Positions 1 through 45,351 of a stretch of DNA of 45,351 bases are shown piece by piece. The notes below the pieces were generated by a model. It made no database searches. It saw only the letters and a list, made by a program, of their open reading frames with translations, and was not told the DNA's origin. Source of the DNA: Bacteriovoracaceae bacterium (GTDB lineage: Bacteria > Bdellovibrionota > Bacteriovoracia > Bacteriovoracales > Bacteriovoracaceae). Position numbers and translations under genes: made by a program. Within the stretch, counting starts at the first letter, position 1. Each line of letters starts with the position of its first letter. Where the stretch lies: NCBI GenBank assembly GCA_028378565.1, contig JAONMX010000009.1, positions 1 through 45,351 of the forward strand, in the 5' to 3' direction.

Positions 1-2
1 GG

Positions 3-725
3 CTTTCACATGGTTTCTCAAATGTAGAACTCGATGGCCTTTCAGCAAAAGTAAATAAAACAAAAATTGAAGGGCATTTTCAAACCCAATACAATATTTA
101 CTTAGATTTTAGCTATTGGCAGGCAAGTAGTGCTGAAAAACAAATTTCTGAAAGTAACGAATACCAAAAAGGTAACCCAGATGTGATCTTAGGATTTAAT
201 TGGTTGCAGTTTGGAAGTGTTCAAGACGCTGCTAATATTGATCTCTATGGTGGTGCAGTGTTTGGTCAAAAAGGTAGTGAGCTTGGTACAGAAAGAACAA
301 CAAAAGTTTTTGGTTTAAAAACGGCAAAAAGATTTAATCAATTTGCACTAGGCCTTGGCTACGAAATGGGCTTTACCGATACTCCTGATGGAGATGATGA
401 AATGGCCATTGGTAATATTGCAACTCTGGCGGCGAGTGTTGGTTGGAGTGTGAGTCCTGATATTCGATTTATTATTGAAGCAAATAATTATAAAATCTCT
501 GCTAGTGATGCTGCTGGAAGATCTAATGTCCTTACAAGAGACTTGAGCTTTAGCTCTATTACTCCAAAGGCCCATTTGAACTTAAGTCCTTGGGTAATGC
601 TAGAACTTGGTGCTACTTTTAGAACCAGAAGATTACGTGATCCTGACTTGGTAAAAGCGAGACTTTGGGATATGGAAGGAGCGTACGGAAATAGTATGTT
701 TGCTTCACTAGGAATCAGCATTTAA
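3..725 (+). CDS. Partial outer-membrane beta-barrel-type protein, C-terminal part
   Basis: The frame is open from the first bases of the window, so the start lies upstream; about 240 C-terminal residues are visible. They consist of alternating hydrophobic/polar strands separated by short turns (for example FALGLGYEMGF, IRFIIEANNYKI, VMLELGATF), and the protein ends on a strand with a terminal small hydrophobic residue. This pattern is typical of outer-membrane beta-barrels, but no specific family is recognised. Its TAA overlaps the ATG of the next gene by one base (TAATG), so the two are probably translationally coupled. An ATG-free region precedes the GTG at 183, so starting there would discard a clearly continuous upstream frame. 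Confidence 0.6.
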   Translation, partial: LSHGFSNVELDGLSAKVNKTKIEGHFQTQYNIYLDFSYWQASSAEKQISESNEYQKGNPDVILGFNWLQFGSVQDAANIDLYGGAVFGQKGSELGTERTTKVFGLKTAKRFNQFALGLGYEMGFTDTPDGDDEMAIGNIATLAASVGWSVSPDIRFIIEANNYKISASDAAGRSNVLTRDLSFSSITPKAHLNLSPWVMLELGATFRTRRLRDPDLVKARLWDMEGAYGNSMFASLGISI

Positions 726-1609
726 TGTCTTTAAAAGTTCCAATATATTATTGCGTAGAATGTAAATCTATCGTTGATCAGCCTGATGATCTTTTATTTG
801 TTGAAGAGACTTCATCACGGTCTTTTTGCACAGAAGAGTGTATTGAAAAATTCTATGATCATATTGTTCAACATTTTGATAAAGAAGAAAAAAAATTAAA
901 GAAAGAGCTCTTACTTCTTAAAGAAGATATTGAAGAAGTGATTGGGCAACCCCTTTTTATGGATCAAGCCTTAAGGCGTCCAGATGAAGTTTGGAAGATC
1001 GAATCCGCTTTAGATGAGTCTTACTATACTTTTATTTCTCATTTTAATGATCAAAAGTGGGGAGAGTTTTCTCTCATCGTAAGTTGCTTTGTCTATGATA
1101 ACCAACCAAGTTTTGTGATTTCAGTAACTGCTACAAGAAGTATGAAATTAGTTGAGAACTATCGTATTGGTGAGAAGGTTGATTATAAAGAAGACCCTTC
1201 AAAAGAAGGATTTCTCAAGCAATCGGTAGAGGTCGATGAGAAAGTCTTAACTGAAGTTGAGCATAAGAAGAGCCAAGAGTTAGCAAGAATGCTAGAGGAG
1301 AGATCTCCGGCAGATATACCTTTTGAAAATTTTAATTTATTTGATGATTACTTTGAAGCAACCCTTAATGAGCCTGATGAGCTATACCAGCACAAAGATG
1401 ATGAAGGGGATATGATTTTAACCTATATTAAGGCCCATGAACGCGAAGGTGTTAGTTTCTACTACTTCATACTTTGTATGAAATTGAATCAAACTGTACA
1501 AGAAGGTCATGAGGCACTTATTCCAATAATAAGTTTTCCAACAATTGATGGTGAAATATATCGTCAATATCAAAAAGGTGAGCAGTTAAGCGGTAAGCTT
1601 AAGAATTAA
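725..1609 (+). CDS. Unknown protein with N-terminal zinc-binding cysteines
   Basis: 294 residues, no signal peptide. Near the N-terminus are two Cys pairs, YCVEC (residues 9-13) and FCTEEC (34-39), separated by about 20 residues, which looks like a small treble-clef or MYM-like zinc site (inference). A charged helical stretch follows (DKEEKKLKKELLLLKEDIEE), then a mixed alpha/beta region of no recognised family. The start codon overlaps the stop of the upstream barrel-like gene, so it is probably co-transcribed. Its 3' end overlaps the convergent gene at 1606-2334 by 4 bases. Cytoplasmic function unknown. Confidence 0.75.
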   Translation: MSLKVPIYYCVECKSIVDQPDDLLFVEETSSRSFCTEECIEKFYDHIVQHFDKEEKKLKKELLLLKEDIEEVIGQPLFMDQALRRPDEVWKIESALDESYYTFISHFNDQKWGEFSLIVSCFVYDNQPSFVISVTATRSMKLVENYRIGEKVDYKEDPSKEGFLKQSVEVDEKVLTEVEHKKSQELARMLEERSPADIPFENFNLFDDYFEATLNEPDELYQHKDDEGDMILTYIKAHEREGVSFYYFILCMKLNQTVQEGHEALIPIISFPTIDGEIYRQYQKGEQLSGKLKN

Positions 1610-2334
1610 AACTGCTTATAAACAAAGTGTCCTTTATTTTTAAACTCTACACAGTAGCTAGGATCATTAAATTGAGCCATCCAATTCGAGCAAAAGACAT
1701 AAGCATCTGGACTTAGAATCTCTTGATAGTAAGGTCTATCATAAAAATATGCTTTATCTTTCATTATCATCACGCCAGTCACTGGGTACTGAGTAAATCC
1801 TGCGCGGTTTTTAAGAACAGATACTTTATAGATTTTCTTATTGTCATCAACCAGTAAGCACCTTGGTTCACCAATATAAACAGAATTACTTCCGCTGTGG
1901 TATGTAGGGAAGATACAAACTTGAGCATCATCAATAGGATGTTTCACTTGAAGATAAATATCTTTCTCATCAGCTGTTGATTTACAGACGGTATAATTTC
2001 CATTACTAGAGCTGTCTTCGTCTGGTGATAAATGTTTGTGAGAACTAGCAAAGCCAGTTTCTCCGTCTGTGGCCCATTGGCAGTGATTGATTTGACTTGG
2101 AATTGTCACTGCTGAGGAAGATCCAGATCCAGATCCACTTCCAGAGCCTGAAGAACTTGAGCTTCCATCACCTGAGTCATAATAACTAGACGAACTATCT
2201 CCAAATATACTTTGATTACTAGTCGATCCGTTTTGTGAGGCGACTCTACGATCTCGAGGAGCATCACAAGAAGTGATCGCAAATAGAGATGATACTAGAA
2301 TGATAAATGTCTTTTTCTTATTTAATAGTTTCAT
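1606..2334 (-). CDS. Lipoprotein with Ser/Gly linker, unknown function
   Basis: 242 residues. The N-terminus is a lipoprotein signal: Lys-rich n-region, hydrophobic core FIILVSSLFA and lipobox ITSC, so Cys23 would be the lipidated residue. Residues about 40-75 form a low-complexity Ser/Gly linker encoded by a degenerate hexanucleotide run, presumably holding the C-terminal domain away from the membrane. The C-terminal ~165 residues contain Cys residues that could form disulfides (C at QINHCQW, YTVCKST, VCIFP, RCLL, FCSNW, YCVEF) and no family I recognise. Convergent with the preceding gene and divergent from the next one. Confidence 0.75.
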   Translation of the reverse strand: MKLLNKKKTFIILVSSLFAITSCDAPRDRRVASQNGSTSNQSIFGDSSSSYYDSGDGSSSSSGSGSGSGSGSSSAVTIPSQINHCQWATDGETGFASSHKHLSPDEDSSSNGNYTVCKSTADEKDIYLQVKHPIDDAQVCIFPTYHSGSNSVYIGEPRCLLVDDNKKIYKVSVLKNRAGFTQYPVTGVMIMKDKAYFYDRPYYQEILSPDAYVFCSNWMAQFNDPSYCVEFKNKGHFVYKQF

Positions 2335-2425
2335 TTTTTATCCTCATACTCCTAACTTATCGATATATTTTTAAAAAGATTTAGTAATTTATTCAGAATT
2401 TCTCGCAAGTAGCCGAAATGAGGAT

Positions 2426-3721
2426 ATGAGAAAAGTTAGTATTTTAGTCATATTCATTGCGACCTTCGTATTTAGTATGAATTTACTTGTTTCATTACCT
2501 GTGCATTTTTATCAAGAAGCGGTTAATAAGGGTGTTGAAAGTGAATTTTTGAATTTAAAAAAACTCCCGTCAGTTTTTTATGATGAATCTCAATATGAAT
2601 TATCAAAGGTTGACTGGCATTATGAAGATGAAGAGTTAAGGTGGAAACTCTTTCACTTTGTTAATTACAATATACCTTTTCCCGTGCGACATCCTCTATA
2701 TTTAGTAGTCCCAGAGATGGAGCTTGATGTTAGTGGAACAAGAGCAGGCTATAAGTTACTAAATAATAGTGATAATAAAAAAATGATGTTTAAGTTTATG
2801 GATGAAGAGGTGAAGGAGTTGCGCCTCGACTTTGAATCCCAGAGATTATTTCGTTTGCCTATTTTTAAAAACTTTATTCTTAGTAAATCTGTTCCTCAAA
2901 TTTGGAAAGATATTTTTAAAATGAGTTTTAAAAATGATCCTTATTTAAATAAGTTTTCAGTGACTGATAAATTACAATTTTGGAATATGCCTTATCAAGA
3001 AATGGTTTACCGCTTATTTATTCTCCATATGCGAATGAAGGTATTTCCAAAAGATCTCATCAAATATGGTTTCTATGATTCTAATAATTTAGGAATTGTA
3101 GAAGTCGTTGATAAGAAAACAAGAGATGGAAAGTTGTCTGACTACAAAGAAGAACTTATCTACATACGAAGTGGTAATCGATATTTCATCGTGCGAGTCT
3201 CTTATGTCATTGATGATAAAATTGCTATGACTGCGAGAAACCGAATCCTTGAAGGGATCTCTCTAAAGCCAACAACTGAGCGTAGTTCTAATGTGATATT
3301 TAATGAGTATCAAACTCTAGAGTATAAGAGAAAAATTGATCAAGAAGGAATGATTTACTTGTATTCAGCATGGTCTCATGAACAAGAAAGAAGAGAGTTC
3401 ATGGAAAAAATGATTCAGTTTTTAGAAAGAGGTGAGCAAGATAAATCTCATTTGCATGGCCTCTATCAATTCGCTTACTCTAAGTATGGAACAAGTTTTA
3501 GTAAAAACTCTGGTATGTTAAAAGAAAGTCAGTCTGAGAAATTAAAAAGAAAAATTTCTGAAGAATTAGAAGATAAGATATATAAAGAAAAAATGAGAGA
3601 GACGATTAAAACTGATGGAAAGTTTGAAAGTAATGAAGATAAAATAAAGTTCTTTTTGAGAAAAGCGAAAGATAGTGGAGAGGATACTTCAGAAGATCTT
3701 GACTCAGTAGAAATTCAATAA
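2426..3721 (+). CDS. Unknown protein with N-terminal membrane anchor or signal
   Basis: 431 residues. Residues 5-27 are hydrophobic (VSILVIFIATFVFSMNLLVSLP) and act as a signal peptide or uncleaved anchor, so the bulk of the protein is periplasmic or exported (inference). The rest is rich in aromatic and charged residues; the last ~100 residues are highly charged and helical (EKLKRKISEELEDKIYKEK), probably coiled coil. No recognised domain or catalytic motif. The ATG follows GATAT with a weak upstream AATGAGGA ribosome-binding site. Its TAA directly abuts the stop of the convergent downstream gene. Confidence 0.7.
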   Translation: MRKVSILVIFIATFVFSMNLLVSLPVHFYQEAVNKGVESEFLNLKKLPSVFYDESQYELSKVDWHYEDEELRWKLFHFVNYNIPFPVRHPLYLVVPEMELDVSGTRAGYKLLNNSDNKKMMFKFMDEEVKELRLDFESQRLFRLPIFKNFILSKSVPQIWKDIFKMSFKNDPYLNKFSVTDKLQFWNMPYQEMVYRLFILHMRMKVFPKDLIKYGFYDSNNLGIVEVVDKKTRDGKLSDYKEELIYIRSGNRYFIVRVSYVIDDKIAMTARNRILEGISLKPTTERSSNVIFNEYQTLEYKRKIDQEGMIYLYSAWSHEQERREFMEKMIQFLERGEQDKSHLHGLYQFAYSKYGTSFSKNSGMLKESQSEKLKRKISEELEDKIYKEKMRETIKTDGKFESNEDKIKFFLRKAKDSGEDTSEDLDSVEIQ

Positions 3722-4603
3722 TTAGATTTTATAATGAATATTTATAAATAATGTTGTTCCACTAAATTTACTGATAACGGCACTGTTGAAGTTATTGGTA
3801 TTTTCCACAGCTTCAATATTTCTAAGATTACCCTCTAATATACTTAGCCCAGCAGAAGCGCCTATTTTAGAATCTGGGAAGAGTCTTGCTAAAGCTCCAT
3901 ACTCAAGACCATACATGACTCCAGAGTTTGTTCCTAATCCAGCTGACTTTACTTTTACATCACTACTGATGTGAAAAGCACCAAAAGCTTCAAAAGATAT
4001 AAACTTAAATTTGAAAGGAATGTAATTGACTTGACCTTTTAGGGTAGGGACTTGATAGGTAATGAGATCACTTTCAAGTTTATAATAATCTAACCCAGCT
4101 CCCCATGCATAACTTTTATATGGGTGACGATGCTCGAAGTAGAGACTCATCATACTTGCTGTGTAGCTTGATGAACCAGTACTATTAACTACGTTCAACG
4201 ATTCTTCACTGGCAGAAAAATTACCCATTCTAAGCATGATGTAATTATTTTCTGACATAGGATCATATCTTTCTTCTTCAGCTTCTCTATCAGCTGTTAA
4301 GATTTCGTGCTCAAAAACTTTTGGTCCTGCTTCGAACTCTCTAACTTCATCATCTAAAACAATATCATTAGTTTTTATCCAGCCCACTCTACCATTGATG
4401 GCAACTGGCAGAATTCTTCCACGCTTTCTCTTTACTTCACCAACTTGAAGCTTCTTTCCTTTTTTCACATAACCAAGGGGAACCTTCATTGCCATATCGC
4501 CATAGATAACAGCTCTATTTACCTTAACTGTGGCCAACTGAGCTGCACTAACGCAAAGCGAAAAGAAAGTGTAAGTAGTAAAGATTAATAAAGCTTTATA
4601 CAT
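3722..4603 (-). CDS. Secreted SH3-like domain protein with barrel-like C-terminus
   Basis: 293 residues. A cleavable signal peptide is evident (MYKALLIFTTYTFFSLCVSAAQ). Residues about 22-85 resemble a bacterial SH3 (SH3b/SH3_3) domain: VNRAVIYGDMAMKVPLGYVKKG, then GRVGWIKTNDIVL, the usual G-W-I/V ending. After an acidic linker, residues ~125-293 show alternating amphipathic strands (AWGAGLDYYKLE, FKFISFEAFGAFHIS, SKIGASAGLSILEG, LFINIHYKI) ending in an aromatic-rich strand, suggesting an outer-membrane barrel. A cell-wall-binding module attached to a small barrel could tether outer membrane to peptidoglycan, but that is inference. Confidence 0.65.
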   Translation of the reverse strand: MYKALLIFTTYTFFSLCVSAAQLATVKVNRAVIYGDMAMKVPLGYVKKGKKLQVGEVKRKRGRILPVAINGRVGWIKTNDIVLDDEVREFEAGPKVFEHEILTADREAEEERYDPMSENNYIMLRMGNFSASEESLNVVNSTGSSSYTASMMSLYFEHRHPYKSYAWGAGLDYYKLESDLITYQVPTLKGQVNYIPFKFKFISFEAFGAFHISSDVKVKSAGLGTNSGVMYGLEYGALARLFPDSKIGASAGLSILEGNLRNIEAVENTNNFNSAVISKFSGTTLFINIHYKI

Positions 4604-4662
4604 ACATTTATTATAACCAATTCTTGATAATTTTAAATGGGAAAAAGACTGTGTAAAAAGTA

Positions 4663-4687
4663 TTAACTGATGTTTTCAATCAGTTAA
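4663..4687. promoter_or_regulatory. Inverted repeat upstream of gsk
   Basis: TTAACTGAT - 7 bases - ATCAGTTAA is a perfect 9-base inverted repeat lying 38 bases before the gsk ATG and 60 bases upstream of the divergent SH3-like gene. It has the form of a dimeric repressor operator. As RNA it could also form a hairpin in the gsk leader, but it lacks a T tract and so is not a convincing terminator. The regulator is unknown. Confidence 0.4.
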
Positions 4688-4724
4688 CGGGTTTGATAGC
4701 TTAAAGTCTTAATAATGAGGATTT

Positions 4725-6023
4725 ATGAAGTTTCCAGGTAAGAGAAAGAGTAAACACTATTTTCCTGTTTCTGCTGAAAATCGGCAGTCATTGAATTCCA
4801 ATTACAATTCAGAACATAAAGTATTTATCGTTGGTCTTGATCAGTTAATCGTTGATATAGAAGTCAAAGTTACAAATGAATATTTAAAAGAATTAGGGTT
4901 AAAACCTGGTGAAAGTGTGGTCATTCCTGATGAAAGAATGGAATCCATCTATAAAACAGTAAAAGACAATAATTTAGTCATAGGTGAGTTTGCCGGTGGA
5001 GCAGTTGGTAATACATTACATAATTATTCTGTGCTTGCTGACGATGCTTCTGTCGCTCTCGGTAGTATTAGTAAGCATATAAATGTTGGTGACTATGCTT
5101 TCAAGTATATTTGCACAACCAATTCACATGTTGACCTCAGTTACCTCATGCCTTGTGAAGGTGCGATGGCACGTGCCCTTTGTTTTGTTACTGAGGATGG
5201 GGAACGAACATTTGCTATTGGCAAAGGGATTATGAATGATCTTGATCCTGAGTTTATTCCTCACAATGTCGTTGCTAATGCAGGTGCACTTCTTATAACG
5301 ACATTTTTGTTAAGAGATAAAGATTCACCAATGTATCAAAGTACATTAAAAGCTGTATCTATTGCTAAAGAAAACGACGTTCCTGTTGTCCTTTCGCTTG
5401 GGACCGGTCATCTGGTTAGTGACATGAAAGAATTCTTAAATGATTTCATCAAAGAGAATGTTACTGTAGTGGCCATGAATGAAAATGAAGCTAAACATTG
5501 GCTTAATGAAGAAGATCCACTTTTAGCTGGTAAGAAAGCCTTAGAGTATGCCGATCTTATCCTCCTGACTGTAGGGGCCAGTGGTCTCTATATCTGTGGA
5601 TATACAGACGAAGAATGCGCCAGAGAAACAAAAGATAAAATGCATTCCAAGTCTCTTCCTCTTTATAATCAATTTGAATACTCTCGTGCTATGAGGAAAA
5701 TGGATTGCAAGAAACCAATTAAAATTTTTACTCATATAAATCCATTTATGGGTGGCCCTGGACGAGTTGAAAATACGAATGGAGCTGGGGATGCGGCACT
5801 TGCGGCATTGCTGCACGATATATCGTCAAATAAATACCATAAGGTTATTGTTCCAAATTCACCAAAGCATAATGAGAAGTTCTTAACATACTCATCGATT
5901 CATCAAATCAGTAAGTATGCTAATCGAGCAAGTTTTGAAGTTTTATCACAAAATAGTCCGCGTTTATCACGAGGTTTACCGGAAAAAGAAGATAGTTTAG
6001 AAGAATCATATTGGGAGTTATAA
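4725..6023 (+). CDS. gsk: Inosine-guanosine kinase
   Basis: 432 residues, close to the usual length of about 434. Phosphorylates inosine and guanosine with ATP to IMP and GMP in purine salvage. The protein matches the family from end to end: it starts MKFPGKRKSKHYFPV, carries the sugar-kinase glycine motif EFAGGAVGNTLHNYSVLADD, the nucleotide and catalytic region NTNGAGDAALAALLHDI (PfkB signature 2, catalytic Asp in GAGD) and ends SRGLPEKEDSLEESYW. It belongs to the PfkB/ribokinase superfamily. The ATG follows GAGGATTT. An inverted repeat lies just upstream and a small secreted-protein gene begins 21 bases after the stop. Confidence 0.95.
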   Translation: MKFPGKRKSKHYFPVSAENRQSLNSNYNSEHKVFIVGLDQLIVDIEVKVTNEYLKELGLKPGESVVIPDERMESIYKTVKDNNLVIGEFAGGAVGNTLHNYSVLADDASVALGSISKHINVGDYAFKYICTTNSHVDLSYLMPCEGAMARALCFVTEDGERTFAIGKGIMNDLDPEFIPHNVVANAGALLITTFLLRDKDSPMYQSTLKAVSIAKENDVPVVLSLGTGHLVSDMKEFLNDFIKENVTVVAMNENEAKHWLNEEDPLLAGKKALEYADLILLTVGASGLYICGYTDEECARETKDKMHSKSLPLYNQFEYSRAMRKMDCKKPIKIFTHINPFMGGPGRVENTNGAGDAALAALLHDISSNKYHKVIVPNSPKHNEKFLTYSSIHQISKYANRASFEVLSQNSPRLSRGLPEKEDSLEESYWEL

Positions 6024-6044
6024 ATTTTCTTAAGGGAGGAAATT

Positions 6045-6626
6045 ATGAAATCATTATTAACAGTATTATTTGCATTTGCACTTTCAGCACAGATTTTTGC
6101 TGATTCACGTTCAGTTAACCTAAATGGAGAGTTTGTTTCTATTGGAAAACTTGGACAAACTAGAGGCGCTGCTGCTTTTGAAACTTTTGAAGTTGTAAGA
6201 ACTCAAGAGACTCCAAAGAAAGTAGATGTTTCTTTCAACATGGAACAACTTGATAATGTTTGTGTTCGTTATGCGTACAGAGATGTTTGGGTTCCAGGTT
6301 ATAGAGACGTAGTATGTCACACAAACAGATACGGACAAACAGTATGTCGTAATGTTTATAGAGGTGGATACTATAGACAAGAAAGATTTTGTGCTGACTA
6401 CGATACAGTTCCAAGTAGAGTTACAAAGTCTATTAGACTTAACTTTAAAAAAGCTCATAAGCTAGAAAATGGTGATTCTGAAATCTTCAGAGTAACTTTT
6501 TCTCAAAATGGTCTTTTTTCAACGAAAGTTGAAGCTTCAGCTTCTAAAGTACAAACTTTAGGGGATTACAAAATTAAGTTCAGAAAGTTCCTTGTTAAGG
6601 ATCAATTAGTATTCAAAGCGAAGTAA
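6045..6626 (+). CDS. Secreted protein, unknown
   Basis: 193 residues with a clear signal peptide (MKSLLTVLFAFALSAQIFADS). The mature part has a Cys/Tyr/Arg-rich central segment (residues ~75-115; CVRYAYRDVW, VVCHTNRYGQTVCRNVYRG, RFCADYD) with four cysteines likely paired in the periplasm, flanked by beta-strand-like regions. The start is marked by a very strong ribosome-binding site, AGGGAGGAAATT, suggesting high expression. It lies 21 bases after gsk and could be co-transcribed. A strong hairpin follows its stop. No family recognised. Confidence 0.75.
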   Translation: MKSLLTVLFAFALSAQIFADSRSVNLNGEFVSIGKLGQTRGAAAFETFEVVRTQETPKKVDVSFNMEQLDNVCVRYAYRDVWVPGYRDVVCHTNRYGQTVCRNVYRGGYYRQERFCADYDTVPSRVTKSIRLNFKKAHKLENGDSEIFRVTFSQNGLFSTKVEASASKVQTLGDYKIKFRKFLVKDQLVFKAK

Positions 6627-6635
6627 TTCGTCTAT

Positions 6636-6666
6636 TATGCCCTTAATCATCTTGGTTAAGGGCATA
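6636..6666 (+). terminator. Stem-loop after the secreted-protein gene
   Basis: An 11-base-pair perfect stem (TATGCCCTTAA with TTAAGGGCATA) and a 9-base loop lie ten bases after the preceding stop and six bases before the next ATG. There is only a short A/T run after it (TATTT), so it could be a weak terminator, an attenuator or an mRNA-stabilising hairpin. Confidence 0.5.
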
Positions 6667-6671
6667 TATTT

Positions 6672-7493
6672 ATGAAAATCATTCTTTTAGTTCTCTCATT
6701 TCTTTTTATATCATCATGTTCAAAAATCAGCTTAGGTTACAAATTCGGTGATTGGATCATTAGTTCTAAAGTTCGAAAATTTATTCGTTTTCAAGGACAG
6801 GACCTAAAACGCTTCGATAAGGTTGTTGATGAGCATATCGCTTGGCATAAAGAAAAGGTATTACCTGAGGTTCTTAAGTTAAATAATTCCATTATTTCAG
6901 ACATTGATAAAATGGATGATAAGAAAGTAAAAGACTACTTTGAAAGAATTAGAAATATTTATCATAAGAGTGTCTTAACTGTTATTCCAAAAATTTCACC
7001 TTTGCTGGCACGGATTAATGGTATTCAGTTAGATCGATTAACTAAAAAGCTCTATGCCGGTAACGAAAGAATTGAAGATCAAATAAAGGTTAGAAGAGAT
7101 GAACTTATCAAAGAAAAGAAAGATCAATATCTTCTAAACTTAAAAGAATGGTTTGGTTCTGTTAATGAAAAGCAAAGAAAGACTTTGGACTCTACTTTCA
7201 ATAAGCTCTTTATCAACCCTAAAGCACGACTGGCCAGACGATCTGTAAGAATAAGAAACTTTTTAAATTGTTATGATGAAGAAAATATAGGGAAGAGAAC
7301 AAGTGATATTGAGAGTGTTTTAATAAAAAATTGGAGTCTCAGCGATCGTTATAGTGATTGGCGTAAAGAGTTTCTTTCATTTATGGTTAAGTTCTTAAAA
7401 GATTTAGATGCAAATCAGAAACAATTTTTCACTGATACCCTTAATAACTATCAAAAAGAAATTAAGAGTATTGTATCGACTCTAGATAATTAA
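6672..7493 (+). CDS. Lipoprotein, DUF6279-like
   Basis: 273 residues. The lipoprotein signal is ILLVLSFLFISSC with lipobox ISSC (Cys16). The start of the mature protein, YKFGDWIISSKVRKFIRFQGQDLKRFDKVVDEHIAWHKEKVLPE, resembles the DUF6279 family of helical outer-membrane lipoproteins (two-helix start, then a WH..E.LP motif). The remainder is nearly all charged helix. The start lies immediately after a hairpin and its 3' end overlaps pyrF on the other strand by 32 bases. Function unknown; family assignment is from pattern memory only. Confidence 0.7.
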   Translation: MKIILLVLSFLFISSCSKISLGYKFGDWIISSKVRKFIRFQGQDLKRFDKVVDEHIAWHKEKVLPEVLKLNNSIISDIDKMDDKKVKDYFERIRNIYHKSVLTVIPKISPLLARINGIQLDRLTKKLYAGNERIEDQIKVRRDELIKEKKDQYLLNLKEWFGSVNEKQRKTLDSTFNKLFINPKARLARRSVRIRNFLNCYDEENIGKRTSDIESVLIKNWSLSDRYSDWRKEFLSFMVKFLKDLDANQKQFFTDTLNNYQKEIKSIVSTLDN

Positions 7494-8181
7494 TTCTTTC
7501 TGCAAAACGATCACTCTTAGTTAAAGATCGGCCTATTACCATATAATCAGTTCCACTTTTCATGGCATCGTGAGGGGATAAGACTCTTTTTTGATCTTGT
7601 GTGTTTCCAGCGTCTATTTCGTCTTGAAAGCGAATTCCTGGGCAAACAGTGATGACTTCAGAAGAAATACTTTTTAAAACCTTGGCTTCATGTGGAGAGC
7701 AGACAATTCCATGAATTCTCGTTTTTGCGGCCAATGTAAAAAGTCTTTTAAATTGATCTTCTATAGAAGCTTCATTAATGCCCCAGTTTTGATCAAAATC
7801 GCTATTGCCAAGACTTGTTAGATAACTAACTCCCAAAAGCTTTGTGTTGGGTAAGTATTCTTTTGCAGCTTCAAGAGCTTGTCTAATCATCTCTTCACCA
7901 CCACTAAGGTGAATTGTTAGAAATTCAATAGGAAGCCCTGAAAGGGATTTAACTGACTTAAAAACGGTGTTTGGAATATCATGAAGCTTCAAATCTAAAA
8001 AGATATTCTTGCCATAACTATGCTGAATTCTTCTCACAACATCAGGACCATGTTTACAAAAAAGCTCAAGACCAATTTTAAGTGTTGGTATTTGGCTTTC
8101 ATGAGTTTTTAAGAAGTTTTGAATCTCTTCTTCGCTCATATTATCTAAGGCCAGAATTGTTCTCTCTAGAAGATTACTCAC
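7462..8181 (-). CDS. pyrF: Orotidine 5'-phosphate decarboxylase
   Basis: Converts OMP to UMP, the last step of de novo pyrimidine synthesis. I choose the GTG at 8181 (239 residues), which overlaps the carAB stop in GTGAGTAA; the frame could begin at ATG 8226, but that would put 15 extra residues inside carAB. Family features: RTILALDN at the start, LKIGLELF, the catalytic block IFLDLKLHDIPNTV (Lys/Asp/Lys/Asp charge network), LTIHLSGG, a CSPHEA segment and the phosphate-binding VIGRSLT. The eight-base overlap with the fused carAB gene indicates translational coupling in a pyrB-carAB-pyrF operon. Confidence 0.93.
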   Translation of the reverse strand: MSNLLERTILALDNMSEEEIQNFLKTHESQIPTLKIGLELFCKHGPDVVRRIQHSYGKNIFLDLKLHDIPNTVFKSVKSLSGLPIEFLTIHLSGGEEMIRQALEAAKEYLPNTKLLGVSYLTSLGNSDFDQNWGINEASIEDQFKRLFTLAAKTRIHGIVCSPHEAKVLKSISSEVITVCPGIRFQDEIDAGNTQDQKRVLSPHDAMKSGTDYMVIGRSLTKSDRFAERINYLESIQYS

Positions 8182-11100
8182 AGTGCGCCTCTTGAAGTGA
8201 AAGAGGGGAGCTTTTCTGTGGTCCAATTTTTGTTCCTACGATGGCACTCATAACGGCCACGATATTTTCTTTACGAGTAAAACATGGAATCCCATATTGT
8301 ATGGCCGTGTTTCTAATATATTCACCATCACTTTTAGATTCGCCAGTATTTCTTGGAATATTAAAGACCATTTTAATTTTTGGATCTTTCAAGGCCTCTA
8401 GAATTGTTATCCCTTCGTCGTCTTCAATTTTTGAAACAGCTTGGCAAGGGAGTCCCTGTTTTTGGATATATTCGGCGGTTCCCGTTGTGGCAACAAATTC
8501 ATAGCCAAGATTTTTTAAATTCTTTAAGTAAGGAAGACAAATTTCTTTGTTAAGGTCAGTGATACTGATAAGTATCTTTCCTATTTGATTTAGTTTTGGA
8601 TAATTCCCAAGATAACTTTTCATGATGGCACTATCTTTGTCACTATCAAGACCCATGGTTTCTCCAGTTGATCTCATCTTAGGTCCAAGTATAATATTAT
8701 CTTGTAAGAATCGATCAAATGGAAATGTTGATTGCTTTACCGCAAAGTATTTTGAAGTCTCTCTATCCCATGGTTCAATTCTCTCTCCTAGCATAGCATC
8801 AGTTGCAAGTTTAGGAAGAGAGACGTCATAGGCCTTGCTTAAGAAAGGAAGGGTTCGACTTCCTCTTGGGTTAGCTTCGATACAGTAGATTTTGTCACCT
8901 TTAACGGCATACTGAAAATTGATCGGTCCAATAACATCTAGCTTTTGGGCCAACGCAATTGAGATCTCTTTCATTCGTTTGTAGTTTTTATTAGTAAGAA
9001 CCACTGGAGGAGACATCATTCCTGAATCCCCACTATGAACTCCGGCGTATTCAATATGTTCACAGACGGTAAAGACGCAGTTTCCTGAATTGTCTCTAAT
9101 AAGATCCACATCATATTCAATAGATTCTTCTAAGTAGTTCTCTACTTGAAAAGCACTGACGGACTTTTTGAGTTCATCACGAAGTTTTACCGGTAGAACA
9201 TTAATGTCATCGTGTGAGTAGAAAATATACATACTTTCACCACCAATAACATAACTTGGTCTGATGATAACAGGCATACCAATTTCAATCATGGCATTTA
9301 GAAGATTTTTATAACCACTGACTTCCACACTTTTCGTGTGCGAAAGATCTACTTGATGAGTTATTTCAGCAAAGCGTTTCCTATCTTCTGTAAGATCAAG
9401 AGTTTCAAGGCTTGGTCCAAGAAAGTTAAAAGTTTGAAAGTCTTTTCTAAAGCTTTTTTCAATATGCTCTCTAATCTTAATACCCGTTTGTCCTGAAAAA
9501 CTGGCAATGATTCCGTAAGGGTTTTCATTTAGAAGAATATCAAACAGGTCTTCTGAAAAAAGTGCACTTAGATATAGTCGATCAGAACTATCATAATCAG
9601 TTGAAACCGTTTCAGGGTTCGAATTAATCATAATAGAAGCAATATTTTTTTCTTTAAGACGCTGACATGCTTTTACACAACTATAATCAAATTCAATTCC
9701 TTGACCAATTCTATTAGGACCACTTCCTAATATCATCACTGACTTTCCTTGATCAGAAAGGGAAATGGCTTCGTTTTCTATTCCTGTGTATGTTGAATAG
9801 AAGTAAGGTGTTTGGGCCACAAACTCACCTGAGCAGGTATCTACAGCTTTAAACACTGGAAAAATTTTATTGTCGTAACGATATTGTAAAATATCACTTT
9901 GGCTTTGATTGGTTAGAAAGGCCAAGTACTTATCAGACATTCCGTTTTTCTTACAAAGTAGGAAGTTTTCACGACTCTTTAAAAAACCATCTTCATTTTC
10001 TATCAGGTTTTCAATTTCACAAAAGGCTTCCATCTGTTCGATAAACCAAGTTGAAACACTTGATAGCTCATGCACTTCCTTTACACTTAGTCCTAAACGC
10101 AGGCCTTCTAAACAAGACAGGAGACCAAGTTCTAGTGATTTCTTAAGTCTTGATTCAATATACTCTCGATCCATTTCAAGAGGAGTTGTCTTTAACTGAT
10201 CTAGTGATGGAATCTCAAGGCCTGTTTCTAAACTTCTTAAGGCCTTAAAAAAAGCTTCATTAAAGCTTCCTCCAAGAGAAAGAACTTCACCTACAGATCT
10301 CATTTGTGGTCCTAACTCTTGAGATGAAGTAGGAAATTTATTAAATGGGAAAATCGGTATTTTTAGGGCCACATAATCAAGAGTAGGTTCAAAAGCTACA
10401 GGTGATGCCTTGGTAATATCATTGATAATCTCCCTAAGAGAATATCCAACAGCAAGGAGAGCAGATATTTTTGCAATCGGATAACCAGTTGCTTTTGAAG
10501 CCAGTGCGGAGCTTCGTGAGACCCTTGGGTTCATTTCAATAACAACAATATCATCTTCATCAGCTGGGTTAATGGCAAATTGTACATTGGCCCCACCGGC
10601 TACAACACCCATGTGCTTAGCTATAGTGAGAGACATGGTTCGTAGTTGTTGATAACAGCGATCACTAATGGTTTGGGCGGGGGCTACTGTAATACTATCA
10701 CCAGTATGGACACCACAAGGATCAACATTTTCGATACTACAAATGATGACACCATTTTTTTCTTGATCAACCATGACTTCTAATTCTACTTCTTTCCAAC
10801 CAAGAAGTGATTTTTCCATGGTAATCGGATAGCTAATGTCAGAGTTCAAGACTTCATCTAACTCTTTATCGTTATGAACAAGAGCGGCACCTTTACCACC
10901 GAGAGCATAATCCCTTCTGATAATAAGGGGAAAGCCAACTTTAGCTTTTGCAAGCATCTGAGCATCACTTGAGCTTTCAGATACAAATCTTTTTCCAGTA
11001 GAGTAACCTAGTGTCTTTAACTCATCAGCAAAAAGTTTTCGATCTTCTGTTTTATTGATGGTGTCTACTTTGGCACCTAGGAGTTTTACACCATTTGAGC

Positions 11101-12604
11101 TGAGGTAATTTTCTTCTTCAAGTTCGACACAGATATTAAGTGCTGTTTGACCACCCATTGTTGATAAGACTGCATCTACATTTTCTTTTTCAATGATGGC
11201 CTTAATCGTTTCTTTTGTAATTGGCTCTATATAAGTCTTATAGGCCATTTCTCGATCGGTCATAATCGTCGCAGGATTCGAGTTTAAGAGAACCACCTTA
11301 ACGCCAATTTCGCTAAGTGACTTACAGGCTTGAGTACCACTGTAGTCAAACTCTGATGCTTGACCAATTTTGATGGGCCCACTTCCGACCAATAAAATTT
11401 TCTTATAAGGTATTTCTTTTTTTATACTCTTTTTGAGGTCTGGTAGAGGAGTGAAGTTTGCTTCATTGATATTAGATTTCTGATCATTTTTTAAGTAATT
11501 TTCAATTTCAGTAAAAAACTCATGAGCATCACTTGGTCCGGGTTTTGCCTCAGGGTGAAATTGAACACTTCTAAGAAAACTATCTGAAGTGGCCATACCT
11601 TCAACAGAGGTATCAAATAAAGAGCGGTAAGTAACAAGTAATTCTTTACCTAGAGAGTTTTCATTTTTGATAGCAAGCAGAGACGATTCATCACTGGCAT
11701 AACCATGGTTTTGAGAAGTGATAATGATATTTCCCGTTTCATGGTTTAAGCATGGATGGTTCACACCTCTTTGGCCAAAAGGAAGCTTAATGACTTTAGC
11801 TCCTAGGGCAAGTGTCAGAAGTTGATGTCCTAAGCAAATACCTCGCATTGGAATATTAAGATGTAGCATCTCTTTTACATTTTCAATGGCGAGAGTTTGT
11901 CGTCGTGGATCCCCAGGGCCATTACTTAAAAAGATCATACTTGGATTATAAGTAGAAAGTTCTTTTGCTGTGACTGTATGAGGAAAAGTTTTTAAGGGAA
12001 GACCCATGCTTTTTAAGTTTTCAACGATGGCATTCTTTACTCCATAATTGACTAAGCATATTGGGTTTTCACCTTCAATCTCTGTTATTACTTTCTCTTG
12101 TCCGACTTTTGCTAAGTCGTTACAGATAAGTTTTTCTTCATTGAACTCATCAGTACTTGGTGGAACTTCTGAGGTGGTAATCACACTAATATGATTCTTT
12201 GATGTTTGAGTTAAATACCGAACGAGCTTTCTAGTGTCTAGCTGGCTAATAAGTGGGGTTTGATTATCTGCTAAGAAGTGATTAAAAGAAAAATTTCTAG
12301 CAATCAAGGAAGTTGCGTGACATTTACTAGATTGTGAAACACGCTCATCAAATTCATAATTACCCACATGTGCCGTGGTAAAAATTATATGCTGTCCAAG
12401 GAAACTTGGGTCGGTCATGGTTTCTTGGTAACCGCTCATCCCAGTGGTGAAAGCAGATTCTCCCCAGATACCCTCTTTAAGTCTTTCATCACTTTGGTCA
12501 AGGTTGCACCGTGCTTCAAAGGAAGTACCATCACTAAAGTGTAGCCATACTTTTGTTTGAGTCAGGTTTTTATTAAATATTTTTCGAGTGTTTTCTGAGT
12601 TCAA
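8174..12604 (-). CDS. carAB: Fused carbamoyl-phosphate synthase, CarA-CarB
   Basis: 1476 residues, equal to the sum of a bacterial CarA (~380) and CarB (~1070). The N-terminal part is the glutaminase subunit: the CPSase small-chain domain (GESAFTTGMSGYQETMTDPS), then a class I glutamine amidotransferase with nucleophile Cys257 in RGICLGHQ and partners His350/Glu352 in QFHPEA. From about residue 400 the large subunit follows: first ATP-grasp half (KKILLVGSGPIKIGQ), oligomerisation domain, second half (MILGSGPNRIGQGIEFDY) and the C-terminal MGS-like allosteric domain (~1330-1476, LGYEFVATTGTAEYI). The enzyme makes carbamoyl phosphate from glutamine, bicarbonate and 2 ATP. No internal stop or restart separates the halves; the joining linker is short. 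Located between pyrB and pyrF. Confidence 0.95.
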   Translation of the reverse strand: MNSENTRKIFNKNLTQTKVWLHFSDGTSFEARCNLDQSDERLKEGIWGESAFTTGMSGYQETMTDPSFLGQHIIFTTAHVGNYEFDERVSQSSKCHATSLIARNFSFNHFLADNQTPLISQLDTRKLVRYLTQTSKNHISVITTSEVPPSTDEFNEEKLICNDLAKVGQEKVITEIEGENPICLVNYGVKNAIVENLKSMGLPLKTFPHTVTAKELSTYNPSMIFLSNGPGDPRRQTLAIENVKEMLHLNIPMRGICLGHQLLTLALGAKVIKLPFGQRGVNHPCLNHETGNIIITSQNHGYASDESSLLAIKNENSLGKELLVTYRSLFDTSVEGMATSDSFLRSVQFHPEAKPGPSDAHEFFTEIENYLKNDQKSNINEANFTPLPDLKKSIKKEIPYKKILLVGSGPIKIGQASEFDYSGTQACKSLSEIGVKVVLLNSNPATIMTDREMAYKTYIEPITKETIKAIIEKENVDAVLSTMGGQTALNICVELEEENYLSSNGVKLLGAKVDTINKTEDRKLFADELKTLGYSTGKRFVSESSSDAQMLAKAKVGFPLIIRRDYALGGKGAALVHNDKELDEVLNSDISYPITMEKSLLGWKEVELEVMVDQEKNGVIICSIENVDPCGVHTGDSITVAPAQTISDRCYQQLRTMSLTIAKHMGVVAGGANVQFAINPADEDDIVVIEMNPRVSRSSALASKATGYPIAKISALLAVGYSLREIINDITKASPVAFEPTLDYVALKIPIFPFNKFPTSSQELGPQMRSVGEVLSLGGSFNEAFFKALRSLETGLEIPSLDQLKTTPLEMDREYIESRLKKSLELGLLSCLEGLRLGLSVKEVHELSSVSTWFIEQMEAFCEIENLIENEDGFLKSRENFLLCKKNGMSDKYLAFLTNQSQSDILQYRYDNKIFPVFKAVDTCSGEFVAQTPYFYSTYTGIENEAISLSDQGKSVMILGSGPNRIGQGIEFDYSCVKACQRLKEKNIASIMINSNPETVSTDYDSSDRLYLSALFSEDLFDILLNENPYGIIASFSGQTGIKIREHIEKSFRKDFQTFNFLGPSLETLDLTEDRKRFAEITHQVDLSHTKSVEVSGYKNLLNAMIEIGMPVIIRPSYVIGGESMYIFYSHDDINVLPVKLRDELKKSVSAFQVENYLEESIEYDVDLIRDNSGNCVFTVCEHIEYAGVHSGDSGMMSPPVVLTNKNYKRMKEISIALAQKLDVIGPINFQYAVKGDKIYCIEANPRGSRTLPFLSKAYDVSLPKLATDAMLGERIEPWDRETSKYFAVKQSTFPFDRFLQDNIILGPKMRSTGETMGLDSDKDSAIMKSYLGNYPKLNQIGKILISITDLNKEICLPYLKNLKNLGYEFVATTGTAEYIQKQGLPCQAVSKIEDDEGITILEALKDPKIKMVFNIPRNTGESKSDGEYIRNTAIQYGIPCFTRKENIVAVMSAIVGTKIGPQKSSPLSLQEAHCE

Positions 12605-12673
12605 GGGTAACTCCTAAAAAGAGAATAAAAGATATTAAAATAATAAATATTATAAAGTGATTGATAAAGAGAA

Positions 12674-13660
12674 TTAGCAAAGATCTTGAATGGTACGACC
12701 ATTAAATTTAATTCCTACGTTTTTATCTTGGTTCTGGAGGACGGCTTGGATAATCGCCATTCTCATATAAACACTATTATTAACTTGTTCATGACCAAAG
12801 TAATACTTTGATTTAATCAGGTCTTCAGAGATTTCAACTCCAACATTAGCAGGACCAGGATGGAAGATTGGAATATTCTTGCCATGCTTTTTAAGTCGCT
12901 CGACACTTATCCCATAGTTTGCAGGATAGTTTTCATAGTAACTTGCTTCTTGTCCCTCATGTCTTTCTTTTTGAATTCTTAATAAATATAGTAAGTCCGA
13001 TTTCTCAATGGCCTCATCAACATTTGTAGTTAAAGTTATTTTGGCTTTTTGTTCAGCACTAAGATCATCAGGGAGGCATTCTTGTGGTCCACAGAGAATA
13101 AGATTAATTCCAAATTGTGGAAGGAGATCGATCAAGCTGTGTCCAACTCTTGAGTGGTAAATATCGCCTACGATAGTGATTGTTTTACCTTGGAGCTTAC
13201 TTAGTCCAATTTCTTTCATGGTAAAAAGATCGAGCAGCGCCTGAGTTGGATGCTGATTAATTCCGTCACCACCATTAATAATTTTTATCGGCGGCTTATC
13301 TTTAAATTCAGAAAGTTGATTGGAAACATTTGTTCTGATGATACAAAGATCGGTTCCTTGTGCATGAAGAGTAAGTAGTGTTTCTTCTAAACTTTCACCT
13401 TTTTTAAGGCTTGAGGTTTCAGCATTGAAGTCAATATAAGTAGCACCGAGCTTTTTAATAGCAATGGCAAAACTATGCTTTGTTCTCGTAGAGTTTTCAA
13501 GAAAGCTAGTTGCAATAATAGGAGTTCTAATAAACGGGGTAGGGAGGCCTTGCCAATCATTTGCGTAGCCTTTGAATTTGCTAGCGAGTTCTAAAAGATC
13601 CTTTGTTTGCTTCAAACTAAGATCATTTATAGACTCAAGCACTGAGGGAAAATTAACCAT
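12674..13660 (-). CDS. pyrB: Aspartate carbamoyltransferase catalytic subunit
   Basis: 328 residues, somewhat longer than the usual ~310. Transfers the carbamoyl group from carbamoyl phosphate to aspartate. The carbamoyl-phosphate motif is FLENSTRTKHSF (S-T-R-T), followed by GDGINQHPTQALLDLFT, GDIYHSRVGHSL and the aspartate-loop FHPGPANVGVEI, all characteristic of ATCase rather than OTCase. No pyrI or dihydroorotase-like gene is adjacent. It is the first gene of the minus-strand operon with carAB (69-base gap) and pyrF, so product and substrate enzymes are made together. No PyrR box or obvious attenuator hairpin was seen upstream. Confidence 0.93.
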   Translation of the reverse strand: MVNFPSVLESINDLSLKQTKDLLELASKFKGYANDWQGLPTPFIRTPIIATSFLENSTRTKHSFAIAIKKLGATYIDFNAETSSLKKGESLEETLLTLHAQGTDLCIIRTNVSNQLSEFKDKPPIKIINGGDGINQHPTQALLDLFTMKEIGLSKLQGKTITIVGDIYHSRVGHSLIDLLPQFGINLILCGPQECLPDDLSAEQKAKITLTTNVDEAIEKSDLLYLLRIQKERHEGQEASYYENYPANYGISVERLKKHGKNIPIFHPGPANVGVEISEDLIKSKYYFGHEQVNNSVYMRMAIIQAVLQNQDKNVGIKFNGRTIQDLC

Positions 13661-13735
13661 TTTGGTTCCCTTGCATTCCTAAGTTTTGATGGACCTAGTC
13701 TAGTTCAGAGGTTAAGCTTTGCCAAGGTATAAATT

Positions 13736-14791
13736 ATGAAAGACTGGGAATCGTTAGATACATTAGGCCAAAGTGAAGCTCTGATAAATGAACTTAAGGG
13801 CAACCTTTTTGAATATTTAGTGGCACAAGAGTTGGCCACCCGTTTTCATGTATTATCACAGTTCTATTCTTCTTTTGCAGGTGAGTTAAAACATAGACTC
13901 GGTCAATATGAACTCTGGTTGCGGGATAATGACCCTTTGCTAATGACACAGTTACCAAAGCTTGCGTTAAAAGTTGTCGAATCTATTATCGATACAATTC
14001 CAGTAAAAAAGAAAATAGAAGGGGTTTTTATCATAGGTAAAACCTCCGCCAACATAGATGATCACTTTAAAGAAGCCGATATTGTTTTGACTGAAGGTGA
14101 GTCACAAAATGACACAGATGTTATTCATCCAATCAGTATTAAGCTTTGTAAGACTAATGCTTTTGTGAATACTAAAAGTGGTGGGATCAGATCATTTCTT
14201 ACCAAGTACTTTCATTTATTTGACACTATTAAGGAATATCAGTCGGTAGAAAAGGAGCAAGAAAAGCTCAATGAACTTTTAGACTTTAGTTTTGAACGAA
14301 TGGGCAAGGAGCTTTATGATGAAATGAATCTTAGCTTTCAGGGAAGCTTTGATCAGCAGTGGACTTCTTCTCATCTTCCTGGACAGCTACCAGAGAATTT
14401 AAATAAGATTGTTTTGCAGCATTACTATCGCATGAACGAAGCTCTTCATTATTCTTTTCAGAGATTAAAAGCTCTCAATGATAATATCTTTCAAAAGTGC
14501 TTACAAAGTTTATTAGGTTTTGGGCGAGAGGATCTGATTCAAGTTATCTGTTTTCATGGACCAAGTAAAAATGTTGATCGCTATGACTTTAAAAGTGTGG
14601 AAATAAATCATAAAAACCAAGAAGAGGCCCTAGGCTTTCAGTTTTCTTCGAGTGATAATAGTTATAAGACAAAGAGTAGTTTTGAGTTAGGCAATGGCAA
14701 ACTATCGTTACAAGTTAGAATTAAGCCAATGAATGTGTTCACCACCAAGGCCCTTAAAGTTAATTGCTCTATTAAGTCTACAAAAAGCTAA
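13736..14791 (+). CDS. Unknown, possible PD-(D/E)XK nuclease-like protein
   Basis: 351 residues, no signal peptide, not assigned to a family. Residues ~20-35 contain KGNLFEYLVAQELA, a helix with an acidic residue of the kind opening many PD-(D/E)XK nuclease folds. Residues ~110-140 contain ADIVLTE followed by HPISIKLCK, resembling the D...(D/E)xK strand pair, and then NTKSGGIRSFLTKYF. These suggest a restriction-endonuclease-like core, but the spacing is only suggestive. It is divergent from pyrB (75-base gap) and 22 bases upstream of the HAD phosphatase gene, so the two may form an operon. Confidence 0.6.
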   Translation: MKDWESLDTLGQSEALINELKGNLFEYLVAQELATRFHVLSQFYSSFAGELKHRLGQYELWLRDNDPLLMTQLPKLALKVVESIIDTIPVKKKIEGVFIIGKTSANIDDHFKEADIVLTEGESQNDTDVIHPISIKLCKTNAFVNTKSGGIRSFLTKYFHLFDTIKEYQSVEKEQEKLNELLDFSFERMGKELYDEMNLSFQGSFDQQWTSSHLPGQLPENLNKIVLQHYYRMNEALHYSFQRLKALNDNIFQKCLQSLLGFGREDLIQVICFHGPSKNVDRYDFKSVEINHKNQEEALGFQFSSSDNSYKTKSSFELGNGKLSLQVRIKPMNVFTTKALKVNCSIKSTKS

Positions 14792-14813
14792 ACTAAATAC
14801 TTAAAGGAATAAA

Positions 14814-15659
14814 TTGTTAATTGAATTCTCAAAAGATATTTCAAAAGAAACTCAGAAGCACTGGTTGAGCTTCAAGGACTTCTTTAGTGATGAATTTATT
14901 CTTAAAGTTAAGTCTGAAAATGATTTAAAAAACATAGATTGGAAATTCTGGTTAGAAAGAGCTGTGAAAAGAGCTGCTCAAAAATCTTTATGCCAAGCTT
15001 ATTACTATGATTACCATTTAGATGAATCAAAGAATTTAAATATTGAGCTTTCTAGAGTTGATACTCAAGATTTAGAATCTAAGCCCTTACATATAACTTT
15101 CATGGGTAGTGAACGTGCTCTCTTTCTTGATCGTGATGGGATTATTAATAAGGACGATGGTTATGTGAGTAAGTGGGATAATTTTATTATTTTTCCAGAG
15201 GTTGTTAATTTGGCAAAAGAGGCCATAAAAAACGGTATGAAAATCATTATTGTTACCAATCAATCTGGCATTGCTCGAAACCTTTATACTCTCGAAGATC
15301 TCAATGAACTTCACCATAAAATGTTACAGTGGTTTGAAGAGAAAGAAGTTCATATAGAGAGAATTTATCATTGTCCCTATCATAAAGATGGTGAAGTTGA
15401 ACGTTTTAAAAGAGAGTCACTTCTTCGTAAGCCTCGTCCTGGTATGGCCTTGATGGCAAATATGGAATGCAATATTGATATTAAAAATAGCCTTATGATT
15501 GGAGATAAAAAGTCTGATCGTCTTGAAGAATTGGATATGAAAACATTTTTTATCCAAGGTAATTATGATCTTAATGAATTTGAAGATGCTAAAAATATAT
15601 TTTCAGATCTAAAAGATCTCAAAGAATTCTTTATAACAAATAAATTTTTTTGTGAATAA
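14814..15659 (+). CDS. HAD-family phosphatase, GmhB-like, with N-terminal extension
   Basis: 281 residues from a TTG start preceded by AAAGGA. Residues ~1-95 are an extension of unknown function. Residues ~100-260 are a HAD-IIIA phosphatase of the histidinol-phosphatase/heptose-bisphosphatase type: motif I FLDRDGIIN (nucleophile and acid Asp), motif II VTNQSGIAR, motif III RKPRPGM and motif IV MIGDKKSD. The GmhB zinc loop is only half preserved: CPYHKDG keeps a C-x-x-H pair, but the later Cys pair before RKP is absent. Substrate specificity (D,D-heptose 1,7-bisphosphate in GmhB) is therefore uncertain. Lies 22 bases after the preceding gene. Confidence 0.8.
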   Translation: MLIEFSKDISKETQKHWLSFKDFFSDEFILKVKSENDLKNIDWKFWLERAVKRAAQKSLCQAYYYDYHLDESKNLNIELSRVDTQDLESKPLHITFMGSERALFLDRDGIINKDDGYVSKWDNFIIFPEVVNLAKEAIKNGMKIIIVTNQSGIARNLYTLEDLNELHHKMLQWFEEKEVHIERIYHCPYHKDGEVERFKRESLLRKPRPGMALMANMECNIDIKNSLMIGDKKSDRLEELDMKTFFIQGNYDLNEFEDAKNIFSDLKDLKEFFITNKFFCE

Positions 15660-15735
15660 CTCTTGCCATCCCAGAGTAAAAGAGTCAGCATAGTAAGATA
15701 GACATTTTATATGTTCCATGGAGAGGAGATAAATT

Positions 15736-16101
15736 GTGAAGCTTGCCCTATTTATTGTAGGTATGTTTTTTCTAGTGCTCACTGTTCGTAGTCATGCACG
15801 TGATTTAAATTATCAAGAAAAACTTACGCTAGCACCTTTAAACAAATCAGTTGAAGTTCGTTCATATATGATGGATAAAATTAACCCTAAGGATTTATCT
15901 TTCAGAGATTTCCTGGCCTATCAGGTTTTAAAAAACTCATGTATCCTCATTGAAAAGAAAGTTGAGTACATTCAGAACGCTCCAGAAGACTATAAGAACC
16001 AAGCGAAAGAGCTTGGAGCTCTTTACTCTTTATGCTCAGAAGGCATTCTAGGCCTGTCTCACATCTATATTAAGCAAAAAGAAGACCTCTCCACCCTGTA
16101 A
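15736..16101 (+). CDS. Small secreted protein, unknown
   Basis: 121 residues from GTG at 15736 with ribosome-binding site GAGAGGAG. Signal peptide LALFIVGMFFLVLTVRSHA, then a helical mature domain with two cysteines (NSCILIE and SLCSEG) that may pair. No family recognised. The same strong GAGAGGAGAT leader is found before the next gene, suggesting similar translation levels. Confidence 0.7.
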   Translation: MKLALFIVGMFFLVLTVRSHARDLNYQEKLTLAPLNKSVEVRSYMMDKINPKDLSFRDFLAYQVLKNSCILIEKKVEYIQNAPEDYKNQAKELGALYSLCSEGILGLSHIYIKQKEDLSTL

Positions 16102-16115
16102 AGATTTCAAGTTTC

Positions 16116-16143
16116 TTGAGGTTTTGACTTAATGCGCTAGTAT
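16116..16143 (+). promoter_or_regulatory. Possible sigma-70-type promoter
   Basis: TTGAGG and TAGTAT separated by 16 bases lie about 38 bases before the ATG at 16181, in the gap between two secreted-protein genes. The match to consensus is moderate, and AT-rich DNA gives many such matches. Confidence 0.3.
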
Positions 16144-16180
16144 CACTCTTAATTTAGTAATTTTGAGAGGAGATCACGTA

Positions 16181-18241
16181 ATGATTAAGAGACATGCATT
16201 TTTATCCTTTGTTCTAGCTGCCAATATGATGGCCTTGCAAGCGGGTAATATTTCACAAGAATTAAGTACAACAGTTGCTAATAGTTCTGAAAAGAACCCA
16301 ATTACAAACCTATCTGATGCTCAAAAGAAAAATCTAGAAAGACTCTTCTCTTATCATGGTGGACAATTCAATAGACCTGAAGCTTGTCCTCTTGAAAGTA
16401 AGAATTATGGGAATATACTTTCAAAAGTTGAATCAATTAAAACACTTTTTAGAGATACTGATTGTTTAAATGACACAACTCAATTGGATGAAATAATTTC
16501 TGGAGCGACCACTCTTCAAAATGAATTGGATAACGCTGGCGTTAATACAACTGAAGTAACAACTCCAGTTACAGATGCTACAGTTAACGGTCAAAATATT
16601 TCAGGAGTTGTAAATAATCTTAATAACCTCTTTTTCAAGTCAAAGTGTGATCTTTCTGATCGCGGTGTCTTAGAAAAAGGTGCAGACCTTATTCAAAACT
16701 TTTCACAAATGGGGCTAATGGTTCCAAATGCTAATGGACTTGTGATTTCAGGTGGTGGGTTTGCTGTAGCTTCTCTTTTAAGAGTGATTCATAATCTCTT
16801 TGATAAGAAGTTTGATTTTGAAGATAATCAAGATAGAAGAAATTTTATTAAGCTTAACTGTGCTTTCTACGATATTAGAAAAGATATTGAGAGTTCAGGA
16901 CTTGTTGATATTTCAACTGAAGGTCATCAAAAAGACTACGCAGAATTAAAAGGATTAATTAAAGTTATTGAAGATAAAATTAAAGCCAACAAAAAGTCTC
17001 AAGAAGCTATTTTAAAAGATATTGATAAGGCACAAGCTGAGTTTATTAAAGATGAGCAAGGAGCACTTGTCTCTTTAGAAAAGAATGTTTTAAAAGGATT
17101 AGAAATCACTAAAACGGCCATTAGAGATAATGGTGATATTCCGGCTGAAGCGGTTAAAAGAGATACTTTAAGTAGTCTTATGCTTATAAAAGAGCAGTTG
17201 GTTGCTGACCTCGATGACTATTTTGAAAGAGGCCTTAGTAAGATTGAACTCCTTGATCAAGACTTGAAAAAAGAACTTCTAAAATTAGATGCTCTTTCAG
17301 GTGGTGAAGAGTTTATGAAGCTTTATAAAATGGATGCTAAAGAATTTAATAACACTTACCGTGCAGCACTTCTCTTTCACTTTGATCGAATTAAAGATGA
17401 TATTGCTGCCCTTAAAGCATCAGCACAGAAGAAGTTTTTAACAGAAGTACAAATTGATGGTGTGAATGTTCAAACATATAAGAAAAATCTTGCTAAGAAG
17501 CAAACGGATGTAGAAAAAGCACTTAAAGAAGCGCTTAAACGAGGAACACTTGTTAACGCTAGACTTTCAAGAATCGTCGGTGATTCTCAGGCATACACAA
17601 GAGGGGACGATGGCACCGATAATAAGACAGCTATTTTAAATTCATTTGATGAAATTTCAGAGCAGGTTTATGGAAAGTGGGGTTATAAATTTTTAAAGTA
17701 CACAACAAAACAGGCAAAGAAAGAAAATAGTTACTTTAAGTCTAACTTCAAGAAGTTCGCGAGTGATCACTTGAATGTTAATGATGATAAGTACGAGCTT
17801 CCAGATCCAGCACAAATAGGTGAACTAAAGGTTCTCTTTGCTTGTCAGGATTTAAAGCCTCATATTCGTAAATGGGTTAGTGCTGACGCTCTTTCACAGC
17901 AAGGATATGATTTTATCGCTACTAATAAAGAACTTTTCCATAGTGATATTCCAAGAATCTTCTTAGGGAAAACTGGTGGGAGAGATGTTGGAATACATGC
18001 AATTCGATCAAAGTTTGAAAGAATCCAAGACCATCATAAATCAAGCTTATTTGCTAGAAAACTACTACGTAAAGAAGCTGTAAGTGAGGATAATCAGGAT
18101 AAGTACCTCGGAAGTCGGGCAAAAAGAAAGAAGTTTCTTGGAACAGTGATGCTTGATGTAGAGAGCACTAGAAATAAAGCAGCTTTATTACAGGCCCTTT
18201 CAGAGAAGTATAAGTGCGATAAACTGACAATTCTCGACTAA
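16181..18241 (+). CDS. Large secreted coiled-coil protein, unknown
   Basis: 686 residues. I place the start at ATG 16181, with GAGAGGAG correctly spaced in front; an upstream GTG in frame at 16163 would place the ribosome-binding site inside the gene. Signal peptide HAFLSFVLAANMMALQAG. The mature protein is strongly helical and charged; long heptad-like stretches at ~270-430 (LKGLIKVIEDKIKANKKSQE, LKKELLKLDAL) suggest coiled coil. Scattered Cys residues (ACPLES, TDCLND, SKCDLS, LNCAFY, FACQD, YKCDK) fit an oxidising compartment. No enzymatic motif is recognised. A strong terminator follows. Confidence 0.7.
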   Translation: MIKRHAFLSFVLAANMMALQAGNISQELSTTVANSSEKNPITNLSDAQKKNLERLFSYHGGQFNRPEACPLESKNYGNILSKVESIKTLFRDTDCLNDTTQLDEIISGATTLQNELDNAGVNTTEVTTPVTDATVNGQNISGVVNNLNNLFFKSKCDLSDRGVLEKGADLIQNFSQMGLMVPNANGLVISGGGFAVASLLRVIHNLFDKKFDFEDNQDRRNFIKLNCAFYDIRKDIESSGLVDISTEGHQKDYAELKGLIKVIEDKIKANKKSQEAILKDIDKAQAEFIKDEQGALVSLEKNVLKGLEITKTAIRDNGDIPAEAVKRDTLSSLMLIKEQLVADLDDYFERGLSKIELLDQDLKKELLKLDALSGGEEFMKLYKMDAKEFNNTYRAALLFHFDRIKDDIAALKASAQKKFLTEVQIDGVNVQTYKKNLAKKQTDVEKALKEALKRGTLVNARLSRIVGDSQAYTRGDDGTDNKTAILNSFDEISEQVYGKWGYKFLKYTTKQAKKENSYFKSNFKKFASDHLNVNDDKYELPDPAQIGELKVLFACQDLKPHIRKWVSADALSQQGYDFIATNKELFHSDIPRIFLGKTGGRDVGIHAIRSKFERIQDHHKSSLFARKLLRKEAVSEDNQDKYLGSRAKRKKFLGTVMLDVESTRNKAALLQALSEKYKCDKLTILD

Positions 18242-18266
18242 AAGACCAATAAATTGTTTAAATATG

Positions 18267-18298
18267 AAGGAGAGGCATACCACCTCTCCTTTTTTTTT
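18267..18298 (+). terminator. Rho-independent terminator
   Basis: A nine-base-pair stem (AAGGAGAGG with CCTCTCCTT) around a 7-base loop is followed at once by a run of T residues to 18298. It lies 25 bases after the stop of the secreted coiled-coil gene and before the mtgA-like gene, giving a clear transcription end. Confidence 0.9.
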
Positions 18299-18327
18299 AT
18301 TATAATAATGGGGAAAGGAGATTCCCC

Positions 18328-19341
18328 ATGTCGTCTGAAAAATCGAGCTTTAAGAAAAAGCTTCTCGTATTCATCATTGTTATAGATATCATTATCTTTG
18401 TTCCCATTGTTTGGTATTTTGTAGAAGTTCCTTCTTCTGCCATTGAGAGCTTGCAAGATTCTTATATTCAATCAACTGTGACTGCTCGACCTAAAGAACC
18501 TAATAAGTATGATGTTGATTATAAAATTGTCGGGAAGAAGCCTAAGAATTGGGTAACTCTTAAACAAATGAATTATACCGCCGTCCATGCCATTGTGGTC
18601 TCTGAGGACTGGGCATTCTATGATCATAGCGGCTACGATTCAAATCAGATTGCAGACGCTATACAAGAGGCCACAGAGGGTGGCAGAAAGAGAGGAGCAT
18701 CTACAATTAGCCAACAGCTAGTAAAGAATCTCTTTTTTACCAATGACAAGTCTCTATATCGCAAGGCCAAAGAATTTGTTTCTTCTGTGGTTTTAGAACG
18801 AAACCTTTCCAAAGAAAAAATCTTAGAAACTTATCTTAATGTTATTGAGTTTGCTCCAGGAGTTTACGGTATCGGAAATGCTTCGAAGTTTTACTTTAAT
18901 AAGCACCCTAAAGATCTAACGGCTAAAGAGGGGGCCTTCTTGGCCATGCTGTTACCTAATCCCAAGAGAAATATGGAGAGCTTTAAACAGAAAGGTTTAA
19001 CTGAGTTTGGCGAGAAAACAGTAAATGCGATTTTAGAAAAAATGGTGGTTAGTGGTTATCTTAAAAAAGAACAGTTGGATGGTGTAAAAGCAGATGTACT
19101 TTTTAGAGATTCCAAGACAAAAGCTTCGGCTAAAAAATTAAATAGTGATAAGAATGAGAAAGGACTTATGAGCTCTCTCAATGTACTAAAGTCAGGGTCA
19201 GCTAAACGAAAGAAGAAGAAGAACTTTAAGGTAAATTACCGTTCTGATAAAGCCTTACAACTTTCTGATGAGCCTGAGTTTGATGAAGACGCTATTTTAG
19301 ATGACAATTCTGGATTAGAAGAAGAGTTTAAAGCAGATTAA
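18328..19341 (+). CDS. mtgA: Monofunctional peptidoglycan glycosyltransferase (GT51)
   Basis: 337 residues. Polymerises lipid II into glycan strands at the outer face of the inner membrane. A single N-terminal transmembrane helix (LLVFIIVIDIIIFVPIVWYF) anchors the enzyme. GT51 motifs appear in order: VSEDWAFYDHSGYD (catalytic Glu in the ED/H.G.D block), RGASTISQQLVKNLFF, a second block RKAKEFVSSVVLERNLSKEK with ILETYLNVIEF, and YGIGNASKFYFNK with LAMLLPNP. There is no penicillin-binding domain, so it is an MtgA-type enzyme. The C-terminal ~90 residues are a Lys/Asp/Glu-rich tail not found in E. coli MtgA. ATG preceded by AAAGGAGATTCCCC. Confidence 0.92.
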   Translation: MSSEKSSFKKKLLVFIIVIDIIIFVPIVWYFVEVPSSAIESLQDSYIQSTVTARPKEPNKYDVDYKIVGKKPKNWVTLKQMNYTAVHAIVVSEDWAFYDHSGYDSNQIADAIQEATEGGRKRGASTISQQLVKNLFFTNDKSLYRKAKEFVSSVVLERNLSKEKILETYLNVIEFAPGVYGIGNASKFYFNKHPKDLTAKEGAFLAMLLPNPKRNMESFKQKGLTEFGEKTVNAILEKMVVSGYLKKEQLDGVKADVLFRDSKTKASAKKLNSDKNEKGLMSSLNVLKSGSAKRKKKKNFKVNYRSDKALQLSDEPEFDEDAILDDNSGLEEEFKAD

Positions 19342-20338
19342 TTTCTAATATCAAAGAGTAATTGTAGGATGAGTCTATTCTTATATCTCATTCGATCATT
19401 TCTTACTGATTTTTCTACTCTATCAAAGATTTCTTTAGTGGGAATTGCGTAACTCATATACTTCCAAATATCCTCGTGATTTTGTTCAGATAAAAGATGA
19501 ATATAAGCCGAAGACTTAATTTTTAATGGTTTTTTATTACGAGTTCCCCAGATGATTCCTAATAATGTTCCATTGGACTTATCAATAACTGGAGAACCAC
19601 TATCTCCCCTCGAGATATCACATCCAGTGGCAAATGAAGGGATCTTATGCTTGAGCGGATCATCTTCTTTTAAGACGCTTCTAAAGCGATTGGTTTGACT
19701 AAGGACCTTACAATCGCTTGAGTCGTCATATGTTAATTTATAACTTGGATTATTTACTTCCCCATGACCAAAGGTAACAAGTTCTGTAAATTTATCGACT
19801 GAGGCACTCTTATGAAATTTAAATTCTTCTTTTCTGTCAAAGAAGTACTCTTGATCTCTTGAGACACGAAGAGAAATAATGGCAAGGTCAATTTCTTTCC
19901 AAGATCCAATAATTTGTCGACAGTAGAGTCCATCAGCAAAATCTTCAAAATAAAACCTTGGGCTAAGCATAGGACCCATTTGGCAAAAAGGAACGTTTGT
20001 TAAGACATGAGCATTAGTAGCAACAAGGTATTCACCATTGTGTTTTCCAATATAAAAAGCTGTTCCTTTATTTTGAAAGGTAACGGCACGGCCAACAGAT
20101 GGTGCAAAGTCTTTTATGATTTGATTTGTTTCGTAACGAAGAACTCGTTTGTTGCCAAACTTTCGACCCCAGTTATCACCGATTTAAAACTATCTTCCAG
20201 TTGAACATTTTGATTGTTCACGTCCTGGCCTTGGTTGTTTCCACTTCCAAGTCCACCAACTATTTCTGTTTTTTGATCTTTACCACAACTACTTAGCAAG
20301 CAAGTTGTTAACAAAAGACCAGTAATTATCTTTTTCAT
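19338..20338 (-). pseudogene. Frame-broken lipoprotein trypsin-like serine protease
   Basis: Two frames read together give one sensible protein of about 330 residues. The 5' part (ATG 20338) is a lipoprotein signal (KIITGLLLTTCLLSSC, lipobox LSSC) and a Gly/Asn/Gln linker. Near 20183-20189, at the AAA/TTTT run, the frame must gain one base; it then continues GDNWGRKFGNKRVLR... into a trypsin-like domain with catalytic His in TNAHVL, Asp in EIDLAIISL and Ser in RGDSGSPV. Without the shift, the lipoprotein frame stops at 20114, and the protease frame has no good start codon before the His, so neither fragment would make an active enzyme. Its 3' end overlaps mtgA by 4 bases. Either a real inactivation or a sequencing indel. 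Confidence 0.75.
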
Positions 20339-20462
20339 TATAGACCTTTTAGCATGTATGATGATATTCACCTAAGGTATCTACGTTAGGATGAAGGATT
20401 TACATAGTTTTTTATGCTTAATTTCAATTACTTAGAAACTTTGATGTAAAAATATAGGAAAA

Positions 20463-21056
20463 ATGAAAAATTTTAGAGACTTAGCTTTTCAATTCATAAA
20501 TGAAAAATCTCTTATTTCTAATAGGAGATTAGAACTGGTGAGCTTAATGAAAGCAGGGGAGGATAATGGCCGAAACTGCTTTTCGTGTGAAGGCTTTTGC
20601 TGTACTCAGTCCCACAATTCAATGCAAATATCTCCTATAGAAGCCGCTGAGCTTTATTTTTTCCTCGTCACTAATGAGATGTGGGATGATGAGTTGATAA
20701 GTAAGCTCAATGACAATATCAGTGAATATAGACTTGATTATGAGCTATCAGTTGGAGGACGTAGTTTTCGAAGAACTTATACCTGTCCGTTCTTTATGCA
20801 TAAATCCCTAGGTTGTCCCATTGCTCCTACTCACAAGCCTTACGGCTGTCTTGCTTTTAATCCTGATAAAAAGAATGTCTCTAGTGAGGGGCACTGCTCT
20901 TCAAGAGTTGATCTTCTCGAAAATATTGAAAGACCTCACCAAGATATATCTTCTCAGTTTGAAGAATCTATGAAGACTCATGGTTTAGAGTTTCACTTTT
21001 CTAAGCTTCCCATCCCTGTGGCCCTATTGGAAATGGATAAAGTTTTAAATAATTAA
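20463..21056 (+). CDS. YkgJ-family cysteine-cluster protein
   Basis: 197 residues, cytoplasmic. The N-terminal CFSCEGFCC matches the C-x2-C-x-G-x-C-C signature of the YkgJ/UPF0153 zinc- or iron-binding family. Further cysteines follow in TYTCPFFMHKSLGCPIAPTHKPYGCLAF and GHCSS, the usual second half of the cluster. The biochemical role of the family is not established; metal binding (Zn or Fe-S) is the accepted expectation. A sigma-54 promoter begins four bases after its stop, so it is transcriptionally separate from the next genes. Confidence 0.85.
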   Translation: MKNFRDLAFQFINEKSLISNRRLELVSLMKAGEDNGRNCFSCEGFCCTQSHNSMQISPIEAAELYFFLVTNEMWDDELISKLNDNISEYRLDYELSVGGRSFRRTYTCPFFMHKSLGCPIAPTHKPYGCLAFNPDKKNVSSEGHCSSRVDLLENIERPHQDISSQFEESMKTHGLEFHFSKLPIPVALLEMDKVLNN

Positions 21057-21060
21057 AGTT

Positions 21061-21076
21061 TGGCACATGACTTGCT
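21061..21076 (+). promoter_or_regulatory. Sigma-54 promoter, perfect consensus
   Basis: TGGCACATGACTTGCT matches TGGCAC-N5-TTGCW exactly, with the invariant GG (-24) and GC (-12) ten bases apart. It lies 40 bases before the ATG at 21117, the right distance for RpoN-dependent transcription of the secreted-protein operon 21117-25560. Confidence 0.8.
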
Positions 21077-21116
21077 CTATATACAGTGAATGATTAATTT
21101 ACTGAGGTGTAAGTCT

Positions 21117-24100
21117 ATGAATAAACATAATTTAAGACTCTTTTGGGTATTACTACTGTCTACTTTTTTGATGGCCGTCAATCCTGTATACGCAAAAGAT
21201 ATGGATTCTGGTGTTTCCTACAATGCTATGAAGACTTCTGGTGTGAGAGCTGAAGAAGGCATTGTTATTCTTAACGTTCCCATTGAATTAGTTAAAAGAG
21301 AGGCCATAAAAGCATTAACAGCTCCTGGTACTCAGATTCTTTCTCTAGATAGATTTGATTTTGATCCAATGGATAGACTTGTAATTATGGAAGGTGTTGC
21401 TGAGCTTCCTGTGGATATTCTTAAAGATATGAATGAGATTGCAGGTGCCGGAGAGTTTAAGGCCAAGCATAGATTTAATATTAGTTTTAAATTACCAACA
21501 GCAAAGAAATTAGCTCTTACAAGATATTTTCAAATTGAATTCGTAGAGTTTAAGCTTGATGGTCATAGTTATTTAAATGCTCTTAATAGAGCTTCCCAAT
21601 ATTTAGTAGGTCTTCTTACAAATACAAGCTTCATGAATTATATGCTTGATGTAAAACCTGAACTTGCTGATAGTGAAGAAAACCTTGCTATTAAGATCAA
21701 GAAAATGATTGAACAAAAAGGGCTTCGTTTTCGTGGAAATACTATTAGTGTAAAACTTGATTTCACTAAAATTCCACAGTTAAAAGACTATGCAGAAATT
21801 GCTGATATAAGAATGTGGCAAATCAATCCAGTTCTTTTAAAGGGAACTGATATGATGGTTCTTAGGGTTGAAGCTGGTCTTGGAAGCCTGGTCAGCAGTG
21901 GCTAACAGATGTTTCAGAAAGATATGAAAACGATACAACCACACTTGAGGAGCAAAGAGCTGAACTCTACGCTCAGTATAGTGACCCAAGCGTTTTTAAC
22001 CAGGAAAATTCAACAGTATATTGATAACAAAATGGAGCTGATGAACTTTGTTGAGCTTCAAACAAGAGATCAAAGAGAACTTGATCAAATGAAAACTCAT
22101 ATAGCTTCACGAACTAGAGAAGCATTGAATGTTAAAAACCCTCTTTTTAAAGCAGATCCTGAAAAGCTATATGAAACCTTTAAAAGAGATACGCAAGAAT
22201 ATATTTCAGATATTCTTGTTCATATTAAGAGAAAGAATACTCTTGATAATGAAATTCGAAACGGTGGTGATGAAAAAAATAGAACAGCTCCATTTTTAGA
22301 GCAAAGAATTAGTCAGGCCACAATTACTCAAGCTGCTAGATTCTTCAGAGAGTTTGAGTTTGAAAATGAGCAAATGTTTCCACAGATCGATGTTTACTAT
22401 GCTCCTCATATTCCAATTGTTTTAAAAGGTATCATGAATATGGATATCAATGTCTTTATGGAAATGGGACTTGAGGGAAGTGGTATTGAGTGGTCTAAGA
22501 AGCCATGGCGTGCTGCTGAAGACACATATGGAGCAGGCCTTCCATTTGAGGTTTCACTAAGAGTGAGAATGTTAGATGAAGGTGAGTTAGGTTTAGATAT
22601 AAAGAGTTTTTCAATTCTTACAGGCTCTGAAAGAACATTCTTAAGTGCAGCAAGTGGACACGGAAGTGTAATGGCCAACTGGGTAAAGATGGCCTTAGTT
22701 AATACAATGGCAACTACTCTCATAGAAGATCCAACGGCCATGACACCAACAGATGCGAATCCAAACCCTGAAGAGGAAACGTCGTATCAGACAATTCTAA
22801 AGAATATTACAAGACAAGCTACCACTTATCAGCAAAAACTTCCTGAGTTATTTGGTAAAGGAACTGATGGTTTATCAGAGCTTGCAAAAATCGATATTGA
22901 AGGTAACCCTTTCATTCTTGCGGGAAAAGAAAAGGTTGCAGGCAAAGCTGAACTCTTCTTTAAAGAGTTGATTACATATGATGAAGCTTCAGGACTAATT
23001 AAGTTTAAGCTTGACCCACGAATTGTTACTGATACGATTCTTGCTACAGACAACAAAGTTCAGGTTTGGAATATTGAATCTCTCTTTGATAAGAAGTTTA
23101 ATCAAACATATTTGGACTTATCACTTGGTTATGGAGTGAGAAGTCGTAATTATGTAGAAAGAATTCATGAAAGAGCAGAATACTTTGATTCACAAGAGTT
23201 TGTAGGAATCAACGAGTCTCTTCCAACAATTGAAAAAGATCTTGGTTTAAAGCTTAATCTAAGTTCATTAGAGAGACTTATTAATCAAGTCCTTGCCGAT
23301 GCCTATAGACAACAAAATAAAGACGTTGAAGCACAACTGAGAGCTGATAAAGAGCAGTCTTACTACATGGTTAAAGACATGAGTTTAAAGATTGTAAGAG
23401 ATGGTGTGATGAGATTATCGACGACGATTTCTCATATCGCAAAATCAAAAAGAGGTTGGTATAACCCAGCAAGATGGTTTGGTGAAACATATCCAGTTAC
23501 TTCGAAAACAATTACTGTTAATGCTCAGGCCAACCTTAGTGTTGAGGAATTATCAAAGTATGCAGATAAACTTAAGACGCTACCTTTTGAAGTCTTCTTA
23601 GGTAAAGAACTCCTTAAGTTTGATCTCTTAAGTACTGGGATCAAGTTTGAAGGTGATACTTCTGTACTTGATAAAACACTTGGTCTTATAGCAGGAAATA
23701 TTGATTTCAAAAAATCAAGTATTGCTAAGAAAGTAAAAAAGATTGCTCTTAATTTTGTTAATAAATACGTAAATGATCAGTCACCTCAAAAGAATGGAAG
23801 TACTGAACTTAGTGGAGTAAAAATTAATAAATTTGTAAAGATCATCGCTCATGATGAAGAGATTTTAATGCAGTTGAATCCACATCTAATGGCCAATGCT
23901 TTTGAAGTAAGACTTCTTCCTTCACAGAAGTTTAATGGAGAAAATGTCGGTCTCATTTTAAATAAGAGAAAGAATACTATTGCCATGGATTTTTCTACAT
24001 CCGGTAATATGGCAAATGTTGATAAGGGTGAATTGATCAGAATTATGGAAATTTCATCTTCTATGACAAGAGATATTCTTAAGTCTGAAGACCGCGAAGA

Positions 24101-24626
24101 AGTAAAGAAAGCTCTTACCACAGGTGGTATGGCCGATAAGCTTATTAGAAACTCTGATTATACAAAATTGAGTTTAAGTCATCGTCTTATGAAAGTTCTT
24201 TCTCAGTATAACGGTGTTGTGAATGTGATTAAACCAGATATGACTGTGATTAATCAAATTAATAGAAATCTCAACTCTAAATTTGGTGCGAGTATGCCAG
24301 ATTTTAATGATAGAAGACTAACAACCACTGGTGTTGAAGTTATGTATATCGTTGCAGCTTCTCATGTTCTGGCCACGAAACTAGAGGCCATCGACAGTCT
24401 TATCAAAGATATGGGATTAGAAGATGAAGTTCTCTATGCTGATCTCTACGCACAAAAAGCAATGGATCTAAGAGAAAGAATTGTTAATCCTCTGATTGAG
24501 ATTTATGCAAAGAATTTTAAAACAAATAACGCAAAAATTGTTAAGAAAGGTCCAACAGACTGGAACCATAGTTTTTATCCAGAAGCTATTTTTGCAGATG
24601 CTGTCTTTAAACTTTTAAACAAATAA
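21117..24626 (+). pseudogene. Large secreted protein interrupted by a compensated frameshift pair
   Basis: Start at ATG 21117 (after GAGGTG), signal peptide LFWVLLLSTFLMAVNPVYA. The frame runs to a TAA at 21903 and the same frame reopens at 21909 and continues to 24626. Between about 21882 and 22020 a neighbouring frame reads a much more protein-like segment, KPGQQWLTDVSERYEN...NQENSTV, which joins smoothly to VEAGLG before and IDNKMELMNF after. One base missing at GGAAG (21882-21886) and one extra near GTATATT (22016-22022) explain this. Restored length is about 1169 residues, mostly alpha/beta with long charged helices, no recognised family. Read as two genes it would be 262 and 905 residues. 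Confidence 0.65.
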
Positions 24627-24639
24627 GGATTTATTAATA

Positions 24640-25560
24640 ATGAAAAAATCAATTATTCTTACATTATTACTTTGCCTTGGTATGAGCTTAAATTTTAGCT
24701 TTAGTACACAACTGAATGCTCAAGAAGCAAAACCAGATATTAGTACAGACCCAGTTCCTACGCCCTCAAGTGAAACAACCACTTTAGGTGAGATTGGAAT
24801 TAATGAGGAAGATCTAAAGAATGTGGCCAAGAGTATTTTTAACGTCTCTAATGCCATGAGTGAAAAGTATAGTATTAGTGATGGTCTAACATTAACTATG
24901 TATATTCTTCGTTACCTTTCTGAAATAGGAGAGTATGAACTTGCCCATAAAGATATGATGAAGCTTGTTCGAGCTTTTGAAAAACTTAGTGAAGAACGAG
25001 TTGAACCTGAAGTTGAAGCTGTTTTACAACAAATTGAAAAAATCACTTTTGGACGTTTAAATGGACGTATCCATGTTACTTTTAATGCCATCGATAAACA
25101 GAGAGGTATGGTTATTCCTATCAATGAGGTTGAAGAAGATGAAAGTTCTTCAGTAAAAGAAATTATTGAAGTTGTTGCAGAGGATGGAATGTCACTTACT
25201 TTTGATGATATTGATACAGAAGAAGAGAAAGTTTGGGCAAGAAACTTTGCCAAAAGACCTGTTAAAATCCTTGGTATTTTTAAGAAAATTGCAGAAAGTC
25301 TTTATCAAGTTCATCCAAAGATTAAAGATAACCTTGATGAGTATCTTGAGTTAGAAGAAGTTCCAGCTCCAGCTTTAAAAATTGAAATGGATAATATCTA
25401 CGTTAAAGTTGATACCAGTACTGTTTTTAAGAAAATTGATTTTAAGTTCAATGAAGCTTTAGCTCTACCAGGTATCAAAGAAAATGGAGAGCCGGTACCA
25501 AGCTTTATTCTCGGAGCAAAAGCTAAACTTCTAAAGCTCAAAATTTCTGTTGATCAGTAG
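24640..25560 (+). CDS. Secreted protein, unknown, second gene of sigma-54 operon
   Basis: 306 residues, 13 bases after the preceding gene and so surely co-transcribed with it; ribosome-binding site AAGGA. Signal peptide SIILTLLLCLGMSLNFSFS. The mature part begins with a Thr/Ser/Pro-rich linker, then a helical region (~50-130) and an acidic C-terminal domain ending in amphipathic strands (FILGAKAKLLKLKISVDQ). No cysteines in the mature part and no recognised motif. Probably works with the large upstream protein in the cell envelope (inference from operon structure). Confidence 0.75.
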   Translation: MKKSIILTLLLCLGMSLNFSFSTQLNAQEAKPDISTDPVPTPSSETTTLGEIGINEEDLKNVAKSIFNVSNAMSEKYSISDGLTLTMYILRYLSEIGEYELAHKDMMKLVRAFEKLSEERVEPEVEAVLQQIEKITFGRLNGRIHVTFNAIDKQRGMVIPINEVEEDESSSVKEIIEVVAEDGMSLTFDDIDTEEEKVWARNFAKRPVKILGIFKKIAESLYQVHPKIKDNLDEYLELEEVPAPALKIEMDNIYVKVDTSTVFKKIDFKFNEALALPGIKENGEPVPSFILGAKAKLLKLKISVDQ

Positions 25561-25592
25561 AAGTTTAAATCCTAAATGTTATCGAAAATGAT

Positions 25593-26570
25593 CTACTGAT
25601 GGTAGATACGAGTGGCGAAGTCTAAAGCACTTTCACCGTCACTCATAATTTCTTCTGCGGATTTAGGTAAGATAAGAAAGGTATGCATCTTTGTTTGAGC
25701 TACCCATGCTGAGCAATTAGGTGAATCATTTAAAACATTGGCTAGACCATCTTTACGATAAATGAGTTTCTCATGTTCTTTTGGTGAAATATTACCAAAG
25801 ACAATACTCATAATCACATCTTGTGTGCCTTGTAGAATTCCAATCTCCCAATCTTTTAGAGTATCACAAACGAGAGGAAGAGTAGGCGCTACAAATCCAG
25901 TGGTCATTGAGTAATCTAGTTTAATTGGCTTAAATGATCTTTTGAAGTCTTTATGATGACGGCTCGTAAACTTATTCCAAAATTTCTTTCCAAAGTGAAG
26001 ACCTGGACTATCAGCAAGAATAGTTTTCTTGATTCCATTTTTTAAGTAAGGCTTGATGGTTTGAGAGTGAATAAAACTTCCAATTGCACCTGCACTAGAT
26101 CCATAAAGAACGAGATCATCAATATTTTTGAAATGAATAATATTTTCTTTTTGAAGATACTTCCATGTTTTTTCAACATTAGAGTAACCTGTGTGGTGAA
26201 CTTTAACACCAAACTGATACTTGGCCACATGACTTCCACCGTGAATATCGCCAGTACAGTATGGAAAATAAATCATTGTATGATCAGAAAGAATTCCGTC
26301 TTCTTTAGTCATAGAGCTAAAATTTGGAATGTTTGGAATAGGGTGAATCCATGTTCTAAAGTTTGGGCCATAACAAGTATAACTATCCCAACAAACACCA
26401 CCACCCATGAACTCTACAGCTAATTTGGTGGAGTCTCTTTGATCAACAAAGACAGAGTAATCAATACCATCGCCACACTTGGCACCAGGAATTTTCACTC
26501 GCTTCCACTCTCTAGCGTTTAATGAATTAAGACTTAAAAATAAGACAAATAATAAAGTTATAGTTTTCAT
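25593..26570 (-). CDS. Secreted pectinacetylesterase-like alpha/beta hydrolase
   Basis: 325 residues. Signal peptide TITLLFVLFLSLNSLNA. Features of the pectinacetylesterase/Notum-type family: AVEFMGGGVCWDSYTC near the N-terminus (oxyanion GGG plus CW), PYCTGDIHGG, then the nucleophile elbow YGSSAGAIGS (G-x-S-x-G with Ser), and a late acidic/His region ending in MHTFL. Cysteines in GAKCGD, GVCW, YTCYG, YCTG, VCDT and NCSAW fit disulfide bonds in the exported protein. In a non-plant-associated bacterium the substrate is more likely another ester than pectin (inference). Divergent from the lipoate-ligase-like gene. Confidence 0.8.
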   Translation of the reverse strand: MKTITLLFVLFLSLNSLNAREWKRVKIPGAKCGDGIDYSVFVDQRDSTKLAVEFMGGGVCWDSYTCYGPNFRTWIHPIPNIPNFSSMTKEDGILSDHTMIYFPYCTGDIHGGSHVAKYQFGVKVHHTGYSNVEKTWKYLQKENIIHFKNIDDLVLYGSSAGAIGSFIHSQTIKPYLKNGIKKTILADSPGLHFGKKFWNKFTSRHHKDFKRSFKPIKLDYSMTTGFVAPTLPLVCDTLKDWEIGILQGTQDVIMSIVFGNISPKEHEKLIYRKDGLANVLNDSPNCSAWVAQTKMHTFLILPKSAEEIMSDGESALDFATRIYHQ

Positions 26571-26656
26571 TGGAATATGTTAGAAATGATAGCAGCAGAC
26601 GACACGATACAGTGAGTCATGTTTGCGAATTACAGGTACTTAACTTACAGAGATTT

Positions 26657-27559
26657 ATGATTTTTCACAGTTCTAATACTTCTCCCTATTATAACCTAGC
26701 TCTGGAAGAGTTTTTACTTCGTCATACTCATGAAGACCACTTCCTTATTTGGGAAAGTTCTCCTGCAATTATCTACGGTAAATTTCAAAATCCATGGCGT
26801 GAAATACATGTTGATTATGCTCTTAAACAAAAACACTTATTGGTCAGAAGAATTACCGGTGGGGGTTGTGTTTATGAAGGGCCAGGCAATATTAATTACA
26901 GTTTTATTGGAAGTGGCGACTTCGAAGATCGTGGTAAGAATCTCCTTAAAATTAAAAAGGCTTTTGAAAAATTAGGAATTGCTCTTGAGATTAATGATCG
27001 TTTTGATCTTATTTTAAAATATAAACAAAATGCTTTTAAAGTAAGTGGAAATGCTTTTAAAAATACCAGAGGACGTTGGATTCATCATGGAAGTCTTCTT
27101 CTGAAAGCAGATATCAATGGGATTTGGGATTATCTCACTAGGGATACAGGAAATATTCGTTCAAAGTCTATTGAGAGTACAAGATCACCGGTTACAAATA
27201 TTCTTGATATTTACCCAGGTGTAACTCAAGCAGAGGTGACTTCGACATTGATCAAAGAAATGCACAGCATTGGTCAATACGGTAGTGTGGTGAGTGAGAT
27301 TAATGACGAAAACATCACTAGATATGAACAAGATCTTCGCTGTGATGATTGGATTTACGGCCAGACCCCTAAGTTTTCCATTGAGGGAAATCTTCCTGTG
27401 AAACTAGGAGGTCACCCAGTGTTCCTTCATATGGAAAAAGGTCGCTTTCAATCCATTGAAGTCATAGGAAATAAAGAAATTCAGGATCATTTAGAAAAAC
27501 ACTTTTTAGGGAAGTATTATACTCAACAATGGGAAGCTGAGTTAGACAAAATTCCTTAA
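26657..27559 (+). CDS. Lipoate-protein ligase family protein
   Basis: About 300 residues from ATG 26657. The frame is open back to 26570, but the extra 29 residues do not resemble the family, whereas MIFHSSNTSPYYNLALEEFLL is the normal LplA beginning. The lipoate/adenylate site RRITGGGCVYEGPGNINYSFI matches RR-x2-GGG-x-V-x(H/Y)-D/G-x-GN, and KVSGNAFKN carries the catalytic Lys. It activates lipoate (or octanoate/biotin-like acid) with ATP and attaches it to the E2 or H-protein lysine. No dehydrogenase genes are adjacent, so the target protein is unclear. Confidence 0.85.
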   Translation: MIFHSSNTSPYYNLALEEFLLRHTHEDHFLIWESSPAIIYGKFQNPWREIHVDYALKQKHLLVRRITGGGCVYEGPGNINYSFIGSGDFEDRGKNLLKIKKAFEKLGIALEINDRFDLILKYKQNAFKVSGNAFKNTRGRWIHHGSLLLKADINGIWDYLTRDTGNIRSKSIESTRSPVTNILDIYPGVTQAEVTSTLIKEMHSIGQYGSVVSEINDENITRYEQDLRCDDWIYGQTPKFSIEGNLPVKLGGHPVFLHMEKGRFQSIEVIGNKEIQDHLEKHFLGKYYTQQWEAELDKIP

Positions 27560-27600
27560 TTTTTATATCCAAAATCAGATAGTTTCTTTAAGCTATTTTG

Positions 27601-29322
27601 ATGAACGCGTCCTCTTCGGCCTCTATTAAAAATCAAGATTTAAAAGATACTACTCGTGCTAAGAAGTTGTGGTTTAGTTTTATTGTAGATCACTGGAAAA
27701 TCTACCTCTTAGGTTTTTCATCTGTTTTGTTAACGGCCTTTGTTCAAGTTCTCTCAACACGAATAATGGGCTGGATCCTAGACTTCTTTGCAAGTAAAGA
27801 TAGTTTTCCTTTTGAGTTTCTCTATCTCAAACCAAGAAAAGATCAATTTCTCTTTTTATTCAGTATTTTATTAGGGGCGAAAGTTTTTCAGATGATTAGT
27901 AGAGTAGGTTGGCGCCTAACTCTTGGTCGCCAAACCCATAAAGCATCGGCTCAATTAAGAAGAGATATTTGGGACTCTGTAAGAATGTTTCCAGTAAAAG
28001 ATTTAAACTCTCGATTTACAAAAGGAGTGCTCATGAGTTTGAGTACATCTGATGTAAACTCAGCTCGCTTTGTGTATGGCTTTTCTCTGGTGGCCTTAGC
28101 AGATTTTTTATTTCTTGGAATTTTTACACTTGTTACAATGTTTACGATAAACGTTTCTCTTAGTCTTTGGTCGTTAGCGGTTCTTCTTTTCTTGCCTCCT
28201 CTCATTCGTTACTTGAGTAATGCTGAGATTATTCGCTATGGAAATGCTCAAAAATACCTTGGTGAATTTAATGATTTGTGTTCACAAGTCATTGCTACCA
28301 TTAGGCTTCAAAGAGTCACTCAAACCGGTGAGTTTTGGCGTGCTAGAATGATTGAAGAGGCCGATACTTATCGTCATAAAAGATTAGATGCAGTAAATAC
28401 CTCTCTTCTCTATATACCGACGATGGGAGCCACAACGATTATTTCTTTAAGTGTTCTTTTTATTATTGGGATTCAATATGTTCTTGCGGGAAAAATGAGT
28501 ATTGGAGATTTCGTGGCCATGCAAGGATTAGTTTTTCTTTTGCAAGACCCACTTTTTGAGCTTGGATTTATTATTTCTGATTGGAAGAAAGGTATTACTA
28601 GCTTAACAAGTCTTTGCGAGGTTTATGATAATCCTCAAGATAGAGTTTTAAATGCTGATGAGACTATTGAGGTTCATAATGAAAAAGAAACTCTCTATGT
28701 GGAAGGTCTTAAGTTTCAATTTGAAGATAGCGACACGCCACTCTTTGAAAATATTAATTTAAGTTTAGAAAAGGGAAAACGCTTAGGAATTCTTGGACCT
28801 ATTGGTAGAGGTAAATCAACTTTAGTTGATATCCTTTGTGGCCTTAGACGAAACCATGAAGGAGTTGTGCTCTTTAATGGTCATCGCTTTAAGATGTTAG
28901 AACATAATCAGCTTAGAAGTATTATTGGTCACGTTCCTCAAAAGCCATTTCTCTTTGCTGCCAGTATTAGAGACAATATTAAAATTGATAAAGATTTAAA
29001 TGACCAACAGATATGGGAATATTTAAAACTGGCCTGTTTAGACCAAGATATTAAAAACTTTCCTGATGGTCTTGATACGCCACTAGGTGAGTGGGGGATT
29101 AATCTGTCAGGTGGTCAAAAGCAACGGCTAACTCTTGCAAGAGCACTTGCTAGAGCGCCAGAAGTTCTCTTTTTAGATGATTGTCTCTCTGCAGTCGATA
29201 CATTATCTGAAGAAAAAATTCTAAGTAATTTAAATCGTCACTTAAAAGGTAAGACTATTATTTGGGTGGCCCATAGGCAATCAACTCTTAAGTACTGCGA
29301 TGAAGTATTGGAGTTAGGATGA
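27601..29322 (+). CDS. ABC exporter half-transporter with degenerate ATP site
   Basis: 573 residues (TTG at 27598 just before is an alternative). N-terminal six-helix transmembrane domain (~25-310, for example IYLLGFSSVLLTAFVQVL), then an ATPase domain: Walker A GPIGRGKST, Q-loop HVPQKPF, signature LSGGQKQRLTLARAL, Walker B VLFLDD and H-loop VAHRQST. The residue after Walker B, normally the catalytic Glu, is Asp (LDDCLSAVD), so this half has a non-hydrolysing site. Its stop overlaps the ATG of the second half-transporter (ATGA), and the pair will form a heterodimer in the inner membrane exporting an unknown substrate. Confidence 0.92.
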   Translation: MNASSSASIKNQDLKDTTRAKKLWFSFIVDHWKIYLLGFSSVLLTAFVQVLSTRIMGWILDFFASKDSFPFEFLYLKPRKDQFLFLFSILLGAKVFQMISRVGWRLTLGRQTHKASAQLRRDIWDSVRMFPVKDLNSRFTKGVLMSLSTSDVNSARFVYGFSLVALADFLFLGIFTLVTMFTINVSLSLWSLAVLLFLPPLIRYLSNAEIIRYGNAQKYLGEFNDLCSQVIATIRLQRVTQTGEFWRARMIEEADTYRHKRLDAVNTSLLYIPTMGATTIISLSVLFIIGIQYVLAGKMSIGDFVAMQGLVFLLQDPLFELGFIISDWKKGITSLTSLCEVYDNPQDRVLNADETIEVHNEKETLYVEGLKFQFEDSDTPLFENINLSLEKGKRLGILGPIGRGKSTLVDILCGLRRNHEGVVLFNGHRFKMLEHNQLRSIIGHVPQKPFLFAASIRDNIKIDKDLNDQQIWEYLKLACLDQDIKNFPDGLDTPLGEWGINLSGGQKQRLTLARALARAPEVLFLDDCLSAVDTLSEEKILSNLNRHLKGKTIIWVAHRQSTLKYCDEVLELG

Positions 29323-31115
29323 ATCAGAAACAATCTTTTTTAGAAGCTGATGAGCAAGATGATAAGAATATTAAAAAAAATGCTTTAAGCGATGTTAAAA
29401 GTTTCAAATATCTTTTAAAATTTGCAGCACCCTATAAATTTCAATTTATCTTCTCTATTGCGGCCATGATGATGAGTTCTTTTTTCACTCTTTCCTCCGC
29501 TAGATTGATGGGAAGTTTTGTTGAAGACGGTCTTCTTGCTAGAAGCTATAAAGAAAGTGCTTTTTACGCTATTGCTATTGTTAGTGTCTCTGCTTTTTCT
29601 TTTCTTTTTATGTGGCTTGGTCGAAAACTACTCACTAAGTATTCTAGTCTCGCTATTCTTGATATTCGAAAAGTGCTCTTCCAACACTTACAAGTTCTTC
29701 CAATCTTCTTCTACGATACTCAACCACAAGGCCGTGTTGTGACTAGAGTTACACATGATGTGGAAGGGATCGAACAATTCTTCACTTCAACTCTTGGACG
29801 TTTAGTTAGTGCTCTCTTTTTAACGACCATGTCTATATCGGCCATGCTCTTAACAAATTTTTGGTTAGGTCTTGCCCTTGTAGGGTCTGTTTTTCCAGCG
29901 ATTATTTTTATTTATTTTACAAGAAATATTGTGAGAAATGTTAATCGTCGAATGAGTAAGGACTCTTCAGCTCTCAATAGTAAATTAAGTGAGTTCATTA
30001 ACGGTCTTAGTGTCATTCGATCCTTTGGTTTGGAAGAATGGTCTAATGATGAATATGAGGTGGCAGTAAGTACTCATGAGCGTTCTCAATTAGATGCTAA
30101 CTTTCTCTATGGCTGGTCCCGCCCTCTTATTTCATTTCTCTGTACAACACCGATTATTCTCTTAGTTTGGTTTGGTGGTAAAGAAGTATTGGCCGGAACA
30201 ATGGGGGTAGGAGTCTTTGTTGCCTTTGTACGCTATTGTGAAAGGTTCTTTAATCCTATTATGACTCTTGCTAGAGAAGTCCACGTTATTCAACAGGCCT
30301 TTACATCAGCAGAGCGTGTGGTTTCTTTTCTTGAACATAAACCAGAAGAAAGTGTACTCGGTATCAATGGTTTGATTAAAGATGAGCATACAATGCAGGG
30401 AAGAATTGATTTTGATAATGTGTGGATGTCTTACAATGAAGAAGATTGGATTCTAAAAGGCTTAAATTTCTCAATTAAGGCCGGTGATAAAATCGGTCTT
30501 GTAGGGAGAACAGGTTGTGGTAAATCAACTACGGTAAATCTTATTTCTCGCTTATATGAGTTCCAAAAAGGAGATATCCTAGTTGATGGAGTAAGTATTC
30601 GACTTTTTAATCGTGAATACTTACGTTCTATGATTGGTTTTGTGGCCCAAGACCCTGTGCTCTTTAGAGGTTCTTTTGCTCAGAATTTATCACCTATGAA
30701 AAATGTTTCTAAAGAAGAAATTCTCTATCAATGTGATACCACTGGCCTTTCAAAAATAATGCATAAGAATGGATTTACTCTCGATACAGAAATTTTCGAA
30801 GGTGGATCAAATCTAAGTGTTGGAGAGAGACAATTAGTTGCTCTGACTCGAATTTTGATTAATAACCCAAAGATATTAATTTTAGATGAGGCCACTGCTA
30901 ATATTGATCCTGCTTATGAAAAAATTATTCATGAGGCCATTAATAAAGTAATGGTAGGCAGAACATGTTTAATGATTGCTCACCGTTTGGCCACCATTGA
31001 ACATTGTGATCGAATTTTTGTCTTTGATGAAGGACGCTTAGTAGAAGAGGGGAGCAGAGAAGAACTCTTTAATTTAAAAGGTTACTTCCATAACCTTCAT
31101 ACAGCTCAATTCTAA
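29319..31115 (+). CDS. ABC exporter half-transporter, catalytic half
   Basis: 598 residues. Transmembrane domain ~35-330 followed by an ATPase domain: Walker A GRTGCGKST, Q-loop FVAQDPVLF, signature LSVGERQLVALTRIL (atypical; LSGGQ is usual), Walker B ILILDEA with the catalytic Glu intact, and H-loop IAHRLAT. Walker A/B here pairs with the canonical LSGGQ of the partner to make the active site, while the partner's Asp pairs with this protein's altered signature to make the degenerate site. Starts inside the partner's stop codon; co-translated. Confidence 0.92.
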   Translation: MNQKQSFLEADEQDDKNIKKNALSDVKSFKYLLKFAAPYKFQFIFSIAAMMMSSFFTLSSARLMGSFVEDGLLARSYKESAFYAIAIVSVSAFSFLFMWLGRKLLTKYSSLAILDIRKVLFQHLQVLPIFFYDTQPQGRVVTRVTHDVEGIEQFFTSTLGRLVSALFLTTMSISAMLLTNFWLGLALVGSVFPAIIFIYFTRNIVRNVNRRMSKDSSALNSKLSEFINGLSVIRSFGLEEWSNDEYEVAVSTHERSQLDANFLYGWSRPLISFLCTTPIILLVWFGGKEVLAGTMGVGVFVAFVRYCERFFNPIMTLAREVHVIQQAFTSAERVVSFLEHKPEESVLGINGLIKDEHTMQGRIDFDNVWMSYNEEDWILKGLNFSIKAGDKIGLVGRTGCGKSTTVNLISRLYEFQKGDILVDGVSIRLFNREYLRSMIGFVAQDPVLFRGSFAQNLSPMKNVSKEEILYQCDTTGLSKIMHKNGFTLDTEIFEGGSNLSVGERQLVALTRILINNPKILILDEATANIDPAYEKIIHEAINKVMVGRTCLMIAHRLATIEHCDRIFVFDEGRLVEEGSREELFNLKGYFHNLHTAQF

Positions 31116-32302
31116 TTTAGTGATTTCTGTCGATAAACAAAGGCCTTACCTCTCTCATAAGTTATATTTTGAGAGCTCGGTCTTTTTCTTGTGCTGATAT
31201 GAGCACCTTTAGTTTTAGCTTCTTTTAACATTTTAGATAATGTTTTACCTAATGCTTTTCCAAGTAAAGGTGGAACAGCATTACCAATTTGTCTCCACTG
31301 TGCTGATATAGGTCCTGCGAACTTAAAATCATTCGGAAATGATTGAATGGCCGCGGCTTCTCTGGCCGTTAAGTAGCGATCTTCAACTGGGTGATAGTAA
31401 CTATGTCTATGAGTCATAATCGTTGGACCAGGCTTTGAGCGATCGAGTCTTTGGTACTTACATTGTCTGAAACGATTTTCTGGTATTGTTTCCCAATCTA
31501 CATTGAGTTTAAGTGATTTAGTGAAGTATTTTTTTTCATCTTTTTCATAACGGATCCCTGCACCTTCAGGGATTCTTTTGATTCTTTTTAAATCTAGCTT
31601 GTTTTTTATTTGTGCACTTTCAATATCATGATTAAGAATTTCGCCTTTCTTCGTTTTTAAATTACTGAAGGCCTGCCCAATGGTTACAGCGGGTCTGTAA
31701 GTATTAACCATTAAGGTATCATGGGTTTCTTTTGGAAACTCAGGCATATCATTTATTCTTGAGCCGATAATAATCGTTCTTCTTCTTTTTTCAGGAACGC
31801 CGTATTGCTGAGAGCTCATTACTTTTACATTTAAGTTATAGCCTAGCTTATGAAACTCTTTGAAAATGCTTTTAAGGGTCGACTCATTTTTCTTGGCCAC
31901 AAGTCCTGTAACATTTTCTAAAATTATATAATATGGTTTTGTAACTCTAACGAGTCTTACAAATTGCATGAAAAGAGCATTTCTCTCATCTTTAGGATTA
32001 CCTAGCCCTACAGTTGAAAAGCCTTGGCATGGTGGCCCACCTACAACCGCATGGATTGGTTTATTACCGGTGAGTTTTTCTAGTTTTGCTTTTGTTAGTT
32101 TTGAAATGTCACCACAGTAAGTATTGGCCTTCTTATGATTAAGAGAGAAGGTTTCCATGGCATATTTATCAATATCGACACCAAGTAAGCATTGATGGCC
32201 TACCATTTCGAGTCCACAAGAAAGTCCGCCTGCACCGCTAAAAACATCAATAAAGTTTAGCTTATTAGGAAGTACTTCTTTCTTATTTTCATTTTTAGGC
32301 AT
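31112..32302 (-). CDS. DNA cytosine-5 methyltransferase, orphan
   Basis: 396 residues. Transfers a methyl group from SAM to C5 of cytosine in a DNA motif. Ordered motifs: I VFSGAGGLSCGLE, IV GGPPCQGFSTVG (catalytic Cys in PCQ), VI ENVTGL, VIII GVPEKRRRTIIIG, and C-terminal IX/X RDLTAREAAAIQSFP-type sequence (RYLTAREAAAIQSFP, WRQIGNAVPP). The target-recognition region between VIII and IX is about 120 residues. No restriction endonuclease is visible on either side, so it is an orphan methylase or a solitary antirestriction/regulatory enzyme. Convergent with the ABC gene, overlapping it by 4 bases. Confidence 0.92.
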   Translation of the reverse strand: MPKNENKKEVLPNKLNFIDVFSGAGGLSCGLEMVGHQCLLGVDIDKYAMETFSLNHKKANTYCGDISKLTKAKLEKLTGNKPIHAVVGGPPCQGFSTVGLGNPKDERNALFMQFVRLVRVTKPYYIILENVTGLVAKKNESTLKSIFKEFHKLGYNLNVKVMSSQQYGVPEKRRRTIIIGSRINDMPEFPKETHDTLMVNTYRPAVTIGQAFSNLKTKKGEILNHDIESAQIKNKLDLKRIKRIPEGAGIRYEKDEKKYFTKSLKLNVDWETIPENRFRQCKYQRLDRSKPGPTIMTHRHSYYHPVEDRYLTAREAAAIQSFPNDFKFAGPISAQWRQIGNAVPPLLGKALGKTLSKMLKEAKTKGAHISTRKRPSSQNITYERGKAFVYRQKSLN

Positions 32303-32414
32303 ATTTTGTGTAACTTGTTGTGTGTTGAGTTTATGATTAATATTATCAAGTTTTTAGAAGCTACTTGTCAACATATAGGTTATTGATTTTGTTTCATAAA
32401 TGGCGGTTATTTGG

Positions 32415-33116
32415 TTAGGCGCTTTCTTTTTTTGTATCGTTAAAATTAACAAAAATCAGATGGCCATCATTCGATTGTGCATCGCTTTCTTTGATAATTT
32501 TACCTTTGTGCCTAATAGTCTCAATTCTAAATTGATTTTGATCATTACGATTAACCATTTTATTGGCCATGGATTCCCAATATTGAGTGTAGTCTGTAGC
32601 AATGAGAACAATTTGTCCTGTGGTGACAACTTGGTATTGAAGAGCATTCGTGAATATTTCAAGGTTCTTCTTATTGAGGTATTTTTCCGGACACTCAAGT
32701 AGTAGAAATTTAGAAGGTCGAAGAAGCCCTTTTGTAAGAGCTGCTAGTTTCTTTGTTTGTAGATCCACCTGGCTTGGGAATTCATCCAGTAAAGTTATGT
32801 TTTGAAAGAGATCAATGAGGTGGCCATTACCACTTCTTTTTAAGAAGTTACTTAATTGAAATTCTTTTGATTCTGAAAATGATGTAGGGATTGAATCTAA
32901 ATAGATATTTTCTCTTAAAGTAAGACCTTCGAGTAATGTTGCATCTGAATCAATATAACTGAATTTTAAAGGTCTTCTTACATCATGTGTATGAAGAAAG
33001 TGAATGAAGTCTTTTAAGAGAGAGCGGTCTTTCTTAGATGAGAAGTTTTCATCCAATGGAAATAGGAATGTATCTTTTTCATTAATTTGATTAATAGGCT
33101 TTACATTACTTTCCAT
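32415..33116 (-). CDS. ABC-ATPase-like protein without a Walker A motif
   Basis: 233 residues. From residue ~65 the sequence resembles the second half of an ABC ATPase: LLEGLTLRENIYLD (Q-loop-like region), Q.KLAALTKGLLRPSKFLLLECPEKYLN (position of the ABC signature, Walker B and D-loop), and IVLIATDYTQYWESMANKMV (H-loop region with Thr-Asp instead of Ser/Thr-His). The N-terminal ~60 residues contain no GxxGxGKS/T P-loop, the LSGGQ signature is lost (only Q..KLAAL remains) and Walker B lacks the DE pair (ECPE). It cannot be a conventional ATPase; perhaps a regulatory or structural partner. Upstream of the methyltransferase gene on the same strand. Confidence 0.6.
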   Translation of the reverse strand: MESNVKPINQINEKDTFLFPLDENFSSKKDRSLLKDFIHFLHTHDVRRPLKFSYIDSDATLLEGLTLRENIYLDSIPTSFSESKEFQLSNFLKRSGNGHLIDLFQNITLLDEFPSQVDLQTKKLAALTKGLLRPSKFLLLECPEKYLNKKNLEIFTNALQYQVVTTGQIVLIATDYTQYWESMANKMVNRNDQNQFRIETIRHKGKIIKESDAQSNDGHLIFVNFNDTKKESA

Positions 33117-33265
33117 TTATTACTCCTCGTCTCTCTTATTTTACCTTTTCAGAAGCTTTGCTTTTCGGTTTTTTGACATAGGCAAATATTTCCCTTCCAC
33201 AATGGTTGAGGATCGTAATTCTGACGAGTTATAATAGTTTTATAACCATAACAATGGCCGACTAA

Positions 33266-34498
33266 ATGAGTTCACAAAAGAAACAAAAAATACTGGTAGC
33301 AATGACAGGTCGAATAGACAGTACCATCGCTGCGTATTTACTTAAAAAGCAAGGTCATGATGTTATTGGGATAGGGATTGTATTTGGTCGATCTCCATCA
33401 GAACAAGAAGAAAATAAGAGTAAAGCAGAGTTTGTTGGCGTCTATCAGTTAAATGATGTTGATAGTGTGAAGAAGATTTGTCAGCAAATAGATATTCCTT
33501 TTTACGCTGTTGATGCTACTAAAAAATATCAAGCAAGAATAACGGATCAGCTCGTTGGAGCTCGGGTTGGTGGACTTCTTTTTAGTCCCAAGGTTCATTG
33601 TAATAAATTAATTTTTGAAACTCTTATCGAGAAAATGAAAAAGCTAGGAGCTGATGCAATCGCGAGTGGACACTATTCAAAGGTGATTAAAAACTTAAAT
33701 AATGGTGATTACAATGTATATGTTGCTAATGATGTTGAACAGGATCAAAGTTACTTGCTCTCTCAATTAAATCAAGAACAATTATCCAAAGTCATTTTTC
33801 CACTGGCTGAGATGAGAAAGAAAGAAGTAGAGAAAGTAAGAGAAATGATAAGTGTTAAAGTTCTTCCTCCTTATAATGGCATTAAAGACATTATGAAACA
33901 CCCTAAAATGGTTGCGTTTGTTAATGAAAACATTTCTCAAAAGCTAGTTAAAGAAGGACCGATTATTGAATATAAAAATGATTCTGTTATGGGGGATCAT
34001 AATGGAATTCATCATTTTTTCCTAGGAGAGAGTGATTTAAAAACGAAACAGGGTACAATGCTTGATAAGTCCCTTATTGTTTCCAAAATCAATTATAAAG
34101 GTGGGGTTGTCTATCTTTCTTATCGTGATGACCTTTCTTATAGATATGTTATTTTAAAAAATATTGCCTACAATGGTGTTTTTGATTTAACAAAACCTAT
34201 AGAAGTTTATTATCAAAAAGAAGAGTTCGGAAAAAAAGAAAAAGCAATATGCTATTTAAAAAATAATAATACGGCAATGCTTGAGTTAAGCGAAGCTTCG
34301 GATGGACTCCTTTTTCATGGTCAATTTATTACCCTTTTTAATAGGTCAGGTCTCGGTGGTAAAGTCATAGGAGGCGGGGAGGTTCAAAACTCAGGCCTGT
34401 TAAAAGACGGTGTTCTACGTTCTCTTCCTGAAAAAAGTGATGATAAAGAGGATGAAGATGGTGCCGAACAAGTGGATATATATGAATTTAAATTCTAA
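33266..34498 (+). CDS. Divergent MnmA paralogue
   Basis: 410 residues, aligning throughout with tRNA 2-thiouridylase MnmA but with altered active-site motifs. The PP-loop is AMTGRIDSTIAA instead of SGGVDSSVAA. The catalytic first cysteine is kept (SPKVHCNK, Cys112, aligned to Cys109 of the true enzyme at 35666), but the second (STGIC) is missing: the equivalent segment is NGIKDIMKHP. Retained pieces include GADAIASGHYSK, the DQSYLL segment and a C-terminal beta-barrel-like region. The canonical mnmA lies 1.2 kb downstream, so this copy is a specialised or degenerate paralogue, not the housekeeping enzyme. Confidence 0.8.
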   Translation: MSSQKKQKILVAMTGRIDSTIAAYLLKKQGHDVIGIGIVFGRSPSEQEENKSKAEFVGVYQLNDVDSVKKICQQIDIPFYAVDATKKYQARITDQLVGARVGGLLFSPKVHCNKLIFETLIEKMKKLGADAIASGHYSKVIKNLNNGDYNVYVANDVEQDQSYLLSQLNQEQLSKVIFPLAEMRKKEVEKVREMISVKVLPPYNGIKDIMKHPKMVAFVNENISQKLVKEGPIIEYKNDSVMGDHNGIHHFFLGESDLKTKQGTMLDKSLIVSKINYKGGVVYLSYRDDLSYRYVILKNIAYNGVFDLTKPIEVYYQKEEFGKKEKAICYLKNNNTAMLELSEASDGLLFHGQFITLFNRSGLGGKVIGGGEVQNSGLLKDGVLRSLPEKSDDKEDEDGAEQVDIYEFKF

Positions 34499-35630
34499 AA
34501 TTTTTTTAATCTTTTTACTATCGTTTCAAGATGTATATGCTTTTTCTCTTCGTAAAAGTGAAAAACGTCCAGAGAGCGTTATCGCATTAAAACAGACTAT
34601 TAATAAATATCCAAAATCTAAGTTGATTAAGAACCTTCGAGAATTTATTAAATGTTGCAATCCTAATCGCATGGTAGGAACTCCTGGTCACGAAAATGCT
34701 TCTGTGCAATTGATAAAGCAGATTAAAGAATTTGATAAGAATAACAGTGGGCTCGTTTATGTGGATAATTTTGTACCAGATTTAAATAGTGCTATTAAGT
34801 TATATCAAAACGACTTTGATAATTTAGTTGAAGGCAAAATACCTAAAAGTAATCCAGAGTATAAAAAATGGAAAACAATGACTGATCAAATGGTCAATGA
34901 ACTGAATAAAAGAAAAGGTATCAAGGGTAAGAATATAATATGGGAGAAGAAGGGTTATTTAAACCCTGATGATATTATTGTTGTGGGGGCTCACTTTGAT
35001 AATATTGGACATGATAAGAAAACATTTAAAATTAAGACAGACTCCTTTCTTCCTGGTGCTGATGATAATGGTTCAGGTGTTGCGATTGCCTTATCACTGA
35101 TCGATATTCTTTCTAAAATGGATTCACCTAAAACTATTCGAGTTGTATTTTTTGACTTTGAAGAATTTGGTTTTCTTGGCTCAAAAGCATTTGTAGAAAA
35201 ATACAAAGACGAATTTAAAAGAAAGAATTTTGTCGGCATGATTAACCTTGAAATGCTAGGAACTGATACCGTTGATAATGACTCTGAAAAGAAAAAAGGA
35301 AATATGAAGGCCTATATTAGAAAGAACGGCGAAAGTGGATATCAAAGTGATTTGAAACTAGCGAAACGTCTTACTAATACAGGTAAGCAAATGACTTTTT
35401 CTGTAGATTTTGAGATTGGGCCGAACGGTTTTAATCAATCTGATCATATCAATTTCTGGGATAATGGGTTCAATGCCGTTACCTTCTCTCAAAACTGGGA
35501 GAGTGACTTTAATCACAAGGGTTATCATTCAGAAAATGATTTTGTTGAAAGACTTAATTTTACGACCCTCTACGGCTCATTTCAATACATCTCGGGAGCT
35601 ATTATTGGTCTCTCCTATGACTTTCTCTAG
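34482..35630 (+). CDS. Secreted M28-family zinc aminopeptidase
   Basis: About 382 residues from ATG 34482 (the frame extends to 34410, but the stretch after 34482 gives a proper signal peptide, KIFLIFLLSFQDVYA, and the upstream part lies inside the preceding gene). M28 zinc-ligand motifs in order: VVGAHFDNIG (His, Asp), GADDNGSGVA (bridging Asp), FDFEEFGFLGS (catalytic Glu and ligand Glu), MINLEMLG and the late HSENDFVERLNF (His). A large insertion rich in Lys at ~100-150 separates the N-terminal segment from the catalytic core. Overlaps the MnmA paralogue by 17 bases. Confidence 0.88.
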   Translation: MNLNSKIFLIFLLSFQDVYAFSLRKSEKRPESVIALKQTINKYPKSKLIKNLREFIKCCNPNRMVGTPGHENASVQLIKQIKEFDKNNSGLVYVDNFVPDLNSAIKLYQNDFDNLVEGKIPKSNPEYKKWKTMTDQMVNELNKRKGIKGKNIIWEKKGYLNPDDIIVVGAHFDNIGHDKKTFKIKTDSFLPGADDNGSGVAIALSLIDILSKMDSPKTIRVVFFDFEEFGFLGSKAFVEKYKDEFKRKNFVGMINLEMLGTDTVDNDSEKKKGNMKAYIRKNGESGYQSDLKLAKRLTNTGKQMTFSVDFEIGPNGFNQSDHINFWDNGFNAVTFSQNWESDFNHKGYHSENDFVERLNFTTLYGSFQYISGAIIGLSYDFL

Positions 35631-35665
35631 TTGAATAACACTAGAATCTTTGCTAAAACTCTCTT

Positions 35666-36820
35666 ATGAATAATTGGTTTCACCCTGATGAAATTACCGG
35701 AAAAACTGTCGTTATTGGAATGAGTGGCGGCGTCGATTCCTCTGTTTGTGCAGCTTTATTAAAAGAAGCTGGTTGCAATGTTATTGGTCTTTTTATGAAA
35801 AATTGGGAAGACCTTGACGAAAATGGCGTTTGCAATGCTAGCAAAGATTATAAAGATGTCATTAAGGTCTGTGAAAAGTTAGATATACCTTATTACAGTG
35901 TTGAGTTTGTTAAAGAATACCGTGAAAACGTCTTCCATCATTTTGTAGAAGAATATAAAGCCGGTCACACTCCTAATCCAGACATTCTCTGTAACCGTGA
36001 AATTAAGTTTAAAGTATTCTTTGATAAAGCAATGGAGCTTGGTGCTGATTTTTTGGCCACTGGACACTATTGTCAAAACATTATTTCTGGCGAGAGAAAT
36101 CGTTTAGTTAAAGGTAATGATCAAGGTAAAGATCAAACATACTTTCTTTACACAATTAAAGAAAAGATTTTAGAAAAAGTACTCTTTCCTATAGGGCATC
36201 TTCAAAAATCTGAAGTAAGAGAAATCGCCCAGAAATATGATCTTGCAACGAAAAACAAGAAAGACTCAACAGGTATTTGCTTTATAGGTGAAAGAAATTT
36301 TAAAAACTTCCTTTCGCAATATATAGACTTTAAAGAAGGAAATTTTGAGACTCTTTCGGGAGAGGTTGTAGGACGTCATACTGGAAGTGCTTATTATACC
36401 ATGGGACAACGTAAAGGTCTCGGTCTTGGTGGTCAAGGTGAGCCTTGGTTTGTGGTTGGAAAAGATATTGAAAAAAACATTGTGATAGTTGAAAGAGGTG
36501 AGAATCACCCTGCACTTTTTGCTGATGAACTTTGGGCCAACGAGCTAGAGTGGGTATCAGGTGAGCTTGATGAAAAGCTTCCTTTAAAATGTCGAGCAAA
36601 AATTCGCTATCGACAAAAAGATCAAAGTTGTACCCTTCATAGTATTCAGGATGGGGTCGCTCACATCACATTTGATGAATCTCAACGTTCTATTACCATA
36701 AGACAATCTATTGTTTTTTATAAAGAAGAAGATGGCTTAAATATTTGCTTAGGTGGTGGGATGATTTCTAAGTGTGGACAAACTCACTATGAAAAATCTA
36801 TTTCTCACCCCAAAGCTTAG
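35666..36820 (+). CDS. mnmA: tRNA-specific 2-thiouridylase
   Basis: 384 residues. Adenylates and thiolates U34 of tRNA-Lys, -Glu and -Gln to 2-thiouridine. All hallmarks are present: PP-loop GMSGGVDSSVCAALL, the first catalytic Cys109 in PNPDILCN, the second Cys205 in DSTGICFIG, GADFLATGHYC, QTYFL, and the substrate-binding/C-terminal domain MGQRKGLGLGG and KIRYRQ. Length is near the family norm of about 370. It lies 35 bases after the M28 gene; the small Cys-rich gene on the other strand overlaps its last 23 bases. Confidence 0.95.
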   Translation: MNNWFHPDEITGKTVVIGMSGGVDSSVCAALLKEAGCNVIGLFMKNWEDLDENGVCNASKDYKDVIKVCEKLDIPYYSVEFVKEYRENVFHHFVEEYKAGHTPNPDILCNREIKFKVFFDKAMELGADFLATGHYCQNIISGERNRLVKGNDQGKDQTYFLYTIKEKILEKVLFPIGHLQKSEVREIAQKYDLATKNKKDSTGICFIGERNFKNFLSQYIDFKEGNFETLSGEVVGRHTGSAYYTMGQRKGLGLGGQGEPWFVVGKDIEKNIVIVERGENHPALFADELWANELEWVSGELDEKLPLKCRAKIRYRQKDQSCTLHSIQDGVAHITFDESQRSITIRQSIVFYKEEDGLNICLGGGMISKCGQTHYEKSISHPKA

Positions 36821-37022
36821 GATCATTTAGGTCGAGGTCTTTCTTGCTTGTTTTCTTGACCCTTTCACCATAGGCCATACATTCACTACCAGTTTCACGC
36901 TTCACAACCTGTGTCGGAAAACTAGCACTTACAAATCCATAGAAACGACACCCTCTAGGGCTTCTTTCATCATAAGTACTATAATAATGTTTGCACTTCA
37001 GACAATTAGGTCTTTCACTCAT
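36798..37022 (-). CDS. Small Cys-containing protein, unknown
   Basis: 74 residues. Four cysteines, CLKC near the N-terminus, then RGCRFYGF and SECMAYGE, arranged like a small zinc-binding fold (C-x2-C ... C ... C). Similar short CxxC proteins are common in proteobacteria but I cannot name a family. Convergent with mnmA, with a 23-base overlap of coding regions. Confidence 0.6.
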   Translation of the reverse strand: MSERPNCLKCKHYYSTYDERSPRGCRFYGFVSASFPTQVVKRETGSECMAYGERVKKTSKKDLDLNDPKLWGEK

Positions 37023-37174
37023 ATTTAAATTGTAAAATTAGCAAGAATTTCGATCAAGAGAGCAAACTCATCCGAACTGTCTAAATATTAAGCACCTAAG
37101 GTATCAAAATGACAGCAATGAAGCTTATTTAGGCCCTAAGTCACTGATATCATAGTCTATTTAGACTCACATTC

Positions 37175-37190
37175 TGGCATCATTCTAGCA
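37175..37190 (+). promoter_or_regulatory. Sigma-54-like promoter
   Basis: TGGCATCATTCTAGCA has the invariant GG and GC ten bases apart (consensus TGGCAC-N5-TTGCW, two mismatches). It lies 57 bases before the ATG at 37247 and shares CATTCT and a following TATA(A/G)A with the element at 43723, ahead of another small gene. Confidence 0.55.
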
Positions 37191-37246
37191 TCTATAAAAC
37201 TGTGTTTAAGAATAAAAGATTAAAATTTTAAGAGGATTTACTAAGA

Positions 37247-37567
37247 ATGAAGCAACCTGAAAATCAATCAGATGTAGAAAACGTGGTTATGTTTCCTGCC
37301 TCAGCCCATTTTGACCATTTAGAAGATACCTTCTCCGACATGGATGAATACAGCGAACTAAAAGATCCAGACCACGCAAAAATAGAATTTAGTAGCACAT
37401 CATCACTAGAAAAAACCTTGATAGATGAACTAGCGGGACACTCTAACGAAGAGCAACAAAACTTTTATCTATCAACTCTCAAAGATGATTTAAAATATCT
37501 AAAAGAGGCCCAACAAAGAATAAAATTTTACCTCGATGAATTAGAAATCTTCATACCTAAAAAATAA
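37247..37567 (+). CDS. Small acidic cytoplasmic protein, unknown
   Basis: 106 residues, no signal peptide; acidic N-terminal half (HLEDTFSDMDEYSELKDPDH) and helical C-terminal half (FYLSTLKDDLKYLKEAQQRIKFYLDELEIFI). Ribosome-binding site AGAGGA 10 bases before ATG. Preceded by a sigma-54-like element. It marks the last ordinary gene before the tRNA-Leu region; no family recognised. Confidence 0.65.
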   Translation: MKQPENQSDVENVVMFPASAHFDHLEDTFSDMDEYSELKDPDHAKIEFSSTSSLEKTLIDELAGHSNEEQQNFYLSTLKDDLKYLKEAQQRIKFYLDELEIFIPKK

Positions 37568-37611
37568 AATCATAGACAAACTATCCGGAAATATTTAGAT
37601 TATTAATCCTT

Positions 37612-37650
37612 GCCCGGGTGGTGAAATGGTAGACACGCACGCTTGAAGGG
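37612..37650 (+). pseudogene. 5' remnant of a tRNA-Leu gene
   Basis: GCCCGGGTGGTGAAATGGTA followed by GACACGCACGCTTGAAGG resembles the acceptor 5' strand, D-arm and anticodon loop of a tRNA-Leu-type gene (GGTAGACACG D-loop). After the anticodon loop, no matching 3' anticodon stem, T-arm or acceptor strand follows: the sequence runs into AT-rich DNA. The loop would read GAA, so even the anticodon may be decayed. It sits 102 bases before an intact tRNA-Leu, as expected of an integration or deletion scar. Confidence 0.6.
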
Positions 37651-37696
37651 AATTTGGGGTTTAAAAAAATATCAATTATTACAAATATTTATATCT

Positions 37697-37735
37697 AATT
37701 GGTATATTAAAAAATAAAAATTGGTATATATTTAT
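37697..37735 (+). repeat. Direct repeat pair AATTGGTATAT before tRNA-Leu
   Basis: AATTGGTATAT occurs at 37697-37707 and 37719-37729, 22 bases apart (two helical turns), and the second copy continues into the inverted GGTATA-TATT-TATACC (37723-37738). This is the arrangement of binding sites for a dimeric protein or for an integrase/excisionase arm-site array next to a tRNA target. Unproven. Confidence 0.35.
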
Positions 37736-37751
37736 ACCATAATAATAGTTA

Positions 37752-37840
37752 GGGGTCGTGGCGGAATCGGTAGACGCGCCGCGTTGAGGTCGCGGTGGGA
37801 GTAAAATCCTGTGGAAGTTCAAATCTTCTCGGCCCCACCA
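37752..37840 (+). tRNA. tRNA-Leu(GAG)
   Basis: Acceptor GGGGTCG pairs with CGGCCCC (one G-T wobble); D-arm with GGTAGACGC; anticodon stem CCGCG/CGCGG around loop TTGAGGT giving anticodon GAG; long class II variable arm; T-arm GGAAG-TTCAAAT-CTTCT; discriminator A and encoded CCA. It reads CUY leucine codons. It forms the left boundary of the accessory region, and a broken gene begins 28 bases downstream. Confidence 0.93.
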
Positions 37841-37868
37841 ACTATTTGTTTTTAAAGGTTTTTATAGT

Positions 37869-38523
37869 ATGAATAATGAAGTTATTAATTTAGATACAGT
37901 CAAAAAGGCTCAACAATTGAGTAGATGTATCCGATTAATAAATAATAAAAATGTTCATTATTTAGACTTGGTAAAGAAACTTGAAGAAAAAAGTAAAAAC
38001 ATACAGAAATCCATCGGTGTCAATCACCATAAGAAAGCCTAATCATAAAGATAGAAAATCTTTTTCTTTTACAAAAGTAGTTGTCAATATTGACGGTAGT
38101 CGCTCCCAAACGAAAATGAGTCTTAAATCTGTTGAGTCTATTAATCGTAACTTCCGATCAAAGCTAATAGACTACAATCAAGCCATCACTCTTTTAGAAG
38201 ATGTGAAAAGAAAAGAATTAAAGATTTTAAAAGAAAAACTTGGTTTTGAATTAAATGAGAAGTCCATCATCAACAAAACAAATCAGAATGTTATTACTAA
38301 ATACCTTAATACTGAGTATACAAAAAGAAAAAATATCAAACCAATTACTCATATTCAAATAAAACAAGAAATGAAATCAATTTTAAACATTTTAGGTTCT
38401 GATGTTTCTCTTTTAAAAGATGATCAAGATACTATCTATTACAAACTGGCAAGTGATACCCGATATAGTCATGAAAATAGCGGAACAAAATATCCGGTTT
38501 CAGGTAAATTTCGGACTCCGTAG
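37869..38523 (+). pseudogene. Frame-broken gene next to tRNA-Leu, possible integrase-like N-terminus
   Basis: A first frame from ATG 37869 reads 57 residues (MNNEVINLDTVKKAQQLSR...). At the A6 run 37987-37992 a second frame takes over naturally (...LEEK then VKTYRNPSVSITIRKPNHK) and runs to 38523; reading only the second frame requires a weak TTG at 37981. Joined, about 217 residues result: basic, with a small beta-rich middle (SVSITIRKPNHKDRKSFSFTKVVVN) and helical end. Position after a tRNA and the basic character suggest the N-terminal DNA-binding part of a tyrosine recombinase, but no catalytic R-H-R-Y domain follows; the frame ends at a palindrome, where the DGR begins. Identity uncertain. 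Confidence 0.45.
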
Positions 38524-38541
38524 GGAAATATTTCCCTACGG
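38518..38541. terminator. Perfect 24-base palindrome between the broken gene and the DGR
   Basis: CCGTAGGGAAAT is followed directly by its exact reverse complement, with no loop base. It lies between the 3' end of the tRNA-proximal gene (+) and the TR end of the DGR (-), where a bidirectional transcription end is expected, though no T tract follows. It could alternatively be a binding site or an element-edge sequence. Confidence 0.4.
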
Positions 38542-38661
38542 TTGGCCCAGGAATGAAATCGAAGTGCCTTGAGGTTCTCTTTAATCCGATAAAAGTGGTC
38601 TACTACCGTAATAATAGACAATCCTTCACTTGTTGTCCTCAAGTCTGCCAACGCTAGAAAA

Positions 38662-38783
38662 ACGCAGCGAAAGCCAATGTCGTGTTCGTGTTCGAGGACG
38701 AATTGTTCAAATTGAGCGCGAACGCACCCGCGTTCGTTCCATTGTTCCAATTACCGCCGCGAAGCGCAGCGCCCCCAGAAGAA
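38662..38783 (-). repeat. DGR template repeat (TR)
   Basis: 122 bases, non-coding, 28 bases after the reverse-transcriptase stop. On the minus strand it begins with a 28-base block (positions 38756-38783) identical to VR 41377-41404, then a region of AAY codons (AAT TGG AAC AAT GGA ...), and ends in TTTCGCTGCGT shared with VR (the IMH-like end). Compared with VR, 12 of 24 TR adenines differ and 11 of roughly 55 other bases differ. The TR lacks one base near ACGACATTGG relative to VR, so copying this segment as it stands would shift the VR frame. TR and VR are much richer in G+C than their surroundings. Confidence 0.9.
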
Positions 38784-38811
38784 AAGAGGCGATTCGATTT
38801 CACACCTAATA

Positions 38812-39783
38812 TCATAATAATTGCCATGCCTCATAAGACTGCATTACTTGTGCTCTATAGGATAATGAGTACCCTTTATTCTTTAGGCGTTTTAGTTTTT
38901 TCATAAACTTCCTTTCATTTCTTTTTAAAGGAACGACACTATCTTTACTTACTAAAAAACCAAGGAAAGGAATGGGAACAAGGCCTAAAACAACATATTT
39001 ATTTGTTGGAATATTTAAGAAAAAATTCTCTTTTGCATGATTGACAAGTTTGGTCGCTACTTCTAAGGCGACCTTTTTCTCTTTGTGCATTATTATCATG
39101 TCATCCATATATCTCATATAAAAGGCATGGTCTTCTTTTTCATCCTCATAAAAATTTAAATTGAGTTCATCGCAAGCAAGACGATCTACTCCTGACAAAT
39201 AAAAATTAGCAAAAAGTTGTGAAGTCAAATTGCCAATAGGTATTCCATGCCCTCTCGCTGTAAATTCGGGAAAAGATTGTATAAGGCTCCAAAGTAATTT
39301 ATTTAGTGACTCATCACCATTGAAGCATTTTGTTATATTTTGAAACAAAACCTCATGATTGATGGAAGCAAAGTATTTACGAATATCTAACTTTACGCAG
39401 TAATAACTTTCCATTCTCTTTACTTGCTCATCCAATCTAAGAACTGCGTTTCTATTTCCCATACTGTAGCGACAAGCATAAGTTCGACACCCAAGAAAGC
39501 GATCAACTAGCGGTTCTGTGATCTTATGAATTGCTGTATGAACAATTCGATCACGAAATGGAGCGGCCATCACAAGTCTCTTTTTTGGGTCATGAACATA
39601 GAAGCTTCGATACAAACCCCATTTAAAGTTTTGAGTTGCCTTTAGTTCTTGCTCTATCGACTTGAGTTTCTCACCATAGTTAAAGATAAAGTTTTGATAG
39701 CCATATTTTGATCGCTTACCCCTTGAGCATTCATGGAATGCAGTAACAAGATTTTTAAAATCGCAAACTTGGTTAAGGAGCAT
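38812..39783 (-). CDS. DGR reverse transcriptase
   Basis: 323 residues from ATG 39783 (a TTG at 39795 in frame is an alternative; GAGAAG precedes the ATG). It copies the TR RNA into adenine-mutagenised cDNA for transfer to the VR. Reverse-transcriptase blocks: CVKLDIRKYFASIN, the DGR-type finger-palm motif GIPIGNLTSQLFANFYLS (with the SQ that separates DGR from group II intron enzymes), catalytic YMRYMDDMII (YxDD) and the thumb-side FLGFLV. It overlaps the Avd-like gene by 11 bases and is followed directly by the TR, so one transcript can carry accessory, enzyme and template. Confidence 0.93.
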   Translation of the reverse strand: MLLNQVCDFKNLVTAFHECSRGKRSKYGYQNFIFNYGEKLKSIEQELKATQNFKWGLYRSFYVHDPKKRLVMAAPFRDRIVHTAIHKITEPLVDRFLGCRTYACRYSMGNRNAVLRLDEQVKRMESYYCVKLDIRKYFASINHEVLFQNITKCFNGDESLNKLLWSLIQSFPEFTARGHGIPIGNLTSQLFANFYLSGVDRLACDELNLNFYEDEKEDHAFYMRYMDDMIIMHKEKKVALEVATKLVNHAKENFFLNIPTNKYVVLGLVPIPFLGFLVSKDSVVPLKRNERKFMKKLKRLKNKGYSLSYRAQVMQSYEAWQLL

Positions 39784-40123
39784 TTTTCTTCTCAAACTTT
39801 ATAAAGCCACCAAGCTCTCTACCAATCTCTTTTGTTATAGTTGTTATTTCTGAAAATCCCGCAACATTTAAAGCCTTTAAATCTTTTGAAAACTGAACAA
39901 GTGTTCTAACTTCATCTAAAGAATCAGATGCATTATACAAATGCTTAAGTCTAATATTTGACCTTGTGACACTTGCCTTTCTCACACTTAATAAACACTC
40001 AAGGGTTGCTTCCTCTATTTTTCTACCTAAAGTCGGGCGAAGTGCTTTCGGAAAGGTCTTTGTTCGATGAAATGTCTGTATGCTTAATTGATAACAATCA
40101 CTATATATTTTTGGATTTTTCAT
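39773..40123 (-). CDS. avd: Avd-like DGR accessory protein
   Basis: 116 residues, all-helical and basic; the length and four-helix pattern (YSDCYQLSIQTFHRTKTFPKALRPTLGRKIEE, ATLECLLSVRKAS, SLDEVRTLVQFSKDLKAL, FSEITTITKEIGRELGGFIKFE) match the bAvd family, which forms a barrel pentamer and binds the reverse transcriptase and template RNA. Overlaps both neighbours: 23 bases with the upstream HTH gene and 11 with the RT gene. Essential for retrohoming in the Bordetella phage system; same role inferred here. Confidence 0.88.
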   Translation of the reverse strand: MKNPKIYSDCYQLSIQTFHRTKTFPKALRPTLGRKIEEATLECLLSVRKASVTRSNIRLKHLYNASDSLDEVRTLVQFSKDLKALNVAGFSEITTITKEIGRELGGFIKFEKKNAP

Positions 40124-40727
40124 TCTTGTTATCTAACCTTTTAATTAATCCTGAGTAAGCAGGAAGTAGTTCATCTTCTAGTATTTCTATCACTTTCTTA
40201 TTCAATTCTTTTTCATCTTCGGTAAAATAAATTAATGCCAAGGCTGCTCCTAGCTCTATTCGAGATCTTTCATAGAGTTTAATTTTATCTTTCAAATGAA
40301 ACGCATAATATCCAGATCCAAGATGGGAGAGCGCACGATGAAAATGATCTTCAATCTTTTTTTCAAGACCTGTTTCTTTAACCATTTCCTTTACTTCACT
40401 TTTCCTAAGTATCTCTTTTGTGAGCTTAAACGCTCTTAAATTTTTTACTGAAAACTTCTTATTTTTTTCCTCTTGAGCATAATCACTTCGGTCTTTCCTG
40501 ACATTAATTATCGGATTTGAGTTATTTTGGGCTTGCTCTTTCTGCCGATGACTGAAGCCAAAACGATTAGAAAAGGAATCAAGAGATGGCCTTTTGATAT
40601 ACCATGATTTGCCGACTTTGATCGCTTCTATTTCCTTAGATTTAATATAATTAAGGACAGACCTAGTGGTAACGCCCAATAGTTCTGATGCTTCTTGTAC
40701 TGTTACTTCTTGATCTTTGTTTTTCAT
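40101..40727 (-). CDS. HTH (excisionase/MerR-like) protein fused to helical domain, DGR operon
   Basis: 208 residues. Residues ~8-55 form an excisionase-type winged helix: VTVQEASELLGVTTRSVLNYIKSKEIEAIKVGKSWYIKRPSLD. After a polar linker (~60-85), residues ~95-200 are helical (NLRAFKLTKEILRK, HFHRALSHLGSGYYAFHLKDK, LGAALALIYFTEDEKELNKKV), resembling the Avd fold in composition. It is the first gene of the HTH-avd-RT-TR operon, overlapping avd by 23 bases. It may regulate the operon or take part in DNA targeting. The ATG follows GGAAAAGCTC. Confidence 0.8.
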   Translation of the reverse strand: MKNKDQEVTVQEASELLGVTTRSVLNYIKSKEIEAIKVGKSWYIKRPSLDSFSNRFGFSHRQKEQAQNNSNPIINVRKDRSDYAQEEKNKKFSVKNLRAFKLTKEILRKSEVKEMVKETGLEKKIEDHFHRALSHLGSGYYAFHLKDKIKLYERSRIELGAALALIYFTEDEKELNKKVIEILEDELLPAYSGLIKRLDNKNEKSKNI

Positions 40728-40752
40728 GAGCTTTTCCGAAAATTCCGCATAT

Positions 40753-40769
40753 ACGTTTTATATTACGTA
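40753..40769. promoter_or_regulatory. ACGT-repeat box upstream of the DGR operon and XRE gene
   Basis: ACGTTTTATATTACGTA, with a further ACGT at 40781, lies between the divergent HTH-DGR operon (start 40727) and the XRE gene (start 40803). A 17-base box differing at one position precedes the receiver gene (43023-43039). ACGT spacing is 12 in both boxes. Likely operators for a shared regulator (inference). Confidence 0.5.
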
Positions 40770-40802
40770 CTTATTTTATTACGTTTAGGCAAGACTAATA
40801 AT

Positions 40803-41035
40803 ATGGATGATTATGGTAAAGAGGTTGTAAATTTAGGCTTAGTTTTGCGCGAACTAAGACATAGACAGGATGGACTCTAGAAGAAACAGAAGAAAATGGC
40901 TGGGATGATTGGAAATATTTACAACGTATAGAAAATGGAAAAAATATAACTATTAAGACTTTCTTAAAGCTCTGTGATCTCTATAGAATACGGCCATCAA
41001 AAGTTTTTCAAAAAGTAGAAAACAAGGATAAGTAG
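40803..41035 (+). pseudogene. Frame-broken XRE-type transcriptional regulator
   Basis: From ATG 40803 the frame reads MDDYGKEVVNLGLVLRELRHRQ and then hits a stop (TAG at 40876-40878). Adding one base at CAGGA (40866-40870) lets it continue GWTLEETEENGWDDWKYLQRIENGKNITIKTFLKLCDLYRIRPSKVF to TAG 41035, a 77-residue XRE/Cro-type helix-turn-helix protein. Gly-Trp-Thr-Leu-Glu-Glu is the recognisable start of helix 2, and the RIRPSKV end resembles VRPSKMV of the XRE gene at 45085. The single-base loss most simply comes from CAGGGATGG. Divergent from the DGR HTH gene; a hairpin terminator follows. Confidence 0.6.
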
Positions 41036-41039
41036 AGAA

Positions 41040-41093
41040 GATTTTCCGAAACTCAATTACCTTTTCCGAATTCCTTTCGGAATTTTTGGAAAG
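41040..41093 (+). repeat. TTTTCCGAA repeats
   Basis: ATTTTCCGAA (41042), CTTTTCCGAATTCCTTTCGGAATTT (41064-41088, with a TTCCGAA/TTCGGAA inverted pair) and another CTTTTCCGAAAATTCCG at 40732-40748 make a recurrent motif around the XRE/HTH gene pair. Could be operator half-sites; not assigned to any protein. Confidence 0.3.
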
Positions 41094-41113
41094 AGAGATA
41101 TTAAAATTTTTCC

Positions 41114-41132
41114 GATGCCCCTTCGGGGCATC
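41114..41132 (+). terminator. Hairpin after the XRE gene
   Basis: GATGCCCC-TTC-GGGGCATC is an eight-pair G+C-rich stem about 80 bases after the XRE stop, followed by TCATATAAAA. Probably ends transcription from the XRE gene; it also lies between VR-gene 3' end and the DGR operon, so it may insulate both. No long T tract. Confidence 0.45.
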
Positions 41133-41200
41133 TCATATAAAACAGCGATATATTGTTTTAGATATTAAGGTTTTATAATTTCCAATGACCAAGAGTCAAG

Positions 41201-41220
41201 GGATGAGCTAAAGCTCATCC
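41201..41220 (-). promoter_or_regulatory. Hairpin downstream of the VR
   Basis: GGATGAGC-TAAA-GCTCATCC: an eight-pair stem with four-base loop, about 60 bases beyond the VR 3' edge on the coding strand and absent from the TR flank. Bordetella-type DGRs require a similar hairpin/cruciform of 7-10 pairs with a 4-base loop just after the IMH in the target. The loop sequence here (TTTA on the coding strand) does not match the loop consensus I recall (GRNA), and the distance is greater. Confidence 0.4.
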
Positions 41221-41268
41221 TGCCAATTGCCTGCCAACTTAGATTTTGCTAAATGAGCAATTATGACG

Positions 41269-42801
41269 CTATGGGCGATAGACGCAGCGAAACCCAACGC
41301 CCGTGTTCGCGTACGACGGAACATTGCTCAGATCGAGCGAGAACGCACCGGCGTACCTTCCACCGCTCCAAGCACGGCCGCGAAGCGCAGCGCCCCCAGA
41401 AGAATTGCTTCCTGCGTAGTATCTGCCAATTTTATCGCATCCTTGTAGGGAGGTGTCTGTTGCTTGCCATGAATCGGGAAACATTTCATCGCCCCCTGCT
41501 ATATTGGTATCGAGGTCTACAAATTCTTTCCATGCACTTTGAGGTGATCCCTCGGAGGATATGTAGGCTTTATTAGCTGGGGTAACTGTTACGAGAGTGC
41601 TTGTCATGTCCCAATCTACCCACTCCCAAACATTTCCAGATAAATCCCAAATTTCTTCACCGTTATCGAGTGTCAGGCTTGCTGTGCCGTTATCTGACCG
41701 TCCTGAGCCAAAATCAGGGTTAGGACCGTTGTAGCCTGAATCACCGCCCGTACAAGCACTTGTTCCCCCGACATTACCTCGCATAAGGCAGCCAGACCCT
41801 ACAGATCCATCGGTCCAATTTGCGGCGACATTTTCTACGTTTCTTGCTATCGTCATCCATTCAGGATTTGAAATGAGAGCATAGGTTCCATCTGTATTAG
41901 TGTCGCTGTCTATGTCACCACGTGAGCTTTCAGAATTAAGATCGTCACACTCGTTCCAAGCATTAGTTTGATTAATTGAGACCCAAGGAGTAGAAGCTTC
42001 CTGAGAAACGGCATTACCAGATCCATCATTTTTTGCTTCATATTTCATCACACAAAAAGCAGAGACTCCTAAACCTGCATTTGCTGGAACACCTATGTAT
42101 CCAGTTGGGCAACTGTTTAAAGTGTAAGAAGCACTTGCGGTTGAACAGCTTGAAGTATTTGTTCCTGTCGCATTAGCGTAAAACGTATAAGAACCAGCGC
42201 TCAAGCTTGAAGTTGTAATATTTACAGTTGTACCTGTTGAAGCAGCAGAACCAACCTGTGTCGAGCAGCTTGAGTCTGTAAAGAGGCGTATGGTGTCGCC
42301 ACTCTTTACACCACTGATCGTTATCGTTGGTGTCTGGTCAAAAGCTGGAGAGCTTGAAGGTGAATTTAGACTTAAACCCGATGGTGCGTCTGGGGCAGAG
42401 TTAGTTGTGAAGCTAACATCATTTGTATTTGTATCGACTCTTCCTTCTGAGTCAACGCCTCTTACTCTATAGCTATATGTGTTTCCTGGAGTAAGGCCAG
42501 ATAAACTGTAAATTGCAGTTGGTGCGGCAACCGTTGAAACATATACAGTTCCCGAGCTTGTATTAAAAACTTGATAAACTACAAAATCAGCACTGTGACT
42601 CCAATTAATAACAGCACTAGTATCTGTAACCGAGCCTATTGAATCTATACCTGAAAAGCTTGCATTTGTGGTATTCGTTTCTGTCGAAGTGCTACCGCTT
42701 GCAGTTTCTCCAAAATCTGCTGTTCCAATTCCGTTACAAGCTGTCAGAGATGCTATGGATACAAGTAAGAATGTGAAATTACAAAGTCTTTTCTTATTCA
42801 T
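41269..42801 (-). CDS. DGR target lipoprotein with FGE/C-type-lectin-like variable domain
   Basis: 510 residues. Lipoprotein signal FTFLLVSIASLTAC (lipobox LTAC, Cys22). Residues ~50-140: fibronectin type III-like domain (VINWSHSADFVVYQVFN, GLTPGNTYSYRVRGVDSEG). Residues ~140-230: bacterial Ig-like domain (TPTITISGVKSGDTIRLFTD, AGSYTFYA). Residues ~230-510: formylglycine-enzyme/C-type-lectin fold used by DGR targets (CPTGYIGVPANAGLG, NGEEIWDLSGNVWEWVDW), ending in the variable repeat LRGRAWSGGRYAGAFSLDLS and NVPSYANTGVGFRCVYRP. The 41282-41404 VR is diversified by the TR. Surface-anchored binding protein, ligand unknown. A sigma-70-like promoter precedes it. Confidence 0.93.
   Translation of the reverse strand: MNKKRLCNFTFLLVSIASLTACNGIGTADFGETASGSTSTETNTTNASFSGIDSIGSVTDTSAVINWSHSADFVVYQVFNTSSGTVYVSTVAAPTAIYSLSGLTPGNTYSYRVRGVDSEGRVDTNTNDVSFTTNSAPDAPSGLSLNSPSSSPAFDQTPTITISGVKSGDTIRLFTDSSCSTQVGSAASTGTTVNITTSSLSAGSYTFYANATGTNTSSCSTASASYTLNSCPTGYIGVPANAGLGVSAFCVMKYEAKNDGSGNAVSQEASTPWVSINQTNAWNECDDLNSESSRGDIDSDTNTDGTYALISNPEWMTIARNVENVAANWTDGSVGSGCLMRGNVGGTSACTGGDSGYNGPNPDFGSGRSDNGTASLTLDNGEEIWDLSGNVWEWVDWDMTSTLVTVTPANKAYISSEGSPQSAWKEFVDLDTNIAGGDEMFPDSWQATDTSLQGCDKIGRYYAGSNSSGGAALRGRAWSGGRYAGAFSLDLSNVPSYANTGVGFRCVYRP
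41282..41404 (-). repeat. DGR variable repeat (VR)
   Basis: 123 bases at the 3' end of the lipoprotein gene. The 28 bases 41377-41404 equal the TR block 38756-38783; the opposite end shares TTTCGCTGCGT. In between it differs mainly, but not only, at TR adenine positions, changing AAY codons to Ala, Ser, Gly, Tyr and Asp codons at the ligand-facing positions of the fold. Contains one more base than TR near GGGCGTTGGG. Confidence 0.92.
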
Positions 42802-42810
42802 AATGCCCTT

Positions 42811-42838
42811 ATTATAACCTCATGTATCTATCGGACAA
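42811..42838 (-). promoter_or_regulatory. Sigma-70-type promoter of the DGR target gene
   Basis: On the minus strand TTGTCC and a perfect TATAAT lie 16 bases apart. The -10 box ends 9 bases before the ATG, so the mRNA would have almost no leader or begin near the start codon; the TATAAT may therefore be fortuitous, although AAGGG precedes the ATG. Confidence 0.4.
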
Positions 42839-42916
42839 AATGTTTACAACTTTAGGGTATTTATCACATTACTTAGTCGTGGGTTTCGCCCTTAAAAAGC
42901 CAATAAAAGTTCGCAT

Positions 42917-42944
42917 TTGACTAGGTTCACAGTTGACTAGGTTC
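42917..42944 (+). repeat. Short tandem repeat TTGACTAGGTTC
   Basis: TTGACTAGGTTC occurs at 42917-42928 and 42933-42944, separated by ACAG, in the non-coding stretch between the DGR target gene and the receiver gene. Could be a regulator site or an insertion remnant. Confidence 0.4.
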
Positions 42945-43022
42945 TAGAGGTTTAAGTGCTGGGATTAATAACAAGCTTAATCTTGAATATGATTTTTCCT
43001 ACTATAAAATAATTAATTTCTT

Positions 43023-43039
43023 ACGTATTATATTACGTA
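43023..43039 (+). promoter_or_regulatory. ACGT-repeat box upstream of the receiver gene
   Basis: ACGTATTATATTACGTA, 20 bases before the receiver ATG at 43059, matches the DGR/XRE box at 40753-40769 at 16 of 17 positions and has the same 12-base spacing of ACGT units. Confidence 0.5.
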
Positions 43040-43058
43040 ACGGTTAAAGGGTTTTTTT

Positions 43059-43454
43059 ATGAATTTACAAAATACTTTAAAAATACTTCTTGTTGATGAC
43101 GATCATCAACTCAGATCAGTTTTTGCTGACTTTCTAAGTGATGATGGTCATCTAGTTGCAACTTGTGAGAATCCAGTTCAAGCTATTAAGTTACTAAAAA
43201 AAGAACATGATTTTAATCTCATCATATCTGATTTTAACATGCCCCTGATGACCGGTGGCGACTTTAATCAATGGCTTATAGACTCCAGCCTAAATATCCC
43301 ATTTATTCTTATGTCTGGAAATATAGAACAAATAACAGAAGCAAAAAGAAGCAAGCTCTCTTTACTTGCGTTACTCGAAAAGCCTAATGCGATCTATCAA
43401 GTTAAGGCCATTATTGACCAGTTAGTCGAAGGGACTTATAAAGCGTGTGTCTAA
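43059..43454 (+). CDS. Single-domain response regulator (CheY-like receiver)
   Basis: 131 residues, one REC domain with all key residues: acidic pocket Asp13-Asp15 (LLVDDDH), phosphoacceptor Asp58 in IISDFNMP, Ser86 in ILMSGN and Lys108 in LEKP. No output domain follows, so it acts by protein contact or as a phosphotransfer intermediate. Just downstream of the DGR target gene on the other strand, with the ACGT box in its promoter region. Its partner may be the kinase-like protein at 44327. Confidence 0.9.
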   Translation: MNLQNTLKILLVDDDHQLRSVFADFLSDDGHLVATCENPVQAIKLLKKEHDFNLIISDFNMPLMTGGDFNQWLIDSSLNIPFILMSGNIEQITEAKRSKLSLLALLEKPNAIYQVKAIIDQLVEGTYKACV

Positions 43455-43570
43455 ACAAGAAAAATGTATTATCTGTTATTACATTTCAGAGAAAATAGTC
43501 AAACCATCTAGAGATGGCTCCACTTTATTTTCCATTTAACTACGGCGCTAAAGTTACGAAACATGAAATA

Positions 43571-43641
43571 TTACGAAAGTTCGTATTTTTCTAACTGATC
43601 GAAATAAAAGGATTTTCTTATAGGGTTACGAAGGTTCGTAA
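43571..43641. promoter_or_regulatory. Two TTACGAA inverted-repeat operator-like sites
   Basis: 43571-43586 is TTACGAA-AG-TTCGTAT and 43626-43641 is TTACGAA-GG-TTCGTAA, 7-base arms with a 2-base spacer, centres 55 bases apart. This is a typical dimer-operator layout for XRE-type repressors such as the ones encoded at 40803 and 45085. Confidence 0.5.
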
Positions 43642-43722
43642 TTTTAGCCTTTTTCTTAAAAGTCTCACAACTTTTTATCTAATTATTTTAACTACTTACA
43701 TGGTTGGCACACTTGGCATTAT

Positions 43723-43738
43723 TGGCACCATTCTCGCT
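43723..43738 (+). promoter_or_regulatory. Sigma-54-like promoter
   Basis: TGGCACCATTCTCGCT keeps GG and GC ten bases apart and matches TGGCAC-N5-TTGCW except for one base in the -12 box. Starts 54 bases before the ATG at 43777. Extra TGGCA motifs at 43705 and 43714 do not have the right spacing. Confidence 0.55.
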
Positions 43739-43776
43739 TTATAGATAAGTGACTAACGAATTAAAGGGGTCATTAA

Positions 43777-43932
43777 ATGAAGCTGCTAAAAAAATTAAAA
43801 GAGATTATTAAAAACATTTTTAACAACCAAGGGGGAGAAAATTATTTTTTAGACAAAAACAGTATTGAATACAAAAAACATGAAATGCTTATGAAGCATT
43901 ATCACCAGTATCCACTTTCATTTTTCAATTAA
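43777..43932 (+). CDS. Small basic peptide gene
   Basis: 51 residues, MKLLKKLKEIIKNIFNNQGG... ending YPLSFFN. The N-terminal half is a cationic amphipathic helix, without a classic signal peptide. Preceded by AAAGGGG and a sigma-54-like element, followed 10 bases later by another small gene with strong RBS. No family recognised; short length makes it uncertain. Confidence 0.5.
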   Translation: MKLLKKLKEIIKNIFNNQGGENYFLDKNSIEYKKHEMLMKHYHQYPLSFFN

Positions 43933-43942
43933 GGAGAACCAA

Positions 43943-44230
43943 ATGAAAAAAACAATTTTAGGAATTTTAATTTTATCTACTGCTAACGCTTTTGCTTTTG
44001 GAGTAAACCTCGGAGAGCAAGGAATTATGAGTGTAGATGAGCTAGTCGAAATGGGTGCAGAGCACGTTCAATGCACACAGGTTGAGCCTCGTTGCGTACT
44101 AATGGGCACTAACTATGGGATTCAGTACCCCGGTAAAAGCATTAAAGAAGTTGTACTAACTGAAACGTCAATGGGTTCATACGCTGCTTCCCAGCTCAAG
44201 AAGCTAAAGCAAGATGGACTTTGTAAATAA
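43943..44230 (+). CDS. Small secreted Cys-containing protein
   Basis: 95 residues with signal peptide KTILGILILSTANAFAFG; three cysteines in the mature part (VQCTQVEPRCVLMG, DGLCK). RBS AAGGAGAACC. Second gene of a compact cluster (43777, 43943, 44247, 44327) behind the sigma-54-like promoter. Function unknown. Confidence 0.7.
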   Translation: MKKTILGILILSTANAFAFGVNLGEQGIMSVDELVEMGAEHVQCTQVEPRCVLMGTNYGIQYPGKSIKEVVLTETSMGSYAASQLKKLKQDGLCK

Positions 44231-44246
44231 TTAAGGAGGAACCAAG

Positions 44247-44330
44247 ATGACAAAGAAATATTTAGAAAATTTAAAAAGACTTTTTCGTGAATGGTACGGG
44301 TCTTTGTCTGTAGAAGAACTCGGAAAATGA
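44247..44330 (+). CDS. 27-residue peptide gene coupled to kinase-like gene
   Basis: MTKKYLENLKRLFREWYGSL then SVEELGK, preceded by a strong AAGGAGGAACC. Its TGA overlaps the ATG at 44327 (ATGA). It may be a real leader peptide that couples translation, or the N-terminal remnant of a longer kinase protein. Confidence 0.45.
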   Translation: MTKKYLENLKRLFREWYGSLSVEELGK

Positions 44331-45052
44331 CCTTCTCCTCACTTGTGAACATATCTCGCATAGACCTTAAGCGTATTATTGCAAACCTGATTAGCAATAG
44401 TATTGATGCCATGAAGGGACAAAACGAGGCGAGAATAGAGATCTCGTTAGAAAAAAACTGTGATGATATTCTTCAGATTGTCGTCAAAGATAATGGCCAT
44501 GGAATGACAAAAGAGCAGGTCGAAAATATTGGCAAGCGAGGTTTGAGCTATAAAAAAAATGGAAACGGTCTTGGTATGAATTTTATCATGGAAAAAGTAC
44601 ATGATTGGCATGGAGAGCTGAAAATTCACTCAGAAGTTTCTAATGGAACAAGTGTCACCATCTCTATTCCCGTTGATATTGAAATGAGCTGTATTAAAGA
44701 AATCCAAGCTGAAGACCAACACTCTTTTGTTGTAATCGATGACAGAAAAACAATTCACGAGGTTTACAAAAAGTCTTTGGCACAAAAAGAGATCCAATTT
44801 TTTGAATCCTCGCAAGATTTTGAGAAATGGCTTTCAGAAAAAGGCGTAGACAAAAATGAGTACTTCTTCTTAGTTGATTTTGACCTTGGGAAATCCAGTA
44901 AAGATGGTGTTTCGATCATTGAGGACAATAGTTTGAAATCTAAAGCCGTTTTAATCTCGAATCACTACGATGATATGAGCTTATTGCAGCTTTGTGAGAG
45001 GGAAAAAATTCGCTTTATCCCAAAGTTGCTCATGGGGGAGTATTTTATTTAG
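44327..45052 (+). CDS. Histidine-kinase ATPase domain fused to receiver, no DHp domain
   Basis: 241 residues from ATG 44327 (the frame is open to 44291, but this ATG overlaps the preceding stop and starts at the ATPase fold). Residues ~10-115: GHKL ATPase with N-box LKRIIANLISNSIDAM, G1 DNGHGM and G2 GNGLGM. Residues ~133-241: receiver-like domain with DD138-139 (VVIDDR), phosphoacceptor Asp184 (FLVDFDLG), Ser211 (VLISNH) and Lys233 (FIPK). No sensory region and no HisKA/DHp phosphoacceptor histidine precede the ATPase domain. Possibly phosphorylates a separate His protein, or acts as an anti-sigma/partner-switch type regulator. Confidence 0.8.
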   Translation: MTFSSLVNISRIDLKRIIANLISNSIDAMKGQNEARIEISLEKNCDDILQIVVKDNGHGMTKEQVENIGKRGLSYKKNGNGLGMNFIMEKVHDWHGELKIHSEVSNGTSVTISIPVDIEMSCIKEIQAEDQHSFVVIDDRKTIHEVYKKSLAQKEIQFFESSQDFEKWLSEKGVDKNEYFFLVDFDLGKSSKDGVSIIEDNSLKSKAVLISNHYDDMSLLQLCEREKIRFIPKLLMGEYFI

Positions 45053-45084
45053 TCAGACAAAAAGGTTGACTACTTTGATGAGCT

Positions 45085-45330
45085 TCACTTTTCCTTAAGA
45101 GATTTTTCAAAGTATAGCACCATTTTACTCGGGCGAACGCCGAGCGCCCTTGAAAGCACTACAATTGTTGAAAGTGTTGGTTGTTTGACTCCGCGCTCTA
45201 GTTCTGAAAGATAGCTTCTGGCCATTTCTGCTTCAAGTGCTAGATTTTCTTGAGATATTTTCTTTTTAGCTCTCAGCTCTTTTATAACTATTCCAAATAA
45301 TTTGGAAATTTCTTCTTTATCTATTTGCAT
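45085..45330 (-). CDS. XRE-family transcriptional regulator
   Basis: 81 residues from ATG 45330 (GGAAAT in front; a TTG at 45348 would add six residues and the frame reaches the window edge, so a longer form is not excluded). Cro/CI-type helix-turn-helix: FGIVIKELRAKKKISQENLALEAEMARSYLSELERGVKQPTLSTIVVLSRALGVRPSKMV. Convergent with the kinase-like gene. Related in its tail to the broken XRE gene at 40803. Candidate for binding the TTACGAA or ACGT boxes. Confidence 0.85.
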   Translation of the reverse strand: MQIDKEEISKLFGIVIKELRAKKKISQENLALEAEMARSYLSELERGVKQPTLSTIVVLSRALGVRPSKMVLYFEKSLKEK

Positions 45331-45351
45331 AGATAAATTTCCAGACAATGA

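Follow-up and report, generated by a model that had tools for sequence, protein, structure and literature searches.

The window analysed here, 45,351 nt of a contig from a Bacteriovoracaceae bacterium (GCA_028378565.1, JAONMX010000009.1), carries a diversity-generating retroelement (DGR) on its minus strand at positions 38510-42801. In minus-strand order, the locus comprises a lipoprotein gene with a VR, an HTH gene, an avd gene, a reverse transcriptase (RT) gene, a TR and a 145-nt structured RNA. The first five of these parts lie where the initial annotation had placed them and on the strand it had given. Its interval, 38662-42801, does hold them, but the lower end had been set too high, as the structured RNA runs on to 38510. 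The features are as follows.

38510-38654, minus strand: structured RNA, candidate DGR spacer RNA, directly after the TR, with a strong terminal hairpin
38662-38785, minus strand: TR, about 27 nt past the RT stop codon
38812-39783, minus strand: DGR RT with YMDD and IGNLTSQ, overlapping avd by 11 nt
39773-40123, minus strand: Avd, 116 aa, overlapping the HTH gene by 23 nt
40101-40727, minus strand: HTH gene (winged HTH, linker, four-helix bundle)
40733-40740, no strand assigned: lone CGGAAA/TTCGGAA site just ahead of the HTH start codon
40803-41035, plus strand: divergent Cro/C1-type HTH gene, present as a remnant that a frameshift splits into two reading frames
41043-41114, no strand assigned: phased CGGAAA/TTCGGAA sites in the gap between target and HTH gene, at 41044, 41064 and 41076, and also at 41109
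41114-41132, minus strand: terminator-like hairpin GATGCCCC-GAA-GGGGCATC between the target gene and the HTH operon
41182-41227, minus strand: target-side element of CTTGG-type short repeats surrounding a perfect 8-bp hairpin
41201-41220, minus strand: this hairpin, GGATGAGC-TTTA-GCTCATCC, found by inspection
41269-42801, minus strand: target lipoprotein, 510 aa, with lipobox LTAC, fn3 domain and C-type-lectin/FGE-like C terminus
41282-41404, minus strand: VR, the best TR match within the window
41282-41292, minus strand: probable IMH, the VR 3' end TTTCGCTGCGT

The RT contains the DGR-type GxxxSQ and YxDD motifs. When it was searched against DGR references, a check proposed at the outset, it matched phage DGR RTs (phrog_1423, 3.9e-73) and the solved BPP-1 bRT (8ub7, E = 2.5e-36), and it grouped with DGR RTs of other phyla in a tree built without any non-DGR RT. 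The Avd accessory protein was recognized by the profile "Avd protein of DGR" (phrog_3206, 4.2e-15) and, under that model's curated cut-off, by NF033474 (1.4e-12). Within the window, TR and VR are the only sequences that pair strongly (75 of 92 non-A positions; runner-up, 40), and their core mismatches are biased toward adenines (12/24 A versus 10/66 non-A positions; p = 0.0013). The RT and Avd matches together with these mismatches bear out the assignment to the DGRs. The TR does follow the RT, as had been remarked, but we dropped the suggestion that this arrangement is novel, because many cassette orders are known, in 122 pattern groups (PMC6642488). Covariation supports the structured RNA that comes after the TR: 96.9% of the cells in the comparison were paired, and 20 of 44 pairs had changes on both sides (0/500 shuffles). 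The RNA scored 131 bits with our model R1 and had an MFE z of -3.65; a comparison with Rfam gave no match. The covarying RNA and model R1 offer a means of locating the template RNA in this DGR group and of fixing its boundaries.

The VR forms the C-type-lectin-like end of the 510-aa target. Pfam matches of this protein were fn3 (6.7e-7) and FGE-sulfatase, the latter weak in the window (0.046) compared to the target of locus L040 (9.1e-7). Paralogues with 57-59% identity are encoded on contigs C101 and C124. A lipobox was present in all 12 target proteins examined from the clade and the genome, in agreement with the earlier proposal that a lipoprotein is the DGR target. The CTTGG-type repeats recur downstream of the examined VRs, including an orphan VR on C124, and hairpins occur at several of them. 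A simple terminator scan did not detect the hairpin at 41114-41132; comparable hairpins followed by T-runs are found in L007, L038 and L040. The HTH gene had been described as heading the operon. It is indeed an unusual gene, but a simple operon with the lipoprotein was not upheld, as terminator-like hairpins and the site array intervene. A simple scan for promoter-like signals gave no excess over shuffles. A LysM gene was considered as an obligate part and rejected, as it is missing from the window, L038 and L041. The host is placed in the Bacteriovoracaceae (Bdellovibrionota), a lineage known for bacterial predators; a likely predator had been suspected at the outset. Diversified surface lipoproteins could plausibly vary the contacts that members of such a lineage make with prey or phages.

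Next to avd, the HTH gene sets this DGR apart. The searches made found no HTH homologues outside Bdellovibrionota and no match in viral contigs, phages or plasmids. Wherever the contig permits a check, the homologues sit in DGRs, including the examined loci outside the family. Among 129 genomes at the order level, the RT was found in 10, the HTH gene in 11 and both in 9, the exceptions being one divergent RT, one decayed HTH gene and one contig edge. At the phylum level, 20 of 369 genomes carry the HTH gene. A further 66 RT loci, one truncated by a contig end, lack it, while the RTs with an HTH partner form one clade (support, 96/87) and the gene stays adjacent to avd across several families. 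RT relatives were recovered from genome contigs by an alignment-based search; a search with the single RT sequence gave no relative. The HTH gene, rightly singled out as uncommon, defines a DGR variant that is confined, in these searches, to Bdellovibrionota.

The HTH protein consists of a winged HTH domain (residues 1-60), a disordered linker (61-90) and a four-helix bundle (about 87-208). The N-terminal domain is of the BldC/Xis type according to HTH_17 (8.5e-11), the excisionase family TIGR01764 (4.9e-9) and Foldseek, which returned Xis, BldC and RdfS with a probability of 1.00. The structure was taken from an AF2 model, and the bundle was modelled separately (pLDDT, 88; pTM, 0.81). The nearest folds of the bundle in two separate libraries, PDB and BFVD, were those of Avd and the 23S rRNA IVP (S23), with Foldseek probabilities of 0.9-1.0 at weak E-values of 0.04-2, four-helix bundles being common. 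TM scores against the structures 4dwl, 2gsc and 2rld were 0.62-0.71. An hhalign profile comparison with Avd gave a probability of 0.1%, and a Pfam scan of the C-terminal half in 15 members gave no IVP/bAvd (PF05635) match. Since the profiles gave no sequence link, we claim likeness to Avd for the fold alone: the C-terminal bundle is predicted to share the Avd/IVP fold.

Helically phased CGGAAA-type sites occupy the gap that separates the target from the operon and, in many members, also the 5' half of the HTH gene. CGGAAA occurs at 16.4/kb in the gap and at 11.6/kb in the 5' half of the HTH gene, compared to 0.63/kb in the remaining cassette. On its own, the array of the window is weak (3 phased pairs; 8/200 shuffles were equally high), but it is strong across the clade: 42 phased pairs were counted in 14 HTH loci compared to 1 in 782 kb without the HTH gene. 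A motif-free phasing test gave 0/200 shuffles in most loci, and the divergent member L166 has a phased array of CGGCAA instead. In the motif-free test, the signal was weak in L162, and L159, L160 and L163 gave no phased motif; therefore, the array is not universal in the clade. The Cro/C1-type gene, whose second frame in the window (40865-41032) matches an intact copy on C101 at 3e-27, is intact in L007, L039 and L040. We rejected its product as the general reader of the array, because the array is present in many more loci than this gene, which few screened loci carry. Most likely, the HTH protein is the one that binds the CGGAAA-type sites, and through this putative binding it regulates, or tethers, the Avd-RT-RNA machinery.

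The clustering of sites at the start of the operon and inside the HTH gene fits a protein that does nothing more than regulate transcription of its own DGR operon, with a helical end that oligomerizes or senses and does not contact Avd or the RT. BldC-family proteins regulate promoters via repeat arrays (PMC5859096), and the HTH protein has no sequence link to Avd. We regard this reading as a serious one, at somewhat below an even chance, given that the nearest bundle folds in both libraries are those of Avd/IVP and that the HTH gene, besides overlapping avd, is inherited together with the RT clade, which is a tighter association than expected of a replaceable regulator. If the HTH protein instead tethered the Avd-RT-RNA complex to the edge of the target, its bundle assembling with Avd, it would aid homing directly. 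In most loci the array is situated between VR and operon, and the predicted fold is Avd-like; however, the orphan VR on C124 has sparse sites nearby and nevertheless A-biased changes, so the array at the target may be dispensable. Direct tethering is possible but rather doubtful.

The window copy had also been called a complete DGR, which is misleading, as it is complete only in its list of parts. Its TR has decayed: one A is absent relative to the VRs and the other TRs of the clade, a loss that would frameshift the target, although an error in the assembly could also account for the missing base. In the window, TR and VR differ by this 1-nt indel and at 10 non-A sites and do not form a usable pair, whereas L040, L042, L044 and L047 contain clean pairs within the locus, with no non-A mismatches and 11/25, 15/25, 15/27 and 14/27 A differences, respectively. 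The pairs of L159, L160, L161, L163 and L166 are likewise clean. Pairing within one locus is not required of every DGR, since trans templates are known. The window VR has 3 non-A mismatches to a TR on contig C83, compared to 10 to the adjacent TR, and was probably last written from a C83-type TR, in trans. The TR on C83 and the VR on C101 are a textbook pair (11/23 A and 0/62 non-A differences); because this VR fits with A changes alone, some template has recently been active. With a genome completeness of 56%, a second RT beside the C83 TR may be absent from the assembly. The TR deletion, the non-A mismatches, the frameshifted Cro-type gene, the reduced array and the decayed copies without RT on C101 and C85 could together mark the window cassette as a dead relic that no longer diversifies anything in this strain. 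We consider this rather unlikely, as the reading frames of RT, Avd, HTH and target gene are undamaged, pairing in the folded RNA is retained and the C101/C83 pair speaks for recent activity.

In the genus mate G001, the matching tRNA-Leu neighbourhood is taken up by an unrelated mobile element that carries genes for a recombinase and a relaxase-like protein, and for this reason the empty-site comparison yielded no DGR insertion boundary. That element and the excisionase-family match would suit an ordinary DGR with the HTH gene as a passenger from a mobile element near tRNA-Leu, a reading already disfavoured and in our view highly improbable, as the gene adjoins avd across several families with a single RT clade origin, no integrase family was recognized in the ORF nearest the tRNA and the HTH protein was unmatched in phages, plasmids and viral contigs.

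We favour, with moderate confidence, a DGR variant confined, as far as searched, to Bdellovibrionota in which the HTH protein on the array controls or positions the machinery and the window VR is templated in trans. Homology to BPP-1 suggests that RT and Avd bind the folded RNA 3' of the TR, that the TR is copied, with errors opposite adenines, into a cDNA, and that this cDNA replaces the VR at the 3' end of the lipoprotein gene, so that cells would display varied C-type-lectin-like surface domains. The HTH protein may coat the array head to tail and control its own operon, while its Avd-like end may touch Avd or its complex; the expression or the position of the machinery would thereby be set at the edge of the target. 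Only tentatively do we extend this to a DNA-binding Avd-like adaptor that engages both the phased array and Avd and places or gates the RT-RNA complex at the target.

The homing step of DGRs is incompletely understood (PMC12875486), and a review names Avd, HRDC and MSL as DGR accessory proteins (PMC10053308). Should the adaptor reading hold, it would amount to a dedicated control and targeting module that the literature cited here describes for no DGR. The HTH variant bears on how the cDNA reaches and enters its target, and on when cells start diversification. With a vertically kept DNA-binding accessory gene and its own phased sites, target finding and switch-on become testable; the DNA-binding protein, the spaced array and the conserved RNA together offer a lead on how DGRs are controlled and aimed.

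The DGR of Bordetella phage BPP-1 (mtd-avd-TR-brt) shares with the window the RT, Avd, A-specific TR/VR differences, a C-type-lectin-like target end, a structured RNA 3' of the TR and a hairpin 3' of the VR (PMC12875486). Unlike BPP-1, the window DGR has its TR after the RT, an extra wHTH-bundle gene, a phased site array, a cellular lipoprotein target and an RNA unrecognized by Rfam. Treponema denticola DGRs also have lipoprotein targets, remote targets and an accessory gene that overlaps the RT (PMC4891356), but there the accessory is an HRDC protein preceded by the TR, whereas the window has Avd and HTH proteins and the TR last. Thiohalocapsa PB-PSB1 likewise has several degenerate loci as well as targets that are diversified in trans (PMC10907252), but there the targets are conflict systems and the HTH gene of DGR 8 replaces an effector rather than being an RT-linked accessory. 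BldC, Xis and RdfS share the winged-helix fold of the HTH N-terminal domain but lack the C-terminal bundle; BldC oligomerizes head to tail on 9-bp repeats (PMC5859096), whereas the sites described here are about 10 bp apart and lie within a DGR. The Avd/IVP bundles (4dwl, 2gsc and 2rld) share a predicted fold, with no detectable sequence similarity, with the C-terminal half of the HTH protein, in which, unlike in those proteins, the bundle is fused to a DNA-binding domain.

On the minus strand of the window, the diversity-generating retroelement (DGR) consisted of a 510-aa lipoprotein gene with a terminal variable region (VR), a gap of ~540 bp, an HTH gene (40101-40727), avd, the reverse transcriptase (RT) gene, the template repeat region (TR) and a folded RNA. 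HTH and avd overlapped by 23 nt and avd and RT by 11 nt, and about 27 nt separated the RT stop from the TR. The RT matched BPP-1 bRT (2.5e-36) and phage DGR RTs (3.9e-73), phrog_3206 recognized the Avd (4.2e-15), and TR and VR were the best pair within the window by a wide margin, with A-biased differences. These results bear out the initial annotation of a DGR with a lipoprotein and VR, HTH, Avd, RT and TR on this strand. A lipobox was present in 12/12 target proteins examined. The element had also been called complete, and all parts were indeed present; however, judged from sequence, the window TR and VR are no working pair as they stand. Their cores differed at 12/24 adenines and at 10/66 other bases, and one A present in the VRs and in the clade's other TRs was missing from the TR, so that copying into the target would put the last strand out of frame.

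Another TR of the same genome (a 56%-complete MAG) lay at the end of contig C83; a separate copy of the folded RNA came after it and scored 163 bits with the covariance model, vs 131 for the window copy. Contig C101 carried a target, a frameshifted HTH gene and a truncated avd, without an RT; its VR differed from the C83 TR at 11/23 adenines and 0/62 other bases, and the window VR at 12/23 adenines and 3/62 other bases. The C83 TR was 6 nt shorter than both VRs, an in-frame difference. Decayed HTH and avd genes were located on contig C85 (C85:3-700, L019) and an orphan target on contig C124 (L008), while only one RT, and no second, was found in this 56%-complete assembly. The simplest reading is that the genome holds several DGR copies, most of them decayed, with templates acting in trans. 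The C85 remnants and the C124 target resembled the lineage of locus L042 rather than that of the window; remnants of three or more DGR lineages may therefore be present here.

From the order, 14 stretches surrounding additional RT matches were retrieved, and nearly all showed the order target, HTH, avd, RT and TR where contigs allowed; perfect A-only TR/VR pairs occurred at several of the order's loci. When the HTH was searched for independently of the RT, both were found together in 9 genomes of the order, with single exceptions accounted for by a divergent RT, a decayed gene or a contig edge. The HTH was present in 20/369 genomes of the phylum, and wherever this could be checked on the contig, the loci examined outside the family lay in DGRs; five had no non-A mismatches. 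It was absent at 66 other RT loci, one truncated by the contig end. Among 76 DGR RTs placed in a tree, those of HTH-bearing loci formed one clade (support 96/87), whose sole HTH-less member was that truncated locus, L048. Named relatives were MAGs of Bacteriovoracaceae, Bdellovibrionia and Bdellovibrionaceae; no match was obtained among viral contigs, phages or plasmids. By these searches, the HTH-bearing variant is phylum-wide. Around the RT of L165 (genome G329), there were, in addition to a TR/VR-like pair, near-identical repeats as long as 326 bp with few A changes, which suggests duplicated template regions.

TTCGGAA/TTCCGAA and the half-site CGGAAA were dense between target and HTH gene (16.4 per kb) and in the 5' half of the HTH gene (11.6 per kb), compared to 0.63 per kb elsewhere in the cassette. 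Spacings peaked at 10, 21, 30-31, 41 and 51 bp, in steps of one helical turn, and 42 pairs at 9-12 bp were counted in HTH-bearing loci (a few of these loci being near-copies) vs 1 in 782 kb of HTH-less DGR loci. In a motif-free test, CGGAAA-type words were best in most loci, often with 0/200 shuffles as high; the window array was thin (8/200), and no phased array was found at L159, L160 and L163. The HTH protein of L166 has a diverged winged helix, and at this locus CGGCAA (ten copies) came out as the best word, with unchanged spacing. The strongest, though correlative, indication that the array may be read by the HTH protein comes from this change of word. The 10-bp unit CCAGCCCAAG, one helical turn long, was repeated in tandem about twelve times near the HTH gene start of L061 (262-378).

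The N-terminal 60 residues of the HTH protein formed a winged helix with phage Xis, BldC and RdfS as the closest structures, and residues 61-90 were modelled as disordered. The C-terminal half, modelled on its own from 15 relatives, yielded a four-helix bundle (pLDDT 88, pTM 0.81). Its closest PDB folds were 2gsc, 2rld and Avd itself (4dwl, 8ub7), at TM 0.62-0.71, probabilities mostly 0.9-1.0 and E-values of 0.08-2, and its top match in a viral structure library was an 'Avd-like protein' (E 0.036). Sequence profiles did not support homology to Avd, so what we claim from the model is fold likeness, not family membership. We regard it as fairly probable that the element represents a DGR variant specific to its clade, with an HTH protein that recognizes the array and acts on the machinery. 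That the protein only regulates the operon is a real possibility, though at somewhat below even chances; that it also tethers the Avd-RT-RNA complex via its Avd-like end appears somewhat less likely again.

The RNA directly 3' of the TR (145 nt, consensus with 44 pairs) showed covariation: 96.9% of cells pair and 20 pairs were changed on both sides, values reached by 0/500 shuffles. The covariance model matched it in the family's cassettes and at L061/L157 and did not find it at about 60 other DGR loci; no Rfam family matched. Often, a gene with LysM-like sequence followed the RNA on the same strand (L039, L040, L042, L043, L044, L046, L048 and L006), with a LysM match of 2.7e-7 for the C83 copy and no Pfam hit for the other two scanned copies; the window lacked this gene. 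Next to the DGR, on the side of the RNA, the window contained the following features, the tRNA gene having a counterpart in the genus mate:

37752-37840: tRNA-Leu(gag) beside the DGR (genus mate, L151: 11359-11443)
37981-38523, plus strand: 180-aa ORF between tRNA-Leu and the DGR, its end overlapping the edge of the DGR RNA

The ORF had no family match. In the genus mate, an unrelated mobile element that includes a serine-recombinase-like gene sat at the tRNA, and the site resembles an integration hotspot.

DGRs, TR-last orders, lipoprotein targets and trans-acting templates are already known, and the position of the TR downstream of the RT, which the initial annotation had singled out, is thus not distinctive. 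Neither a vertically kept wHTH-bundle accessory with its phased array nor this RNA turned up in the literature searched, an earlier mention of the gene being possible. Decayed copies with trans-acting templates, as proposed for this genome, have been described in Thiohalocapsa, which has several DGR copies (PMC10907252). By homology, homing would follow the known DGR route. Most likely, the HTH protein occupies the phased array in head-to-tail fashion, on the model of BldC, which binds arrays in this manner (PMC5859096). The RNA corresponds in position to the BPP-1 spacer, which recruits RT-Avd and primes cDNA (PMC12875486), and would by analogy act likewise. Downstream of the VRs, the orphan on C124 included, CTTGG-type repeats, hairpins at several loci and then terminator-like hairpins were seen (by inspection, without statistics); these repeats and hairpins sit where the stem-loop lies in BPP-1.
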